A stretch of 64,000 nucleotides of DNA from Puerhibacterium puerhi (GTDB lineage: Bacteria > Actinomycetota > Actinomycetes > Actinomycetales > Cellulomonadaceae): positions 1-64,000 of the forward strand of contig NZ_WUWN01000017.1 in NCBI RefSeq assembly GCF_009846865.1. The letters are read 5' to 3'. This document shows, piece after piece, positions 1 through 64,000 of this stretch. The notes beneath the pieces are model-generated. The model was not told the origin of the DNA. It saw nothing but the letters and a program-made list of their open reading frames with translations, and ran no database searches. Positions within the stretch are counted from its first letter, which is position 1. Each line of letters starts with the position of its first letter. The position numbers and the translations under genes are program-made.

Positions 1-558
1 GGCCGGCGCCCCCGCCGTCGGGGCGCCGGGCGCTCCGGCGGACGCCCCGCGCGCACCGCCCGAGCGGGCGCGCCCCAGCCCGCCGGGCGACCGCATGAGC
101 ATCGCGCGGGCGTCGTTCGCCGCCTCGCTCGCGCAGAGGATCGCGTACGCCGACGCGACGATCTGCGACGACGACGTGAAGTCACGCCGCCCGCCGGTCA
201 ACGCGTACGACAGCACGGAGAACAGCAGGCCGAAGCCCGCACCCAGCGCGATGCCGACGAAGATGACCGCGCTGGCACCCTGAGAGAACAGGGAGAGCAG
301 CAGCCCGACGAACAGGCCGAACCAGGCGCCGGACATCGCGCCCGCGAGCGCCACGCGCCCGTAGCTGAGCCGCCCGGTGACCCGCTCGACCATCTTGAGG
401 TCGGTGCCGACGATGGTGACGTTCTCGACCGGGAACTTGTTGTCGGCGAGGAAGTCGACCGCCTGCTGGGCCTCGAGGTAGGTGTCGTAGGCGGCGACCT
501 CGTCGCCCTTGGGCGGGGTGGGCACGCGCGGCGCGGGCTGGGGGCGGCTGAAGCTCAT
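1..558 (-). CDS. general stress protein (YflT-like), 3' part outside window
   Basis: ATG at 558 reads leftward and stays open to position 1, so the C-terminus is missing. The visible 186 residues begin MSFSRPQPAPRVPTPPKGDE and continue with a YflT/general-stress-17M type domain (AAYDTYLEAQQAVDFLADNKFPVENV region, roughly residues 20-75). Two hydrophobic, glycine-rich membrane-type segments follow at about 75-130, then an Ala/Gly/Pro-rich tail. The domain is known from heat- or stress-induced proteins of unknown biochemical role. A GATACT hexamer at 565-570 ends 6 nt before the ATG, so the gene may be leaderless. It diverges from the MgtE-N gene. The family call is from sequence impression; function is unknown. 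Confidence 0.7.
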   Translation of the reverse strand, partial: MSFSRPQPAPRVPTPPKGDEVAAYDTYLEAQQAVDFLADNKFPVENVTIVGTDLKMVERVTGRLSYGRVALAGAMSGAWFGLFVGLLLSLFSQGASAVIFVGIALGAGFGLLFSVLSYALTGGRRDFTSSSQIVASAYAILCASEAANDARAMLMRSPGGLGRARSGGARGASAGAPGAPTAGAPA

Positions 559-697
559 AGCGTCAGTATCCCGACAACGCACCAGGACCACCACCGGCCA
601 CGCGCGCGGGGGCACCAGGTGGGACGCCGGGTGGACACCAGGGCGGACGCCCGGTCCGACGACGGTGACACGCCAGGTCGGGGGCCGCGCCGCCGCG

Positions 698-703
698 TAG
701 TGT
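698..703 (+). promoter_or_regulatory. -10 hexamer TAGTGT of leaderless gene at 710
   Basis: TAGTGT ends 6 nt before the GTG at 710, the spacing expected if transcription starts at the start codon. No Shine-Dalgarno sequence is present. Confidence 0.5.
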
Positions 704-709
704 GACCGT

Positions 710-2062
710 GTGAGCGCCGGTACCCGAGTCTTCGTCGCCCGCCTGGCCGGGACGCAGGTCTTCGACCCCATCGGCGATCTCGTCGGACGGGTGCGCGACG
801 TCGTCGTGCTCGTCCGCGCCAAGGGCGCCCCCCGCGTGGTCGGGCTGGTGGTCGAGGTCCCGGGCCGGCGGCGCGTCTTCCTGCCGATGACGCGCGTGAC
901 CACCATCGACAGCGGCCAGGTGATCTCCACCGGGCTGCTCAACATGCGCCGCTTCGAGCAGCGCGCCATGGAGTCGCTCGTGCTCGGCGAGCTGCTGGAC
1001 CGCACGGTCACCTTCAAGGACGGCTCCGGCGACGCGATCGTGGAGGACCTCGCGATCGCGCGGCAGCGCTCGGGCGACTGGCTGGTGGACCAGCTGTTCG
1101 TGCGCCGCAAGCCGGCGGGCAAGAGCACGCTGGGGCTGCGCCGGCGAGGGGCGACGCTGGTGGTCCCCGTGGACGCCGTGACCGGGCTCGCGACGGCGGA
1201 GCAGACGCAGGGCGCCGCCCGGCTGCTCGAGGCGTACGAGGACCTCCGCGCCGCCGACCTGGCCGACGTGCTGCACGAGCTGGGCGGGTCCCGCCGGCTC
1301 GAGGTGGCCACGGCGCTGGACAACGAGCGCCTGGCCGACGTGCTGGAGGAGCTGCCCGAGGACGACCAGGTGGCCATCCTCTCCGGCCTCGACACGGGCC
1401 GCGCCGCCGACGTGCTCGAGGCGATGCAGCCGGACGACGCCGCGGACCTGCTGCACGAGCTGCCGGACGCCCAGGCCGCCGAGCTGCTCGGGCTGATGGA
1501 GCCGGAGGAGGCGCGCGACGTGCGCCGCCTGCTGGCCTACGCCGAGGACACGGCCGGCGGCCTCATGACGACGGAGCCGGTGATCCTCGGGCCGGAGACG
1601 ACGATCGCCACGGCGCTGGCTCAGATCCGCAAGCAGGACCTGCCGCCCGCGCTGGCGTCGGTGGTGTTCGTGGTGCGCCCGCCGCTGGAGACGCCCACGG
1701 GCCGGTTCCTCGGCGTCGCGCACTTCCAGCGGCTGCTGCGCGAGCCCGCGCACGCCGCCGTCGGCTCCGTGCTGGACACGGACACCGAGTGGCTGACCGC
1801 CGACGCGCCGCTGGGCCGCATCACGCGCTTGCTGGCCGCGTACGACCTGCTGGCGCTGCCCGTGCTCGACGACGAGAAACGCCTGCTCGGGGCGGTGTCG
1901 GTGGACGACGTGCTCGACCACATGCTGCCCGACGACTGGCGCGAGTCGGACGACGAACGGCTCGAGCAAGAACGTCCCGAGGACGTCGCACGAGACCAGG
2001 GGCCGGGCCCGCGCCCGGTGCGGACCGCAGGCCGGCAGGCCGACCAGAAGGCAGGGAGGTGA
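710..2062 (+). CDS. soluble MgtE N-terminal/CBS-domain protein with PRC-barrel-like N-terminus
   Basis: 450 aa from GTG. Residues 1-90 resemble a PRC-barrel-like module (RLAGTQVFDPIGDLVGRVRD). Residues about 165-280 carry the helical repeats of an MgtE N domain (DLADVLHEL, ADVLEELPEDDQ, AADLLHELPD). About 285-430 form a CBS pair starting AEDTAGGLMTTEPV, matching the join of MgtE magnesium channels. The MgtE transmembrane channel is absent, so this is a sensor-like protein rather than a transporter. The next gene, a DUF1003 membrane protein, starts just after its stop and may be a partner. Magnesium or nucleotide sensing is inferred from the domains; no ligand can be read from the sequence. 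Confidence 0.8.
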   Translation: MSAGTRVFVARLAGTQVFDPIGDLVGRVRDVVVLVRAKGAPRVVGLVVEVPGRRRVFLPMTRVTTIDSGQVISTGLLNMRRFEQRAMESLVLGELLDRTVTFKDGSGDAIVEDLAIARQRSGDWLVDQLFVRRKPAGKSTLGLRRRGATLVVPVDAVTGLATAEQTQGAARLLEAYEDLRAADLADVLHELGGSRRLEVATALDNERLADVLEELPEDDQVAILSGLDTGRAADVLEAMQPDDAADLLHELPDAQAAELLGLMEPEEARDVRRLLAYAEDTAGGLMTTEPVILGPETTIATALAQIRKQDLPPALASVVFVVRPPLETPTGRFLGVAHFQRLLREPAHAAVGSVLDTDTEWLTADAPLGRITRLLAAYDLLALPVLDDEKRLLGAVSVDDVLDHMLPDDWRESDDERLEQERPEDVARDQGPGPRPVRTAGRQADQKAGR

Positions 2063-2064
2063 CC

Positions 2065-2577
2065 GTGGCGGACAGGCTCGACACCCCGAAGGAGAACCGC
2101 CGCACGCTGATCCCCCGCTTCCAGGTGGACCAGGACGCGGTCGGGAAGGCCACCGAGGGGATCGCCCGGTTCCTGGGCACGCCGCGGTTCATCATCTACC
2201 TGACGATCTTCTGCGCGCTGTGGATCGGCTGGAACGTGCTCGTGCCGGCGCACCTGCAGTTCGACCGGGCGGAGCTCGGCTTCACGGCGCTGACGCTCAT
2301 GCTGTCGCTGCAGGCGTCGTACGCCGCGCCGCTGATCCTGCTCGCGCAGAACCGCCAGGACGACCGCGACCGCGTGCTGGCCGAGCAGGACCGCCAGCGC
2401 GCCGAGCGCAACCTCGCCGACACCGAGTACCTCGCCCGCGAGATGGCCGCCCTGCGGCTGGCCCTGAGCGAGGTCGCCACGCGCGACTTCGTCCGCTCGG
2501 AGATCCGCAACCTGCTCGAGGAGCTCGAGGAGCGGCGCCAGCAGGAGGACAGGGAGCGGGAGGCCGAGGCGTCCTGA
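2065..2577 (+). CDS. DUF1003 family membrane protein
   Basis: 170 aa from GTG at 2065. A strong Shine-Dalgarno (GGGAGG, 2054-2059) lies 5 nt upstream; the alternative GTG at 2059 overlaps that site and is less likely. The protein has a basic N-terminus, two transmembrane segments (FIIYLTIFCALWIGWNVL and a second around LMLSLQASYAAPLILLAQN), the QNRQDDRDR motif typical of DUF1003, and a charged coiled-coil C-terminus ending in EELEERRQQEDREREAEAS. It is translationally coupled to the MgtE-N/CBS gene. The family has no settled function. Confidence 0.88.
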   Translation: MADRLDTPKENRRTLIPRFQVDQDAVGKATEGIARFLGTPRFIIYLTIFCALWIGWNVLVPAHLQFDRAELGFTALTLMLSLQASYAAPLILLAQNRQDDRDRVLAEQDRQRAERNLADTEYLAREMAALRLALSEVATRDFVRSEIRNLLEELEERRQQEDREREAEAS

Positions 2578-2650
2578 CGCCGGGCCGCCCGGCACGCCGG
2601 GACGGCCCCGGAGGCGGTGCCCGGCCCCGAGGGGGCCGACGGCGCCGCCG

Positions 2651-2656
2651 TAGGAT
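2651..2656 (+). promoter_or_regulatory. -10 hexamer TAGGAT of leaderless mrp
   Basis: TAGGAT ends 6 nt before the ATG at 2663, so mrp is probably transcribed separately as a leaderless mRNA. Confidence 0.5.
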
Positions 2657-2662
2657 CGAGGC

Positions 2663-3802
2663 ATGCCCGCTCCCCTCGCCGACCGCGTGCGCGCGGCCCT
2701 GGCCACCGTCGTCGACCCGGAGATCCGCCGCCCCATCACCGACCTCGGGATGGTGCGCTCGGTCGACGTGGCGGAACCCGGGGCCGACGGTGCGCACGTG
2801 ACCGTGGGCGTGGACCTCACCGTGGCCGGCTGCCCCATGCGCGGCACGCTGGTGCGGGACGTCACCGCCGCGGTCGAGGCGCTCGACGGCGTGGCCGGCG
2901 CCACCGTCGAGCTCGGCGTGATGACGCCGGAGCAGCGCCAGGAGCTGCGCACCCGCCTGCGCGGCGGCACGGGTGACCCGGTCATCCCGTTCGCCCAGCC
3001 GGGCTCGCTGACCAAGGTCTACGCGATCGCCTCCGGCAAGGGCGGCGTCGGCAAGTCGTCGGTCACCGCGAACCTGGCCGTCGCGCTGGCCGCCGACGGG
3101 CTCAACGTCGGGGTCGTCGACGCCGACATCTACGGCTTCTCCATCCCGCGCATGCTCGGCGTCGACCGCCAGCCCACCCGCGTCGACTCCATGCTGCTGC
3201 CGCCCATCGCGCACGGCGTCAAGGTCGTCTCGATCGGCATGTTCGTGCCGGCCGGGCAGCCCGTGGTCTGGCGCGGACCGATGCTGCACCGCGCGCTCGA
3301 GCAGTTCCTCGCCGACGTGTTCTGGGGCGACCTCGACGTGCTGCTGCTGGACCTCCCGCCCGGCACCGGCGACATCGCGATCTCGGTGGCCCAGCTGCTG
3401 CCGGGCAGCGAGATCGTCGTCGTCACGACGCCGCAGGCCGCCGCTGCGGAGGTCGCCGAGCGCGCCGGGTCGGTGGCCACGCAGACGCACCAGCACGTCG
3501 TGGGCGTCGTGGAGAACATGTCGTGGCTCGAGCAGCCCGACGGCTCGCGGCTCGAGGTGTTCGGCAGCGGCGGCGGCGAGCGCGTCGCGGCGTCGCTGGG
3601 CGCCGCGCTGGGCGCGGACGTGCCGCTGCTCGGCCAGGTGCCGCTCGACCCGGTGCTGCGGCAGGCGGGCGACGACGGCACCCCCGTGGTCCTGGCCGCG
3701 CCGGACTCCCCCGGCGCCGTCGTGCTGCGCGACGTGGCGCGGTCGCTGGGGGCGCGCAAGCGCGGCCTGGCCGGGATGCGGCTGGGCGTGCAGCCGGTCT
3801 GA
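2663..3802 (+). CDS. mrp: Mrp/ApbC/NBP35-type iron-sulfur carrier P-loop ATPase
   Basis: 379 aa. Residues 1-95 are a MIP18/DUF59 domain (DPEIRRPITDLGMV, GCPMRGTL). The rest is a ParA-like ATPase with the deviant Walker A GKGGVGKSSV at about residue 130, the switch motif VDADIYGFSIPRMLG, and Walker B-like DVLLLDLPPGTGD. Family members bind and transfer Fe-S clusters in the cytosol. The usual C-terminal CxxC of many Mrp proteins is not visible here, as in some actinobacterial forms. It follows DUF1003 with an 85-nt gap. Confidence 0.9.
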   Translation: MPAPLADRVRAALATVVDPEIRRPITDLGMVRSVDVAEPGADGAHVTVGVDLTVAGCPMRGTLVRDVTAAVEALDGVAGATVELGVMTPEQRQELRTRLRGGTGDPVIPFAQPGSLTKVYAIASGKGGVGKSSVTANLAVALAADGLNVGVVDADIYGFSIPRMLGVDRQPTRVDSMLLPPIAHGVKVVSIGMFVPAGQPVVWRGPMLHRALEQFLADVFWGDLDVLLLDLPPGTGDIAISVAQLLPGSEIVVVTTPQAAAAEVAERAGSVATQTHQHVVGVVENMSWLEQPDGSRLEVFGSGGGERVAASLGAALGADVPLLGQVPLDPVLRQAGDDGTPVVLAAPDSPGAVVLRDVARSLGARKRGLAGMRLGVQPV

Positions 3803-3849
3803 CGCCGGTCCGCCCGGGCGCGACCGGCGGCGCCGCGGGCGCCCGCGGG

Positions 3850-4431
3850 CTAGTCGGCGGAGCGCGCGCGGACCCGCTCCAGCCAGGCGGCGAGCCGCTC
3901 CGGCCGCGCGTACGTGCCGGGGACCATGACGTGCGGTGCGCCGACGAGGTCCTCGTCCACCGCGGTGAGCACGCCGCGGGCGCCCGCGTCGTCCGCCCGC
4001 CGGCGCGCGGCGGCCTCGGCCGTCAGGAGGAGCACGACGAACCGGTTGCGGTCCACCGCCCACACGGCGACCTGCTCCACGTCGGACCACGCGAGGTCCA
4101 CTGCCTGACCGCGCACGCCGTCGCCCCGCAGGCCGGCGCGGGTCACCTCGAGCCGGGCGGGGCGCAGCAGCTGCCGCACGCCCACCGGGAGGCCGAGCGC
4201 GCCGAAGAACACCACCGCGACGACGGCGACGACGCGCTCCAGGACCCCGCCCGCAGCCCACATCCACACGCCGGCGGCGACGAACGCCAGGCAGCCCAGC
4301 ACGAGCAGGCCCGCCCGGGCCCGCGAGCCCCGGACCTGCGCCCGGCCCACCGCCACCAGCTCAGCGTCCCAGCGGGCTTCCCAGCGGGCGTCCCCGCGGT
4401 CGCCCTCACGGGCACCGTCCCTCGTCGTCAC
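3850..4431 (-). CDS. small membrane protein with PH-like domain
   Basis: 193 aa from GTG at 4431, chosen because TACGGT at 4438-4443 lies 6 nt upstream; an ATG at 4458 is the longer alternative. A charged N-terminus is followed by two adjacent transmembrane segments (about residues 35-85: AGLLVLGCLAFVAAGVWMWA, VVAVVAVVFFGALGLPVGV). A soluble domain follows with the beta-rich pattern LEVTRAGLRGDG...LAWSDVEQVAVW, resembling bacterial PH domains. It is convergent with mrp. No function is known. Confidence 0.72.
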   Translation of the reverse strand: MTTRDGAREGDRGDARWEARWDAELVAVGRAQVRGSRARAGLLVLGCLAFVAAGVWMWAAGGVLERVVAVVAVVFFGALGLPVGVRQLLRPARLEVTRAGLRGDGVRGQAVDLAWSDVEQVAVWAVDRNRFVVLLLTAEAAARRRADDAGARGVLTAVDEDLVGAPHVMVPGTYARPERLAAWLERVRARSAD

Positions 4432-4595
4432 GCGGCGACCGTAGCGCAGCCGGCCCACGCCGCGGCGAGGCGGGCTCGCGTCGCACCTGCCCGCCCCGGG
4501 ATACTGGGGCGCGAACCCGACGCGACGTCGCCCCTCGCGCCCCGCTGGCCGCGCGAGGACCGTCGCACCCCGACCCCACGACGAGGTGACCCGCC

Positions 4596-5852
4596 ATGAC
4601 CGAGCCCCAGTGGCTGCCCGCCTGGACCGCCGAGGAGGGCGAGCGCCGCGTGCGCGCCCTCTTCGCCCGGACCTTCGCCGACGACGAGGGCGGCGTCGCC
4701 GTCGCGGCGCAGCCCACCGGGGTGTGGTCGGCGCCGGGGCGGGTCAACCTCATCGGTGAGCACACCGACTACAACGCGGGGCTGTGCCTGCCGACCGCCC
4801 TGCCGCACCGCACCTACGTGGCGCTGCGCCTGCGCGACGACGACCTCGTGCGCGTCGCCTCGGCGCAGACCGACGAGCCGTGGGAGCTGCGGCTGCGCGA
4901 CGTGGTGCCCGGCGAGGTCAAGGGCTGGGGCTCCTACGTGGCCGGCGTGGCCTGGGCGCTGCAGCAGGCCGGGCACGCCGTGCGCGGGTTCGAGGCCGTC
5001 GTCGACTCGTGCGTGCCGTTCGGTGCCTCGCTGTCGAGCTCGGCGGCGCTGGAGTGCGCGTTCGCCGTCGCGCTCGACGACCTCCTGGGCCTGGGGCTCG
5101 CCGACCACGACGCGGGCCGCGTCGAGCTCGTCGCCGCCTGCATCCGGGCGGAGAACGAGATCGCCGGCGCCGCCACCGGCGGCCTCGACCAGGCGGCCGC
5201 GCTGCGCTCGCACCCGGGCCACGCCCTGCTGCTGGACTGCCGCCCCGAGCTGTCCGCGCTGGAGAACGCGACCCCGATCCCGTTCGACCTCGCCGCCGCC
5301 GGGCTCGCGCTGCTGGTCATCGACACCCGCGCCCCGCACCAGCTCGTCGACGGCCAGTACGCCGCCCGGCGCGCGTCGTGCGAGCAGGCCGCCGAGCTGC
5401 TCGGCGTGCCGAACCTGCGCGCCGTCACCCCCGAGGGGCTCGACGCGGCGCTGGCGACGCTCGCCCCGCACGACGCCGACGGGGTGCTGCGCCGCCGCGT
5501 GCGCCACGTGGTCACCGAGACGGCGCGCACCGCCGAGTTCGCCGCGCTGGTGCGCGACGGCCGCGTCGAGGAGGTCGGCCCGCTCATGAACGCCTCGCAC
5601 GCCTCGCTCCGCGACGACTACGAGGTGACCGTCCGCGAGACGGACCTGTCGGTGGACGCCTCGCTCGCCGCCGGCGCGCTCGGCGCGCGCATGACGGGCG
5701 GCGGGTTCGGCGGCTCGACGATCGCGCTCGTGCGTACCGACGAGGTCCCGGACGTCGCTTCCGGGGTCCAGCGGGCCTTCGACGACGCGGGCCTGACCGC
5801 GCCGGCGTTCCTGCAGGCGCCGCCGTCGGCCGCCGCGGGCCGCGACGCCTGA
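4596..5852 (+). CDS. galK: galactokinase
   Basis: 418 aa. Catalyses ATP-dependent phosphorylation of galactose to galactose-1-phosphate, the first committed Leloir step. It shows the galactokinase signature GRVNLIGEHTDYNAG (about residues 50-65), the GHMP ATP-binding motif GASLSSSAALE (about 145) and the C-terminal GHMP motif MTGGGFGGSTIAL (about 365). Length fits the family. GAGGTGA sits 6-12 nt before the ATG. galT and galE are not adjacent, so the Leloir genes are dispersed. It is followed by a strong hairpin at 5946-5975. Confidence 0.95.
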   Translation: MTEPQWLPAWTAEEGERRVRALFARTFADDEGGVAVAAQPTGVWSAPGRVNLIGEHTDYNAGLCLPTALPHRTYVALRLRDDDLVRVASAQTDEPWELRLRDVVPGEVKGWGSYVAGVAWALQQAGHAVRGFEAVVDSCVPFGASLSSSAALECAFAVALDDLLGLGLADHDAGRVELVAACIRAENEIAGAATGGLDQAAALRSHPGHALLLDCRPELSALENATPIPFDLAAAGLALLVIDTRAPHQLVDGQYAARRASCEQAAELLGVPNLRAVTPEGLDAALATLAPHDADGVLRRRVRHVVTETARTAEFAALVRDGRVEEVGPLMNASHASLRDDYEVTVRETDLSVDASLAAGALGARMTGGGFGGSTIALVRTDEVPDVASGVQRAFDDAGLTAPAFLQAPPSAAAGRDA

Positions 5853-5945
5853 CCCCGCGGGCCGGACGACCGGCCCGCCGGGCTGCTCCTGACCCGCCTG
5901 ACCCCGCCTGAAACAGGCTCTGACCTGGGCGATCGTCCGACTGCG

Positions 5946-5975
5946 AGAGGCCCGCGGCTTCACCCGCGGGCCTCT
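5946..5975 (+). terminator. intrinsic terminator after galK
   Basis: AGAGGCCCGCGG and CCGCGGGCCTCT form a perfect 12-bp stem with a 6-nt loop, followed by TGTCGT. It lies about 95 nt after the galK stop. The rest of the 5853-6065 gap holds a possible -10 (TAGGGT, 5999-6004) for the next operon. Confidence 0.65.
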
Positions 5976-6065
5976 GTCGTCCCCGGACGCGGCTCCGCTA
6001 GGGTCCCCACCGACGCCCGAGCACGGCAGCGAGCAGCACGCAAGCCGACGCGAGGGGGCCCGACG

Positions 6066-7139
6066 GTGAGTGTCACCAGGCAGTACGTCTTCCCGATCCT
6101 GCGGATTGTCATCTGGGCGGTGATCGCCGCCGCCCTGGTCAAGATCGCCTTCACCGGCGCGGAGCTGGACGCGCCGGACGCGCTGCAGCCGACCGGGCAG
6201 GTGACGGAGTCCGTGATCGAGGTGGGCACCGGCACCGTGACCAACACCGTGACGGTGCCCGCGTCCGTCGTCGCCGACGCGCCGATCGAGGTCAAGGCGA
6301 CCGCCCGCGGCGTCGTCTCGCGCGTCCTGGCCGACGACGGCGCCGTCGCGGCCGACGCCGAGGTGGTGCGGATCCGGCTCGAGGAGCCCCGGGACCCCCT
6401 CGTGGAGGTGGACCCCGAGACGGGCGTCGAGACGGTGACCGAGCGCAGCCCGCGCGTCACCGTGACCACGGTGACCGCCCCCGTAGCCGGCACGCTCGAC
6501 GTCACCGTGCTGGAGGACCAGGAGGTCGCCGTCGGGGACGTGATCGGCACGGTCTCCCCCGGCACGCTGTCGGTGCAGGGCACGCTGAGCGCCGAGCAGC
6601 AGTACCGCCTCGTCGGCGCGTCGGGCGAGGCGCAGGTGACCCTCAAGGGTGGGCCCGCCCCGTTCACCTGCACCGGGCTCACGATCGGCGGCCCGCCGGC
6701 CGGCGGGTCCGAGCCCGGCGGCGCGGAGCCGGGCGACGCGGGCGAGGCCTCGACCGGCACCGTGCGCTGCGCCGTCCCGTCCGACGTCACCGCGTTCGCC
6801 GGCCTCGGCGCCGAGATCGCTATCACCAACGGCGACGCCACGGACGTGGTGGTGGTGCCGATCAGCGCCGTGCTCGGCTCCGCGCAGTCCGGCAAGGTCT
6901 GGGTGGTGACCGCCGAGGGCACCGAGCCCGAGGAGCGCACCGTGGACCTCGGCCTCACCGACGGCGCGCAGGTCCAGGTGACGAAGGGGCTGGCGGCCGG
7001 CGACCGCATCCTCGAGTTCACCCCGCTCGACGACGGCACCGAGGCCGGGCCGGACTGCGACGACACCGCCGCGTACGACGCGGCCACGAACGCCGGCGAC
7101 GTCGCGGCGATGCAGGCCTACGAGCAGGCGTGCTTCTGA
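6066..7139 (+). CDS. HlyD/MacA-like periplasmic-adaptor-type membrane protein
   Basis: 357 aa from GTG. One N-terminal transmembrane anchor (PILRIVIWAVIAAALVKIAF, residues 10-29) is followed by an extracytoplasmic region. This has a biotinyl-lipoyl-like beta-barrel (APIEVKATARGVVSRVLADDG) and barrel domains typical of efflux adaptors (AAGDRILEFTPL near the end). An insert with CTGLTIGGPPAGGSEPGG and a second Cys could form a disulfide. It is followed, with a 1-nt stop/start overlap (TGATG), by an ATPase and a FtsX-type permease, forming a MacAB-like export unit as seen in Gram-positives. The substrate is unknown; peptide or lipid export is possible. Confidence 0.82.
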   Translation: MSVTRQYVFPILRIVIWAVIAAALVKIAFTGAELDAPDALQPTGQVTESVIEVGTGTVTNTVTVPASVVADAPIEVKATARGVVSRVLADDGAVAADAEVVRIRLEEPRDPLVEVDPETGVETVTERSPRVTVTTVTAPVAGTLDVTVLEDQEVAVGDVIGTVSPGTLSVQGTLSAEQQYRLVGASGEAQVTLKGGPAPFTCTGLTIGGPPAGGSEPGGAEPGDAGEASTGTVRCAVPSDVTAFAGLGAEIAITNGDATDVVVVPISAVLGSAQSGKVWVVTAEGTEPEERTVDLGLTDGAQVQVTKGLAAGDRILEFTPLDDGTEAGPDCDDTAAYDAATNAGDVAAMQAYEQACF

Positions 7140-7870
7140 TGACCGCGGCCCCGCTCGTGGACCTGCGCGCGGTCACCCGGCACGTGCCGCTGCCCGGGGG
7201 CGGCGAGCTGCGCATCCTGCGCGGCGTGACGCTGAGCGTGCACGCCGGCGAGCACGTCGCCGTCGTCGGCCGCTCCGGCACGGGCAAGTCGACGCTGCTC
7301 AACATCCTGGGGCTGCTGGACTCGCCCACCTCGGGCGAGTACGAGCTCGAGGGCGTGCCGGTCGAGCGGCTGGGCGCCCGCGCGCGGGCCCGACGGCGCG
7401 GCGACGACTTCGGCTTCGTGTTCCAGCAGTTCAACCTCCTGGCCGGGCGCACCGCGCTGGAGAACGTCGCCGCGCCGCTGCTGTACGCCCGCGGCCGCCG
7501 GTTCTGGTCGCGGCGCCGGCTGGCCGCGCAGATGCTCGAGCGCGTCGGGCTCGGCGAGCGGCTGGACACCATGCCGGAGAAGCTCTCCGGCGGCGAGCAG
7601 CAGCGCGTCGCCATCGCCCGGGCCCTGGTGCGCGGGCCGCGCGTCATCCTCGCCGACGAGCCGACCGGCGCCCTCGACGTCGAGACCGGCCGCGCCGTCA
7701 TGGACCTGCTCGACGACGCGGCGCGGCGCACGGGGGCGGCGCTCGTGACCATCACGCACGACCTGGCGATCGCCGCGCGAGCCGACCGGCAGTTCCGGCT
7801 CGCCGACGGCGTCCTGGTGCCGATCGACCTCGAGACGCCCGCCACCGTGATCGAGGTGGGGGCGCTGTGA
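7139..7870 (+). CDS. MacB/LolD-type ABC transporter ATP-binding protein
   Basis: 243 aa from ATG at 7139, which overlaps the adaptor stop; a GTG at 7130 is an alternative. It has a canonical Walker A GRSGTGKST (about residue 43), Q-loop FVFQQFNLLAGRTALENV, signature LSGGEQQRVAIARAL and Walker B VILADEPTGALD, then the ITHD H-loop. The NLL after the Q-loop and DEPTGALD are typical of the LolD/MacB/FtsE class. It energises the adjacent FtsX-type permease, whose start overlaps its stop. Confidence 0.93.
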   Translation: MTAAPLVDLRAVTRHVPLPGGGELRILRGVTLSVHAGEHVAVVGRSGTGKSTLLNILGLLDSPTSGEYELEGVPVERLGARARARRRGDDFGFVFQQFNLLAGRTALENVAAPLLYARGRRFWSRRRLAAQMLERVGLGERLDTMPEKLSGGEQQRVAIARALVRGPRVILADEPTGALDVETGRAVMDLLDDAARRTGAALVTITHDLAIAARADRQFRLADGVLVPIDLETPATVIEVGAL

Positions 7871-9048
7871 CCGGGCTCGTCGGGGCGGTCCTCGAGGCGT
7901 GGGACGAGCTGCGGGTGCACCGTGTGCGCGTGCTGCTCGCCCTCGTCGGCGTGGCCGTGGCGGTCACCGCCATCACCGGGGTGACCGCGGCCGTGACCAT
8001 GCTCGGCCAGGCCATGCAGGAGCAGAACGAGCGCGACATGGGGCGCGACGTCACGCTGTCGGCCTGGTCCACCGGGCCCGGCGGCACCCAGGACGCCGCC
8101 GCGCTCGACGCCACGGTCGACGCCGTCGCCGCGCGGTACGACATCTCCTACCACTCCGTGGAGTCGTGGGTGCAGCTCGGGGTGCAGGGCGGCACGACGG
8201 AAATGCTCCCCGACCTGATGGCAGTCGACCCCGCGTACGGCACGATCATGCGCACCGACGTCGTGGCCGGCCGCTGGTTCACCGACCGCGACGCCGAGCA
8301 GCTCGGGCCGGTCCTGGTGGCCAACCGCGCCTTCCTCGACGAGTACGCCGGCGGGGCGGCGGTGGCCGAGCACCCGCAGGTGCGCCTGCTGGGCGAGACC
8401 CCCGTGACGGCGACGGTGGTCGGCGAGCTCCGGGCGCGCTGGCCCGACGAGGGCCCCCGCGCGCTCATGCTCTTCGACCACCTGGCGCGCTGGGCGCCGG
8501 AGCAGGCCCGGGCCGACAGCTACCGGTTCTGGGTGCCGCCCGAGACGGCGACCGACCTCGCCGCCGTGCTGAGCCGCGACCTCACCGCCGCGGGCGTGCC
8601 GATGCAGGTCGACCCACCGTACGACCAGCCGTTCGTCATGGACCGGGCGCTGCAGTGGGTGGTGCTGGGCGTGGGCGGCTTCGCCCTGCTCCTGGGCGGG
8701 CTCGGGCTGCTGAACATCTCGCTGGTGACGGTGCGCTACCGCATCCGCGAGATCGGCATCCGGCGGTCGTTCGGCGCCACCGGGGGGCGCGTGTTCTTCG
8801 GCGTGCTCATGGAGTCGGTGGTCGCGACGACGGTGGCCGGGGTGGTCGGCGTGGTCGCCGCCGTCGCGGTGGTCAAGAACATCCCGGTCGAGGCGGTGTT
8901 CGGCACGGCGCTGCAGGACGAGCCCGGGTTCCCGTTCAGCGCCGCGCTGACGGGCATGGCGTGCGCCGTGGCCGTCGGCGCGCTGGCCGGGCTCATCCCC
9001 GCGGTCTACGCCGTGCGGGTCAAGGTGATCGACGCGATCCGGTACTGA
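7867..9048 (+). CDS. MacB/FtsX-type ABC transporter permease
   Basis: 393 aa from GTG overlapping the ATPase stop by 4 nt. One N-terminal transmembrane helix is followed by a large extracytoplasmic MacB_PCD domain (about 40-260). Three C-terminal transmembrane helices form the FtsX domain (WVVLGVGGFALLLGGLGLLN, VVATTVAGVVGVVAAVAVV, GMACAVAVGALAGLIPAVYA). The motif RYRIREIGIRRSFGATGGRV is diagnostic of MacB permeases. These are mechanotransmitting permeases rather than classic channels. It is the last gene of a three-gene adaptor-ATPase-permease operon. Confidence 0.92.
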   Translation: MTGLVGAVLEAWDELRVHRVRVLLALVGVAVAVTAITGVTAAVTMLGQAMQEQNERDMGRDVTLSAWSTGPGGTQDAAALDATVDAVAARYDISYHSVESWVQLGVQGGTTEMLPDLMAVDPAYGTIMRTDVVAGRWFTDRDAEQLGPVLVANRAFLDEYAGGAAVAEHPQVRLLGETPVTATVVGELRARWPDEGPRALMLFDHLARWAPEQARADSYRFWVPPETATDLAAVLSRDLTAAGVPMQVDPPYDQPFVMDRALQWVVLGVGGFALLLGGLGLLNISLVTVRYRIREIGIRRSFGATGGRVFFGVLMESVVATTVAGVVGVVAAVAVVKNIPVEAVFGTALQDEPGFPFSAALTGMACAVAVGALAGLIPAVYAVRVKVIDAIRY

Positions 9049-9069
9049 CGTCCGGCGTCGGCGGGCGCT

Positions 9070-9091
9070 GCCCGGGCCCGCCGGCCCGGGC
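9070..9091. terminator. possible bidirectional terminator between permease and xthA
   Basis: GCCCGGG and CCCGGGC form a 7-bp stem in the 53-nt gap between convergent genes. No U-tract is present, as is common in this GC range. Confidence 0.35.
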
Positions 9092-9101
9092 GGTCCGCGC
9101 G

Positions 9102-9929
9102 CTACAGCGCGTACGTCGCGACGACGGGCGCGTGGTCGCTCCAGCGCTCCTCGTAGGTGGCGGCGCGGTCGACCTCGACCTTGACGGCCCGGGGCGCCAG
9201 CGCCGGGTTGGCGAGCTGGTAGTCGATGCGCCAGCCCTTGTCGTTCTCGAAGGCCCGCCCGCGCCACGTCCACCAGGTGTACGGGCCGGGGCCCTCGCCG
9301 CCGTGGGCGCGGCCCAGGTCCGTCCAGCCGAGGTCGTCGAACCAGCGGTCCAGGTAGGCGCGCTCCTGCGGCAGGAACCCGGCGCTCTTGAGGTTGCCCT
9401 TCCAGTTCGCGATGTCCACGTTGCGGTGGGCGATGTTGAGGTCGCCGGCCACGAGCGCGGGCGTGCCGTCGGCGGCGAGCTCGGCCAGGCGGGCGGTGAC
9501 CTTCTCGAGGTGGGCGTACTTGGCCACGAGCGTGTGCTCCTGCCCCGGGGCGGCGGAGGCGGAGTGCAGGTAGGCGGACACCACGGTGAGCAGGCCGCCG
9601 TCGGGCAGCTCGACGTCGGCCTCCACCCACCGGCCGGTGTCGACGTCGGGCTCCGGGCCGCCGTCGGCGGCGTGCTGGGCGAGGCCGACGCGCACGGCGT
9701 GCAGCGGCAGGCGCGAGGCGACGGCGACGCCGGCGCGGCCCTTGATGTCGCACGACTGGTGCGCCACGTGCCAGCCGTCGAGGTACTCGTTCACCAGCGC
9801 GTCGGGCGCCCGGACCTCCTGCAGCAGCAGGACGTCGGGCGTGCGGGCGGCGAGCCAGTCGCCCATCCCCCGGCGGTAGGCGGCACGGATGCCGTTGACG
9901 TTGGCGGTGGCGACGACGAGCTGAGGCAC
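9102..9929 (-). CDS. xthA: exodeoxyribonuclease III (AP endonuclease family)
   Basis: 275 aa from GTG. It belongs to the Mg-dependent endonuclease/exonuclease/phosphatase fold. Visible family motifs are LVVATANVNGIRAA at the N-terminus, LLLQEVRAP with the metal-binding Glu (about residue 37), AGDLNIAHRNVDI (catalytic Asp/Asn), and the C-terminal WSDHAPVVATYAL. The role is removal of 3' blocks and AP-site incision in base excision repair. A GAGAAT hexamer (9936-9941) ends 6 nt before the start, so a leaderless transcript is possible. Confidence 0.93.
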   Translation of the reverse strand: MPQLVVATANVNGIRAAYRRGMGDWLAARTPDVLLLQEVRAPDALVNEYLDGWHVAHQSCDIKGRAGVAVASRLPLHAVRVGLAQHAADGGPEPDVDTGRWVEADVELPDGGLLTVVSAYLHSASAAPGQEHTLVAKYAHLEKVTARLAELAADGTPALVAGDLNIAHRNVDIANWKGNLKSAGFLPQERAYLDRWFDDLGWTDLGRAHGGEGPGPYTWWTWRGRAFENDKGWRIDYQLANPALAPRAVKVEVDRAATYEERWSDHAPVVATYAL

Positions 9930-9979
9930 CCGGCGATTCTCTCAGAGTCCCCCGACACCCCGGCCCCCGAGGTCGTGGA

Positions 9980-10459
9980 TCAGCGGCCGGCGTAGGCCGC
10001 CTCGATCGCCGCGACGTCGATCTTGCCCATCGCGAGCATCGCCTGCATCGCGCGCCCCGAGCCCTCCGACGTGTAGTCGCCCATCGCCTGCTCGAGCTGC
10101 ACGGGCACCACCTGCCAGGACACCCCGAACCGGTCGGTGCACCAGCCGCACTGGCCGGGCTTGCCGCCGTCGGCGGTCAGCAGGTCCCAGTAGTGGTCGA
10201 CCTCCTCCTGCCCGTCCACGCGCAGGTAGAAGCTGAACGCCTCGTCGAGCCTCAGCGACGGGCCCGCGTTGAGGAAGATCGCCGGGAGCCCGCACACGGT
10301 GACCTCGACGACGAACGGCGCGCCGGGCTTGGCGTCCGGCACGCCCTCGGGCGCGTGGTGCACCACGTCGACCGACGAGCCGGGGATGTGCTCGGCGTAG
10401 AACTGCGCCGCGTCGAGCGCCTGGGTGTCGAACCAGAGATGCGGTCGCACGCTGACCAT
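9980..10459 (-). CDS. VOC family protein (PhnB-like)
   Basis: 159 aa from ATG, with a strong GAGGAGGA Shine-Dalgarno. One glyoxalase/bleomycin-resistance fold of the PhnB/3-demethylubiquinone-methyltransferase-like type is seen: RPHLWFDTQALDAAQFYAE at the start, AIFLNAGPSLRLDEAFSFYL in the middle, and GWCTDRFGVSWQVVP near residue 120. The tail AMQAMLAMGKIDVAAIEAAY is also characteristic. Members are small cytosolic proteins; most have no known substrate. It is probably monocistronic. Confidence 0.88.
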   Translation of the reverse strand: MVSVRPHLWFDTQALDAAQFYAEHIPGSSVDVVHHAPEGVPDAKPGAPFVVEVTVCGLPAIFLNAGPSLRLDEAFSFYLRVDGQEEVDHYWDLLTADGGKPGQCGWCTDRFGVSWQVVPVQLEQAMGDYTSEGSGRAMQAMLAMGKIDVAAIEAAYAGR

Positions 10460-10515
10460 GGTCGTCCTCCTCGGTCGTGGCCCGGTCCGTGGCCGGCCCT
10501 CGCAGGAGAAGACGA

Positions 10516-10554
10516 CGCGGCGCCCCGGGACTCATCGAGTCCCGGGGCGCCGCG
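10516..10554 (-). terminator. terminator of glyA-folD operon
   Basis: An 18-bp perfect stem (10516-10533 with 10537-10554) and 3-nt loop lies 28 nt beyond the folD stop codon. Confidence 0.7.
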
Positions 10555-10581
10555 GTCGGAGCCACCGGGGTGGCGAGCCGG

Positions 10582-11493
10582 TCAGCCGGCCAGCCGCTCC
10601 GCCGTCTCCACGACGTTGGCCAGCAGCATCGCCCGGGTCATCGGGCCGACGCCGCCGGGGTTCGGCGAGTACCAGCCGGCCACCTCGCGGGCGGCCGGGT
10701 CGACGTCGCCCACCACGCGGGACTTTCCCGTCTCCGGGTCGGTCTCGCGCGAGACGCCGACGTCGACCAGCACCGCGCCGGGCTTGACCATGTCGGCCGT
10801 GACGATGCCCTTGACGCCGGCGGCCGCGACGACGACGTCGGCGCGGCGCACCAGCGCCGCCAGGTCGCGGGTGCCGGTGTGCGTGAGCGTCACCGTGGCG
10901 TTGACCGCCTTGCGGGTCAGCAGCAGCCCGATCGGCCGGCCGACGGTGACGCCGCGGCCGAGCACCACGACCTCCTTGCCGGCCAGCGACACGCCGTGCC
11001 GCTCCACCAGCTCGATGATGCCGCGCGGCGTGCAGGGCAGCGGGGAGTCGATCTCCTCGCCCACCCGCAGCACGAGGCGGCCGAGGTTGGTCGGGTGCAG
11101 CCCGTCGGCGTCCTTGGCCGGCTCGACCAGCTCGAGCACGCGGTTGGTGTCGATGCCCTTCGGCAGCGGCAGCTGCACGATGAACCCGGTGCACGCCGGG
11201 TCTTCGTTGAGCCGGCGCACGGCCGCCTCGATCTCCTCCTGCGTCGCGTCGGCCGGCAGGTCCTCGCGGATGGACTCGATGCCCACCTCGGCGCAGTCGC
11301 GGTGCTTGCCCGCCACGTACCACTGCGAGCCGGGGTCCTCCCCCACGAGCAGCGTGCCGAGGCCGGGCGTGATGCCCCGCTCGCGCAGCGCGGCGACCCG
11401 CTCCTTCAGCTCGGCCTTGATCGCGGCGGCGGTGGCCTTGCCGTCCAGCACGCGGGCCTGCGCGGCCCCCACGGGGGCGTCCGTCGTCGTCAT
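10582..11493 (-). CDS. folD: bifunctional methylene-THF dehydrogenase/methenyl-THF cyclohydrolase
   Basis: 303 aa from ATG at 11493. Interconverts 5,10-methylene-THF, methenyl-THF and 10-formyl-THF. Motifs seen are [20 protein letters not shown] with the catalytic Lys (about residue 60), [13 protein letters not shown] (about 95), the [11 protein letters not shown] segment, and the NADP-binding region [17 protein letters not shown]. The C-terminus ends [17 protein letters not shown], the family signature. It lies 14 nt after glyA and shares its ZTP riboswitch, so serine-derived one-carbon units can be oxidised to formyl-THF for purines. Confidence 0.97.
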
Positions 11494-11507
11494 GCGTCCC
11501 GCTCCCC

Positions 11508-12800
11508 TCAGTACTGCTGCAGGTCCGGGTACAGCGGGAAGTCCGCCGTGAGCCTCGCCACGCGGGCGCGCAGGGCGTCGACGTCGGCCGCGGCGCCGTC
11601 GCGCAGCGCGACGGCGATGATGTCGGCGACCTCGGTGAACTCCTCGTCGCCGAACCCGCGGGTGGCCAGCGCCGGCGTGCCGATGCGCAGGCCGGAGGTG
11701 ACGCGCGGGGGGCGCGGGTCGAACGGCACGGCGTTGCGGTTGACGGTGATGCCCGCCTCGTGCAGGAGGTCCTCGGCCTGCTGGCCGTCGAGGTCGCTGT
11801 GGCGCAGGTCCACGAGCACCAGGTGCACGTCGGTGCCGCCGGTCAGCACCTCGACGCCGCGCTCGGCGACGTCGGGCTGGGCCAGGCGCTCGGCGATGAT
11901 CTGCGCGCCGCGCAGCGTGCGCTCCTGACGGTCCTTGAACGCGTCGGAGCCGGCCACCTTGAAGGCCACGGCCTTGGCGGCGACCACGTGCATGAGCGGG
12001 CCGCCCTGCTGGCCCGGGAACACCGCGGAGTCGATCTTCTTGGCCCACTCGGCCTTGGACAGGATGAACCCGGAGCGCGGGCCGCCGATGGTCTTGTGCA
12101 CCGTGGAGGACACGACGTCGGCGTGCGGCACCGGGGACGGGTGCAGCCCGGCGGCCACGAGGCCGGCGAAGTGGGCCATGTCCACCCACAGCTTCGCCCC
12201 GACCTCGTCCGCGACCTCGCGGAAGGCGGCGAAGTCGAGGTGGCGCGGGTAGGCCGACCAGCCGGCGATGATGACGTCCGGGCGGTGCTCGAGCGCCTTC
12301 TTGCGCACCTCGTCCATCTCGATCCGGTAGGTCTGCGGGTCCACGCCGTAGGCGCCGACGTCGTAGAGCTTGCCGGAGAAGTTGATCTTCATGCCGTGCG
12401 TGAGATGGCCGCCGTGGGCCAGCTCGAGGCCGAGGATCTTGTCGCCGGGGTTGATCAGCGCGTGCAGCACCGCGGCGTTGGCCTGCGCGCCGGCGTGCGG
12501 CTGGACGTTGGCGTGCTCGGCGCCGAACAGCTCCTTGGCGCGGGTGATCGCGAGGTTCTCGGCGACGTCGACCTGCTCGCAGCCGCCGTAGTAGCGGCGG
12601 CCCGGGTAGCCCTCGGCGTACTTGTTGGTCAGCACCGAGCCCTGGGCCTGCAGCACGGCGCGCGGCACGAAGTTCTCGGAGGCGATCATCTCGAGGGTGC
12701 CCTGCTGGCGGGCGAGCTCGCCGTCGAGGACGGCGGCGATCTCGGGGTCGACGTCGGCGATGCTCGCGTCGAACACGGGGTCGGGAGTGCGGGCGCTCAT
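11508..12800 (-). CDS. glyA: serine hydroxymethyltransferase
   Basis: 430 aa from ATG. The PLP enzyme converts serine and THF to glycine and methylene-THF. Visible are [20 protein letters not shown] (about 40), [16 protein letters not shown] (about 65), [14 protein letters not shown] with the PLP-binding Asp, and the Schiff-base lysine motif [15 protein letters not shown] (about 235). Length fits the family. It is the first gene of a glyA-folD operon behind a ZTP-type leader; CTGAGGAGA precedes the ATG. Confidence 0.98.
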
Positions 12801-12891
12801 GGGCGTCTCCTCAGGCTGCGTTCTGATTCAGGCGGTTCGGGCTCGGCCGCCCCGGGCACGCCCGGGCACGCACCTCGCACGAGGTGACCCC

Positions 12892-13036
12892 GGGCCCAGG
12901 CGAACGACCCGTCGTCTGCACAGCGTGTCGCTCCCCGGTGGTGATCCACCCGCCCGGCGGGGCCGTTCCCGTGGCGCCCGCACCGGGGGTGCGGGGCGCG
13001 GGCAGGCTGCCGGGGTGCGCCAGTCGCGACCCGCCC
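12892..13036 (-). ncRNA. ZTP (pfl) riboswitch upstream of glyA-folD
   Basis: Read on the minus strand, the leader shows the conserved ZTP blocks in order: GGGTCGCGACTGGCG at the 5' end (about 13032-13018), the core TCACCACCGGGGAGCG (about 12945-12930), and CGCCTGGGC (12902-12894). A GC-rich hairpin insert separates the first two blocks. The same blocks recur in front of purH. A TACCCT hexamer (13037-13042) lies just upstream, so transcription would begin at the aptamer. ZTP/ZMP riboswitches are known to turn on glyA, folD and purH when 10-formyl-THF is short. Between aptamer and gene is a CACCTCGTGCGAGGTG hairpin, a candidate expression platform. Confidence 0.87.
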
Positions 13037-13042
13037 AGGGTA
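13037..13042 (-). promoter_or_regulatory. -10 hexamer TACCCT of riboswitch-glyA transcript
   Basis: TACCCT on the minus strand sits directly before the first conserved aptamer block. A start 6-7 nt downstream would give an RNA beginning GGGTCGCGAC. No good -35 is visible. Confidence 0.45.
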
Positions 13043-13095
13043 GCGCAACGGCGCCCGGCGGCCGAGGGCCCTCGGCCCGACGGCGGGCGCGACGG

Positions 13096-13605
13096 TCAGT
13101 CGGGCGCGCTGCCGCCGCGGGCCTCCACCTCGTGCAGCACGCGCCGCAGGTAGGTGTAGGTCAGCTCGCCGGCAGGGTCGTCGTACTGCGCCTCGAACCC
13201 GTGCTTGGTGTACATCGACAGGTTCTGGGAGTCCTTGCCGGTGAACGCCCAGATCTCGGCGACCTGCTCGGGCAGGTGCGGCAGGATCGCGAACAGCAGC
13301 GACGTGCCGATGCCGCGGCCCTGCATGTCGGGCGCGACGGCGAGCCGGCCGAGCGTCGCCTTGTTGCCCTCGATCTCCACGCGGATGGACCCCACGAGGC
13401 GGTGTCCCTCCCACGCGCCGACGGTGACGACGTCCTCGCGGGCCAGGTCCTCGCGCAGCTCGGCGAGGGTCTGGGTCAGCGGCGGGATGTTCGGGTCGCC
13501 GTACTGCTGCGCCTCCGTGACGAAGGCAGCGCGCCGCAGCGTCAGCAGCTCGCCGGCGTCGGCGTCGTCGACCAGTGCGATCCGAGTGCGTGGTGCCTCG
13601 CTCAT
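13096..13605 (-). CDS. GNAT family N-acetyltransferase
   Basis: 169 aa from ATG at 13605. The GNAT fold is shown by beta strand VTVGAWEGHRLVGSIRVEI, the acetyl-CoA pyrophosphate loop LAVAPDMQGRGIGTSLL (V-x-P-x-x-Q-x-x-G-x-G, about residue 95) and the C-terminal strand KHGFEAQY. The substrate is unknown. Its upstream region is shared with divergent purU. A TTCGAT hexamer 6 nt upstream may be its -10. Confidence 0.88.
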   Translation of the reverse strand: MSEAPRTRIALVDDADAGELLTLRRAAFVTEAQQYGDPNIPPLTQTLAELREDLAREDVVTVGAWEGHRLVGSIRVEIEGNKATLGRLAVAPDMQGRGIGTSLLFAILPHLPEQVAEIWAFTGKDSQNLSMYTKHGFEAQYDDPAGELTYTYLRRVLHEVEARGGSAPD

Positions 13606-13735
13606 GCGCCCATCGAACCAGACCGCCGGGGCGTGCGCAGCGGCGCCCACGCCGCGCGTCGCGGACCCGCCGGCGGTAGGGACCGGCCCGCGCCCACCCA
13701 GCGGATCGGACCGCCACCACCTGCCGGCGCGCCGG

Positions 13736-13741
13736 TACCGT
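13736..13741 (+). promoter_or_regulatory. -10 hexamer TACCGT of purU
   Basis: TACCGT ends 7 nt before GTG 13749, supporting that start over the in-frame GTG at 13740. Confidence 0.45.
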
Positions 13742-13748
13742 GTGCCCC

Positions 13749-14600
<852 letters not shown>

Positions 14601-14618
<18 letters not shown>

Positions 14619-14669
14619 CGGCCGTCGCCTTCCGCTGACGGCCGTCGCCTTCCACTGACAGCCGTCGCC
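14601..14669 (+). repeat. 20-bp tandem repeat across purU 3' end
   Basis: About 3.5 copies of a 20-bp unit (consensus GCCGTCGCCTTCCACTGACG) run from the last codons of purU into the intergenic gap. Each full copy carries the same TGA. It looks like a local duplication of the gene end. Confidence 0.8.
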
Positions 14670-14679
14670 CGCGGCGCCG

Positions 14680-15420
14680 TCAGGCCGCGCCGGTGATCGC
14701 GGCCAGCAGCGACTCGTGGCTCACGTCGGCCGGGAACGAGCCGTTGTTGCGCCCGTGCCGCAGCACCTCGACGCGGTCCGCGACCGCGCGCACGTCGTTC
14801 ATGTTGTGGCTGATCAGCACGACGCCGAGGCCCATGTCGCGCAGCCGCTGGATGTGCGTGAGCACCTCCGCCGACTGCGCGACCGACAGCGCCGCCGTCG
14901 GCTCGTCGAGCACCACGACCCGCGGCTCGCCGATGAGCGTGCGGGCGATCGCCACCGCCTGCCGCTGACCGCCCGACAGGTGGTGCAGGGGCGTGCGCAC
15001 CGACGGGATGCGCACGGTGAGGTTCTGCAGGATGCGGCGCGTCACGCGCTCCATCTCGCCGTCGGCGAGCAGCCCGCCGGAGGTCCGCAGCTCGTGACCG
15101 AGGAACACGTTCGCGGTGACGTCGAGGTTCTCGCACAGCGCCAGGTCCTGGAACACCGTGGCGATGCCGGACGCCGACGCGGCGGACGGCGAGGAGAACG
15201 TCACGGGCACGCCGTCGCGCTCGATGATCCCCGCGTCGGGCTGCAGGACGCCGGCGATCACCTTGGCGAGGGTCGACTTGCCCGCACCGTTGTCGCCCAC
15301 CAGAGCCACCACCTCGTGGGCGTGCACGTCGAGGTCCACCCCGACGAGCGCCTCCACCGCCCCGAAGTGCTTGCTCACCTGCCGCACCGACAACAGCGGC
15401 GTGCGGACCACGTTCGTCAC
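14680..15420 (-). CDS. single-domain sugar ABC transporter ATP-binding protein (FrcA-like)
   Basis: 246 aa from GTG overlapping the ROK stop (GTGA). Canonical Walker A GDNGAGKST (about residue 42), Q-loop TVFQDLALCENLDVTANVFLG, signature LSGGQRQAVAIARTL, Walker [14 protein letters not shown]-loop ISHNMND. FQDLALCENLDV is typical of the carbohydrate CUT2 class. CUT2 transporters normally use a double-domain ATPase, which is also present upstream (17868-19502); this is an extra single-domain type with no cognate permease beside it. It may serve a permease elsewhere or the adjacent one. Confidence 0.88.
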   Translation of the reverse strand: MTNVVRTPLLSVRQVSKHFGAVEALVGVDLDVHAHEVVALVGDNGAGKSTLAKVIAGVLQPDAGIIERDGVPVTFSSPSAASASGIATVFQDLALCENLDVTANVFLGHELRTSGGLLADGEMERVTRRILQNLTVRIPSVRTPLHHLSGGQRQAVAIARTLIGEPRVVVLDEPTAALSVAQSAEVLTHIQRLRDMGLGVVLISHNMNDVRAVADRVEVLRHGRNNGSFPADVSHESLLAAITGAA

Positions 15421-16607
15421 CCGATCTCCTCCACGATCCCGGCTCCCGCCTCGTCGACGCGGTCGAACACGTCGGTGGACTGCAGCGCCAGGAGCAGCGC
15501 GCCCGTCAGCTCTGCCCGGGTGCCCAGCTCCGCGGGCACGACCTCGACCGGGGCCACCCGGTTGACGAGCGTGCGCCGCAGCACCGCCTCGCGCAGCGGC
15601 TCGAGCAGCACGTCGCCGGTCTGCGCCAGCTCGCCACCCACGACGATGCACTGGGGGTTGAGCACCGTCGTCAGGCCGGCGACCACCTGGCCGACCACCC
15701 GGCCGGCGTCGGCCACCACCTGGCGGCAGCCGAGGTCCCCCTCGTTCGCGTACTGCACGACGTCGCGCAGCGTCAGGTTGCCGTGGCTGTCGCGCAGCGG
15801 CGCCAAGAATGCCGACCCGCCGACCACCGTGTCGAGGCAGCCGCGGTTGCCGCAGACGCACACGCGCCCCGCCGGGTCGACCTGGACGTGCCCGATCTCC
15901 CCCGCCAGGCCGGCGAACCCGCGGTGCACCCGGCCGCCGATCACCACGCCGGCTCCCGTGCCGTGGGAGACGCCGACGAACACCGAGTCCTGCACGTGCC
16001 GCGACGCCCCGAGGGCGGACTCCGCCATCGCCCCGAGGTTCGCGTCGTTGTCGACGAACACGGGCCGCGAGAGGCGCTTCTCCAGCACCTGCGCCACGTG
16101 GACGTCGTCCCAACCCCGCATGATCCCGCGCACCGAGATCAGCCCGGTGTCGACGTCCACGGGCGCGGGCAGCCCGAGGCCGATCCCGAGCAGCTCGTCG
16201 AGGTTGGCCCCGATGCGCTCGAGCAGGTCGACGACGAGCAGCGCGACGCGGTCCAGGCTCGTGTCCACCTTGTGCTCCGCGGGCAGCGGCAGCGCCTGCT
16301 CGGCCACCACCTCGTGCGACGCGTCGGCGATCGCCACGCGCAGGTGGCGCTGGCCGACGACGACGCCGGCGACCAGGCCGAGCCGGTGCGCGATCGTCAC
16401 CAGCTGCGCACGGCGCCCGGAGCGCACCGTGCCGCGGACCTCGACGAGGCCCGCGGCCACCAGCTCCTTGACGATCGTGGACACGGTGGCGGGCGAGAGC
16501 CCGGTCGCACCGGTCAGCTCGACCTGCGTCAGGCCGCCGTACTGCTTGACCGCCTCGACGATCTTGGCGCGGTTGGCCTCGCGCAACGAGGACTGGGAGC
16601 CAGCCAT
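15417..16607 (-). CDS. ROK family transcriptional regulator (XylR/NagC-like)
   Basis: 396 aa from ATG at 16607 with GAGAGGA Shine-Dalgarno. Winged helix at residues 10-75 (LTQVELTGATGLSPATVSTI). The ROK sugar-kinase-like domain follows with GIGLGLPAPVD, DNDANLGAMAE, the GTGAGVVIGG phosphate-type motif and the zinc-binding CVCGNRGCLDT. Glycine-rich ATP motifs are partly altered, as usual in regulators. It has its own likely -10 (TAGACT, 16633-16638) and a hairpin isolates it from the upstream permease. It likely represses the neighbouring sugar ABC operon in response to a sugar; the effector is unknown. Confidence 0.92.
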   Translation of the reverse strand: MAGSQSSLREANRAKIVEAVKQYGGLTQVELTGATGLSPATVSTIVKELVAAGLVEVRGTVRSGRRAQLVTIAHRLGLVAGVVVGQRHLRVAIADASHEVVAEQALPLPAEHKVDTSLDRVALLVVDLLERIGANLDELLGIGLGLPAPVDVDTGLISVRGIMRGWDDVHVAQVLEKRLSRPVFVDNDANLGAMAESALGASRHVQDSVFVGVSHGTGAGVVIGGRVHRGFAGLAGEIGHVQVDPAGRVCVCGNRGCLDTVVGGSAFLAPLRDSHGNLTLRDVVQYANEGDLGCRQVVADAGRVVGQVVAGLTTVLNPQCIVVGGELAQTGDVLLEPLREAVLRRTLVNRVAPVEVVPAELGTRAELTGALLLALQSTDVFDRVDEAGAGIVEEIG

Positions 16608-16632
16608 CGGCAGCCGTCCTCTCACGCCGGGG

Positions 16633-16638
16633 AGTCTA
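16633..16638 (-). promoter_or_regulatory. -10 hexamer TAGACT of ROK gene
   Basis: TAGACT on the minus strand lies 25 nt before the ROK ATG, after the permease terminator hairpin. Confidence 0.4.
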
Positions 16639-16649
16639 GGAGCACGCGG

Positions 16650-16682
16650 GCGCGGGCGGACGACATCGTCGTCCGCCCGCGC
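16650..16682 (-). terminator. terminator between mmsB and ROK gene
   Basis: A perfect 15-bp stem (16650-16664 with 16668-16682) and ATC loop lies 11 nt after the permease stop. Confidence 0.65.
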
Positions 16683-16692
16683 GTCGCGTCGG

Positions 16693-17871
16693 TCAGCGCA
16701 GCGCGGCGGCGCGGCGCTTGTTCCAGATGTCGAAGGCCACGGCGAGCAGCAGCACCAGGCCCTTGACCACCTGCTGGATGGACTGCGGCACACCCATGAG
16801 CTGCATGCCGTTCGACATGACCGCCATGATCAGACCACCGATCATGGCCCCGCCCACGCGGCCGACGCCGCCCGTCGTCGAGGCGCCGCCGATGAAGCAG
16901 GCCGCGATCGCGTCGAGCTCGAACATGTTGCCGGCACCCGGCTGGGCCCCGTTCATGCGCGACGAGTAGACGATGCCCGCCACCGCGGCCAGGAAGCCCA
17001 TGTTCACGAAGATCCAGAAGTTGATCTTCTTGACCTTCACGCCCGACAGCTCCGCGGCGTGCAGGTTGCCGCCCACCGCGTACACGTGCCGGCCGAACAC
17101 CGACTTCTGCGTGACCAGCGTGTAGACGATGATCAGGATCGCGAGCAGGATCAGGATGTTCGGCAGGCCGCGGCTGCTGGCCAGCTGGTAGCCGAACCAC
17201 ATCACGACGGCCGCCACGGCGACGATCTTGAGCACGAACAGCGGCATGGACTCGACGACCTGCTGGTAGGCGATGCGGCCCTTGCGGCTGCGCCACTGCG
17301 CCACCGCGTAGCCGACCACCGCGATGCCGAAGATCACGAGCGTGAAGGTGTCCACCCCGTACCCGCCGAGCAGGCCGTTCTGGAAGCCGTTGGCGATGTC
17401 GTAGTACGTGCCGCCGAACGGCGACAGCGAGACGTTGTCGAGCACGCGGTAGGTCAGACCACGGAAGAGCAGCATGCCCGCCAGGGTGACGATGAAGCCG
17501 GGGATGCCGACGAACGCCACCCAGAAGCCCTGCCAGGCACCGACGAGCAGGCCGACGACGATCGCCGCCAGCACGCCCACGTACCAGGGCATCCCGTTCT
17601 TGATCACCAGCACGGCGGACACGGCGCCGGTCAGCGCCACCACCGAGCCGACCGACAGGTCGATCTGCCCCGCGACGATGATCAGGATCATGCCGATCGC
17701 GAGGATCAGGATGTACGAGTACTGCAGGACGATGTTCGTGAGGTTGCCCGGGCTCAGGAAGTTCGGGTTGAGCGCGGCGAAGAGGGCGACGATCGCGACG
17801 AACGCGACGAAGATGCCGCTCTGACGCAGGTTCCTCGTCACCAGGTCGCTGAAGCCGGCGATGGCGGTCAT
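16693..17871 (-). CDS. mmsB: multiple-monosaccharide ABC transporter permease
   Basis: 392 aa, with about ten predicted transmembrane segments of the BPD_transp_2 (CUT2) type. It has the family motif [20 protein letters not shown] after the second helix, and [10 protein letters not shown] and [21 protein letters not shown] (the cytoplasmic coupling loop AxxxGV). Length near 390 aa fits the XylH/MmsB group rather than shorter RbsC. Its start overlaps the mmsA stop by 4 nt. Confidence 0.93.
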
Positions 17872-19502
17872 GACAGTTCCTTCGTGGTGTTTCGCAGACG
17901 GGCGGAGGACTCGGCGGCGACGTCGTCGGGGCCGACGTCACCGGTCGGCGCGGTGGCGCCGGCGGGCACCGCGGCGTCGCGCTCGAGCGTCATGAGCTCC
18001 ATGAGGCGCTCCTGCGTGGCCTCGGCGACGGGCAGCTGGCCCGTGATGCGACCGAACGCCAGCGTGTACACGCGGTCGCAGATGCCCAGCAGCTCGGGCA
18101 GCTCGGAGGAGATGACGATCACGGCCTTCCCGGCCGCGACCATGCGGTTGATGATCGTGTAGATCTCGTACTTCGCGCCGACGTCGATGCCGCGCGTCGG
18201 CTCGTCGAGGATGAGCACGTCCGGGTCGGTGTACAGCCACTTCGACAGCACGACCTTCTGCTGGTTGCCGCCGGAGAGCTTCCCGACCACCGACATGACC
18301 GTCGGCGTCTTGATGTTGAGGCTGGCGCGGTACTCGTCCGCGACCTTGAGCTCCTCGTTCGCGTTGACCCAGCCGCGGCGGGCGAGCTTGTCCAGCGCCG
18401 CCAACGAGATGTTGCGGCGCACGTCCTCGATCAGGTTGAGGCCGTAGCGCTTGCGGTCCTCGGTGGCGTAGGCGATGCCGTGGCGGATGGCGTCGGCCAC
18501 CGTGCGGATCGTGATCTCCTTGCCGTCCTTGACGATCCGGCCGGAGATGTTGCGGCCGTACGTGCGGCCGAAGATGCTCATCGCCAGCTCCGTGCGGCCC
18601 GCGCCCATGAGGCCGGCGATGCCGACGACCTCGCCCGCGCGCACGTCGAAGCTCGCGTCGTCGATGACCACGCGCTCCGGCTGCGTCGGGTGGTGCACCG
18701 TCCAGTGCTCGACGGACAGCACGACGTCGCCGATGTCCGGCGTGCGCTCGGGGTACCGGTGCTCCAGGTCGCGGCCGACCATCCCGCGGATGATGCGGTC
18801 CTGCGTCGAGGACGGGTCCTTCATGTCGATGGACTCGATCGTGCGCCCGTCGCGGATGATCGTCGTGGAGTCGGCGATCTCGGCGATCTCGTTGAGCTTG
18901 TGGGAGATGATGATCGAGGTGATGCCCTCGGCCTTCAGCTGGCGCAGCAGCTCGAGCAGGTGCTCCGAGTCGTTGTCGTTCAGCGCCGCCGTCGGCTCGT
19001 CGAGGATGAGCAGGCGCACCTCCTTCGACAGCGCCTTGGCGATCTCGATGAGCTGCTGCTTGCCGACGCCGAGCTGGCCGACCGGGGTGGTCGGGTTCTC
19101 CCGCAGGCCCACCCGCTCGAGCAGGCGCGCGGCCTCGTGGTTGGCCTTGTTCCAGTCGATCAGGCGCCCGGCGCCGCGCACCTCGTTGCCGAGGAAGATG
19201 TTCTCGGCCACCGAGAGGTAGGGCACCAGCGCGAGCTCCTGGTGGATGATGACGACGCCGCGCGCCTCGGAGTCGTTGATCGAGCCGAAGCGCACCTCCT
19301 CGCCGTCCAGCAGGATCTGCCCGCCGTACGTCCCGTGCGGGTAGACGCCCGACAGCACCTTCATCAGCGTCGACTTGCCGGCACCGTTCTCGCCGCAGAT
19401 GGCGTGGATCTCGCCCTTCTCGACGGTCAGCGTGACGTCCTGGAGCGCCTTGACGCCGGGGAACTCCTTGGTGATGGAGCGCATCTCGAGGATGGTGCTC
19501 AT
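17868..19502 (-). CDS. mmsA: multiple-monosaccharide ABC transporter double ATPase
   Basis: 544 aa with two fused nucleotide-binding domains. NBD1 is canonical: [16 protein letters not shown] (about residue 40), [30 protein letters not shown]2 has the degenerate Walker [17 protein letters not shown] but canonical [15 protein letters not shown] and [12 protein letters not shown], exactly the CUT2 family pattern. Energises uptake of xylose, arabinose, glucose or similar sugars; which one cannot be read here. A Pro/Ala/Asp-rich tail ends in [10 protein letters not shown]. Confidence 0.95.
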
Positions 19503-19592
19503 CGCGGGTCCCTCCCGGTGACGCCGGAGCGCGTTGCGTGGGTGTTCATGCGCCCTCGTTCCTCCTTCGGTGGGGCGGGTGGTGCGGGGTGG

Positions 19593-19625
19593 GCCCGCCC
19601 GGCGGCCGTGGGCCGCCGGGCGGGC
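19593..19625 (-). terminator. intercistronic hairpin after chvE
   Basis: A perfect 15-bp stem (19593-19607 with 19611-19625), GTG loop, lies 13 nt after the binding-protein stop. Such hairpins typically protect or over-express the binding-protein message while letting some transcription reach mmsA. Confidence 0.6.
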
Positions 19626-19637
19626 TGCACCGGGACG

Positions 19638-20795
19638 TCAGCCGGCGACGCCGGCGTCGATCTCGTCCTGCGTCCAGTAGCCGGAGTCGACCAGGAGCGG
19701 CTTGATGTTGTCCGAGTAGACCGTGTCGACCTCGAGGAGGTACGACGGGACGACCTTGACGCCGTTGTCGTACGTCTCGGTGTCGTTGGCCTCGGGCTCC
19801 TCGCCGTTGATGTAGGCCTCGGCGGCCACGACGGCCTGGTCGGCCAGCTTGCGCGTGTCCTTGAAGATCGTGGACTGCTGCACGCCGTCCTGGATCAGCT
19901 TGACCGAGGCGATCTCGGCGTCCTGACCGGTCACGACCGGCAGGCCGTCGGCGATCGACGGGCCCATGCCGACGCCCTGGAGCGCCGTGATGATGCCGCG
20001 CGAGATGCCGTCGTAGGGCGACAGCACGCCGTGGAGCTCGGTTCCGTCGGAGTAGTTCTGGCTGAGCAGGTCCTCCATGCGCTTCTGCGCGGTCTCCTGC
20101 GACCAGCGCAGCGTCGCGGCCTGCTCGATGTCGGTCTGGCCCGAGGGGACCACGAGCGAGCCGTCGTCGATGAACGGCTGGAGCGTGTCCATCGCGCCCT
20201 TCCAGAAGAAGTGCGCGTTGTTGTCGTCCAGCGAGCCGGCGAACAGCTCGATGTTGAACGGCCCCTTCTCCCCCGTCGGCTTGCCGTCGGCGTCGGTGAG
20301 GCCGAGGCCCGTCAGCAGCGCCGTGGCCTGCGCGACGCCGACCGCCTCGTTGTCGAACGTGACGTAGAAGTCGACGTTCTCGCTGTCGCGGATCAGGCGG
20401 TCGTAGGAGATGACCGGGATGTTCGCGGCGGCGGCAGCCTCGAGCTGGCTCGTCAGCGCCGTACCGTCGATCGCCGCGACGATGAGCACGTCGGCACCGC
20501 CGGTGATCATCTGGTCGATCTGCTGCGTCTGGGTGGGGATGTCGTCACCCGCGTACTGCAGGTCGACCGTGTAGCCCTTGTCCTCGAGGGCGTCCTTGAC
20601 GGCGTTGCCGTCCTGGATCCACCGCTCCGAGGTCTCGGTCGGCATGGCCACGCCGATCGTGACGTCGTCGTCGCCGTTTCCGGCCGGGGCGCTCTCGTCC
20701 CCGCCGCCACCGGCGCCCGAGCCACCACAGGCGGCCAGCGAGAGCGTCAGCGCCGCACCCGCGGCGACCACGCCCATCTTCTTGCCGAGTCGCAT
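19638..20795 (-). CDS. chvE: multiple-monosaccharide ABC transporter substrate-binding lipoprotein
   Basis: 385 aa. Lipoprotein signal peptide MRLGKKMGVVAAGAALTLSL with lipobox LAAC and a Gly/Ser linker. The periplasmic-binding-protein fold (Peripla_BP_4, ChvE/XylF-like) shows VTIGVAMPTETSERWIQDG, LIVAAIDGTALTSQL, VISYDRLI and VVTGQDAEIASVKLIQDG. It captures aldose monosaccharides at the outer face of the membrane and delivers them to MmsB. First gene of the chvE-mmsA-mmsB operon, with a candidate promoter/operator at 20907-20935. Confidence 0.95.
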   Translation of the reverse strand: MRLGKKMGVVAAGAALTLSLAACGGSGAGGGGDESAPAGNGDDDVTIGVAMPTETSERWIQDGNAVKDALEDKGYTVDLQYAGDDIPTQTQQIDQMITGGADVLIVAAIDGTALTSQLEAAAAANIPVISYDRLIRDSENVDFYVTFDNEAVGVAQATALLTGLGLTDADGKPTGEKGPFNIELFAGSLDDNNAHFFWKGAMDTLQPFIDDGSLVVPSGQTDIEQAATLRWSQETAQKRMEDLLSQNYSDGTELHGVLSPYDGISRGIITALQGVGMGPSIADGLPVVTGQDAEIASVKLIQDGVQQSTIFKDTRKLADQAVVAAEAYINGEEPEANDTETYDNGVKVVPSYLLEVDTVYSDNIKPLLVDSGYWTQDEIDAGVAG

Positions 20796-20906
20796 CCTCG
20801 CGCTCCTTCACTCGTCGTCGAGGGTCCCTCCGGCGCAGCCGTGTGCCGGTGCCCTCGCGGGCGGGACCAGGGGCGTCCCGGCCCTGGTCGGGCCGGTCCG
20901 GACACC

Positions 20907-20935
20907 AGAGTGATGGGTTCGAGACTCGAAGTCAA
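20907..20935 (-). promoter_or_regulatory. candidate chvE promoter with palindromic operator
   Basis: On the minus strand TTGACT (20935-20930) and CACTCT (20912-20907) are 17 nt apart. A perfect 13-bp palindrome TTCGAGACTCGAA (20918-20930) occupies the spacer and the end of the -35. A repressor such as the nearby ROK protein could bind there. The -10 is weak. The rest of the 410-nt gap (20796-21205) holds minor inverted repeats and the symmetric repeat element. Confidence 0.4.
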
Positions 20936-21095
20936 AGCCGGGACCGGGTCAGCGGGTCACGATCGCGTCACGATCCGGGACGGGAGGCGGCGCGGGGCGA
21001 GATTCGACCAGTTTGCTGCGATTCGCCCGGGCGTCTGGGCTACCGCGGCGCCGGATGCCGACGGCGTACCCACGCCTTCGCTCCCCGAACTCAAC

Positions 21096-21204
21096 GCCGA
21101 GATGGAAGCGCCGAGATAGAGAGGTGCGCTGCCGAGATAGAGAGGTGCCTCTCTATCTCGGCGGCGCACCTCTCTATCTCGGCGCCGGAGGTCTCTATCT
21201 CGGC
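21096..21204. repeat. symmetric CGAGATAGAGAGG repeat element, copy 1
   Basis: Three CCGAGATAGAGAGG-type units on the left face three reverse complements on the right, mostly spaced 21 bp. The inner part (21108-21146 with 21147-21185) folds into a 39-bp-arm stem with one T:G pair. The outer GCCGAGAT/ATCTCGGC (21096-21103/21197-21204) also pairs. It begins 1 nt from the mdh stop codon. The unit is about half AT, unlike its surroundings. A second copy lies at 25539-25657. It may act as a bidirectional terminator or be a REP/MITE-like mobile repeat. Confidence 0.9.
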
Positions 21205-21205
21205 A

Positions 21206-22195
21206 TCAGAGCAGGCCCAGGGCGCGCACGGCGTCGCGCTCCTCCACGAGCTCGGCCACCGAGCGCTCGATCCGCTCGCGCGAGAACTCGTCGACGTCCA
21301 GGCCCTCGACCACGTGCCAGGCGCCGTCGGACGCCGTGACCGGGAACGAGCACACGAGCCCCTCGGGCAGGCCGTACTCGCCGGTCGACCACAGCCCGGC
21401 GCTGGTCCAGTCGCCCTCGGGCGTGCCGTGCACCCAGTCGTGCACGTGCTGCAGCGCGGCGTTCGCGGCGGAGGCCTGCGACGAGGCGCCGCGCGCCTCG
21501 ATGATGGCCGCGCCGCGCTGCGCCACGGTCGGGATGAAGTCCTTCTCCAGCCACTCCCGGTCGGCGGCGAGCTCGGCGCCGGGGCGCCCGGCCACCTCGG
21601 CGTGGAAGACGTCGGGGTACTGGGTGGCCGAGTGGTTGCCCCAGATGGCGACGCGGCGCACGTCCGCCACGTGCGCGCCCGCGTGACGGGCGAGCTGGGA
21701 CAGGGCCCGGTTGTGGTCCAGGCGCGTCATCGCGGTGAACCGGTCCTTGGGCACGTCCGGGGCGTGCGCGGCGCAGATCAGCGCGTTCGTGTTGGCCGGG
21801 TTGCCGACGACGAGCACGCGCACGTCGTCCGCCGCGCCGTCGTTGATCGCCTCGCCCTGCGGTCCGAAGATCCCGCCGTTGGCCTCGAGCAGGTCGCGCC
21901 GCTCCATGCCGGCCTGTCGCGGCCGGGCGCCGACCAGCAGCGCCACGTCGGCGCCGTCGAACGCCCGGCGCGGGTCGTCGCTGATGTCGACGCCGTGCAG
22001 CAGGTCGAAGGCGCCGTCGTCGAGCTCCATCGCCACGCCCTCGGCCGCCTTCACCGCCTGCGGCACCTCGAGCAGGCGCAGGCGCACGGGCGTGTCCGGC
22101 CCGAGCATCGCGCCCGACGCGATCCGGAAGAGCAGCGCGTAGCCGATCTGGCCGGCGGCCCCGGTGACGGTGACGTTCACGGGTACGGTCGTCAT
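21206..22195 (-). CDS. mdh: malate dehydrogenase
   Basis: 329 aa from ATG at 22195, the standard actinobacterial length. NAD-binding [18 protein letters not shown] (residues about 6-23), substrate motif [44 protein letters not shown] with Asp/Arg, and catalytic His in [11 protein letters not shown] (about 185). Oxidises malate to oxaloacetate in the TCA cycle. It probably has its own promoter, being divergent from the aquaporin gene. The symmetric repeat element abuts its stop codon. Confidence 0.97.
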
Positions 22196-22316
22196 GAGGC
22201 CACTGTGGCCCACGCGTCGCGACCTGGCGACAGCAGTTCCGGACGAATTCCGCGAATCGCCGCCGCTCCCGGGCCCCGGACCGGCATATTTCCGGCGTAC
22301 GTCCAGCATCGGCCGG

Positions 22317-22322
22317 TACGGT
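22317..22322 (+). promoter_or_regulatory. -10 hexamer TACGGT of aquaporin gene
   Basis: TACGGT would start transcription near 22329, giving a roughly 30-nt leader with AGGA at 22351-22354 before ATG 22360. Confidence 0.4.
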
Positions 22323-22359
22323 GCCCATGACAGCAGTTGCCGACACTCCAAGGATCCTC

Positions 22360-23412
22360 ATGTCCCAGGACTTCGCCGCGCCCAGCGGCACCGCTGCCGA
22401 GGCGCCCCTCGCCCCGCAGCCCTCGTACTCGATGACCTCACGGCTGGCCGCCGAGGCTTTCGGCACGTTCATCCTGATCCTCGGGATCGTCGGCACCGCC
22501 GCGCTCAACGCGGTGAACGGGGGGTCGATCCTCCCGGTGGCCCTCGCCGGCGGCATCATGCTCATGGCCGGGGTCGCGGCGGTGGGCCACGTCTCGGGCG
22601 GCCACTTCAACCCCGCCGTCACGCTCGGCCTCGCGCTCGCGGGCCGGACGCCGTGGCGCGACCTGCTGCCCTACTGGGTCGCCCAGCTCGTCGGCGCCGC
22701 GCTGGGCGCGCTGGTCGTCTTCGCCGTCATCCCGTCCGGCTACGCCCAGCTGATCGGGGCCGACGGCAAGGCCGGCGTCCTGCGCACCGCCGCCAACGGC
22801 TACGGCGAGCACTCGCCGCTGTTCACCCTCACCAACCAGCAGGCGGAGTTCACGCAGATCGCCGCGCTGCTGGTCGAGGTGATCCTGACCGCCGTGCTCG
22901 TCGGCGTCATCCTCTCCTCCGGCCGCGAGCGCACGAGCCGGGCGCCCTACCCGCCGGTGCTGGTCGGCCTGGTGCTCGGCGCCCTGATCATCATCGCGTG
23001 GCCCGTCACCAACGCCTCGCTCAACCCGGCCCGCTCCTTCGCCGCCGCGCTGTTCGCCGGCGGGTGGACGTGGGGGCAGTTCTTCTCGCTGTTCCTCTGG
23101 GCGCCGCTGCTGGGTGGCGCCGTCGCCGCGCTGTTCTACCGGGCGTTCTCGACGTCGCCGGCCGCCGCGGACGAGGCCCACGCCACGGCCCCGGCCGGTG
23201 ACACCGCGACCGCTGACGAGACCGCCGACGGCGCCTCCGTCGAGATCGCGACCGAGCGCGACGCCCCCGCCGCGACCGCCGCGGACCCGGACGCCGCCTC
23301 GGACACCCGCATCGAGGCTGCCGTCACCGACGCGGAGGTCGAGGCCGCCGAGGCCGAGGCCCACGCCGAGGAGCGCCGCGACGGCGAGGACGGCGGGGTC
23401 ACGCCGCGCTGA
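22360..23412 (+). CDS. MIP family aquaporin/glycerol channel with long acidic tail
   Basis: 350 aa from ATG at 22360, chosen for its AGGA site; upstream in-frame ATG 22327 and GTG 22321 are alternatives. Six transmembrane helices with two half-helix NPA boxes: GHFNPAVTLGLAL (about residue 85) and ASLNPARSFAAALF (about 225), the second followed by the selectivity-filter Arg. The channel core ends near residue 265. A tail of about 85 residues, rich in Ala, Glu, Asp and Thr (EVEAAEAEAHAEERRDGEDG), is unusual for the family. Water or small neutral solute transport; the narrow pore type is not certain. Confidence 0.88.
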   Translation: MSQDFAAPSGTAAEAPLAPQPSYSMTSRLAAEAFGTFILILGIVGTAALNAVNGGSILPVALAGGIMLMAGVAAVGHVSGGHFNPAVTLGLALAGRTPWRDLLPYWVAQLVGAALGALVVFAVIPSGYAQLIGADGKAGVLRTAANGYGEHSPLFTLTNQQAEFTQIAALLVEVILTAVLVGVILSSGRERTSRAPYPPVLVGLVLGALIIIAWPVTNASLNPARSFAAALFAGGWTWGQFFSLFLWAPLLGGAVAALFYRAFSTSPAAADEAHATAPAGDTATADETADGASVEIATERDAPAATAADPDAASDTRIEAAVTDAEVEAAEAEAHAEERRDGEDGGVTPR

Positions 23413-23431
23413 CACCTCGCGCCGCTCGTGC

Positions 23432-23467
23432 GACGAGCCCCGCCGTCCTCGGACGGCGGGGCTCGTC
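23432..23467. terminator. bidirectional terminator, aquaporin/DUF3017
   Basis: A perfect 17-bp stem (23432-23448 with 23451-23467) and TC loop lies between convergent genes. Confidence 0.7.
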
Positions 23468-23489
23468 CCGTCTGCGGCCGGCGCGGGGG

Positions 23490-24032
23490 TCAGCCGAGGA
23501 ACGGGATGGTGAGCGCGAGGAACAGGATCATCGCCGCCAGCCCCCAGCACGTGGCGACGTCGAGCAGCTTGCTGCGCACGACGATGCCGGCGGCGGCGTT
23601 CGCGCGCGGTGCGAGCGCCCGCCAGGTGCCCACGACGGCGAGCGTCAGCGCGAGGGTGACGGCCCCGGCGCGGACCCCGACCAGGAGGCCCATCGCGCCG
23701 GTCAGCAGGACACCCACCATGGCGACGGTGAGCGACGCCCGCGGGTTCGGCCCGCGGTAGGGGCGCCGGGCGGGCGCTGCCGCGGGCGGGACGCTGCCCC
23801 AGGGCGAGCCCGGCGTCGCGGGCGCGGGCACGGGCTCGGTCGACGACGCCGGGCCGGCCGCCGCGGCCGGTGCCCGGCCCGGGACCGCCGGCTCGGCGGG
23901 CCCGTCGTCACCCGGCGACGGCGCGCGGGCGGCCGCGGCCTCGTCGTCCGACGGGCCGGGAACGGGGTCCGCTCCCCCGGCCGCTGCCCGGGGGAGCCAG
24001 GCCGGGCCCTGGGCGGTCGGTCGCGGTTCCAC
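23490..24032 (-). CDS. DUF3017 family membrane protein
   Basis: 180 aa from GTG at 24032; TAGGCT (24040-24045) lies 7 nt upstream. The first 90 residues are Pro/Ala-rich and low complexity. The C-terminal half is the DUF3017 core with three transmembrane segments: ASLTVAMVGVLLTGAMGLLV, TLALTLAVVGTWRALAP, and a final LDVATCWGLAAMILFLALTI after the conserved VVRSKLLDV. The family is actinobacteria-specific and typically sits near folD, purH or mdh, as here. Function unknown. Confidence 0.82.
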   Translation of the reverse strand: MEPRPTAQGPAWLPRAAAGGADPVPGPSDDEAAAARAPSPGDDGPAEPAVPGRAPAAAAGPASSTEPVPAPATPGSPWGSVPPAAAPARRPYRGPNPRASLTVAMVGVLLTGAMGLLVGVRAGAVTLALTLAVVGTWRALAPRANAAAGIVVRSKLLDVATCWGLAAMILFLALTIPFLG

Positions 24033-24113
24033 GGCGTCGAGCCTACCGCCGCGGGACCGCCGGCCCGGCGTCGCCGAGTGGCCCCCACCACACCCCTCGA
24101 CGCGTGCGGGGGT

Positions 24114-24119
24114 TAGCGT
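24114..24119 (+). promoter_or_regulatory. -10 hexamer TAGCGT of leaderless gene at 24126
   Basis: TAGCGT ends 6 nt before the GTG at 24126. It lies close to the divergent DUF3017 promoter. Confidence 0.5.
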
Positions 24120-24125
24120 GACGGC

Positions 24126-25538
24126 GTGCCAGTCCGTCCCGCCCCTCGCCGCTACCCCACCCTCCCCACCCCGCCGTCGCTGCCGCGGCCGCGCTCCGTC
24201 GTGGTCGTCGGTGCCGGGCTCGCCGGCGCGCAGAGCGTCGCCGCGCTGCGCAACCACGGGTTCGACGGGCGGATCACCCTGCTGGGCGCGGAGGGCGTCG
24301 CCCCGTACGACCGGCCGCCGCTGTCGAAGGAGCTGCTCACCCGGCCCGAGCCGGTGTGGCTGCGCGACGACCTGGGCGTGGACGTCGAGGAGCTCGCCGA
24401 CGAGGTGCGCCTCGCCGACCCCGCGGTGCGGCTCGAGCCCGAGCCGGACGCCGTCGCCGTGACCACGGCCTCCGGCGACCGCCTCGTGGCCGACGCCGTC
24501 GTCCTCGCCGTCGGGTCCGAGCCCGTGCGGCCGCCCGGCTGGGAGACGGCCTGGACGCTGCACACGGCCGCCGACGCCGACCGGCTGCGTGCCGTGCTGA
24601 AGGAGAAGGCCGGGCTGCGGCTCGTCGTCGTGGGCGCGGGCTGGATCGGCGCGGAGCTCGCGGGCGTCGCCGCGGGCGCGGGCGCCGACGTCACCGTCGT
24701 CGAGGCGGCGCCCGCCCCGCTCGACCGCCAGCTCGGCCCCGCCGTCGGCGCGCACCTGGTGCCCTGGTACGCCGCGGCCGGGGTGCGGCTGCGCACCGGC
24801 GAGCCGGTCGCGGACGTGGACGCCGGGGGCGTCACGCTCGCCTCGGGCGAGCACCTGCCGGCCGACGTCGTGCTCGCGGCCGTCGGCGCCCGGCCGGCGT
24901 CGGGCTGGCTCGCGGGGAGCCTGCCGCTCGACGCCCGCGGCGGGCTGCGCGTCGACGCCGCCGGCCGGCTGACCGGCCGGGCCTCGCCCACCGACGCGGC
25001 CGGCCGGCTGGGGGCCGCCACGCTCGCGCGGATCTGGGCGGTGGGCGACGTCGCCACCCGCGAGCACCCGGTGTTCGGTCCGGTGCCGGGCGGGCACTGG
25101 TCGGCCGCGCTGCACGACCCCGAGACGACGGTGCGGGCGCTGCTCGGCATCGACGAGTCGCCCGCCGAGCCCGAGGAGCTGCGCGCCCGGCTGGGCCTGC
25201 CGCCGGTGCCGCGGCACGCGCCGTACGTGTTCTCCCGCCAGCTCGGTCACGACCTCGCGCTGCTCGGCCTGCCGAGCGGCGTCGAGGAGGTGGCGCTGCG
25301 CGGCGACCCCGCGTCGGGCGGCCCGTGGGCGGCGCTCTACCTCGAGCAGGCCCTCGACCGGCACCCCCAGCACACGCACGAGGGCCACCGCGTCGCGCTC
25401 GTGCGCGCGGTGCTGCTGGTCGACTCCCCGCGCGAGGTGGGCGCCGTGCGCCGGCTGATGAACCGCGGCGAGCCGCTGCGGGTGGACGTCGACCGCGCCC
25501 TCGACCCGACGGTCCGCCTCAAGGACGCCGTCCTCTGA
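24126..25538 (+). CDS. ferredoxin/rubredoxin-reductase-type FAD oxidoreductase
   Basis: 470 aa from GTG. Two dinucleotide-binding folds: FAD motif VVVVGAGLAGAQSVAALRNHG (about residue 25) and NAD(P) motif LVVVGAGWIGAELAGVAAG (about 170). It has PYDRPPLSKELL, typical of ferredoxin-NAD reductases of dioxygenase/P450 systems, and the FAD-closing IWAVGDVATREH (about 300). The C-terminal reductase domain includes HWSAALHDPETTVRALLG. The electron acceptor is not encoded nearby. It ends 1 nt before the symmetric repeat element and is convergent with purH. Confidence 0.9.
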   Translation: MPVRPAPRRYPTLPTPPSLPRPRSVVVVGAGLAGAQSVAALRNHGFDGRITLLGAEGVAPYDRPPLSKELLTRPEPVWLRDDLGVDVEELADEVRLADPAVRLEPEPDAVAVTTASGDRLVADAVVLAVGSEPVRPPGWETAWTLHTAADADRLRAVLKEKAGLRLVVVGAGWIGAELAGVAAGAGADVTVVEAAPAPLDRQLGPAVGAHLVPWYAAAGVRLRTGEPVADVDAGGVTLASGEHLPADVVLAAVGARPASGWLAGSLPLDARGGLRVDAAGRLTGRASPTDAAGRLGAATLARIWAVGDVATREHPVFGPVPGGHWSAALHDPETTVRALLGIDESPAEPEELRARLGLPPVPRHAPYVFSRQLGHDLALLGLPSGVEEVALRGDPASGGPWAALYLEQALDRHPQHTHEGHRVALVRAVLLVDSPREVGAVRRLMNRGEPLRVDVDRALDPTVRLKDAVL

Positions 25539-25657
25539 CGCCGAGATAGAGAGCCAGCCCGCCGAAGTAGAGAGGCGCCCCGGCGAGATAGAGAGGTGGC
25601 CTCTCTATCTCGCCGGGGCGCCTCTCTATCTCGCGCGGTCGGGTCTCTATCTCGGCG
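25539..25657. repeat. symmetric CGAGATAGAGAGG repeat element, copy 2
   Basis: Three units (near 25541, 25562, 25584) face three reverse complements (near 25600, 25621, 25643), about 21 bp apart. The inner arms (25563-25596 with 25600-25633, loop TGG) pair over 34 positions with one wobble and one mismatch. The outer arms (25539-25552 with 25644-25657) also pair. It fills the whole gap between two convergent genes, from 1 nt after the flavoprotein stop to 7 nt before the purH stop. Like copy 1, the first unit read from the minus-strand gene end is GCCGAGATAGAGACC. Confidence 0.9.
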
Positions 25658-25663
25658 AGAGGG

Positions 25664-27304
25664 TCAGTGCGCGAAGTGGCGCGTGCCCGTGAAGTACATC
25701 GTCACGCCGGCGGCCTCGGCGGCGGCGACCACCTCGGCGTCGCGGATCGACCCGCCCGGCTGCACGACGGCGCGCACGCCCGCGTCGAGCAGCACCTGCA
25801 GGCCGTCGGCGAACGGGAAGAACGCGTCCGACGCCGCGACGGCGCCCCGCGCCCGCTCCTGGCCCTCGGCGAGCGTGTTGGCCCGCTCGACCGCGAGGCG
25901 GCAGGAGTCCACGCGGTTGACCTGCCCCATGCCGATGCCGACGGCGGCGCCGTCCGAGGCCAGCAGGATGGCGTTGGACTTGGCGGCGCGCACGGCCCGC
26001 CACGCGAAGGCGAGGTCCGCGAGCGTGGCGTCGTCGGCGGCCGCGCCGGCGGCGAGCGTCCAGGTCGCCGGGTCGTCGCCGTCGGCCTGGTAGCGGTCGG
26101 CCGCCTGCACGAGCAGGCCGCCGGAGATCGGCCGGGTCTCGACGGCGGCGCGCGGCGGGTTCGGCACCACGAGCAGGCGGACGTTCTTCTTGGCCTGCAG
26201 GATCTCCAGCGCCTCGGGCTCGAAGCCGGGGGCGACGACGACCTCGGTGAACACCGGGGCGATCTGCTCGGCCGCGGCCTTGGTGATCACGCCGTTGGCA
26301 GCGATGACGCCGCCGTAGGCGGAGACCGGGTCGGTGGCGTGGGCCCGGCGGTGCGCCTCGGCGATGTCGGCGCCGACGGCGATGCCGCACGGGTTGGCGT
26401 GCTTGATGATCGCCACCGCGGGGCCCTCGTGGTCCCAGGCGGCGCGCCAGGCGGCGTCGGCGTCGACGTAGTTGTTGTAGCTCATCGCCTTGCCGTGCAG
26501 CTGCTCGGCCTGGGCCAGGCCCGGCTCGCCGTGGCCGACGGTGTACAGCGCGGCGCGCTGGTGCGGGTTCTCGCCGTAGCGCAGCACGTCGGCGCGGTCC
26601 CACGTCCCGCCGATCCACGCGGGGAAGCCGGTGGAGACCTGCCCCTCCAGGGTCTCGACGGCGTCCGTCGGGGCGACGACGCTGCCCATCCACGAGGCGA
26701 CCGCGACGTCGTAGGTGGCGGTGTGCACGAACGCGGCGGCGGCGAGCTCCTTGCGCTGGGCGTAGGTGAAGCCGCCGGCCTGCACGGCCTCGACGACCAG
26801 CCCGTAGCGGGCCGGGTCGACGACGACGGCCACCGAGGGGTGGTTCTTCGCCGCGGCGCGGACCATCGACGGGCCGCCGATGTCGATCTGCTCGATGACG
26901 GCGTCCTGGCCGGCGCCCGAGGCGACCGTGGCGGCGAACGGGTACAGGTTGACGACCACGAGCTCGAACGGCTCGATGCCGAGCTCGTCGAGCTGGGCGA
27001 GGTGGTCGGCCTTGCGGGTGTCGGCCAGCAGCCCGGCGTGCACGCGCGGGTGCAGCGTCTTGACGCGGCCCTCGAGGCACTCGGGGAACCCGGTCAGGTC
27101 CTCCACGCGGGTCACCGGGACGCCGGCGGCGGCGATCGTGCCGGCGGTGGAGCCGGTGGAGACCAGCTCGACGCCCGCGGCGTGCAGGGCGGTGGCCAGC
27201 TCCACCAGGCCGGTCTTGTCGTAGACGCTCAGCAGGGCGCGACGCACCGGGCGGCGCGAGTCGTCGGCGAGCTGGACGTCGGGGGCGGCGGGGGCGCCGG
27301 ACAT
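25664..27304 (-). CDS. purH: AICAR transformylase/IMP cyclohydrolase
   Basis: 546 aa from ATG at 27304 (SD GAGGAG). Last two steps of IMP synthesis; the transformylase uses 10-formyl-THF. N-terminal IMP cyclohydrolase: [53 protein letters not shown]-terminal transformylase: [15 protein letters not shown], the catalytic Lys-His in [13 protein letters not shown], and YTAA-region equivalents to the end ([11 protein letters not shown]). The usual purN-purH adjacency is broken by an MFS/ArsR pair, and purH has its own promoter and ZTP riboswitch. Confidence 0.98.
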
Positions 27305-27338
27305 GGCGTTCTCCTCGGGTCGTTCTTGCGAAGGACCC

Positions 27339-27421
27339 CTGGCGCCCAGGCGGGCGGCGCACACGGTGGGGCGGTGCGGCGGCCGCTCCCCGGTGGTGAC
27401 CCACCCTCGCCAGTCACGGCC
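27339..27421 (-). ncRNA. ZTP (pfl) riboswitch upstream of purH
   Basis: On the minus strand: CCGTGACTGGCG (about 27419-27408), then the core TCACCACCGGGGAGCG (about 27400-27385), a variable GC-rich stem, and CGCCTGGGCGCC (27352-27341). The 16-nt core is identical to that of the glyA leader. Downstream, GGGTC and GACCC flank a short hairpin just before the GAGGAG ribosome site, so translation or early termination could be controlled. purH is a classic ZTP-riboswitch gene; its product consumes ZMP. Confidence 0.9.
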
Positions 27422-27427
27422 GCGGCG

Positions 27428-27433
27428 AGTCTA
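27428..27433 (-). promoter_or_regulatory. -10 hexamer TAGACT of purH transcript
   Basis: TAGACT on the minus strand ends 6 nt before the likely 5' end of the purH aptamer. Confidence 0.5.
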
Positions 27434-27480
27434 CCGCCCGCCGCGCGGCGGGCCCAGGCCCGGCCGCTCTCCCCTCGGGG

Positions 27481-28788
27481 TCACACCGGCACCGGGCGCG
27501 CGTCCGCGGCCCAGGTGTCCGGGGTGCCCACCCGCCACAGGGACCGCACCCCGAACAGGGCCGCGACGACCAGCGCGAGGAGCCCCACCAGCACCCCGAG
27601 CACGACGCCGATGCCGCCGGCGGCCAGCAGGCCGCCCCCCACCAGCGGGGCGACCGGCGCGGCGGCGAGCCCGGTGAGCCCGAGCACCGAGCTGAGGCGG
27701 CCCTGCATCTGCGCCGGGGTGACGGCCGCCGTGTACCCCGCCATGGCCGCGTTGACCGCCGGGACCAGCAGCACGCCGACGCCGAGCAGGACGACGTAGC
27801 CGAGGTAGCTGCGCGCCACGGCCATGCCCGCGAGGGCCACCAGCAGGACGCCGAGCGCGAGCACGACGACGACGCCCAGCCGCAGGCGCCGCACCAGCAG
27901 CGGAGCGAGGGCCGCCCCGGCCAGCATGCTCGCCGCGGCGACCGTGTCGAGCACGCCGATGAGCACCGGCGGGGTGCCGGTGCGCGCCAGCTCGAGGTTG
28001 ATGCCCACGAGGATGCCGTTGACCGCGACGTTCACCGCCACGAACAGCACGATGCACGCCCGGAACAGCGGTGACGCCCAGACGTAGCGCAGCCCGGCGC
28101 GCAGCGCCTCGAGCGGCCGCGTCGCCCGGGCGGCGGCGACGTCGTCGTTCAGGGGCGCACGCACCAGCCAGGCCCCCACGGCCGTGGCCGCGTAGCCGAG
28201 CACGGCGCCCACCAGCGGCACGACCGGCGCGATGCCGTACAGCACGCCGCCCAGCGGGCCCCCCACCATCCCCGCCGCCGCGTCGCGGCCCTGGGCGGTG
28301 GCGTAGGCGGTCGGCAGCTGCGCGGCCGGCACGACGGTGCGGAAGGCTCCGCTGACCGCCGGGTCGACGAACGCGCCGGCCACCGACGTCCCGAACAGCA
28401 CCGCCGCCAGGTGCCAGACGCCGAGCGTGCCTGCGGCGCCGGCCGCGACCACGGTCCCCCACAGCAGCGCGGTGGCGCCGGCCGCGACGACGACGACGCG
28501 CCGCCGGTCGGACCGGTCCGCGACGACGCCGGCCGGGAGCGTGACGAGCAGCGCCCCGAGCTGCCCGACGGCGGCGACCACGCCCGCGGCCGCGGGCGAC
28601 CCGGTGAGCTGCAGCGCCAGCAGGGGCACGGCGAACAGCGCGACGCCGGCGCCCAGCGACTCGGCCGTCAGGCCCGACATGAGCAGCACGTACGGACGGT
28701 TGCGCCACAGCGGCCGCTCGGGGACCTGCGTGGGTGCGGGCGGCGCGGGATCGGCGGGCGGCGCGGCGGCCGCGAGGTCGTCGGTCAT
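27481..28788 (-). CDS. MFS transporter (enterobactin-exporter/multidrug-type)
   Basis: 435 aa from ATG at 28788, about 12 transmembrane segments, fold of the MFS_3/EntS-like drug exporters. The loop 2-3 signature is LPAGVVADRSDRRRVVV. A central cytoplasmic loop (RATRPLEALRAGLRYVWASP) is also typical of this group. TACGGT (28795-28800) ends 6 nt before the ATG, and TTGCGC (28818-28823) gives a 17-nt spacer. It diverges from an ArsR-type regulator whose likely operators overlap this promoter. Substrate unknown. Confidence 0.9.
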   Translation of the reverse strand: MTDDLAAAAPPADPAPPAPTQVPERPLWRNRPYVLLMSGLTAESLGAGVALFAVPLLALQLTGSPAAAGVVAAVGQLGALLVTLPAGVVADRSDRRRVVVVAAGATALLWGTVVAAGAAGTLGVWHLAAVLFGTSVAGAFVDPAVSGAFRTVVPAAQLPTAYATAQGRDAAAGMVGGPLGGVLYGIAPVVPLVGAVLGYAATAVGAWLVRAPLNDDVAAARATRPLEALRAGLRYVWASPLFRACIVLFVAVNVAVNGILVGINLELARTGTPPVLIGVLDTVAAASMLAGAALAPLLVRRLRLGVVVVLALGVLLVALAGMAVARSYLGYVVLLGVGVLLVPAVNAAMAGYTAAVTPAQMQGRLSSVLGLTGLAAAPVAPLVGGGLLAAGGIGVVLGVLVGLLALVVAALFGVRSLWRVGTPDTWAADARPVPV

Positions 28789-28794
28789 GCGGCG

Positions 28795-28823
28795 ACCGTA
28801 GTCGCGCAACAACTGTTGCGCAA
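28795..28823 (-). promoter_or_regulatory. MFS promoter (-35 TTGCGC, -10 TACGGT, leaderless)
   Basis: TTGCGC and TACGGT are 17 nt apart, and the -10 ends 6 nt before the ATG. The palindrome at 28804-28821 fills the spacer. Confidence 0.6.
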
Positions 28824-28846
28824 TATCCATTGCGCAACATGTGTTG
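28804..28846. promoter_or_regulatory. ArsR-type operator cluster between MFS and regulator genes
   Basis: Three dyads in 43 nt: GCGCAACA-AC-TGTTGCGC (28804-28821), the self-complementary TTGCGCAA twice (28816-28823 and 28830-28837), and CAACATGTGTTG (28835-28846). They cover the MFS promoter and reach toward the regulator -35. Autoregulated ArsR repression of both genes is inferred. Confidence 0.6.
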
Positions 28847-28857
28847 ATGAACCTTGC

Positions 28858-28863
28858 TAGCGT
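28858..28863 (+). promoter_or_regulatory. -10 hexamer TAGCGT of ArsR gene
   Basis: TAGCGT ends 6 nt before GTG 28870, supporting a leaderless start there. Confidence 0.5.
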
Positions 28864-28869
28864 GAGGAC

Positions 28870-29607
28870 GTGCTCGAGACGATGGAGGTGCGCGACCCGG
28901 CCGCCCTGCGCGCGCTGGCGCACCCGGTGCGCCAGCGGATCCTCATGCAGCTGGCGGTGGCCGGCCACGCCCGCGCCGCGGACCTCGCGGAGGCGATCGG
29001 GCAGCCCGCGAACTCGGTGAGCTTTCACCTGCGCGTGCTCGCGCGGGCCGGGATGATCGCCGAGGCGCCGGAGCACGCCCGTGACCGGCGCGACCGCGTG
29101 TGGACCAACGTCGCGACGAGCTACCAGGTCAGGCCCGACGCCGGGGACGCGGCCGAGACGATCCTGCGGCCAGCGCTGCGCTGGGTGACCGACGTCTTCC
29201 ACCGGCGCGCGCGGCAGGACGACGGGGACGACCCCGGGGACGACCCCGGGCACGACTCCGGGGACGACGCCGGGGACGGGGACGGCGAGCACGACCGCGG
29301 CGGGGCGGCCGCCCCGGCCGGAGACGACCGGGAGCGCACGCAGGCCGCGCGGCAGTTCGTGCTCACCACGGTGCTGCTCACGCCCGAGCAGGGCCGCGCG
29401 ATGGCGCGGGAGCTCGAGGAGCTGCTCGCCCGGTGGTCGGAGCAGAGCCTCGCCGAGGCCCGGACGGACCAGGGCACACCGCGCGAGGCCTACCAGGTGC
29501 TCAGCGTGCTCGCGCCGCGGGACGACTCGCCCGGCACCGCGACGGCGACGGACGACCCGGCCGGCGACCCCGCACCGGACGACGCCCGGTCACCGCGGAG
29601 CCGGTGA
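28870..29607 (+). CDS. ArsR-family winged-helix regulator
   Basis: 245 aa from GTG. N-terminal HTH_20/ArsR domain: ALRALAHPVRQRILMQLAVAG, then recognition helix region AIGQPANSVSFHLRVLARAGMI (residues about 10-75). An Asp/Gly-rich linker at about 115-145 is encoded by a short tandem repeat. The C-terminal region has helices (RQFVLTTVLLTPEQGRAMARELEELL) like those of YdfF/DUF5937-type regulators and an acidic disordered tail. No metal-binding Cys is present, so it is not a metal sensor. Probably represses the divergent MFS exporter. Confidence 0.87.
   Translation: MLETMEVRDPAALRALAHPVRQRILMQLAVAGHARAADLAEAIGQPANSVSFHLRVLARAGMIAEAPEHARDRRDRVWTNVATSYQVRPDAGDAAETILRPALRWVTDVFHRRARQDDGDDPGDDPGHDSGDDAGDGDGEHDRGGAAAPAGDDRERTQAARQFVLTTVLLTPEQGRAMARELEELLARWSEQSLAEARTDQGTPREAYQVLSVLAPRDDSPGTATATDDPAGDPAPDDARSPRSR
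29218..29283 (+). repeat. in-frame GGGGACGACCCC minisatellite in ArsR gene
   Basis: Degenerate 12-15-bp units (GGGGACGACCCC and variants) encode repeated DDPG/DDAG residues in the linker. Copy number may vary between strains. Confidence 0.7.
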
Positions 29608-29611
29608 CCGC

Positions 29612-30256
29612 TCAGCGGCCGATGACCGCCCGGCGCCCCACCACGTGGAGCCCCTCCCGCGCGATGCGGCCGACCGTCTCCACCAGCAGCGCACGCTCGG
29701 CGACCTTGATGCGCTCGTGCAGCGCCGCCTCGTCGTCGTCCTCGCGCACGGGCACCGCCGCCTGGGCGAGGATCGGGCCGGTGTCGACGCCGGCGTCCAC
29801 CACGTGCACCGTGCACCCGCTGACCTTCACGCCGTGGGCCAGGGCGTCGCGCACCCCGTGCGCGCCGGGGAAGCTGGGCAGCAGCGCGGGATGGGTGTTG
29901 ACGATGCGGTGCTCGAACCGGCCGACGAACCGGGGCGACAGGATCCGCATGAACCCGGCGAGCACCACGAGGTCCGGGTGGAACACCGCCACCGCGTCGC
30001 CCACGGCCTTGTCCCACTCCGCGCGGTCGGCGAAGTCGGCGGGGGCCACCACCGCGGACGCGACGCCGGCGTCGCGGGCGAGGTCGAGCGCGCCGGCGGC
30101 GGGCCGGTCGGAGACGACGCCGACGACGCGGGCGCCGTAGGCCGGGTCGTCGTGCGCGGCCAGCAGCGCGGCGAGGTTGGAGCCGGCGCCCGAGGCGAGC
30201 ACGACGACGCGGGTGGCGGAGGTGGACTCGACGGGGTGGCCGGAGGGGGTCTGCAC
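29612..30256 (-). CDS. purN: phosphoribosylglycinamide formyltransferase
   Basis: 214 aa from GTG at 30256; no better in-frame start precedes the conserved RVVVLASGAGSNLAALLAAH. Transfers formyl from 10-formyl-THF to GAR in purine synthesis. Visible are LAGFMRILSPRFVGRFEHRI, the catalytic NTHPALLPSFPGAHG (Asn, His) and VDAGVDTGPILAQAAVPV with the catalytic Asp. TAGGCT (30265-30270) lies 8 nt upstream, so it may be separately transcribed. It lies 11 nt after DUF6350, the standard order. Confidence 0.96.
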   Translation of the reverse strand: MQTPSGHPVESTSATRVVVLASGAGSNLAALLAAHDDPAYGARVVGVVSDRPAAGALDLARDAGVASAVVAPADFADRAEWDKAVGDAVAVFHPDLVVLAGFMRILSPRFVGRFEHRIVNTHPALLPSFPGAHGVRDALAHGVKVSGCTVHVVDAGVDTGPILAQAAVPVREDDDEAALHERIKVAERALLVETVGRIAREGLHVVGRRAVIGR

Positions 30257-30267
30257 GGCAGGCAAGC

Positions 30268-31518
30268 CTAGCCGCGTCCGCGCTTCCCCCCGCGCCGCGT
30301 CAGCACGCCCGAGTGCGCGACGGCGAGCACCGCCCCGACACCGACGAGCACCTCGGCGGCGACGACCGCCCCGACGGCGAGCGGCTGCGCGCCGATCTCG
30401 GCGAGCCGCCCCATGCCGACGGCGCCGCCGGCCCAGCGCTGCAGCAGCGCCACGACGGCGCCCGCCGTGACCGCCGTCGCACCGGCGACCCAGGCGACGT
30501 CGGACCACCGCACCAGCGTCGGCTCGAGCCGGCGCCACGCGAACCCGCCGGCCACGACGCCGCACAGCACGACCAGGGCGGGCGCGGCGAGGGACGCGCC
30601 GCCCGACCAGCTCGGCCCCGGCAGGGCCCCGAGCAGCGGGAAGGCCGGCAGCGGGCCGTCGACGACACCGCGCACCGTGAACGAGGTCCCCTCCCCCACG
30701 GCGAAGCCCGGCCCGGCCAGCCACGCCAGCGCCCACAGCACCAGGTTGGGCAGGAGCGCGAGCTGGGCGACGCCGAGCACCACGCCCCCGATCCAGCCGG
30801 GCGCCAGGCCGGCGAGCACGTCGCCCGCCGTGGCGCGGCCGGCGAGCACCCACAGCGTCGTGACCACCGCCGCGGCGCCGAGCAGCAGCGCCGTCGCCAG
30901 CGCGCCGGCGCGCACGCCGAGGCGCGCCACGGGCGGGACCCAGCCGAACGTGGCCTCGACGACCTCGGCCACCCGCGGCGCGTCGGGCTGCGCGAGCACG
31001 CCGACGCCGAGCCCGACGCCCCCGACCACCGCGCCGCCGACCGCCGCGGTCAGCAGCGCCCCGCCGCGCAGGCCGCCCGCCGCGGCCACCGCCGTCGTCG
31101 TCACCGCGTACAGGACCGTGCCGGCCAGCACTCCGGACGCCACGGGCGCCGTCGCGCGCTTGGCGCACACGTACGTGCAGAAGGCCGCCAGGGCCGCCAC
31201 GCCGAGCGGCACGATCGTCACCGCGGCGTCGCCCACCGTCACGGGCACGCCGTGCCCCAGCAGCCAGACGCCGCCGGCGGTGCGGGTGGCGACGCCCCAG
31301 GGCACGGCACCCGTGCCGGGCGCGCCGAGCATCGCGACCACCGTCAGCAGCAGCACCAGCAGGGACGACAGCACCACCGACTGGACCACCGCCCACACGC
31401 CCGACATCGCGTCCGCGATGCGCGACCCCAGCACGGGCGCCCCCAGCGCCGCCTCGACGGTGCGGGGCGACCGGGGCGTGCGGGAGGTGCTGCGCGGGGC
31501 GGGGCGGGTGGTGCTCAC
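30268..31518 (-). CDS. DUF6350 (PerM-like) polytopic membrane protein
   Basis: 416 aa from GTG. About ten hydrophobic helices (for example VVQSVVLSSLLVLLLTVVAML, VTIVPLGVAALAAFCTYVCA, PLAVGAVVAAEVLVGVGAVL). The position between sucD and purN is the conserved actinobacterial setting of DUF6350/PerM, an integral membrane protein linked in mycobacteria to cell division and survival. Assignment rests on synteny and topology. The N-terminus is Ser/Arg/Pro-rich and cytosolic; the C-terminus is basic (RRGGKRGRG). Confidence 0.85.
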   Translation of the reverse strand: MSTTRPAPRSTSRTPRSPRTVEAALGAPVLGSRIADAMSGVWAVVQSVVLSSLLVLLLTVVAMLGAPGTGAVPWGVATRTAGGVWLLGHGVPVTVGDAAVTIVPLGVAALAAFCTYVCAKRATAPVASGVLAGTVLYAVTTTAVAAAGGLRGGALLTAAVGGAVVGGVGLGVGVLAQPDAPRVAEVVEATFGWVPPVARLGVRAGALATALLLGAAAVVTTLWVLAGRATAGDVLAGLAPGWIGGVVLGVAQLALLPNLVLWALAWLAGPGFAVGEGTSFTVRGVVDGPLPAFPLLGALPGPSWSGGASLAAPALVVLCGVVAGGFAWRRLEPTLVRWSDVAWVAGATAVTAGAVVALLQRWAGGAVGMGRLAEIGAQPLAVGAVVAAEVLVGVGAVLAVAHSGVLTRRGGKRGRG

Positions 31519-31646
31519 GCGTCCATGCTCCCCCGCGCCGCCCCCCCGGGCCGCGCGGCCACGCCGGGGCCGGGCGAAGCGGCGCCGACGGCCGGAGTCC
31601 GGGGAAGCGGGACGCTCGGCGAGCCCGGAGGGAGGCCGGGACGACG

Positions 31647-31679
31647 ACGGCGCCCCGCCTCGGGGAGGCGGGGCGCCGT
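31647..31679 (-). terminator. terminator after sucD
   Basis: A perfect 15-bp stem (31647-31661 with 31665-31679), GGG loop, lies 48 nt after the sucD stop and separates sucCD from DUF6350-purN. Confidence 0.65.
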
Positions 31680-31727
31680 GGACGCGGCGGGCAGGGCCCG
31701 CACCGGGCCGCGGGGCGGCCCGGAGGG

Positions 31728-32624
31728 TCACAGGTTCTGCAGGATCTCCCGCATGAGGGCGGCGGTCTCCGACGGCGTCTTGCCGACCTTGACGCCGACG
31801 GCCTCGAGGGCCTCCTTCTTGGCCTGCGCGGTGCCGGCCGAGCCGGACACGATGGCGCCGGCGTGGCCCATCGTCTTGCCCTCGGGGGCGGTGAAGCCCG
31901 CGACGTAGCCCACGACCGGCTTGGTCACGTGCTCCTTGATGTACGCCGCGGCGCGCTCCTCGGCGTCGCCGCCGATCTCGCCGATCATCACGATGGCCTT
32001 GGTCTCGGGGTCGTTCTCGAACGCCTCGAGCGCGTCGATGTGCGTGGTGCCCACGATCGGGTCGCCGCCGATGCCGATGGCGGTCGAGAACCCGAAGTCC
32101 TTGAGCTCGTACATCATCTGGTAGGTCAGCGTGCCCGACTTCGACACCAGGCCGATCGGGCCCTTGCCGGTGATGGTGTGCGGGGTGATGCCGGCGAGCG
32201 ACTCGCCCGGGGTGATGATGCCGGGGCAGTTCGGGCCGATCATCCGGGTGGACTTGCCCTGCAGGTAGGCCCACACCTCGGCGGTGTCCTGGACCGGCAC
32301 GCCCTCGGTGATGACCACGATCAGCGGCATCTCGGCGTCGATGGCCTCGATCGCGGCGTCCTTGGTGAACGCCGGCGGGACGAACAGCACCGAGACGTTG
32401 GCGCCGGTCTCGGCCATGGCCTCCTTGACCGTGCCGAACACGGGCAGGGTGACGTCGTTGCCCTCGTGATCCTTGTGGGTCACCGTGGTGCCGGCCTTGC
32501 GGGCGTTCACGCCGCCCACGATCTGCGCGCCCGAGTCGAGCATGAGGGCGGTGTGCTTGGCACCCATCCCGCCGGTGATGCCCTGGACGATGATCTTCGA
32601 GTCGGAGTTCAGATAGATCGACAT
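31728..32624 (-). CDS. sucD: succinyl-CoA synthetase alpha subunit
   Basis: 298 aa. CoA-binding Rossmann start [19 protein letters not shown], then [33 protein letters not shown] and [21 protein letters not shown], which includes the active-site phospho-His (GHAGA). Works with SucC in the TCA cycle, making ATP or GTP from succinyl-CoA. It follows sucC by 37 nt and shares its promoter. Confidence 0.97.
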
Positions 32625-32661
32625 GGTTGTGGTGTCTCTGCTCTCTGCGGTCGGCGGGCGA

Positions 32662-33831
32662 TCAGGCGTTGGCCAGCTCGGCAGCCTTGTCGGCGCCGCC
32701 GTCCATCGTCTCGGCCAGGGTCACGAGGGGGTGGTTCGCCTCGGTGAGGATCTGGCGGCCCAGGTCCACGTTGTTGCCGTCGAGGCGCACGACCAGCGGC
32801 TTGGTGGCCTCGTCGCCCAGGATCTCCAGCGCGCCGACGATGCCCTTGGCGACCTCGTCGCAGGCGGTGATGCCGCCGAACACGTTGACGAACACCGACT
32901 TGACCTGCGGGTCGTTCAGGATGACGTCGAGCCCGTTGGCCATCACCTGGGCGTTCGCGCCACCGCCGATGTCGAGGAAGTTGGCGGGCTTGACCCCGCC
33001 GTGCGCCTCGCCGGCGTAGGCGACGACGTCGAGCGTGCTCATCACGAGGCCCGCGCCGTTGCCGATGATGCCGACCTCGCCGTCGAGCTTGACGTAGTTG
33101 AGGCCGTTCGCCTTGGCCTTGGCCTCCAGCGGGTCCGCCGCGGCCTTGTCCTCGAGCTCCGCGTGCTCCGGGTGACGCACCTCGGACGCGTTGTCGTCCA
33201 GGGTGACCTTGCCGTCGAGCGCGATGATGGCACCGTCCTCGGTGCGCACCAGGGGGTTCACCTCGACGAGCGTGGCGTCCTCGGCGGTGAAGACGGTCCA
33301 GAGCTTGCGGATGACCTCGGCCACCGGGGCCTTGAGGTCCTCGGCGAAGCCGGCGGTCTCGACGATCTCGGCGGCCTTGGCCTCGTCGATGCCGACGATC
33401 GGGTCCACGGCGACCTTGGCCAGGGCCTCGGGGCGCTCGACGGCGAGCTGCTCGATCTCCATGCCGCCCTCGACCGAGCACATGGCCAGGTAGTTGCGGT
33501 TCGAGCGGTCCAGGAGCACCGAGAAGTAGAACTCCTCGGCGATCTTGGCACCCTCGGCGATCATCACGCGGTGGACCGTGTGGCCCTTGATGTCCATGCC
33601 GAGGATCTCGCCGGCCTTCTCCTGCGCCTCGGCGGGCGAGTGGGCGAGCTTGACGCCGCCGGCCTTGCCGCGGCCGCCGGTCTTGACCTGGGCCTTGACG
33701 ACGACGGTGCCGCCACCCAGCTTCTCCGCGGCCGCGCGGGCCTCCTCCGGCGTGGTCGCGACGATGCCACCCAGCACGGGCACACCGTGCTTCTCGAAGA
33801 TGTCGCGCGCCTGGTATTCGAACAGGTCCAC
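32662..33831 (-). CDS. sucC: succinyl-CoA synthetase beta subunit
   Basis: 389 aa from GTG at 33831, with GGAAGGA 9 nt upstream; an ATG at 33849 would add six residues. Starts [21 protein letters not shown]-grasp motifs [39 protein letters not shown], and the phosphate loop [18 protein letters not shown], then [18 protein letters not shown]. Cytosolic TCA enzyme, partner of SucD. First gene of the sucCD unit, with an 18-bp palindrome in the promoter region. Confidence 0.97.
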
Positions 33832-33903
33832 CCTGCTGCGTCCTTCCATCGGTTGAGCCTCTGGGTCGGCAGAGGCCTGCCTGCGGGAGTGCCCTGACAT
33901 CAA

Positions 33904-33921
33904 TGTCTCGACGTCAAGACA
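33904..33921. promoter_or_regulatory. 18-bp palindrome upstream of sucCD
   Basis: TGTCTCGACGTCAAGACA is palindromic except for one position per arm. Read on the minus strand it contains TCTTGACG, a possible sucC -35. A regulator of the TCA genes could bind here; none is identified. The rest of the 277-nt gap (33832-34108) also holds the operator pair of the next gene. Confidence 0.5.
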
Positions 33922-34062
33922 TCCCCTCACAGCGTAGTCCCGGCGGGTGGACCGTCCTATCCGGCGGCCGGGCCACGGCTCCGGAGGTGACGGACGTCAC
34001 TCCGCCGCCCCGCCGGCCCGCGGCGCGACCGCGCCGCCGGCCGCGGCCGGCACCCGCCGTCC

Positions 34063-34106
34063 GTCAACAAAGGTTGACAGCCGGGATCGGGTCAACCAGA
34101 GTTGAC
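34063..34106 (+). promoter_or_regulatory. paired operators over leaderless promoter of HTH-ClpN genes
   Basis: GTCAACAAAGGTTGAC (34063-34078) and GTCAACCAGAGTTGAC (34091-34106) are two 16-bp dyads with identical GTCAAC/GTTGAC arms, 28 bp apart. TTGACA (34074-34079) and CAGAGT (34097-34102), 17 nt apart, form a -35/-10 inside them. The -10 ends 6 nt before GTG 34109. Autorepression by the small HTH protein is inferred. Confidence 0.65.
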
Positions 34107-34108
34107 AC

Positions 34109-34321
34109 GTGACCGACCACAGGACGCTCGTCACGGCGGCAGCGGGCGACGACCCGCAGCAGGGCCTGCGCGCCGTGCGCGCGCTGCGCGAGCTCGCCGA
34201 CCGCCTCGAGACGCTCCAGGTGCGCCGCGCCCGCGAGCTCGGGTGGTCCTGGCAGCAGATCGCCGGCGAGCTCGGCGTCACCAAGCAGGCCGTCAACAAG
34301 AAGCACGGCAGGAGGATCTGA
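34109..34321 (+). CDS. small helix-turn-helix protein
   Basis: 70 aa from GTG. The C-terminal half is a helix-turn-helix (RRARELGWSWQQIAGELGVTKQAVNKKHG) preceded by an amphipathic helix. There is no effector domain. It is followed by, and overlaps by one base (TGATG), a Clp N-domain protein gene, an arrangement recurrent in actinobacteria. Paired inverted repeats cover its own promoter. Likely a dimeric autoregulator for the two-gene operon. Confidence 0.85.
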   Translation: MTDHRTLVTAAAGDDPQQGLRAVRALRELADRLETLQVRRARELGWSWQQIAGELGVTKQAVNKKHGRRI

Positions 34322-34887
34322 TGTTCGAGCGGTTCACCCAGTCGGCCCGCACGGTCGTGCGCGACGCCGTCGTCACTGCCGAGGAGCTGCGCAGCGACGC
34401 CGTCGACACCCGCCACCTCGTCGTGGCCCTCGCCGAGGGCGCGGTCGCGGTGCCGGGGCCGGTCGCCACCGCCCTGCGCTCGGTCGGCGTCGAGCCCGCC
34501 GACGTCGCCGCTGCCGCACGGTCCGCGATCGCTGCCGGCGCCGTGCTGGACGGCGAGGCGCTGGCGTCCCTCGGCATCGACCTGGACGCCGTGCGCGACC
34601 GCGCCGACGCCGTCTTCGGCCCCGGCGCGCTGGAGCGGGCGGCGCGGCCCCGGCGCCGCCGCGCCCGCACCCGGCCGTTCACCGGTGACGCGAAGAAGGC
34701 GCTCGAGCTGTCGCTGCGCGAGGCGATCCGCCTGGGCGACCGGAGCATCGACGCGCCGCACGTCCTGCTCGGGGTGCTGCGCGCCGACAGCCCCGGCGGG
34801 CGCGTCGTCGTGGCCCTCGCCCAGGATGCCGGCAGCGACCTGGTCGCCGTGCGCGAGGCCCTCGAGCGCGAGCGTCCGGCCGCCTGA
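34321..34887 (+). CDS. stand-alone Clp N-terminal (ClpC-N-like) domain protein
   Basis: 188 aa from ATG overlapping the HTH stop. It carries two Clp_N repeats: FERFTQSARTVVRDAVVTAEEL with HLVVALAEG (residues 1-75), and FTGDAKKALELSLREAIRLG with HVLLGVLRADSPGGRVV (about 120-180). A basic linker RPRRRRARTRPF separates them. No AAA+ ATPase module follows, so it cannot unfold proteins itself; it may act as an adaptor or decoy for Clp substrates. Operon with an autoregulatory HTH. Confidence 0.88.
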   Translation: MFERFTQSARTVVRDAVVTAEELRSDAVDTRHLVVALAEGAVAVPGPVATALRSVGVEPADVAAAARSAIAAGAVLDGEALASLGIDLDAVRDRADAVFGPGALERAARPRRRRARTRPFTGDAKKALELSLREAIRLGDRSIDAPHVLLGVLRADSPGGRVVVALAQDAGSDLVAVREALERERPAA

Positions 34888-34902
34888 CCCGGGCCGGGCC
34901 CG

Positions 34903-35314
34903 TCAGCCCCGCATCCAGCGGACCTCCTCGAGGCCGGTGCCCGGGTCGACCTGCGCCTCCCCCGTGGCCCGGAACCCGTGCTTGGATCGTGGCGAGCTCG
35001 AGGGCGTGCAGGTCCGGCCGGTCGCCGTCGCTGGGCGCCGTGCTCGCCACGCCCACGAGCCGCCCGTCGCGGTGGGCCAGCCAGACGTCCCGGGCGCCGC
35101 CCACGATCCGGTCGTGCCAGCGCGCGGCGCGCTCCTGCCAGGTCGTCGCGTCGAGGACCGCGTCGGGGACGATCCCGCGGTAGCTCTGGTCCCACGCCGT
35201 CGTCTGGAACCGGCCGACCTGCGCGGCGTCACCGGCCGCCGCCCGGCGCAGGGTTACACCGCCAGTCGTCGAGTCGTCCACCCCGGCAGTATCGGGCACG
35301 CATCGGGCACGCAT
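34903..35314 (-). pseudogene. broken GNAT acetyltransferase gene
   Basis: The 5' part (from ATG 35314, or an internal GTG start) encodes a GNAT N-terminal half (TLRRAAAGDAAQVGRF, WQERAARWHDRIVGG, LVGVASTAPSDGDRP, LHALELATI). Near 34983 the reading frame changes. The last 25 codons before the stop at 34903 encode a typical GNAT C-terminus (KHGFRATGEAQVDPGTGLEE). The central acetyl-CoA loop and roughly 50 residues are missing, so a deletion with a frameshift has inactivated the gene. The frames continue open as antisense noise, so the original stop is best taken at 34903. Confidence 0.75.
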
Positions 35315-35365
35315 CAGGGCAGGGCGGGCGGTCCGGCGCCCCCGGCGACCGGCCGGGGCCCGGCC

Positions 35366-36838
35366 TCACCGGGGTGGGCCGGGCTCCAGCGCCTCCTGGG
35401 CGGTGCGGGTCCAGTGCAGCAGGAACAGCGTCGCGTCGTCCTGGAGCACCCCGTCCTGGTGGCGCAGGACCGCGCGGGTCGCCCGGTCGACCACCTCGGG
35501 CAGCGGCACCTTGTGCAGGGTCTCGCGCTCGAGGATGTCGATGAGGCGGGGCAGGCCGAACATCTCGGTGCCGTTGCGGGCCTCCGTGATGCCGTCGGTG
35601 TACACCGCCACCATGTCGTCCGGCTCCAGCAGCTCCTCGCCGATCGTCACGCTGCGGCGCAGCTCGAGCCCGAGCAGCGGCCGGCGGCCCGCGACCAGCT
35701 GCTTGACCACCCGCCCGTGGCGCAGCAGCAGCGGGTTGGGGTGGCCGGCCACGAGGTAGCGCAGCCGGCCCGTGCGGACGTCGAGGTCGCCGAGCACCCC
35801 GGTGGCGAAGATCTTGCCGTAGAACTGGTCCTCCAGCGTCTGGTTGACGAACTCCGCCTGCTCGAACAGCCCCAGGCCGTTGCGCCGCGCGTTGCGGTAG
35901 GCAGCCAGGCCGGTGGCCGCCACCATGCCGGCCGCCAGGTCGTGGCCGGTCGCGTCCAGGACGCCGAACTGGGCGGACGTGGGCGACAGCGCGTAGTCGA
36001 AGGCGTCGCCGCCCACGCCGTAGGTCGGCTCCACGCGGCCGCTGACGAGCACCCGGTCGGTGCCCGCCGTGCGCGGCGGCAGCATGTGGTAGATCAGCTC
36101 GGCCTGGGTGGCGCGCGGCCGGCGGCGCCGCACGGCGTCGAACCCGTCGCCGCGCGCGTCCAGCGACGTGACGAGGTGCCCGATGAAGTGCGTCAGCCAC
36201 CAGCACTGGCGCCGCAGCACCGGGTCCTCCAGCTCCCGCCGGTCGTCGACCATGACGTCGAGCACGCCGATGCGCGTCACCCCGTCGGCGATCGGGACCC
36301 ACAGCCGCGGCTGCCCGCCCGCGGTGGCCGCCGTCAGCTCCAGCAGGCGGAACGCACGCCCCGCCACGGTGCCCTCCATGCGCAGCGGCTTGCGGGCCGC
36401 CCCGTGCTCCGACGGCAGCGGCACCAGGTGCACGCGCTCGTAGTCGGCGAGGTAGACGACCGCCCGCACGCCCAGCCGCTCGGCCGCCACGTCGACGGCG
36501 GGCGCCAGCGCCTCGGGCGGGGCCAGGTGGGTGCGCACCATCAGCTCGACGAACGCGGCGACCTGCCCGCTCGGCGGCTCCACGTCCCGCACCGTCCGCT
36601 CGAACGGGACGCGCAGGCGGCCGGCGGACTCCACGAGCAGCTCGTTCGCGACGAGGGCCAGGCGGTCGCGCTCTGCGGCCGACAGCGTCCCGGCGCCGTC
36701 CAGGAATGCCTGCACCTCGGCGGGATCCGCCGTGCCCCCCACCCCGAGATAGCGCAGCCACAGGTCGTCGACGCCCGCCCGCAGCCGTGCCAGGGCTCCG
36801 CGCAGCCGGCGCCGCTGGACCTCAGCTGCGGTGGCCAT
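35366..36838 (-). CDS. GAF-SpoIIE PP2C-type phosphatase (RsbU-like)
   Basis: 490 aa. The N-terminal 110 residues are helical. About 115-235 form a GAF-like sensor domain (VAAERLGVRAVVYLADYERV). About 265-480 form a SpoIIE PP2C catalytic domain with GGDAFDY, LDATGHDLAAGM, LVAGHPNPLL, VAVYTDGITEARNG and QDDATLFLL, which retain the metal-binding Asp residues. Such enzymes dephosphorylate anti-sigma-factor antagonists in partner-switching stress control. Its start overlaps the 3' end of a GAF-ANTAR gene by 17 nt, so the two are coupled. The target antagonist is not in the window. Confidence 0.92.
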   Translation of the reverse strand: MATAAEVQRRRLRGALARLRAGVDDLWLRYLGVGGTADPAEVQAFLDGAGTLSAAERDRLALVANELLVESAGRLRVPFERTVRDVEPPSGQVAAFVELMVRTHLAPPEALAPAVDVAAERLGVRAVVYLADYERVHLVPLPSEHGAARKPLRMEGTVAGRAFRLLELTAATAGGQPRLWVPIADGVTRIGVLDVMVDDRRELEDPVLRRQCWWLTHFIGHLVTSLDARGDGFDAVRRRRPRATQAELIYHMLPPRTAGTDRVLVSGRVEPTYGVGGDAFDYALSPTSAQFGVLDATGHDLAAGMVAATGLAAYRNARRNGLGLFEQAEFVNQTLEDQFYGKIFATGVLGDLDVRTGRLRYLVAGHPNPLLLRHGRVVKQLVAGRRPLLGLELRRSVTIGEELLEPDDMVAVYTDGITEARNGTEMFGLPRLIDILERETLHKVPLPEVVDRATRAVLRHQDGVLQDDATLFLLHWTRTAQEALEPGPPR

Positions 36839-37583
36839 CCCCGGCCCCCCGACGCCCGCGGTGGTGACCGTCGTGCCGGCGGACCAGCCGGTCCGCCGTC
36901 TCCCCCAGGGACCGCCCGGACTGCTGCGCCAGCGCGGTCAGGTAGGCGAACGCCGCGTCGCGGGACACCTTCTCCTCGACCATCACGAGGCCCACGGCGA
37001 CGTTGACGTCGTCCCGCGTCCGCAGGGCCGACTGGACGCGGCTCGGCAGCCGCTCCGCGCTGCGGGCCGCCCGCGCGCTCGCGACCAGCACACCCGCCTG
37101 CGCGGCGAACAGCGACAGCACGACCGACGAGGCCTCGGTCAGCGCCCTGGGATGGCGGGCGTAGAGGGACAGCGCGCCGATCACGTCGTCGCCGACCACG
37201 AGCGGCGCCGAGATGGCGCCGGTGAGGCCGAGCCGGGTGGCTGCGGCGGCCCAGTGCGGCCAGCGCGCCTCCTCGTGCAGGTCCGGGGCGACCACGACGC
37301 GCCGCTCCCCCGCGGCGGTGTGACAGGGCCCCTCGCCGAGGGTCGCCTGCAGCGTGTCGACCCTGCGCACCAGCGGCCCGGTGGCCGTCGCCGTCCGCCA
37401 GCCCTCGTCGGACAGCGAGACGGCCGCGCCCGAGGCGCTCGGCACCGCCTGCGCGGCCGTCGAGGTCAGCAGCTCCAGCAGAGCGTCGCACGCCGCCTCG
37501 CCCAGGGCCGGCCCGGCCCTGCCCGCCACCACCTCCGCGAGCTCGTTGCCCACGGTGTCGTCGACGACTCCCACGGCGACCAC
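36822..37583 (-). CDS. GAF and ANTAR domain RNA-binding regulator
   Basis: 253 aa from GTG at 37583 (GGAG upstream); longer starts exist. GAF domain at about 30-165 (GEGPCHTAAGERRVVVAPDL, ISAPLVVGDDVIGALSLYARH). C-terminal ANTAR three-helix domain (LRTRDDVNVAVGLVMVEEKVSRDAAFAYLTALAQQ, about 180-235), which binds paired hairpins in nascent RNA to prevent termination. The ligand is unknown. Overlaps the downstream phosphatase gene, suggesting that the same signal feeds both. A CTGTCCCGACAG dyad lies upstream at 37609-37620. Confidence 0.9.
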   Translation of the reverse strand: MVAVGVVDDTVGNELAEVVAGRAGPALGEAACDALLELLTSTAAQAVPSASGAAVSLSDEGWRTATATGPLVRRVDTLQATLGEGPCHTAAGERRVVVAPDLHEEARWPHWAAAATRLGLTGAISAPLVVGDDVIGALSLYARHPRALTEASSVVLSLFAAQAGVLVASARAARSAERLPSRVQSALRTRDDVNVAVGLVMVEEKVSRDAAFAYLTALAQQSGRSLGETADRLVRRHDGHHRGRRGAGDGHRS

Positions 37584-37719
37584 CCCACTCCGTCGTGCGC
37601 GACCGCTTCTGTCCCGACAGCATGCGACCGCGCGCCGGGCGCCGCACGCCACCACGCCGCGCCGGTGCGCCGCTCCTGCGCCGCTGCCGGGCGGCCGCCG
37701 CGGGGCGGTCGCCGTGGCG

Positions 37720-40464
37720 TCAGAGCTTCGTCACCGGCGAGTAGCGCAGCAGCAGGCGCTTGGTGCCGTCCGACCCGAAGTCGATCCGGGCCACGGCGTT
37801 CGGGCCCGTGCCCTCGATGGCGACGACGGTGCCGAGCCCGTAGGCGTCGTGCACCACCTTGTCACCGGCGGACAGGCTCGGGATCTCGGCGTCCTTGCGC
37901 GGCGTCGCCGAGCCGAACTTCGCCACCGTGGACGGCGCCGCCGCCCCGCCGTCGCGGGGCGTGCCCAGCCGCCCGCCGACAGGGGCGGACGACGGCGTGC
38001 GCCGCCCGGCGTCGTCGGACCGCCCGCGCGACCCGTACGCCCCGCCGCCCGAGCCGCCGTACCCGCCGCGCCCGCCCCAGGCGGAGCCGCCGCCGCGCAG
38101 GTACTGCGTCGAGGACTCCCGCCGGCGCCAGTCCCACAGCTCCTCGGGGATGTCGGCCAGGAACCGGCTGGGCGGGAACTCGTTCGCCATGCCCCAGGCG
38201 GAGCGCATCGCCGCGCGTGAGACGTAGAGCCGTTCGCGGGCCCGGGTGATGCCCACGTACGCCAGGCGCCGCTCCTCGGCCAGCTCGGCGTCGTCGTGCA
38301 GCGACCGCATGTGCGGGAACGTGCCGTCCTCCATGCCGGTGAGGAAGACGACGGGGAACTCCAGGCCCTTGGCGGTGTGCAGGGTCATCAGCGTGACGAC
38401 GCCCTGGTCCTCGCGGGCCTCCTCGGCCGCGCCGTCGGCGACGTCCTCGTCCGGGATCTGGTCGCTGTCGGCCACGAGCGACACCCGCTCGAGGAAGTCG
38501 TCGAGCGTGCCCTCGGGGTCGGTCTCGGAGAACTCGGAGGCCACCGCGTGCAGCTCGGCGAGGTTCTCCACGCGCGAGGCGTCCTGCGGGTCGTCGCTGG
38601 CGCGCAGCTCCTCGAGGTAGCCCGAGCGGTCGAGCACCGCCCCGAGCACCGCGGCCGGCTGCTCGCCGTCGGCCACCATGGCGCGCAGCTCGGCCATCAT
38701 GTCGCGGAAGGCGCGCAGCGGGTTGAGCGTGCGCGTCGTCATGCCGGGGATCTCCTCGGCGCGCTCGATCGCCGCGCCGAACGAGGTGCGCTCCCGCTCG
38801 GCGAACGCCGCCACCATGGCCTCGGCCTTGTCGCCGAGCCCGCGCTTGGGCACGTTGAGCACGCGGCGCACGTTGACGTCGTCGTCCGGGTTGGCCAGCG
38901 CCCGCAGGTAGGCGATGGCGTCCTTGATCTCGCGGCGCTCGTAGAAGCGGGTGCCGCCGACCACCTTGTACGGCAGGCCGACGCGCACCAGCACCTCCTC
39001 CAGCGCCCGGGACTGGGCGTTGGTGCGGTAGAAGATCGCGACGTCGCCGGGCCGCACGCCCTCGGTGTCGCCGAGCCGGTCGATCTCCTCGGCCACGAAC
39101 CGGGCCTCGGCGTGCTCGTCGTCGGCGACGTACCCGACGATCCGCGGGCCCTCGCCCGAGGCCGTCCACAGGTTCTTCGGCTTGCGGTCGGCGTTGCGCG
39201 AGATGACGGCGTTGGCGGCCGACAGGATCGTCTGCGTGGAGCGGTAGTTCTGCTCCAGCAGGATCGTGGTGGCGTCCGGGTAGTCGTCCTCGAACTCGAG
39301 GATGTTCCGGATGGTGGCGCCGCGGAAGGCGTAGATCGACTGGTCGGAGTCGCCGACGACGGTGAGCTCGGCCGGGTCGAGCGCGACGGCCTGCGGCTCG
39401 CCGCCCGGCAGCCCCGAGCCGTCGTGCGCCGCCGCCGAGTCCGCCCCCACGCCCGCCAGCTCGCGCACCAGCACGTACTGCGCGTGGTTGGTGTCCTGAT
39501 ACTCGTCGACCAGGATGTGCCGGAACCGGCGGCGGTAGTGCTCGGCGACGGCCGGGAAGGCCTGCAGCAGGTTGACCGTCGACATGATGATGTCGTCGAA
39601 GTCGAGCGCGTGCGCCGCCTGCAGCCGGGCCTGGTAGCGGGTGTAGACGTCGGCGAGCACCTGGTCGAACTCGGGCGCCGCCGCCGGCAGGCCGCCCTGG
39701 GCGCGGGCGGCGCGCTCGCGCCAGCCGTCCTCCGTGGAGCGCGCCCCGGACTCGCGGGCGTACGTCTCGGGGTCGACCAGCTCGTTCTTGAGGTCGCTGA
39801 TCTTGTTGGCGAGCGTCCGGGCCGGGTACTTCTTCGGGTCCAGGTTCAGCTCGCGCGTCACCAGGGTGACCAGGCGCTGGGAGTCGGCGGCGTCGTAGAT
39901 CGAGAAGCTGGTCTTGAGCCCCAGCGTCTTGGCCTCGCGGCGCAGGATCCGCACGCACGCGGAGTGGAACGTCGAGACCCACATGCGCTGCGCCGCCGGG
40001 CCGACGAGCGTCTCGACGCGCTCGCGCATCTCCGCGGCGGCCTTGTTGGTGAACGTGATCGCGAGGATCTCCCCCGCCCGCGCCCGGCCGGTGGCCAGCA
40101 GGTAGGCGATGCGGTGGGTGAGCACGCGGGTCTTGCCCGAGCCGGCGCCCGCGACGATGAGCAGCGGCGAGCCGTGGTGCACGACGGCGGCGCGCTGCTG
40201 GTCGTTGAGCCCCTCGACGAGCTGGTCCGGGTCGATGTGCGCGTACGGGCCGCGGCGGACGGGCGCGTCACCGGGCGCGCCCGGACCTGGGGCGCCCTGG
40301 CCCGGCGCGCCCGCGGCGTCGCGCACCCAGTCCGGCGCGCCGCCGACGTCGCCCTCGGCCCACGCGTCCCAGCGCGGTGCCGTGCTGGGCAGGCGCGCGG
40401 TGTCGTCACGCGCGGCCGGGGGCTCGAATCCGGGGAGCGAGAGGCTGTCGAAGAGAGAGGTCAT
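37720..40464 (-). CDS. pcrA: ATP-dependent DNA helicase PcrA/UvrD
   Basis: 914 aa from ATG at 40464 (GGAGG upstream). SF1A helicase: motif I IVAGAGSGKTRVLTHRIAYLL (about residue 105), Ia ITFTNKAAAEMRER, II ILVDEYQDTNHAQY, III VVGDSDQSIYAFRGA, IV LEQNYRST, V VTLMTLHTAKGLEFPVVFLTG, VI YVGITRARERLY. The N-terminal 75 residues are a variable Gly/Pro-rich extension. A 20-residue insert precedes motif III (DSAAAHDGSGLPGGEP). The C-terminal Tudor-like domain (GDKVVHDAYGLGTVVAIEG) binds RNA polymerase in PcrA. Role in repair and replication-transcription conflict. Confidence 0.97.
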   Translation of the reverse strand: MTSLFDSLSLPGFEPPAARDDTARLPSTAPRWDAWAEGDVGGAPDWVRDAAGAPGQGAPGPGAPGDAPVRRGPYAHIDPDQLVEGLNDQQRAAVVHHGSPLLIVAGAGSGKTRVLTHRIAYLLATGRARAGEILAITFTNKAAAEMRERVETLVGPAAQRMWVSTFHSACVRILRREAKTLGLKTSFSIYDAADSQRLVTLVTRELNLDPKKYPARTLANKISDLKNELVDPETYARESGARSTEDGWRERAARAQGGLPAAAPEFDQVLADVYTRYQARLQAAHALDFDDIIMSTVNLLQAFPAVAEHYRRRFRHILVDEYQDTNHAQYVLVRELAGVGADSAAAHDGSGLPGGEPQAVALDPAELTVVGDSDQSIYAFRGATIRNILEFEDDYPDATTILLEQNYRSTQTILSAANAVISRNADRKPKNLWTASGEGPRIVGYVADDEHAEARFVAEEIDRLGDTEGVRPGDVAIFYRTNAQSRALEEVLVRVGLPYKVVGGTRFYERREIKDAIAYLRALANPDDDVNVRRVLNVPKRGLGDKAEAMVAAFAERERTSFGAAIERAEEIPGMTTRTLNPLRAFRDMMAELRAMVADGEQPAAVLGAVLDRSGYLEELRASDDPQDASRVENLAELHAVASEFSETDPEGTLDDFLERVSLVADSDQIPDEDVADGAAEEAREDQGVVTLMTLHTAKGLEFPVVFLTGMEDGTFPHMRSLHDDAELAEERRLAYVGITRARERLYVSRAAMRSAWGMANEFPPSRFLADIPEELWDWRRRESSTQYLRGGGSAWGGRGGYGGSGGGAYGSRGRSDDAGRRTPSSAPVGGRLGTPRDGGAAAPSTVAKFGSATPRKDAEIPSLSAGDKVVHDAYGLGTVVAIEGTGPNAVARIDFGSDGTKRLLLRYSPVTKL

Positions 40465-40614
40465 CGTGCCTCCAAGCCTAGGCGCGCGAGGTGACACCCG
40501 GGGACAGCCGCAGGTCCCGACGCCGGGGTGTGCGACGAGTCGCACGCCCCGGCGTCGTCTGCCTCTCGACGGGGCGGGACGACGGCGCAGGACGACGGCG
40601 GGGAGGGAGCCGCG

Positions 40615-41199
40615 ATGAGCAGGGTGGTGGTGATCGAGCACCTGTCGCTGGACGGGGTGATGCAGGCCCCCGGACGAGCCGACGAGGACGAGCGCGACGG
40701 CTTCGCCCACGGCGGCTGGGCCGCCGTGCGGCAGGACCCGCAGGTCGTGGAGGCGATGGGTGCCTTCCTCGCCGGCCCGTGGTCGCTGCTGCTGGGCCGG
40801 CGGACGTACGAGGACTTCGCGGCCTTCTGGCCTGCCCGGCCGCGGCCCGACCCGTTCTCCGACGCGCTCGACGCGGTGCCCAAGCTCGTGGCCTCCCGCA
40901 CGCTGCGCGCGCCGCTCGGCTGGCAGCGCTCGGAGCTGCTGGACGGGGACGCGGCCGACGCGGTGGAGCGGCTGCGCGCCACCGGCGACACGACGCTCGC
41001 GGTCTTCGGCAGCGGCGTGCTGGTGCGCTCGCTGCTGGCCCGCGGCCTCGTGGACGTGCTGCACCTGCAGGTGCACCCGGTGGTCCTCGGCGCCGGCCGC
41101 CGCCTGTTCGCGGCCGACGGGCCGTCCGCGCAGCTGCGGCTCGCCGCCGCGCGCAGCACCCCGTCGGGCGTGCTGCTCGCCACCTACGAGCGGGCCTGA
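40615..41199 (+). CDS. dihydrofolate reductase-fold (RibD C-terminal) protein
   Basis: 194 aa from ATG with GGGAGGGAG Shine-Dalgarno. RibD_C domain: VVVIEHLSLDGVMQAPG, LLLGRRTYEDFAAFWPAR (NADPH-type motif, about 60), LAVFGSGVLVRSLLARGLVD and LHLQVHPVVLGAGRRLF. Usually annotated as a dihydrofolate-reductase family protein; it lacks proof of DHFR or riboflavin activity and the natural substrate is unknown. Divergent from pcrA, with 150 nt between. Confidence 0.9.
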   Translation: MSRVVVIEHLSLDGVMQAPGRADEDERDGFAHGGWAAVRQDPQVVEAMGAFLAGPWSLLLGRRTYEDFAAFWPARPRPDPFSDALDAVPKLVASRTLRAPLGWQRSELLDGDAADAVERLRATGDTTLAVFGSGVLVRSLLARGLVDVLHLQVHPVVLGAGRRLFAADGPSAQLRLAAARSTPSGVLLATYERA

Positions 41200-41206
41200 G
41201 CGCCGC

Positions 41207-41237
41207 TTGACCCTCCCGCAGCCGGAGGCCCGATGCT
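41207..41237 (+). promoter_or_regulatory. MerR-type promoter with 19-bp spacer
   Basis: TTGACC (41207-41212) and GATGCT (41232-41237) are 19 nt apart, and CCTCC/GGAGG form a dyad in the spacer. This is the classic overlong promoter that MerR activators twist. The -10 ends 6 nt before the ATG at 41244, so the mRNA is probably leaderless. Confidence 0.65.
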
Positions 41238-41243
41238 GGCAGC

Positions 41244-42083
41244 ATGCTCAGCATCGGCGAGTTCTCCACCCTCACGGGCCTATCCGTCAAGGCCCTCCAC
41301 CACTACGACACGACGGGCGTGCTCCCGCCGGCCGACGTGGACCCCGTCACCCGCTACCGCCGCTACGGCGCCGAGCAGGTGCGCACGGGCGTCCAGGCGC
41401 GAACCCTGCGGGACGCCGGCGTGCCGCTGACGGAGGTCGCCGCGGCGCTGGCCGACGGCGACCCGGCGCGTGCGCTCGCCGCGCAACGGCGGCGCGTGCT
41501 CGCGGAGCGCGAGCGGGAGGACCGGGCGCACGCAGTGGCCGAGCGCACGCTCGCGGCGCTCGCCCGGCCGGCCGAGGTCCGGGAGCGCCACGTGCCGGCC
41601 CAGCCGTATGCCGGCCACGTCCTGATGGTCCGCGACGGTGACGACGTCGCGACGGCCGACGACGCGGCGGACGCGCGGTTCACCGAGCTGGCGCGCTCCC
41701 TGCACGTCGAGGGCGTGGGGCCGGCGGGGCAGTTCTGGACGACGATGCGCCGCGGCCCGGCGCCGGACGCCGTCGAGCTGCTGCTGTGGTGGCCGACGTC
41801 GCGCCGGCTGCCCACCGGCTGGGGCGGGCCGGGTGTCGAGGTCGGCGAGATGCCGGGCGGCACCGAGCTCGTCGTGCGGCTGCCCGCCGACGCGGCGAAC
41901 GAGCGGGCGGACGACGCGGACGACGACCAGGCCCGTGGCGGGGCGTTGCACCCCGCGGCCGTCGCCCTGTTCGACGCCGTGGCGGCGCGGAGCCTGGAGC
42001 TCACCGACCAGGAGCTGCGCCAGACCGTGGTGGACGACCCGGACGGCGGCCCCGTCGTGGAGCTCGCCGTCCGGGTGGACTGA
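41244..42083 (+). CDS. MerR family regulator with GyrI-like effector domain
   Basis: 279 aa from ATG. N-terminal MerR winged helix (MLSIGEFSTLTGLSVKALHHYD, RYRRYGAEQVRTGVQARTLRDAG, residues 1-75), then a short coiled coil with ALAAQRRRVLAERE. The C-terminal half (VRERHVPAQPYAGHVLMV, WWPTSRRLPTGWGGPGVEV, GGTELVVRLP) resembles the GyrI/AraC-effector fold that binds hydrophobic ligands, as in BmrR-type drug sensors. No exporter is adjacent, so it may regulate itself and distant genes. Confidence 0.88.
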   Translation: MLSIGEFSTLTGLSVKALHHYDTTGVLPPADVDPVTRYRRYGAEQVRTGVQARTLRDAGVPLTEVAAALADGDPARALAAQRRRVLAEREREDRAHAVAERTLAALARPAEVRERHVPAQPYAGHVLMVRDGDDVATADDAADARFTELARSLHVEGVGPAGQFWTTMRRGPAPDAVELLLWWPTSRRLPTGWGGPGVEVGEMPGGTELVVRLPADAANERADDADDDQARGGALHPAAVALFDAVAARSLELTDQELRQTVVDDPDGGPVVELAVRVD

Positions 42084-42115
42084 GGGCGGGCCGGCGACGG
42101 GCGAGCCGCCGGCCC

Positions 42116-42646
42116 TCAGGGGCGCCGCAGGCGCATGGGCGTGTGCGGGATGCCGTCCTCGAGGAACTCGGGGCCGTCCGGCACGAACCCGAACCGGCCG
42201 TAGAAGCCGGTCAGCGGCGACTGCGCGTCGAGCACGACGTCGCGCCCGCCGTCGGCGTCGCGCACGGCGTCGAGCGCCGCCGTCATGAGCACGTGCGACG
42301 CGCCCGTCCCGCGCACGGCCGGGTGGCACACCACGCGCCCGATGCGCCAGCTCTCGCCGTCGTCGAGCACGCGGGCGGTGGCGACGACGTCGCCGCCCGG
42401 CGTCAGCAGCAGCACGTGCCGCGTGCCCGGCTCGAGGTCGCGGCCGTCGAGGTCGGGGTAGGCGCAGTCCTGCTCGACGACGAACACGTCCTGACGCAGC
42501 CGCCACGCGGCGTACGCGGTGCGCGCGTCGAGCCGGTCGACCCCGGCGACCCGGACGGTGAGCTGCGCCGGGTCGGCGGGCGCCGCGAGCGGTGCGGCGC
42601 CCGCCGAGCCGTGGGCGGGCGTCTCGGTGCTGTCGGGCGCGGTCAC
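42116..42646 (-). CDS. ElaA-like GNAT N-acetyltransferase
   Basis: 176 aa from GTG at 42646, overlapping the DUF456 stop by 4 nt. It has the ElaA subtype pattern: TAYAAWRLRQDVFVVEQDCAYPDLDGRDLE (about 45-75), VVATARVLDD, RIGRVVCHPAVRGTGASHVLM (acetyl-CoA loop, about 120), and the C-terminal FYGRFGFVPDGPEFLEDGI-PH. Substrate unknown. The first 35 residues are low-complexity. Third gene of a 43492-42116 minus-strand set. Confidence 0.9.
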   Translation of the reverse strand: MTAPDSTETPAHGSAGAAPLAAPADPAQLTVRVAGVDRLDARTAYAAWRLRQDVFVVEQDCAYPDLDGRDLEPGTRHVLLLTPGGDVVATARVLDDGESWRIGRVVCHPAVRGTGASHVLMTAALDAVRDADGGRDVVLDAQSPLTGFYGRFGFVPDGPEFLEDGIPHTPMRLRRP

Positions 42647-43122
42647 GTGAGGAAGAGTCCCACGACCCACGCGCCGGCCGCGACGAGGCCGCCGGCTAGC
42701 TGGACGAGGATCGTGATGCCCGTGGCCTGCAGCGCCGCGACCGTGGCGCGCCAGGCGGCGGCGCGGTCGCGGCGCCGCAGCAGCTCGGCGAGGAACACCG
42801 CGGCCGGGAAGAACAGGAACAGCCCGACGACGGGGACGACGAAGAAGCCGACGATGCCGGCCAGCCCGCCCCACACCAGCGTCGACCACGGCACGTCCGC
42901 CCGGCGCATGTGGCGGCCGGCCAGCAGCCACTGCGCGGCCTCCGCGGCGGCGACGGCCAGCGCCGCGACGCCGAACACCCACCACGCCGCCCCGCCGGTC
43001 ACCCATGCCCACACGAGCACGGACCCGAGCACCAGCAGGTTGCCCGGCAGCACCTGGACGACGATGCCGACCAGCCCGACGGCGATCGCGAGGCCGACGA
43101 GGACCTCGCCGAGGACGCCCAC
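42643..43122 (-). CDS. DUF456 domain membrane protein
   Basis: 159 aa, four hydrophobic helices rich in Gly and Ala (VLVGLAIAVGLVGIVVQVLP, VWAWVTGGAAWWVFGVAALA, GGLAGIVGFFVVPVVGLFLF, GITILVQLAGGLVAAGAWVV) with a conserved basic RRRDRAAAWRA loop. Matches the DUF456 family with its glycine-zipper-like helices. No function is known. Starts 1 nt after the stop of the upstream membrane gene. Confidence 0.85.
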   Translation of the reverse strand: MGVLGEVLVGLAIAVGLVGIVVQVLPGNLLVLGSVLVWAWVTGGAAWWVFGVAALAVAAAEAAQWLLAGRHMRRADVPWSTLVWGGLAGIVGFFVVPVVGLFLFFPAAVFLAELLRRRDRAAAWRATVAALQATGITILVQLAGGLVAAGAWVVGLFLT

Positions 43123-43123
43123 G

Positions 43124-43492
43124 TCAGTTCCAGAAGACGGCGACCAGCATGTTGACGATCGTCAGGCCGCCGATCGCGTGCTTGAGGCCCGGCGTCACCG
43201 CGCCCGTGCCGTTGTCGCCCTTGGCGCCCTGGCGCCGGGCGAGGAACGCCAGCACGGTGATGACCAGCGCGACCACCAGCTTGACCGTCAGCTTGGTCCG
43301 GTCGAAGGGGTTGTCCACGGCCCCGGCCTCGAGGAGGCCGAACATCACGATGCCGGCCACGAGCGCGGTCGCCGCGCCGTGGAAGACGCCGCGGTACAGG
43401 CCCGGGCTGCGCAGCGACGCGAGGTAGCCGCCCAGGACGATGGCCCAGCCCAGGAAGTGCAGGAACACGAAGACGTTGTACAGGAAGCTCAC
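43124..43492 (-). CDS. small four-helix membrane protein
   Basis: 122 aa from GTG at 43492; TAGGCT (43500-43505) ends 7 nt upstream, so it may be leaderless. Four transmembrane segments: FLHFLGWAIVLGGYLASL, VFHGAATALVAGIVMFGLLEA, LTVKLVVALVITVLAFLA, GLKHAIGGLTIVNMLVAVFW. The pattern (His in helix 1 and in the last loop) resembles actinobacterial small membrane proteins of unknown function; conserved His could bind haem, but this is speculative. Operon with DUF456 and GNAT. Confidence 0.78.
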   Translation of the reverse strand: MSFLYNVFVFLHFLGWAIVLGGYLASLRSPGLYRGVFHGAATALVAGIVMFGLLEAGAVDNPFDRTKLTVKLVVALVITVLAFLARRQGAKGDNGTGAVTPGLKHAIGGLTIVNMLVAVFWN

Positions 43493-43562
43493 GCCCGCGA
43501 GCCTAGCGGCGACGCCTCGCGCAGGTCGGCTGACGCCCGCACGCCCGCACGGCGGCGACGAA

Positions 43563-43664
43563 GGTCACAGGGACGGTCACGGAGCCGGTCACAGGGCCGG
43601 TCACGGGGCCTCTCACGGGGCCGCCGATCACCGAGCAGCCGATCACGGGACCCCCGGTCACAGG
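43563..43664. repeat. degenerate GGTCACGGGGCC tandem repeat
   Basis: Seven to eight imperfect 12-15-bp units (GGTCACGG/GGTCACAGG variants) fill the gap between the response-regulator stop and the small membrane gene. No gene is visible in them. Confidence 0.65.
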
Positions 43665-44347
43665 ATGTGGCGCGCGGCCGCCCACCGGGTGAGCTCGTAG
43701 CGGTTGGACAGCTGGAGCTTGCGCAGCACCGCGGACACGTGGGTCTCGACGGTCTTGATCGAGATGAACAGCTCGCCGGCGACCTCGCGGTAGGAGTAGC
43801 CGCGCGCGATGAGGCGCATCACCTCCTGCTCGCGCCGCGACAGGCGGTCCAGCTCGTCGTCGGCCACGGACACCTCGCCGGCCGCCGTGCCGAACGCGTC
43901 CAGCACGAACCCCGCCAGCCGCGGCGAGAACACGGCGTCGCCGCCGGCCACCTGCACCACGGCGCCCGACAGGTCCGGGCCGGAGATGTTCTTGGTGACG
44001 TACCCCCGGGCGCCGGCGCGGATGACGGCGACGACGTCCTCGGCGGCGTCGGAGACGCTCAGCGCCAGGAACCGCGTCTCGCCGAGCAGGTCGGCGCACA
44101 GGCGGACCACCTCCGCCCCGCCGCCGCCGGTGCCCCCGGGCAGGTGCACGTCGAGCAGGACGACGGCGGGCCGCAGCTCGCGCACCGCGCGCGCCGCCTG
44201 GTCGACGTCGGCCGCCTCGCCGACGACGGTGACGCGCTCGTCGAGGCTGGCGCGCACGCCGGCCCGGAACATGTGGTGGTCGTCGACCAGGACCACGGGC
44301 ACCGGCAGGGCGACGTCGGTCCGGGCGGGTGCGGCAGGGCTGCTCAC
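43658..44347 (-). CDS. LuxR/NarL-family response regulator (LiaR-like)
   Basis: 229 aa from GTG overlapping the kinase stop (GTGA). Receiver domain: PVVLVDDHHMFRAGVRASL with acidic pair, phospho-Asp in PAVVLLDVHLPGG (about residue 65), switch Ser in FLALSVSD, Lys in GYVTKNISG. C-terminal HTH: LSRREQEVMRLIARGYSYREVAGELFISIKTVETHV (about 160-215). A Gly-rich insert (GGTGGGGAE) follows the phosphorylation site. Partner of the PspC-kinase upstream. Confidence 0.94.
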   Translation of the reverse strand: MSSPAAPARTDVALPVPVVLVDDHHMFRAGVRASLDERVTVVGEAADVDQAARAVRELRPAVVLLDVHLPGGTGGGGAEVVRLCADLLGETRFLALSVSDAAEDVVAVIRAGARGYVTKNISGPDLSGAVVQVAGGDAVFSPRLAGFVLDAFGTAAGEVSVADDELDRLSRREQEVMRLIARGYSYREVAGELFISIKTVETHVSAVLRKLQLSNRYELTRWAAARHIL

Positions 44348-45807
44348 AGGCGGTTCCTCGCTTCGTCGGGGTTGCTGGTCGGGGGTGCGGCGGGCGGCGG
44401 CGCGGCGGGGGCGGGCCGCGGCGCCGCCCCGTCGGCGGCCTGGCCGTTCGCGGGCTGGGAGCCGTTGGCGCCGTTGGCGGGCGCCGTCGCCGTCTGCGGC
44501 ATCCGCAGGCGCACCTCGGTGCCCCAGCCCGGCCGGCTGCTGACCTCGGCGCTGCCGCCGCGCCGGCGCACCCGCCCGAGGATCGACTCGCGCACGCCGA
44601 ACCGGTCGGAGGCGATGGTGGCCATGTCGAAGCCGTCGCCGCGGTCGCGGACGAACACCTCGGCCGCCACGTCGGTGACCTCGAGGTAGACGGTGACGGG
44701 CGGCCGGCCGTGGGCCACGGCGTTGACCAGCGCCTCGCGGGTGGCCTGCAGCAGCGCCGTGGTGGCCTCCGTGGGTGGGCAGTCGCCCACCACGACGACC
44801 TCGATCGCCACGGGACCGGCGGCGTCGGCGCGGTGCCCGACGCGCCCGTCCTCCACCTCGGCGACGAGCGCGCGCAGCTCGGCCGCGAGCGACGTGCCGG
44901 GCTCGCGCCGGTCGTCGTAGAGCCACTCGCGCAGCTCGCGCTCCTGGGCGCGCGCCATGCGCGCGACGGCGTCGCCGTCGTGGGCCTGGGCGCGGATGAG
45001 CGCGAGGGTCTGCAGCACGGAGTCGTGCAGGTGCGCGGCGATGTCGGCGCGCTCCGCCTCGCGGGCGCGCGCCAGCCGCTCGTCGCCGAGCTCGCGCACG
45101 AGCCGCAGCCACCACGGCGCGAGCACGAGCGCGAAGCCTGCCAGCACCGCGAGCGCCGCGAGCGCCGCCTGGAGCGCCGCCCAGCCCGGGGTGTCCTGCC
45201 CCACGAGCAGCAGCACGCCCGCCGTCACGAGCACGACGCCGCCGGCCAGCCGCGCCACGGCCGCGCCACGGCGCCAGCCACCGGGGCCCTCCGCCTCGAT
45301 GCCGCGCTGGGCGGCGTCGAGCTGGCTCCACGCGAGCGCCAGCCCGCCGAGCGCCAGCAGCGCCGGCAGCACCCACGAGGCGCCCCAGTCCCAGCCCGCG
45401 CGGACCGCGACGAGCAGCGCCGCGCCCGCGAGCAGCACGCCGCCGATGATCGCCTCGCGCCGCGGGATCCGGGCCGCGGCGCCGCTGAGCCGCAGCCGCG
45501 GTGCCAGCCGGTGCAGCGCGGCGGGCTCGCTCGCCGCCGCGGCCGCGCGCGGGTCGCCCGACGGGATCGTGACCCACCAGAAGACGTAGACCGCGGCGCC
45601 GGCGCCGCCGGCGAGCGCGAGCACGGCCAGCAGCGCGCGCACGAGGCCCACCGGCGCGCCGAGGTGGGCGGCCACGCCGGCGCACACGCCGCCGATCCAC
45701 CGCCCCTCCTCGGGGCGGCGTAGCGGCAGGCGGGCGGGCGCGGCGGCAGCGCCGCGGGGGCGGGCGCCGCCGGCGCCTGCCGGGCCGGGGGGTGCGGTCG
45801 TGCTCAC
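44344..45807 (-). CDS. PspC-domain sensor histidine kinase (LiaS-like)
   Basis: 487 aa. An N-terminal PspC domain with its transmembrane helix (GRWIGGVCAGVAAHLGAPVGLVRALLAVLA, residues 35-80) is followed by further helices to about 235. HisKA_3 dimerisation domain with phospho-His in ADIAAHLHDSVLQTLALI (about 260). HATPase with EALVNAVAHGRPP, RDRGDGFDMATI and GWGTEVRLRMP. The C-terminal 45 residues are Ala/Pro-rich. The PspC and kinase combination is the actinobacterial version of envelope-stress LiaFSR systems; stimulus not known. Divergent from the LiaF-like gene. Confidence 0.94.
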   Translation of the reverse strand: MSTTAPPGPAGAGGARPRGAAAAPARLPLRRPEEGRWIGGVCAGVAAHLGAPVGLVRALLAVLALAGGAGAAVYVFWWVTIPSGDPRAAAAASEPAALHRLAPRLRLSGAAARIPRREAIIGGVLLAGAALLVAVRAGWDWGASWVLPALLALGGLALAWSQLDAAQRGIEAEGPGGWRRGAAVARLAGGVVLVTAGVLLLVGQDTPGWAALQAALAALAVLAGFALVLAPWWLRLVRELGDERLARAREAERADIAAHLHDSVLQTLALIRAQAHDGDAVARMARAQERELREWLYDDRREPGTSLAAELRALVAEVEDGRVGHRADAAGPVAIEVVVVGDCPPTEATTALLQATREALVNAVAHGRPPVTVYLEVTDVAAEVFVRDRGDGFDMATIASDRFGVRESILGRVRRRGGSAEVSSRPGWGTEVRLRMPQTATAPANGANGSQPANGQAADGAAPRPAPAAPPPAAPPTSNPDEARNRL

Positions 45808-45954
45808 CCCCCGATCGTGGCACGTCAGGAGGGCGACCGGGTCCCCCCGGGGGCGGATTCAGGGTCGCCCGCCCGCCCCGGGCAGCGGATCTCAGGGGCG
45901 GCTCAGGGCGACACCCGATGGTCCGCGACGCGGCGCGCCGGAAGGATCGTCGTC

Positions 45955-47478
45955 ATGAGCACCGAGCCGTTCCCCCCGCATCCTGGGCCGGGCACCACCG
46001 GCCCCGCCGGCGCCGGACCGTCGTCGACGCCCCCGGGCCCCGGCCCGACCCCGCCCGCCGGCGGCGACCGCTTCTTCGACTCCATCCGCCGCACCGGCCT
46101 GTACCGCTCCGAGGACCGGTGGGTCGGCGGCGTCGCGAGCGGCGTGGCCGACCGCCTCGGCTGGGACCCCCTGCTCGTGCGCGGCCTGCTGTTCCTCAGC
46201 TTCTTCCTCAGCGGCGCCGGCCTGGTCCTCTACGGCATCGGCTGGGCGCTGCTGCCCGAGCAGCGCGACGGGCGGATCCACCTCCAGCGCGCGCTGCACG
46301 GCGACTTCGACGTCGCGATCCTCGGCGCCGCCGCCACCGCCGTCGTGGGCTTCGCCTGGAACGGCGGGTTCGGCGGCTGGTGGGACGGCGGCTGGGACTG
46401 GCTGGTCGCGCTGGTCTGGATCGCCGTGTGGGGCACCGTGATCTGGCTCGTCGTGCGGTACGCGGTCCAGCGGCGCGACGAGCGCCAGGCCTGGGCGCAG
46501 GGCTGGCAGGGCCCGACGCCGGACGCCGGCGCCCCCGCCGGCGCCCCCGCCGGCGGGCCCGCGGCGTTCGCCGTGCCGGCGCCCGGCGCCACCACGAGCG
46601 CCCCGCCGCCGGGTGCGCCCGCCGGCGCACCCCACGGCCCGGACGTGCAGGCCGACGCCGCCCGGCTCAAGGCCGAGACGCGGGCGCGTGCGGCGCAGGA
46701 CCGCGCCCGCGCGGCCCAGGACAAGGCGCAGGCCCGGGCGTGGGCCGCCCAGGAGCGTGCCCAGGCACGCGCCGCGCGGCCGGTGGTCCGCGGCCCGGGG
46801 GGCAGCACCGTGGCCGCCGTGCTCGGCGTCGCGCTCCTGCTCGGGGCCCTGCTGCTGGCCCAGGAGCAGGGCCTGCTCGACCTGCCGTGGACGTGGGACG
46901 CGAACGTCGGCCTCGTGTGGCTGGGCGCGGCCCTCGCCGTCGTCGGCCTGGGCATCGTGGTCGCCGGCATGCGCGGCCGCTCCAGCGGGGTGCTGGGGTT
47001 CCTGGCGATCGTCGGGCTGGTCGTCGCCGTGCCCTTCGGGAGCATGCTCGCCGACCGCGACCCGTGGCCGGTCCTGAGCCTCGACGGTTCCGGCCGCGAG
47101 CTGCGCGGCGACGCCGTCGTCGTCCCGTCCGGCGTCGACGAGGCGGAGGCCGGCTACTCGCTGCGCTTCGGCGACCCGACGATCGACCTCACGCGCCTGG
47201 ACCTGTCCGGCGCCAGCGCTGACGAGCCGGTCGAGGTGCCCATCGACCTCGCCGCCGGGGCGGCCACCGTCATCGTGCCCGACGGCGTGCCGGTGGTCGC
47301 GGACGTCGAGGTCGCAGCCGGCAGCGTGGTCTGGGACGTCGACACCGACGGCGCCCAGCAGGCCGGGTTCGGCAGCACCACGTTCGTGAACGACCAGGCC
47401 CGCACCGCCGAGCCCGTGCTGGTGCTCGACGTCGAGGTGGCCGCCGGCGAGATCCGGATCCAGGAGGAGAACCGATGA
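45955..47478 (+). CDS. PspC-domain LiaF-like membrane protein
   Basis: 507 aa from ATG with GGAAGGA. A Pro-rich N-terminus precedes a PspC domain at about 45-100 (RWVGGVASGVADRLGWDPLLVRGLLFLSFF), then two more helices to about 175. An Ala/Pro linker and a charged repeat helix (RAAQDRARAAQDKAQARAWA) cover 175-285. Three transmembrane helices follow, then a C-terminal beta-rich domain (about 385-507: VVVPSGVDEAEAGYSLRFGDPTIDL, VPDGVPVVADVEVAAGSV) like LiaF/DUF4097-YvqF. In Firmicutes LiaF inhibits LiaS; this protein likely does the same for the divergent kinase. Confidence 0.87.
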   Translation: MSTEPFPPHPGPGTTGPAGAGPSSTPPGPGPTPPAGGDRFFDSIRRTGLYRSEDRWVGGVASGVADRLGWDPLLVRGLLFLSFFLSGAGLVLYGIGWALLPEQRDGRIHLQRALHGDFDVAILGAAATAVVGFAWNGGFGGWWDGGWDWLVALVWIAVWGTVIWLVVRYAVQRRDERQAWAQGWQGPTPDAGAPAGAPAGGPAAFAVPAPGATTSAPPPGAPAGAPHGPDVQADAARLKAETRARAAQDRARAAQDKAQARAWAAQERAQARAARPVVRGPGGSTVAAVLGVALLLGALLLAQEQGLLDLPWTWDANVGLVWLGAALAVVGLGIVVAGMRGRSSGVLGFLAIVGLVVAVPFGSMLADRDPWPVLSLDGSGRELRGDAVVVPSGVDEAEAGYSLRFGDPTIDLTRLDLSGASADEPVEVPIDLAAGAATVIVPDGVPVVADVEVAAGSVVWDVDTDGAQQAGFGSTTFVNDQARTAEPVLVLDVEVAAGEIRIQEENR

Positions 47479-48269
47479 GCGAGAACCCCCGCGACGACGC
47501 CCGCGAGGGCCGCACGCCCGAGCCCGTGCGCGAGCCGGAGGTCGCCGAGCCGCAGGACACCCAGGTGCTCGAGCCGGCCGCGGGCGAGACCCAGGTGGTC
47601 GACGCCGCCGGCGCGACGCGGGTGCTCCCCGCCGGGCCCGGCGAGACCCAGGTGCTCCCGTCCGCCGCGCCGCCGGCGACGGCCGACGCCGCGCCGGACG
47701 CCACGGACCGCGGCCCGGCCCCGGTCGCCGCGCCCGAGCACGACGACGAGCCGGAGGCGCAGCGCGCCGACGTCCCGCTCGCCGTCTTCGACGAGCCGGG
47801 CCCGCTGCCGCCGGCCTCCTCGGCCTCCCGCACCGACGTGCCCCCCGCCGCCGCGTCCGCCGCGCCCGCCGCGGCTCCCGCGCCGTCCGGGTACACGCAG
47901 CCGTCCGGGTACGCGCAGCCGTCCCGGTACGCGCAGCCGTCCGACCGGGACGCCGACCGGTCGGCGCCCGGGCCGCAGCAGCCGTACGCCACGCCGGGGT
48001 ACGGCCAGCCCTACCCGCCGGCGTCCCCCCAGTGGGCACCGGCCGCGCCACAGCCCGCACCGCCGGTGAGCACCACGCCCCGCACCGGCACCATCGTCTG
48101 GGGACTGGTGATCCTCGCCGTCGGCCTCGCGGTGGTCGCCGTCGCCGCGGGTGCTCGCTTCGACGTCGGGCTCGGGGTGATCTGGCTGCTCGGCGGCGCC
48201 GGCCTCGTGCTCGTGGTCGCCTCGGTGGTCGGCAGCGTGCGCCGGCGCAGCCGCACCGACGGAGCCTGA
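47475..48269 (+). CDS. Pro/Ala-rich two-helix membrane protein with Thr-Gln-Val repeats
   Basis: 264 aa from ATG overlapping the LiaF-like stop. Residues 1-190 are disordered and rich in Pro, Ala and acidic residues. Four TQVL-type repeats occur at about 28-60 (DTQVLEP, ETQVVDA, ATRVLPA, ETQVLPS), and three tandem PSGYTQ/PSGYAQ/PSRYAQ units near 133-152. Two transmembrane helices are at the C-terminus (GTIVWGLVILAVGLAVVAVA, VIWLLGGAGLVLVVASVV). Not recognised as a known family. Threonine repeats suggest Ser/Thr-kinase or FHA interactions, but this is inference. Member of the envelope-stress locus. Confidence 0.8.
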   Translation: MSENPRDDAREGRTPEPVREPEVAEPQDTQVLEPAAGETQVVDAAGATRVLPAGPGETQVLPSAAPPATADAAPDATDRGPAPVAAPEHDDEPEAQRADVPLAVFDEPGPLPPASSASRTDVPPAAASAAPAAAPAPSGYTQPSGYAQPSRYAQPSDRDADRSAPGPQQPYATPGYGQPYPPASPQWAPAAPQPAPPVSTTPRTGTIVWGLVILAVGLAVVAVAAGARFDVGLGVIWLLGGAGLVLVVASVVGSVRRRSRTDGA

Positions 48270-48280
48270 CCCGACGCGCG

Positions 48281-48331
48281 GCAGCACACCGGGTGGGGCC
48301 GTCCGACCGGACGGCCCCACCAGTGTGCTGC
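48281..48331. terminator. bidirectional terminator between convergent membrane genes
   Basis: GCAGCACAC (48281-48289) and GTGTGCTGC (48323-48331) enclose a second perfect stem with GTGGGGCCGTCC and GGACGGCCCCAC. The combined hairpin has about 21 paired positions with a small internal bulge. Confidence 0.75.
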
Positions 48332-48332
48332 G

Positions 48333-48884
48333 TCAGCGGGGCGGGACGGGACCTTCGCGCCCCGGTGACGACGTCGTGGTCGGGTCGGCGTGGCGCCCGG
48401 TGGGCGCGGCCACACCGGGTCCGCCCGCCGCCGGCCCCGTCACGGCGACCTCGGGGCCGCCGGCGAGCCGCCGCAGGGCGCTGCCCAGCAGCAGGAACAG
48501 CACGCCCAGCCCGATGGCGAGCGCGCACACGCCGAACGCGACGACCGACGTGAACAGCGACGCCCGCAGGAACGAGGCGTTCATGACCGTGGCCCGGACC
48601 GGGTCGTCCTGACCCAGCTCGGCGTACGTCCGGCCGCCCGACGCCTCCAGGGCGTGCGCGTTGATGACCTCGGCCTGCGCGTACGCCGTCAACGGCCCCC
48701 GTACCTGCTGACCGGCCAGGAAGTCGGCGTCGTCGGACACGGTGATGTCCTCCGCCGCCAGCTGCGAGGCCACGACCACCCACACCGCGACGCCGGCGAG
48801 GATCAGCACCACGCCGGCCAGGATGCTGACCAGCCCGATCCCCCGGACCCCCCGGGTGGGACGGACGGTGACGGTGCTCGACAT
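48333..48884 (-). CDS. two-helix membrane protein of unknown function
   Basis: 183 aa from ATG at 48884 (AAAGGGGG upstream). Transmembrane segments at about 15-40 (GLVSILAGVVLILAGVAVWVVV) and 105-135 (FTSVVAFGVCALAIGLGVLFLLLG) flank an extracytoplasmic domain (EDITVSDDADFLAGQQVRGPLTAYAQ). The C-terminus is Pro/Gly-rich and disordered. Resembles actinobacterial small proteins sometimes mislabelled as aromatic-ring-opening dioxygenase LigA because of compositional bias; nothing here supports such an enzyme. Convergent with the envelope-stress genes. Confidence 0.75.
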   Translation of the reverse strand: MSSTVTVRPTRGVRGIGLVSILAGVVLILAGVAVWVVVASQLAAEDITVSDDADFLAGQQVRGPLTAYAQAEVINAHALEASGGRTYAELGQDDPVRATVMNASFLRASLFTSVVAFGVCALAIGLGVLFLLLGSALRRLAGGPEVAVTGPAAGGPGVAAPTGRHADPTTTSSPGREGPVPPR

Positions 48885-49001
48885 GCGAACCCCCTTTCGC
48901 ACGGCGGCGCCGGCCGTCCCGGCCCCGCTGCTCTCACGGTAGGCGCTCGCGTCACGGTCGTCGCGCGCAGGAGCGCCGGGCGGGCACGAGAGGATGGCCC
49001 T

Positions 49002-50177
49002 GTGCGGATCCTCCACGTCACCGACTCCTACCTGCCGCTGCTCGGCGGCATCGAGACCCAGGTGGCCCGGCTCGCCGGCCGGCAGGCCGCCGCCGGTCAC
49101 CACGTCGAGGTGGTGACGACGACGCCCGCGGCGCCCGGCGCGCGCGGCCGGTCGACGACGGTGGGCGCCGACGGCGTGCGGGTGCACCGCGTCGCCGCCC
49201 GGGTCCCGGGCGGCTTCCCCGTCCACCCGCGCTCGACCGCCCACGTGCTCGATCGGCTGCGCGCCCTGGAGGCCGCGGGCGAGCGGCCCGACGTCGTGCA
49301 CCTGCACATGGGCGTGCTCGCCCCGACGGTGCAGGCGGCGCTGCGGCCGATCACCCGCACCGGCCTGCCCGCGGTGCTCACCGTGCACAGCGTCTGGGGC
49401 GCGGCGCGGCACGCCTTCGCCGCCCTCGACCGGGCCGCCGGCTGGTCGCGCTGGCCCGTGCTGTGGTCGGCGGTGAGCGAGCTGACGGCCGCACCCCTGC
49501 GCCGCATCGTCGCGGCCGGCGGCGGCGACCCGGACGAGCGGGTGGTCGTGCTGGGCAACGGCGTCGACGTCGCCGCCTGGCGCCTGGCGCGCACCGAGCG
49601 CGGCGAGCGGCCCGACGGCGCGGCGGTGCACGTCGTCTCGGCGACCCGGTTCGCCCCGCGCAAGCGCGTGCTGCCGCTGGTCGAGGCGGTCACGACGGCG
49701 GCGCGGCGGCTGCCGCCCGGCGCCCTCGTCGCGACGGTGGCGGGCGCCGGCGAGCAGCTGGAGCAGGCGCGCCGCGCGGTGGCGGCGGCCGGCCTGGCCG
49801 ACGTCGTGCGGCTGCCGGGGCGGATGACGCCGGACGAGCTGCGCGAGCTGTACACCCGGGCCGACGTGTTCGTGGCCCCGGCGGTGCAGGACGCGTTCGG
49901 CATCGCCGCGCTCGAGGCGCAGGCCGCCGGGCTCGCCGTCGTCTCCCGCTCGCAGTCGGGCGTCGCCGAGCGGCTCACGGACGGCGTGGACGCGCTGCTG
50001 GCCGACGACGACGCCGCCATGGCCCGCGCCCTCGAGCGCCTCGTGACCGAGCCGGGCCTGCTCGACCGGATCGTGGCCCACAACCGCGCCCACGCCCTGG
50101 CCGCCGACTGGCCGCAGGTCCTGGCGGCCACGGAGGACGCCTACGCCCGCGCCACCAAGCTGGCCGAGAACCCCTGA
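49002..50177 (+). CDS. GT4-type glycosyltransferase
   Basis: 391 aa from GTG. GT-B fold of the GT4 family: N-terminal RILHVTDSYLPLLGGIETQVARLA (acceptor domain, with the GGIE loop), HVEVVTTTP, PDVVHLHMGVLAP. The C-terminal donor domain has SATRFAPRKRVLPLVEAV, VAGAGEQLEQA, DVVRLPGRMTPDEL and FVAPAVQDAFGIAALEAQAAG, the EX7E-type motif. Transfers a sugar from a nucleotide donor; target (glycolipid, teichoic-type polymer or capsule) is unknown. Monocistronic with a terminator after it. GAGGAT (48990-48995) may be its -10. Confidence 0.92.
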   Translation: MRILHVTDSYLPLLGGIETQVARLAGRQAAAGHHVEVVTTTPAAPGARGRSTTVGADGVRVHRVAARVPGGFPVHPRSTAHVLDRLRALEAAGERPDVVHLHMGVLAPTVQAALRPITRTGLPAVLTVHSVWGAARHAFAALDRAAGWSRWPVLWSAVSELTAAPLRRIVAAGGGDPDERVVVLGNGVDVAAWRLARTERGERPDGAAVHVVSATRFAPRKRVLPLVEAVTTAARRLPPGALVATVAGAGEQLEQARRAVAAAGLADVVRLPGRMTPDELRELYTRADVFVAPAVQDAFGIAALEAQAAGLAVVSRSQSGVAERLTDGVDALLADDDAAMARALERLVTEPGLLDRIVAHNRAHALAADWPQVLAATEDAYARATKLAENP

Positions 50178-50185
50178 GACGCGCG

Positions 50186-50221
50186 AAGGGGCCGGAACCC
50201 CTCGGGGTTCCGGCCCTTCTC
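50186..50221 (+). terminator. terminator after glycosyltransferase gene
   Basis: A 15-bp stem formed by AGGGGCCGGAACCCC and GGGGTTCCGGCCCTT is followed by CTCC. The remainder of the gap to 50346 holds the GC palindrome GACGGCGCCGTC and a GAGCGAGCGCAGCGAGCG run but no gene. Confidence 0.75.
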
Positions 50222-50346
50222 CGCACGCACCACCCGACGCGAGGACGGGCTGCGACGGCGCCGTCAGCGAGAGCCGAGCGAGCGCAGCGAGCGAATCATT
50301 CGAGCGGACGGCGCCGCCGCGGCCCGACCGACCGCCACGACCACCC

Positions 50347-51966
50347 TCACTCCCACTCGATCGTCGCCGGCGGCTTGCTCGTCACGTCGAGCACCACGCG
50401 GTTGACCTCACGCACCTCGTTGGTGATGCGGGTGGAGATGGTGGCCAGCACGTCGTACGGCAGGCGGGTCCAGTCGGCGGTCATCGCGTCCTCGGACGAC
50501 ACCGGGCGCAGCACGACCGGGTGGCCGTAGGTGCGGCCGTCGCCCTGGACGCCCACCGAGCGCACGTCGGCCAGCAGCACCACGGGGCACTGCCAGATCT
50601 CGCGGTCCAGGCCGGCGCGGGTGAGCTCCTCGCGGGCGATCGCGTCGGCGGCACGCAGCACGTCCAGGCGCTCGGCGGTGACCTCGCCGATGATCCGGAT
50701 GCCCAGGCCGGGTCCGGGGAACGGCTGGCGCCAGACGATCGCCTCAGGCACGCCGAGCTCGAGGCCCACGGCGCGCACCTCGTCCTTGAACAGGGTGCGC
50801 AGCGGCTCGATCAGCTCGAACTGCAGGTCGTCCGGCAGGCCGCCGACGTTGTGGTGCGACTTGATGTTCGCCGCGCCCTCGCCGCCGCCGGACTCGACGA
50901 CGTCGGGGTAGAGCGTGCCCTGGACGAGGAACTTGACCTCCTCGCCGTGGGCGCCGGCCTCGGCGACCAGGTCGCGGGCGGCGTCCTCGAACACGCGGAT
51001 GAACTCGCGGCCGATGATCTTGCGCTTGGTCTCCGGGTCGGTGACGCCGGCGAGCGCGGTCAGGAAGCGCTCCTTCTCGTCGCGCACGACCAGGCGCACG
51101 CCGGTGGCGGCGACGAAGTCGCGCTCGACCTGCTCGGCCTCGCCGGCGCGCAGCAGGCCGTGGTCGACGAAGACGCAGGTGAGCTGGTCGCCGACGGCGC
51201 GCTGGACGAGCGCGGCCGCGACCGAGGAGTCGACGCCGCCCGACAGGCCGCAGATCACGCGCGCGTCGCCCACCTGGGCGCGGATCTTCTCGACCTGCTC
51301 GGCGATGACGTTGTCGGGCGTCCAGTCCGGGGCCAGGCCGGCGCCCTCGTAGAGGAAGTGCTCGAGCACGGACTGGCCGTGCGCGGAGTGCTTGACCTCC
51401 GGGTGCCACTGCACGCCGAACAGGCGGCGGGCGGTGTCCTCGAACGCCGCGACCGGGGAGCCGTCCGACGTCGCGAGGACCTCGAAGCCCTCGGGCGCGC
51501 GGTGCACGGCGTCGCCGTGGCTCATCCAGGCGGTCTGGTTGGCGGGGGTGTCCGCGAGCAGGACGCCGGCCGCGCAGACCTCCACCTCGGTGCCGCCGTA
51601 CTCGCGCAGGCCCGTCTGGGCCACCTCGCCGCCGAGCGCCTTGGCCATCGCCTGGAAGCCGTAGCAGATGCCCAGCACCGGCACGCCGGCGTCGAACAGC
51701 GCCGGGTCCACGAACGGCGCACCCTGGGCGTACACCGACGCGGGCCCGCCGGACAGGATGATCGCCGCCGGGTTCTTGGCGAGCATCTGCTCGACCGACC
51801 ACGTGTGCGGGACGATCTCGGAGTACACGCGAGCCTCGCGCACGCGGCGCGCGATGAGCTGGGCGTACTGGGCGCCGAAGTCGACGACCAGGACGGGGCG
51901 GTGCTGCTGCTCGGCGGCGGACTCGGCGGCGGCGTGGGAGACGGGGGCGGTGGCGGGAGACGTCAC
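50347..51966 (-). CDS. guaA: GMP synthase (glutamine-hydrolysing)
   Basis: 539 aa from GTG at 51966; TAGACT (51973-51978) ends 6 nt upstream, so it is probably leaderless. Class I amidotransferase: [20 protein letters not shown], catalytic Cys in [17 protein letters not shown] (about residue 100), His/Glu in [14 protein letters not shown]-pyrophosphatase: P-loop [16 protein letters not shown] (about 245). C-terminal dimerisation domain ends [11 protein letters not shown]. Converts XMP to GMP, downstream of the PurH product IMP. Confidence 0.98.
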
Positions 51967-52061
51967 CGCTCCAGTCTAGTGGCCGCGCACGGCGCGCAGC
52001 CGTGAGGCCGCTCACCGCTCCGGCGGGCGCCCCGCCGGAGGGCGCCGGCGCTCCGGGCGCG

Positions 52062-52523
52062 TCAGGCCAGGTAGCGCCGCTCGAGCGCGGCCAGCTTCTC
52101 CTGCCCGTCGGCGTGCACCCGACGCTCCACGATGAACGACATCACGGGCACGACGCCGGCGAAGACCATCGTCGCGAGCCGGCCCCAGCCCCACCGCATG
52201 GTGGCCCAGGCCTGGAGCACGGTGACGAGGTAGACCACGTAGACCCACCCGTGCACCGGCGCGACGATCCAGGTGGCGTCGACCAGGCCGCTGACGTCGC
52301 CGACCCACCACTGCACCGGGTACTTGAGGATCATCCAGACGGTGAGCAGCAGCAGCATCACACCGGTGACGATGGCCATCACGCGGTAGCGGGCGAGGGC
52401 GCCGCGGGCCTTGCGGATCGCGTCGGCCGCCTGCGCGCGGGAGACGGCGCCGGCGGCGTCGCCGGGCGTCGCGGGGGTGGGCTCGGGGGTGGGCTCGGGG
52501 GTGTGCTGCGGGGCGGTGCTCAC
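52062..52523 (-). CDS. DUF3817 family membrane protein
   Basis: 153 aa from GTG; TAGGCT (52530-52535) ends 6 nt upstream. A Pro/Thr-rich N-terminus (HTPEPTPEPTPATPG) precedes three transmembrane helices of the DUF3817 type: ALARYRVMAIVTGVMLLLLTV, VHGWVYVVYLVTVLQAWATM (with the conserved PVHGW), LATMVFAGVVPVMSFIVERRV. The family is common in actinobacteria, often beside guaA. Function unknown. Divergent from the ABC exporter pair. Confidence 0.88.
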   Translation of the reverse strand: MSTAPQHTPEPTPEPTPATPGDAAGAVSRAQAADAIRKARGALARYRVMAIVTGVMLLLLTVWMILKYPVQWWVGDVSGLVDATWIVAPVHGWVYVVYLVTVLQAWATMRWGWGRLATMVFAGVVPVMSFIVERRVHADGQEKLAALERRYLA

Positions 52524-52553
52524 GTCCCCAGCCTACGGGGCGGGCCTGGTTAA

Positions 52554-52587
52554 ACAGTCGCACTGTGTCGGTGGTCACCCGTAGCGT
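52554..52587 (+). promoter_or_regulatory. candidate ABC-exporter promoter with 13-bp palindrome
   Basis: TAGCGT (52582-52587) ends 6 nt before GTG 52594. ACAGTCGCACTGT (52554-52566), a perfect dyad of the type bound by TetR-like repressors, covers the -35 position. No regulator gene is adjacent. Confidence 0.55.
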
Positions 52588-52593
52588 CGGCGC

Positions 52594-54420
52594 GTGCGCC
52601 CGCTCCCCTTCGCCGACCCCGGCACGCCCGACCTGCGCGGCCCCTGGGCCTACCTGCGGTGGGTGGCCCGTCGCCAGGCGGGCGTGCTGACGGCCGCCCT
52701 GCTGTGCGGCGTCGTGGTCTTCGCCTGCCAGGCCGTCCAGCCCTACCTCGTCGGCGAGATCGTCGACAGCGCCACGGCCGGCGGCCTCGACGCCGCCACG
52801 TGGCGCCTGGCGGCGCTGCTGCTCGCCGTCGGGCTCGCGCTCACCGGCACCGCGGTGCTGGGCCACCGCCTGGACGTGCGCAACTGGCTGCACGCCACGT
52901 TCCGCTCCTCGCAGCTGGTCAGCCGCACCGTCAGCCGCTCCGGGCAGGCCGTCTCCGCCGAGCTGCCGACCGGCGAGGTGGTCTCCGCCGTCGCGAACGA
53001 CACGTTCCGCATCGGCGAGCTCTACGCGATGGCCGCCCAGTTCCTGGGCTCCCTCGTGGCCTACGCGGTGGTCACCGGGCTCATGCTCGCCTCCTCGGTG
53101 GAGCTCGGCCTGGTCATCGCCCTGGGCCTGCCCGTCGTCGCCGCCGTCCTGGCGCTCCTGGTGCGGCCGCTGAACCGCCGCCAGTCCGCGCAGCGCGAGG
53201 CGTCGGGCCGGCTGACGACGCTCGGTGCCGACACCGTCTCCGGGCTGCGCATCCTGCGCGGCATCGGCGGCGAGAAGGTCTTCACCGACCGCTACCGCTC
53301 CCAGTCGCAGCGGGTGCGCGCCGCCGGCGTCAAGGTCGCCCACACGCAGTCGTGGCTCGACGCGCTGCAGGTGCTGCTGCCTGGCCTCTTCGTCGCCCTG
53401 GTCGTCTACCTCGGCGCCGTCCACGCCATGTCGGGGCGGATCAGCACCGGCCAGCTCGTGTCGTTCTACGGCTACGCCGCGTTCCTGTCGTGGCCCGTGC
53501 AGCTGGCCACCCAGTTCCTCAAGATCGCGACCAACGCCCACGTCTCGGCGAAGAAGCTCATCACCGTGCTGCGGGTGCAGCCCGCCACCGGGACCCGTCC
53601 CGCCACGGCCACGCCGCCCGCGCCCGGCGCCGTGCTGCGCGACGAGACCACCGGCGTCGCGCTCGAGCCCGGCCGGGTGGTCGCGCTCGTCTCCCCCGAC
53701 CCGGACGAGTCGGCCCGCGTCGCGGTGCGCCTGGGGCGGTTCGACGACGCGGCCGAGGCCGCCACGCCCGTCACGCTCGGCGGCGTGCCGCTGGCGGACC
53801 TGCCGAAGGACCACCTGCGCGAGCGGGTCGTGGTCGCCGAGGCGACGCCGACGATCTTCTCCGGCCGCCTGGGCACCGAGCTCGACGTCCGCGACCGCGC
53901 CGCGGTGGCCGACCTGGAGCGCGCGATGCACGTCGCGGACGCCGGCGACGTGCTCGACTCCGTGCCGGACGGGCTGGCCGGCGAGCTGCCGGAGAAGGGC
54001 CGGTCCCTGTCCGGCGGGCAGCGCCAGCGCGTGGCGCTGGCGCGCGCCCTGCTCACCGAGCCGGAGATCCTCGTGCTGGTCGAGCCGACGAGCGCCGTCG
54101 ACGCGCACACCGAGGCGCGGATCGCCGCGCGCCTCGCCGAGGCCCGGCGCGGACGCACCACCCTGGTCGTCACGGCCAGCCCGCTCGTGCTCGACCACGT
54201 CGACGAGGTGCTGTTCCTCGACGGCGGGCGCGTCACGACCCGCGGCACGCACCGGGAGCTCCTCGAGCGTCCGCGCGCCGCCGAGGGCGGCGAGGCGGCG
54301 GCGCGCTACCGCGCCGTCGTCGGCCGCTCGCTGGACGAGGCGCCCGCCGACGCCCTCGCCCCGACGGGCCTCGGCGCCACCGACGCCGCCACCACCGACC
54401 TCGCGGAGGACCGCGCATGA
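52594..54420 (+). CDS. ABC exporter half-transporter with decayed nucleotide site
   Basis: 608 aa from GTG. Six-helix exporter domain (about 20-320), then an NBD. The NBD kept the signature LSGGQRQRVALARAL (about 470) and D-loop SAVD. The Walker A region reads LVSPDPDESARVAV (about 365) with no GxxGxGKS. The Q-loop Gln is lost (VAEATPTIFSG), Walker B reads LVLVEPTS without the Asp, and the H-loop His is lost (VVTASPLV). It can therefore only donate the signature to a partner's ATP site. It overlaps the intact-P-loop partner gene by 4 nt. Substrate unknown; multidrug or lipid export is possible. Confidence 0.93.
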   Translation: MRPLPFADPGTPDLRGPWAYLRWVARRQAGVLTAALLCGVVVFACQAVQPYLVGEIVDSATAGGLDAATWRLAALLLAVGLALTGTAVLGHRLDVRNWLHATFRSSQLVSRTVSRSGQAVSAELPTGEVVSAVANDTFRIGELYAMAAQFLGSLVAYAVVTGLMLASSVELGLVIALGLPVVAAVLALLVRPLNRRQSAQREASGRLTTLGADTVSGLRILRGIGGEKVFTDRYRSQSQRVRAAGVKVAHTQSWLDALQVLLPGLFVALVVYLGAVHAMSGRISTGQLVSFYGYAAFLSWPVQLATQFLKIATNAHVSAKKLITVLRVQPATGTRPATATPPAPGAVLRDETTGVALEPGRVVALVSPDPDESARVAVRLGRFDDAAEAATPVTLGGVPLADLPKDHLRERVVVAEATPTIFSGRLGTELDVRDRAAVADLERAMHVADAGDVLDSVPDGLAGELPEKGRSLSGGQRQRVALARALLTEPEILVLVEPTSAVDAHTEARIAARLAEARRGRTTLVVTASPLVLDHVDEVLFLDGGRVTTRGTHRELLERPRAAEGGEAAARYRAVVGRSLDEAPADALAPTGLGATDAATTDLAEDRA

Positions 54421-56150
54421 AGCTGCCCATCGCCGACGGGCGCACCACCTGGCGCTACGCCGTCGGGATGCTGCGCCGCCACCGCGGGGCCTTCACGGTC
54501 ATCGCGGTGCTGCACGTGCTCGCCGCGACGGCCGGCCTCGTGGGGCCGTGGCTCCTGGGGCGGCTGGTCGACGACGTCACCGCCGGCACCACCGCCGACC
54601 ACGTGCGCGACCTCGTGCTGTTCGCCGTCGCGACGATCGTCGCGCGCGCCGTGCTGCAGAAGGTCGCCCAGCAGCGGTCGATGGTGTTCGGCGAGTCGGT
54701 GTTCGCCGAGATGCGCGAGGAGTTCCTCGACACCGTCACCGCGCTGCCCCTGTCGGTCGTCGAGCGCGCCGGCACCGGCGACCTCGTGGCCCGCACGACG
54801 AACGACGTCAACAAGATCCAGCACACGGTGCGCTTCGGCCTGCCCCAGCTCGTCGTCGCCGTGGTGACGATCGTGCTCACCGTGGCGGCGACCCTGCTGC
54901 TCTCCCCGCTCGTGGCCGTCGCGATGTTCGTCGGGCTGCCGATCCTGCTGGTGGCGACCCGCTGGTACCTGCGCCGCGCCGAGCCCGCCTACCAGCGCGA
55001 GTCGGCCGCGTACGCGGTGCTCAACGGCACCGTCACCGAGTCGGTCGAGGGTGTGCGGACCGTCGACGCGCTGCACCTGGGCGCGCGCCGCACCGGCCGG
55101 GCCGACGCCGACCTGGCCGAGGCCTTCGCCGCCGAGACGGCGACGCTGAACCTGCGCTCGGTGCTGTTCCCGAGCGTGGACCTCACGTTCGTCCTGGCGC
55201 CGATCTCGGTGCTCGTGTGGGGCGGCTGGCTCGCGGCCCAGGGCAGCGTCTCCGTCGGCACGGTCACCGCGATCGTCATGTACACGATGCAGCTCACCGG
55301 GCCGGTGTGGAACCTCATCTTCTGGCTGGACGAGATCCAGGTCGCCGCCACCTCGCTGTCGCGGATCATCGGGGTGCGGCTCGTGGCGCCGGACCGCGAG
55401 GCGGGCGACGCCGTGCCGGCGTCCGAGACGGTGACGGCGCGCGGCGTGCGCTACGCCTACCGCGAGGGGCACGACGTGCTGCACGGCATCGACCTCGACC
55501 TGCGCCCGGGCGAGCGGCTGGCGATCGTCGGCCCCTCGGGCGCCGGCAAGTCCACCCTGGGCCGCATGCTCGCCGGCATCCACCCGCCCACCGGCGGGTC
55601 GGTGACGGTGGGCGGGGTGCCGCTCGTCGAGCTGCCGCTGGAGGACCTGCGCCGCCACGTCGCGCTGGTCACCCAGGAGCACCACGTGTTCGTCGGGACG
55701 GTCGCGGACAACCTGCGCCTGGCGGACGTCGACGCCGCCCCCGAGCGGCTGCGAGACGCGCTCGCCGCCGTCGACGCCCTGACGTGGGTGGACGCCCTGC
55801 CCGAGGGGCTGCACACCGAGGTGGGCTCCGGCGGGCACCCGCTGACGCCCGCGCAGGCGCAGCAGCTGGCGCTGGCGCGGCTCGTGCTGCTCGACCCGCA
55901 CACGCTGGTGCTCGACGAGGCGACGTCGCTGCTGGACCCGCGGGCCGCGCGGCACCTGGAGCGCTCGCTCAACGCCGTGCTCGCGGGTCGTACGGTGGTG
56001 GCGATCGCCCACCGGCTGCACACCGCGCACGACGCGGACCGGGTCGCGGTGGTGGACGGCGGGCGGATCACGGAGATCGGGCCGCACGACGAGCTCGTCG
56101 CCGCCGGCGGCGAGTACGCCCGGCTCTGGAACAGCTGGCAGCACCAGTGA
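54417..56150 (+). CDS. ABC exporter half-transporter with intact Walker motifs and decayed signature
   Basis: 577 aa from ATG. Six-helix exporter domain (about 20-310), with GDLVARTTNDVNKIQHTV and EPAYQRESAAYAVLNGTVTE. NBD: Walker A VGPSGAGKSTLG (about 370), Q-loop ALVTQEHHVFVGTVADNL, Walker B TLVLDEATSLLD with catalytic Glu, H-loop IAHRL. The signature is altered to LTPAQAQQLALARL instead of LSGGQ. It thus supplies the only usable Walker A/B of the dimer, and its own signature would face the partner's dead site. Cotranscribed with the upstream half. Confidence 0.94.
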   Translation: MKLPIADGRTTWRYAVGMLRRHRGAFTVIAVLHVLAATAGLVGPWLLGRLVDDVTAGTTADHVRDLVLFAVATIVARAVLQKVAQQRSMVFGESVFAEMREEFLDTVTALPLSVVERAGTGDLVARTTNDVNKIQHTVRFGLPQLVVAVVTIVLTVAATLLLSPLVAVAMFVGLPILLVATRWYLRRAEPAYQRESAAYAVLNGTVTESVEGVRTVDALHLGARRTGRADADLAEAFAAETATLNLRSVLFPSVDLTFVLAPISVLVWGGWLAAQGSVSVGTVTAIVMYTMQLTGPVWNLIFWLDEIQVAATSLSRIIGVRLVAPDREAGDAVPASETVTARGVRYAYREGHDVLHGIDLDLRPGERLAIVGPSGAGKSTLGRMLAGIHPPTGGSVTVGGVPLVELPLEDLRRHVALVTQEHHVFVGTVADNLRLADVDAAPERLRDALAAVDALTWVDALPEGLHTEVGSGGHPLTPAQAQQLALARLVLLDPHTLVLDEATSLLDPRAARHLERSLNAVLAGRTVVAIAHRLHTAHDADRVAVVDGGRITEIGPHDELVAAGGEYARLWNSWQHQ

Positions 56151-56184
56151 CGGCACGCGACCGCACGCCCGACCGGAGGACCTC

Positions 56185-57390
56185 GTGACCCACCCGCCGC
56201 TCGCCCGCACGCTCGACGCCCGGACCGCCGCGCAGCTGCGCGCGGGCGGCTCGCTCAAGTGGACCGGGGCCGACGGCGCCATCGGGGCGTGGGTCGCCGA
56301 GATGGACTTCGGCACGGCCCCGGAGGTGACGCGCGCGCTGCACGACGTCGTCGACCGCGGGCTGCTGGGGTACGCCCCGCCGGCGCTGGTCGAGCGCACC
56401 TCGGCGGCGTTCGCCGCGTTCGCGGCCGACCGGTACGGCTGGCACGTGCCCGCCGCCCGGGTGCGGCCGCTGCCGGACGTGCTGGCCGCCCTGGGCGCCG
56501 CCATCACGCACTTCACGTCGCCCGGCTCGCCGGTGATCGTGCCGACGCCGGCGTACATGCCGTTTCTGGAGCTGCCGCGCACCCTCGGGCGCGAGATCCT
56601 CCAGGTGCCGCTGGTGCGCGAGGCCGCGCCCGACGGCGGCGCCGGCCGGTACGTCTACGACCTCGACGCCCTCGACGCGGCGTTCGCCGCCGGCGCGGAG
56701 CTGCTGGTGCTGTGCAACCCGCACAACCCGGTCGGCCGGGTGCTCGAGCCCGCGGAGATGCTGGCGATCGCCGACGTCGTCGAGGCCCGCGGCGGCCGGG
56801 TGCTGGCGGACGAGATCCACGCCCCGCTGGTCATGCCCGGTCACCAGCACGTGCCGTACGCGTCGCTGTCGGCGACCACCGCCCGGCACACGATCACCGC
56901 CGCGTCGGCGTCCAAGGCCTGGAACCTGCCGGGCCTCAAGTGCGCCCAGCTGGTGCTGACGAACGACGACGACGCGGCGACGTGGGAGCGCGTCCGTGAG
57001 CACGCAGAGCACGGGGCGTCGACGCCCGGCCTGGTGGCGAACGCCGTCGCGTACGAGTCGGGCGGCCCCTGGCTGGCCGAGGTCGTCGACTACCTGGACG
57101 GCAACCGCCGCCTGCTCGCCGACGTCGTGGCCGAGCGGATGCCCGGCGTGGCCCACGTGCCGCCCGAGGGCACGTACCTGGCCTGGCTCGACCTGCGGCG
57201 GGCCGGTCCGGACGGCGCGGGCCTGGGCGAGCGCCCCGCCGACGTGCTGCGCGAGCGCGCGGGCGTCGCCGTGGTCGACGGCGCCGCCTGCGGCGAGGCG
57301 GGGCGCGGGTTCGTGCGCGTCAACCTCGCGCTGCCCCGGCCCCTGCTGGCCGAGGCGCTGGAGCGGATGGCCCCGCTCCTCGGGCGCTGA
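56185..57390 (+). CDS. MalY/PatB-type PLP-dependent C-S lyase/aminotransferase
   Basis: 401 aa from GTG with GGAGGACCTC upstream. Fold type I aminotransferase of the MalY/PatB group: WVAEMDFGTAPEV, YMPFLELPRTLGRE, LVLCNPHNPVGRVLEP, DEIHAPLVMPGHQHVPYAS and the PLP lysine in ASASKAWNLPGLKCAQLV (about 245), with RVNLALP containing the carboxylate-binding Arg. Likely splits cystathionine to homocysteine or acts as an aminotransferase. It starts 34 nt after the ABC exporter, so may be cotranscribed. Confidence 0.9.
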   Translation: MTHPPLARTLDARTAAQLRAGGSLKWTGADGAIGAWVAEMDFGTAPEVTRALHDVVDRGLLGYAPPALVERTSAAFAAFAADRYGWHVPAARVRPLPDVLAALGAAITHFTSPGSPVIVPTPAYMPFLELPRTLGREILQVPLVREAAPDGGAGRYVYDLDALDAAFAAGAELLVLCNPHNPVGRVLEPAEMLAIADVVEARGGRVLADEIHAPLVMPGHQHVPYASLSATTARHTITAASASKAWNLPGLKCAQLVLTNDDDAATWERVREHAEHGASTPGLVANAVAYESGGPWLAEVVDYLDGNRRLLADVVAERMPGVAHVPPEGTYLAWLDLRRAGPDGAGLGERPADVLRERAGVAVVDGAACGEAGRGFVRVNLALPRPLLAEALERMAPLLGR

Positions 57391-57403
57391 GGCCGCCGGG
57401 CGC

Positions 57404-58297
57404 TCAGCCCGGCAGCCCGGCGATCCCGGCGTCCGCGCCGCGGCGCGGGCGCACGCGCCCGGTGCGGTCGGGCGCCTGGGACGCCGCCTCGTCGAGCACG
57501 AGGCGCACCCACAGCCCCAGGGCGAACAGGCCGAAGACCCACCACTCGATCGCGTAGAAGAAGCTCTGCAGGTTGACGGAGCCGGCACCCTCGACGACGG
57601 GCCGCGGCAGCGCGGCGGGGCCGCCGTCGGCGGCCGCCACCTGCGCCGGCTGCGAGCCGGTGAGGACCACGTAGCCGTCCCAGATCGGCCCGCCCCACGA
57701 GTTCACCAGCGCCGCGGTGGAGATCGCGTCGGTGAGCGGCGGGCCGCCGGGGTTCGCCGGCGGGGAGACGCCCGAGGTCGCCTCCCCCGCCTGCAGCCAC
57801 CCCGTCACCCGGACGGTGCCCGCCGGCACCGCCAGCCCCGGCGCGTCCTGCGGCTCGGCGACCCACCCGCGCACGACCGGTAGCACCGGCGCGCCCGACA
57901 GCCCGGCCCACGACGCGCCGCCCGTGCCGTCGTCGGACACGCGCAGCGGGGTCAGGACGAGGTAGCCGGTGCGCCCGTCGAGCGCGCGGCCGGCGACGAG
58001 CATCTGCCCGGCCGCGTCGTAGGTGCCCTCCACCCACACGCTGCGGCCCACGAGCTCCCCGCCGAACGCCGACTGCGGTGCGACGAGCTCGCCGAGGCCG
58101 ACGGGCTCCCCCGCCGCGGCGTCCAGCTGCTCCTGCTGCCCGGCGAGGTCGGCGCGCTCGTAGGCGCGGTGCAGCTGCCACACGCCGAGCCGCACGCACA
58201 GGGCCGCGGCCAGCAGCACGACGGCGAGGATGCCGAACATGCGGGGCTGCAGGGCGACCGCCCAGAAGGGTCGACGGGCGGGCACCGGGCTGCTCAC
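57404..58297 (-). CDS. SURF1-family cytochrome oxidase assembly protein
   Basis: 297 aa from GTG; TACGGT (58304-58309) ends 6 nt upstream. Two-helix membrane protein: N-terminal helix MFGILAVVLLAAALCVRLGVWQLHR with the conserved GVWQL(H/R)R (about 20-45), extracytoplasmic domain with VWVEGTYDAAGQMLVAGRALDGRTGYLVLTPLR and VVRGWV, then a C-terminal helix after SFFYAIEWWVFGLFALGLW. SURF1 helps insert haem a into the aa3 oxidase subunit I. Convergent with the PLP enzyme. Confidence 0.92.
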   Translation of the reverse strand: MSSPVPARRPFWAVALQPRMFGILAVVLLAAALCVRLGVWQLHRAYERADLAGQQEQLDAAAGEPVGLGELVAPQSAFGGELVGRSVWVEGTYDAAGQMLVAGRALDGRTGYLVLTPLRVSDDGTGGASWAGLSGAPVLPVVRGWVAEPQDAPGLAVPAGTVRVTGWLQAGEATSGVSPPANPGGPPLTDAISTAALVNSWGGPIWDGYVVLTGSQPAQVAAADGGPAALPRPVVEGAGSVNLQSFFYAIEWWVFGLFALGLWVRLVLDEAASQAPDRTGRVRPRRGADAGIAGLPG

Positions 58298-58411
58298 CCA
58301 CCCACCGTATCGGCGCGCGGCACGCCGGGAGAAACCCGCCCGCGCCGCCGGGCACGGACGTGCCGCGCGTCACTGCGGCCCGCCGCGCGCCCCGGACCGC
58401 GCGGTGCTGAA

Positions 58412-58450
58412 CTGTGGTCAGGCCACAGCTCGCCGCGGCTCCTGAGCCGC
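58412..58450 (+). promoter_or_regulatory. two dyads upstream of phosphoketolase gene
   Basis: CTGTGGTCAGGCCACAG (58412-58428) and GCGGCTCCTGAGCCGC (58435-58450) are perfect inverted repeats 89-127 nt before the xfp ATG. Either could be a regulator site or a leader hairpin. The rest of the 241-nt gap shows no gene; GAGGGAG precedes the start. Confidence 0.45.
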
Positions 58451-58538
58451 AGGGACGCCCCCCGGTTCGCCCTGCGGCCCCTGAGGTTCTGCGGTGGAAT
58501 GAGGTCGCAGCCGAGCAACCCACTCGAGGGAGCACGCG

Positions 58539-61061
58539 ATGACGACGACCACCGCCGCCCCGGCGGCCACCCCGACGGCATGGCAGCGGCAGGGGGTGAC
58601 CGACCTGCCTGACGAGAAGCTCCAGCGCATCGACAAGTGGTGGCGCGCCGCCAACTACCTGTCGGTGGGCCAGATCTACCTGCTGGACAACCCCCTGCTG
58701 CGCGAGCCGCTGTCGCGCGACCACGTCAAGCCGCGGCTGCTGGGCCACTGGGGCACGACGCCGGGCCTGACGTTCCTGTACGCGCACCTCAACCGCGCCA
58801 TCCAGGAGCGCCGGCAGTCCACGATCTACGTCACGGGCCCGGGCCACGGCGGCCCGGGCCTCGTCGCGTCGGCCTACCTCGACGGCACGTACTCGGAGGT
58901 CTACTCCGACATCACCCAGGACGCCCAGGGCCTGCAGCGCCTGTTCAAGCAGTTCTCCTTCCCCGGCGGCATCCCGTCGCACGTGGCTCCCGAGACGCCC
59001 GGCTCGATCCACGAGGGCGGCGAGCTGGGCTACGCGCTGTCGCACGCCTACGGCGCCGCGTTCGACAACCCGGACCTGCTGGTGGCCGCCGTCGTCGGCG
59101 ACGGGGAGGCCGAGACCGGCCCGCTGGCCACCTCCTGGCACTCGAACAAGTTCGTCAACCCCGCCCAGGACGGCGTCGTGCTGCCGATCCTGCACCTCAA
59201 CGGGTACAAGATCGCCAACCCGACCGTGCTGGCGCGCATCCCGCAGGAGGAGCTGCGCGACCTGATGGTCGGGTACGGGCACAAGCCGTACTTCTTCGAG
59301 GTCGAGGACGGCTCCACCGAGTCGCACCTGGACATCCACCGCCGGTTCGCGGCGCTGCTCGACGAGGTGCTGGACGAGATCGCCGCCATCAAGCAGCGGG
59401 CCGCCGACGGCGACACCTCGCGGCCCGCCTGGCCGATGATCGTCTTCCGCACCCCCAAGGGCTGGACCGGTCCGGAGACCATCGACGGCAAGAAGACCGT
59501 CGGCTCCTGGCGCGCCCACCAGGTGCCGCTGGCCAGCGCCCGCGACACCGAGGAGCACCTGCGGGTGCTCGAGCAGTGGCTGCGGTCCTACCGGCCGGAG
59601 GAGCTGTTCGACGCCGACGGCCGCGTGATCGAGGACGTCTCGGCGCTCGCGCCGACGGGGACGCTGCGGATGAGCGACAACCCGCACGCCAACGGCGGCC
59701 TGCTGCTCAAGGACCTGCGCCTGCCCGACTTCCGCGACTACGCCGTCGACGTGCCGCACCCCGGCGGTGCCGTCGCCGAGGCGCCGCGCGTGCTGGGCCA
59801 GTGGCTCACCGACGTGGTGCGGCTCAACCCGCACAACTTCCGCATCTTCGGGCCGGACGAGACCGCCTCCAACCGCCTGCAGGCCGTCTACGACGCCACG
59901 GACAAGCAGTGGGACGCCGAGTTCCTCGACGCCGCGGTGGACGAGCACCTGGCCCGCGCGGGCCGCGTCATGGAGATGCTCTCGGAGCACCAGTGCCAGG
60001 GGTGGCTCGAGGGCTACCTGCTCACCGGCCGCCACGGGCTGTTCAACTGCTACGAGGCGTTCATCCACATCGTCGACTCGATGTTCAACCAGCACGCCAA
60101 GTGGCTGAAGGTCACCAACGACATCCCGTGGCGGCGCCCGATCGCCTCGCTCAACTACCTGCTGTCGAGCCACGTGTGGCGTCAGGACCACAACGGCTTC
60201 AGCCACCAGGACCCGGGCTTCATCGACCACGTGCTCAACAAGAAGGCCGAGATCGTGCGGGTCTACCTGCCGCCGGACGCCAACACCCTGCTCAGCACGT
60301 ACGACCACTGCCTGCGCAGCCGGCAGTACGTCAACGTCGTCGTGTCCGGCAAGCAGCCCTCGCCGCAGTACCTGACGATGGACGAGGCGATCGCCCACTG
60401 CACCCGCGGCCTGGGCATCTGGGAGTGGGCCGGCACCGAGGTGCCGGGCAAGGACCCCGACGTCGTGCTCGCGTGCGCCGGCGACGTGCCGACGCTCGAG
60501 GTGCTCGCCGCGGCGGACATCCTGCGCCGGGAGCTGCCCGACCTCAAGGTCCGCGTCATCAACGTCGTCGACCTCATGCGCCTGCAGGACGAGAAGGAGC
60601 ACCCGCACGGCCTGTCGGACCGCGAGTTCGACACGCTGTTCACCACCGACAAGCCGGTGATCTTCGCCTACCACGGCTACCCGTGGCTCATCCACCGCCT
60701 CACGTACCGGCGCCACGGCCACCAGAACATCCACGCGCGCGGGTACAAGGAGGAGGGCACCACCACCACGCCGTTCGACATGGTGATGCTCAACGACCTC
60801 GACCGGTACCACCTGGTCATCGACGTCATCGACCGCGTGCCGTCGCTGCGCTCGAAGGCCGCCGGGCTGCGCCAGGAGATGCAGGACGCGCGGCTGCGGG
60901 CCCGGGCGTGGACCCGCGAGCACGGCGAGGACATCCCCGAGGTCCGCGACTGGGTGTGGCCGGACGTCGGCGAGACCGCGACCGAGGCGGGCGGACCGCA
61001 GTACAACGGCGGCGGCGCCCCGGGCGGCGGCGTCCAGGACACCGGCGGCGACAACGAGTGA
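58539..61061 (+). CDS. xfp: phosphoketolase
   Basis: 840 aa from ATG. TPP enzyme splitting xylulose-5-phosphate (and often fructose-6-phosphate) with phosphate into acetyl-phosphate and glyceraldehyde-3-phosphate or erythrose-4-phosphate. Motifs: [20 protein letters not shown] (about residue 90), the TPP/Mg motif [21 protein letters not shown] (about 185), [17 protein letters not shown] (about 555), and the phosphate-binding HEHR region replaced by family-typical YHGYPW. The Gly-rich tail after residue 820 is variable. Followed by pta and ackA, which consume the acetyl-phosphate. Confidence 0.97.
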
Positions 61062-61087
61062 CCGCTCGCCGCTGACAGCGGCCGCCC

Positions 61088-61149
61088 GGGCCCCTGGCAG
61101 GGCCCCTGCCAGGGCTCCTGCCAGGGCCCCTGATGGGGCCCCTGACCAG
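61088..61149 (+). repeat. five 12-bp GGGCCCCTGCCA repeats between xfp and pta
   Basis: Five tandem units of GGGCCCCTGCCA or close variants. Neighbouring units can pair (CCCTGGCAGGG-type), so several alternative hairpins are possible. Lies in the 194-nt xfp-pta gap. Confidence 0.75.
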
Positions 61150-61190
61150 GGATGTCGGCCCGGGGTGTGACCACCGTCCCGATGACAACC

Positions 61191-61229
61191 GTGAGCCCGG
61201 CCGGGAGGATGGATCCCGGCCGGGCTCAC
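61191..61229 (+). terminator. 16-bp hairpin in pta leader
   Basis: GTGAGCCCGGCCGGGA and TCCCGGCCGGGCTCAC pair perfectly (61191-61206 with 61214-61229) around a 7-nt loop, 27 nt before the pta ATG. It may terminate xfp transcripts, or attenuate or stabilise the pta message. Confidence 0.6.
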
Positions 61230-61255
61230 GCGCACGACGAGGGAGAACCCACCGC

Positions 61256-63391
61256 ATGACCGCGACGCGCAGCATCGTCATCGCCTCGCCCGAGGGCGAC
61301 TCGGGCAAGTCCACGGTGGCCCTCGGCGTCATCGACCTGCTCGCGCACCAGGGGCAGCGGGTGGGCGTGTTCCGGCCGGTCTCCCGGGTCCCCGCCGTCC
61401 CGCACGTGCCCGCCGGGACGGGCACCGGGACCGGCGCCGGGACCGGCGTCGAGCGCGACCACGTGCTCGAGATGCTGCTGGCGCACGACGGCGTCGACCT
61501 GGCCTACGAGGACGCCGTCGGGGTCACCTACGACGCGATCCACGCCGACCCCGAGAGCGCGATGTCGCGGATCGTGGCCCGGTACCACGAGGTGGCCGAC
61601 CGCTGCGACTGGGTCGTGGTCCTCGGCACCGACTACACCGACGTCTCCGGGCCCACCGAGCTGGCGTTCAACGCCAAGATCGCTGCCAACGTGGGCGCGC
61701 CCGTGCTGCTCGTCGTGTCGGGGCACGGCCGCTCCGACGACGACGTGCGGGCCCTGGCCGGCATCTCGCTCGGCGAGCTGCGGGCCAACCACGCCCAGCC
61801 GGTCGGCGTCGTGGTCAACCGGTACGAGGGCCAGCTGCCCGCGGCCCCCACCACCCTGGCGGCCGACCTGCCCGTCTGGGTGGTCCCGGAGGAGCCGTTC
61901 CTCGGCGCGCCGACCGTCGCCCAGCTGCGCGACGCCGTCGGCGGCGAGCTGCTGCTCGGCGACCCGGAGCTGCTCGGCCGCGAGGCGCTCGACGTGCTGG
62001 TCGGCGCGATGTCGCTGGAGCACCTGCTCGAGCACCTGTCCGACGGCGCCGTCGTCATCACCCCCGGCGACCGCACCGAGGTGGTCCTCGGCCTGCTGTC
62101 GGCGCAGACCGCGGCCGGGTTCCCCTCCCTGGCCGGGATCATCCTCACCGGCGGGTACACCCCCCAGGGCACCACCGGCCGGCTCGTGCACGCGCTGCGG
62201 CCGAACGTCCCGGTGATCGTCACGCCGCAGGACACGTACCCCGCCGCCCGGGCCGCCGCCGGCACCCGCGGCAAGGTGACCGTGGCCTCGTCGCGCAAGA
62301 TCGACACCGCCCGCGCCCTGTTCGAGAGGCACGTCGACGGCGCCGAGCTGCTCGCCCGGCTCGACGTCCCGCGGCCCGCGGTGGTGACGCCGCTGATGTT
62401 CGAGCACCAGCTCATCGAGCGGGCCCGCGCCGACCGCCGCCGCGTCGTGCTGCCGGAGGGCGACGACGACCGCGTCCTGCGTGCCGCCTCGACCGTGCTG
62501 GCCCGCGGCATCGCGGACCTGACGATCCTCGGCGACGAGGAGCAGGTGCGTGCCCGCGCCGCCGAGCTCGGCCTGGACATCGCCGCGGCGACGGTCCTGT
62601 CCCCGCACGACCCGGAGCACGTCGCGAAGTTCGCCGAGGAGTACGCCCGGCTGCGCGCCCACAAGGGCATGACGGTCGAGCGGGCCCGGGAGATCGTCAC
62701 CGACGTGTCCTACTTCGGCACGCTCATGGTGCACCTCGGCCTGGCCGACGGGATGGTCTCCGGGGCCAAGCACACGACGGCGCACACCATCCGGCCGTCG
62801 TTCGAGATCATCAGGACCAAGCCGGGCATCGCGAGCGTCTCCGGCGTGTTCCTCATGTGCCTGGAGGACCGCGTGCTCGTCTACGGCGACTGCGCGGTCA
62901 TCCCCGACCCCACCGCCGACCAGCTCGCCGACGTGGCGATCACGTCCGCCGCGACCGCCGCCCAGTTCGGCGTCGAGCCGCGCGTCGCGATGCTGTCGTA
63001 CTCGACCGGCACCTCCGGCACGGGTGCCGACGTCGACAAGGTCCGCGAGGCGACGCAGCTGGTCCGCGAGCGCCGGGCGGACCTGAGCGTCGAGGGCCCC
63101 ATCCAGTACGACGCCGCGGTGGACGCGTCGGTGGCGGCGTCCAAGCTGCCGGACTCCTCGGTCGCGGGCCGGGCCACCGTGTTCGTGTTCCCCGACCTCA
63201 ACACCGGCAACAACACCTACAAGGCCGTGCAGCGCTCGGCCGGCGCCGTCGCGATCGGCCCGGTGCTGCAGGGCCTCAACAAGCCCGTCAACGACCTGTC
63301 CCGCGGCGCGCTCGTCCAGGACATCGTCAACACCGTCGCCATCACCGCCATCCAGGCGCAGGCCGACGCGACCACGGAGGGTTCCGCATGA
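61256..63391 (+). CDS. pta: phosphate acetyltransferase (long form)
   Basis: 711 aa from ATG, with GAGGGAG 12-18 nt upstream. It has an N-terminal P-loop-like/BioD-type domain ([22 protein letters not shown]), a central DRTGG domain (about 215-325), and a C-terminal PTA_PTB domain (about 385-705: [56 protein letters not shown]). Interconverts acetyl-CoA and acetyl-phosphate. A GTGTGAGTG run near residue 55 ([13 protein letters not shown]) is encoded by a short repeat. Its stop overlaps the ackA start by 4 nt. Confidence 0.97.
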
Positions 63392-64000
63392 GCATCGTCC
63401 CGGAGGCCGAGCGCCCCAACCCCTACAGCGCCTACGGGGCGCACGGCTCGGTGCTGGTGCTCAACTCGGGCTCGTCGTCGCTGAAGTACCAGCTGGTCAA
63501 CCCCGTCGGCGGCGAGGCCATCGCCCGGGGCACGATCGAGCGCATCGGCGAGTCGTCGGGCATCGTCACGCACCGGTTCGCGGGCAACACCACCGAGCGC
63601 GAGCTCGAGGTGCCCGACCACGGGGCGGCGCTGCGCATCGCGCTCGAGCTGTTCGAGGAGGTCGGCCCCCGGCTCGCCGACGCCGGCATCTACGCCGTCG
63701 GCCACCGGGTGGTGCACGGCGGCGAGCTGTTCTCGCGGCCGGTGGTGATCGACGACGACGTGGTGACGAAGATCCACGACCTGGTGCCGCTCGCCCCGCT
63801 GCACAACCCCGCCAACGTGCAGGGCATCGAGGTGGCGCGCGACCTGCTGCCGGACGTGCCGCACGTGGCCGTGTTCGACACGGCGTTCTTCCAGTCGCTG
63901 CCGGAGCACGCGTACACCTACGCGATCGACCGGGAGGTGGCGCGGGCGCACGGCGTGCGCCGCTACGGCTTCCACGGCACCTCGCACCAGTACGTCGTCG
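63388..64000 (+). CDS. ackA: acetate kinase, 3' part outside window
   Basis: Opens with ATG at 63388 and runs to the window end (204 residues visible, about half of a usual 400). A 16-residue leader precedes [17 protein letters not shown] (N-terminal ASKHA phosphate motif with Asn/Ser/Arg context), then [19 protein letters not shown] (substrate Arg), [16 protein letters not shown], and [19 protein letters not shown] with the catalytic Asp, and [13 protein letters not shown]. Makes ATP and acetate from acetyl-phosphate. Translationally coupled to pta. Confidence 0.97.

Follow-up and report, generated by a model that had tools for sequence, protein, structure and literature searches.

We report a pair of adjacent genes in Puerhibacterium puerhi that encode the two halves of an ABC exporter, one of which (half A) has no P-loop. 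The P-loop is not simply erased but is replaced by a conserved acidic loop of the same length and, judged from the sequences of its relatives, the loss is a feature of an old and widespread clade and not an oddity of one genome, which an earlier reading of this pair from its letters alone (the sequence-only reading) could not see. With a probability of about 0.7, we propose that the two proteins form an obligate heterodimer that binds and hydrolyzes one ATP per cycle, while the opposite site would serve as a nucleotide-free, conserved contact or hinge.

Two coupled half-exporters with complementary losses

The window, the whole 64,000-nucleotide stretch of DNA that was analyzed, encodes both proteins on the + strand: half A, a transmembrane domain (TMD) followed by a nucleotide-binding domain (NBD) without a P-loop, at 52594..54420 (608 aa, GTG start), and half B, with intact ATP-binding motifs and an LTPAQ signature, at 54417..56150 (577 aa, ATG start). 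These frames bear out the interval 52594-56150 previously assigned to the pair. They overlap by four bases, ATGA, the start of B lying on the stop of A, and are translationally coupled ABC half-exporters: PF00664 (ABC_membrane) and PF00005 (ABC_tran) score above the curated Pfam cut-off in both. The ABC_tran profile is covered in full in B (1-137); in A the match begins at profile position 46 of 137, past Walker A. The TMD-NBD order, the PF00664 TMD and the division into two half proteins differ from the NBD-TMD-NBD-TMD layout of the PDR (Pdr5) family, and the models of A and B, each with a long-helix exporter TMD joined to an NBD, match TM287/288, TmrAB and MsRv1273c/72c over their full length. 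By TMD, NBD and fold, A and B are half-transporters of the type IV (MsbA/TM287-288-like) fold that would assemble as a heterodimer.

In ABC transporters, one half supplies the Walker motifs of an ATP site and its partner half the signature. Half B has an A-loop Tyr348 (55458..55460), a Walker A GPSGAGKST (residues 372-380; 55530..55556), a Q-loop Gln420 (55674..55676), a Walker B and D-loop LVLDEATSLLD (497-507, with D500-E501; 55905..55937) and an H-loop His532 (56010..56012), all on the + strand, together with an altered signature LTPAQ (476-480; 55842..55856, +) whose derived consensus is LTPAQAQQ. Half A, also on the + strand, carries the acidic loop SPDPDESA (367-374; 53692..53715) at the Walker A place, where B has G372-PSGAGKS-T380; AEATP (415-419; 53836..53850) at the Q-loop place, with A417 for Gln; a Walker B remnant LVLVEPTSAVD (493-503; 54070..54102), with V496 for Asp; and TASPL (527-531; 54172..54186) at the H-loop place, with A528-S529-P530 for H-R-L. 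It retains the signature LSGGQ (472-476; 54007..54021), which it would donate to the live site, and the D-loop S-A-V-D503. These residues agree with the sequence-only reading, which had described A as lacking the P-loop, Q-loop Gln, Walker B Asp and H-loop His while keeping LSGGQ and the D-loop, and B as keeping Walker A, Q, Walker B Glu and His but with LTPAQ as its signature. To this we add that A has lost its A-loop aromatic as well, along with most N-terminal beta strands, and that the Walker B Glu, E497, is retained in A, a point absent from that reading.

AlphaFold models of the two proteins, which are monomers with neither nucleotide nor partner (mean pLDDT 91.8 for A and 89.1 for B), have MsRv1273c, TmrB and TM287 as their nearest folds. 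In the model of A, only three residues separate strand 362-366 from helix 370-381, where B has a six-residue P-loop between strand 367-371 and helix 378-385; the first two strands span 3 residues each in A vs 11 each in B. An extended helix is thus predicted to take the place of the phosphate loop in A, with the adenine-binding strands shrunk, and a nucleotide would be unable to bind A in the usual way.

Relatives, distribution and evolution

The search for orthologous pairs with the same P-loop loss, suggested in the sequence-only reading, was carried out as a census of 160 loci plus the window, in which A and its partner were located by profile and their NBDs aligned; leaving out one conventional locus (L213) gave 159 A halves and 158 partners. 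The census families span Actinomycetes, other classes of Actinomycetota were spot-checked, and the genome searches covered Actinomycetota. The Walker A Lys and the Q-loop Gln are each found in 0/159 A halves vs 158/158 partners, and the H-loop His follows the same split (0/159 vs 156/157). GxxGxGK is found in all 158 partners and the Walker B DE in 157/157. Conversely, every A half has the SGG core of the signature, followed by Gln in 158 of the 159, and the D-loop Asp (159/159), while neither the SGG core nor SGGQ occurs in B (0/158 for each). Walker B of A is mixed, with Asp in 13/159 and Glu in 140/159. The losses are therefore complementary, as had been claimed for the single pair: in all pairs examined, the motifs of one site are all kept and those of the opposite site nearly all gone. 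B adjoins A in 158/159 loci. At one locus (L390), A seemed to be fused to another protein in a 3234-residue frame, which is a read-through of a high-GC open frame and has no other domain.

The census sample was picked for its resemblance to sequences without a P-loop, but a P-loop accounts for little of a 300-900 bit score, and members that bear one would be expected to have turned up. Profile searches of 297 + 296 + 396 genomes, with their weakest matches checked, returned no intermediates that bear a P-loop but are otherwise clade-like. The boundary is sharp: with the A2 profile, checked places scoring at least 436 bits are without a P-loop and those at or below 429 bits have one. The nearest P-loop-bearing relatives, at 387-429 bits, are ordinary Actinomycetota heterodimers (L385, L388 and L389) with the usual one-degenerate-site pattern; their half A also donates LSGGQ, but it has an intact G..G.GKS and reads LDDATSAVD, and the B signature is LSAGE. 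Among the 39 nearest genomes, orthologues are set apart from other exporters by full-length matches of 457 bits or more, followed by a gap, and the few weaker matches are further clade members. The P-loop loss is identical throughout a 21-sequence alignment. No relative within the clade has an intact P-loop; one at the same residues had been named in advance as a finding that would overturn the reading of the pair.

When bacterial species were scanned with a single genome for each, at least 575 relatives were confirmed, the best 80 of which are mostly from Cellulomonadaceae, Promicromonosporaceae and their neighbours. Class-wide, 137/297 genomes have a match at E < 1e-75, and spot checks found members in other classes of Actinomycetota as well. 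In a full-length tree the A halves form one clade and the B halves another, with ordinary half pairs in between; a tree built from TMD columns, without the NBDs, gives identical clades, ruling out an artefact of the degenerate domain. Two subclades seen among the A halves recur among the B halves, so the two genes have stayed together. On the tree, 1 change accounts for the Walker A Lys, 4 for the Walker B Asp in A, and 1, in subclade II, for the loss of the D-loop of B, which reads ATAEAG for ATSxLD there. All members thus share the loss of the P-loop, the Gln and the His, and the remaining losses are later or variable; since 13/159 A halves keep the Walker B Asp, this residue was gained or lost separately from the P-loop. 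Subclade II comprises L192-L212, L271, L281 and L288, and the loss of its B D-loop completes the loss of the dead site.

What is new in this clade is that the lost motifs have been replaced by conserved new ones, which could not be recognized from one pair. The loop in A has the length of a P-loop in 157/159 halves, with a consensus xDPDExA and Pro at position 4 in 145/159, and the net charge of the 9-residue stretch is -1 to -4 in 150/159, where it is +1 in all 158 B halves. A Ser-Pro stands at the H-loop in 158/159 A halves; in B, the signature-helix Gln is kept in 157/158 and xTPAQAQQ is itself a conserved motif. Such derived residues, conserved across both subclades, are unlike decay. Purifying selection acts on the NBD of A: over 14 close pairs, median dN/dS is 0.12 for this domain and 0.09 for the A TMD, compared with 0.09 and 0.12 for the NBD and TMD of B.

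A putative single-ATP exporter

The role of the degenerate ATP site of asymmetric exporters is debated: current models assign ATP that is not hydrolyzed there the part of a glue (PMC12038006), and the site has been argued to have a function since its sequence has not diverged further (PMC7756269). The statement in the sequence-only reading that such exporters normally retain a Walker A on both sides agrees with the literature consulted on MsRv1273c/72c and Pdr5 (PMC12038006, PMC7756269, PMC8421411). The mycobacterial MsRv1273c/72c (PDB 9iqg, 8wcx) resembles A/B in fold (TM-scores of 0.83/0.88 for the A model to chain A), in gene-pair organization, and in combining a consensus with a degenerate site in the same polarity, but it has Walker A in both halves; ATP is bound at both sites, and the ATP at the degenerate site is proposed to act as a glue that keeps that side closed (PMC12038006). 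TM287/288 and TmrAB, too, are type IV exporters and heterodimers in which one site is degenerate; their degenerate half corresponds to A and their consensus half to B. Their degeneracy, however, mainly concerns the Walker B Glu and the partner signature, their P-loops are kept, and nucleotide is bound at the degenerate site (PMC7756269). The consensus site is complete across A/B as in the TM287/288 type, while the degenerate-site Walker A which that type keeps is gone. The closest precedent for complementary loss, closer than the systems named in the sequence-only reading, is yeast Pdr5 (PDR/ABCG), in which one half has changes at the Walker A Lys, the Walker B Glu and the H-loop His and the signature of the other reads LNVEQ (PMC7756269); there, Walker A is kept except for Lys to Cys (PMC7756269) and ATP occupies the degenerate site (PMC8421411). 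Pdr5 differs in being a single polypeptide with reversed NBD-TMD order and another fold class. In the open-access literature, we found neither an ABC exporter without Walker A in one half nor experiments on any clade member; IlaJ, the subject of one of the papers, has an ordinary Walker A (PMC7230496).

In the mechanism that we propose, the pair would have exactly one ATP site, to which B contributes its Walker A, A-loop, Q-loop, Walker B and H-loop motifs and A its LSGGQ and D-loop; as this site requires both halves, the heterodimer would be obligate. The opposite site would hold no nucleotide. Its two faces, which in A consist of the acidic DPDE loop, the extended helix and the Ser-Pro and in B of xTPAQAQQ, may form a conserved protein-protein contact in place of the ATP 'glue'. 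The dead side would then act as a hinge that holds throughout the opening and closing of the live side, with a single ATP driving the cycle.

Could the degenerate site still hold ATP or ADP loosely without hydrolyzing it, as in Pdr5, where nearly every degenerate-site motif is changed and ATP is nonetheless present? The asymmetric exporters of the cited studies do bind ATP at this site (PMC12038006, PMC8421411), the Walker B Glu kept in most A halves counts against a nucleotide-free site, and so does the aromatic of some kind found near the A-loop position in 21/159, which may allow residual nucleotide binding in those members. Yet the loop of A is acidic, contains Pro and has no Gly pattern, its charge is negative in 150/159, most A halves lack the A-loop aromatic, the A model has a helix where the phosphates would sit, and the B signature is gone too, which together make a loosely held nucleotide quite improbable. 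The dead site might instead be in neutral decay, with nothing replacing ATP and the NBD of A serving only as a signature donor without any special hinge contact. The greater variability of A (mean column identity 44% vs 53% for B), its variable Walker B Asp and the single loss of the B D-loop in subclade II would fit such decay; the retention in both subclades of new dead-site motifs (Ser-Pro, the loop Pro and acid, xTPAQAQQ) and a dN/dS about as low in the A domain as elsewhere argue against it, and we regard it as unlikely.

That A is a broken gene, whether through a sequencing error or a frameshift or as the pseudogene of a normal exporter half, is what a P-loop missing from an otherwise recognizable NBD could suggest. 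A frameshift in this NBD had indeed been named as a way in which the reading could fail; none was found, the coupled frames are intact and full-length, the loop is common to 159 loci, and these orthologues together with the dN/dS values leave essentially no room for such an explanation. The system appears instead to be a stable, naturally occurring one-ATP pump. Finally, A and B might not be partners, B pairing with another signature-bearing half and A having a non-transport role, as two A loci without B within 8-20 kb could indicate; we consider this very unlikely given adjacency in 158/159 loci, mirrored trees and exactly complementary motifs.

Whether a large ABC exporter lineage runs on a single ATP-binding site, its second site being a nucleotide-free protein hinge, such that degenerate-site ATP is dispensable in type IV exporters, seems to us evenly balanced. 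Here the divergence of the degenerate site is complete on its two faces and the site was rebuilt, providing a natural system in which to test one ATP per cycle without mutations; the relatives represent several stages (A with or without the Walker B Asp, B with or without its D-loop). Public annotation of half A as an 'ATP-binding protein' is misleading. Plasmid records NZ_CP012477 and NZ_CP030864 annotate A as 'ABC transporter ATP-binding protein', the absence of the P-loop being known from relatives and not from these two records.

Genomic neighbourhood

The pair looks like a vertically inherited core locus. In Cellulomonadaceae and relatives, guaA-DUF3817 is located near one end of it and SURF1-phosphoketolase near the opposite end; within reach of the best 80 loci of the at least 575 relatives are guaA (57/80), SURF1 (71/80) and phosphoketolase (69/80). 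In the window, guaA and a DUF3817 protein (50347-52523) adjoin the pair in this conserved neighbourhood. A guaA-like neighbour, with GATase and GMP_synt_C domains in the one scanned, also stands beside the pair in four families beyond that of the window. An aminotransferase after B was rejected as an operon partner, being found in 5/80 of the same best loci, and the small neighbours of the pair include no recurrent family, only scattered MarR, TetR and STAS proteins.

In several genomes, subclade II members have NRPS, chorismate-binding and FecCD uptake genes as neighbours, and since some members adjoin siderophore genes, it may prove feasible to identify a substrate. In two genomes of family f34 (L355:8603-10315 and L387:3008-4711), A has no nearby B; such a lone A cannot make an ATP site alone and must therefore borrow a partner or do something else. 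The A half of L355 adjoins a 3189-residue NRPS frame. At another locus (L348:6-4700), a single 1565 aa frame with chorismate-binding, condensation and AMP-binding domains is an apparent salicylate-synthase/NRPS fusion.
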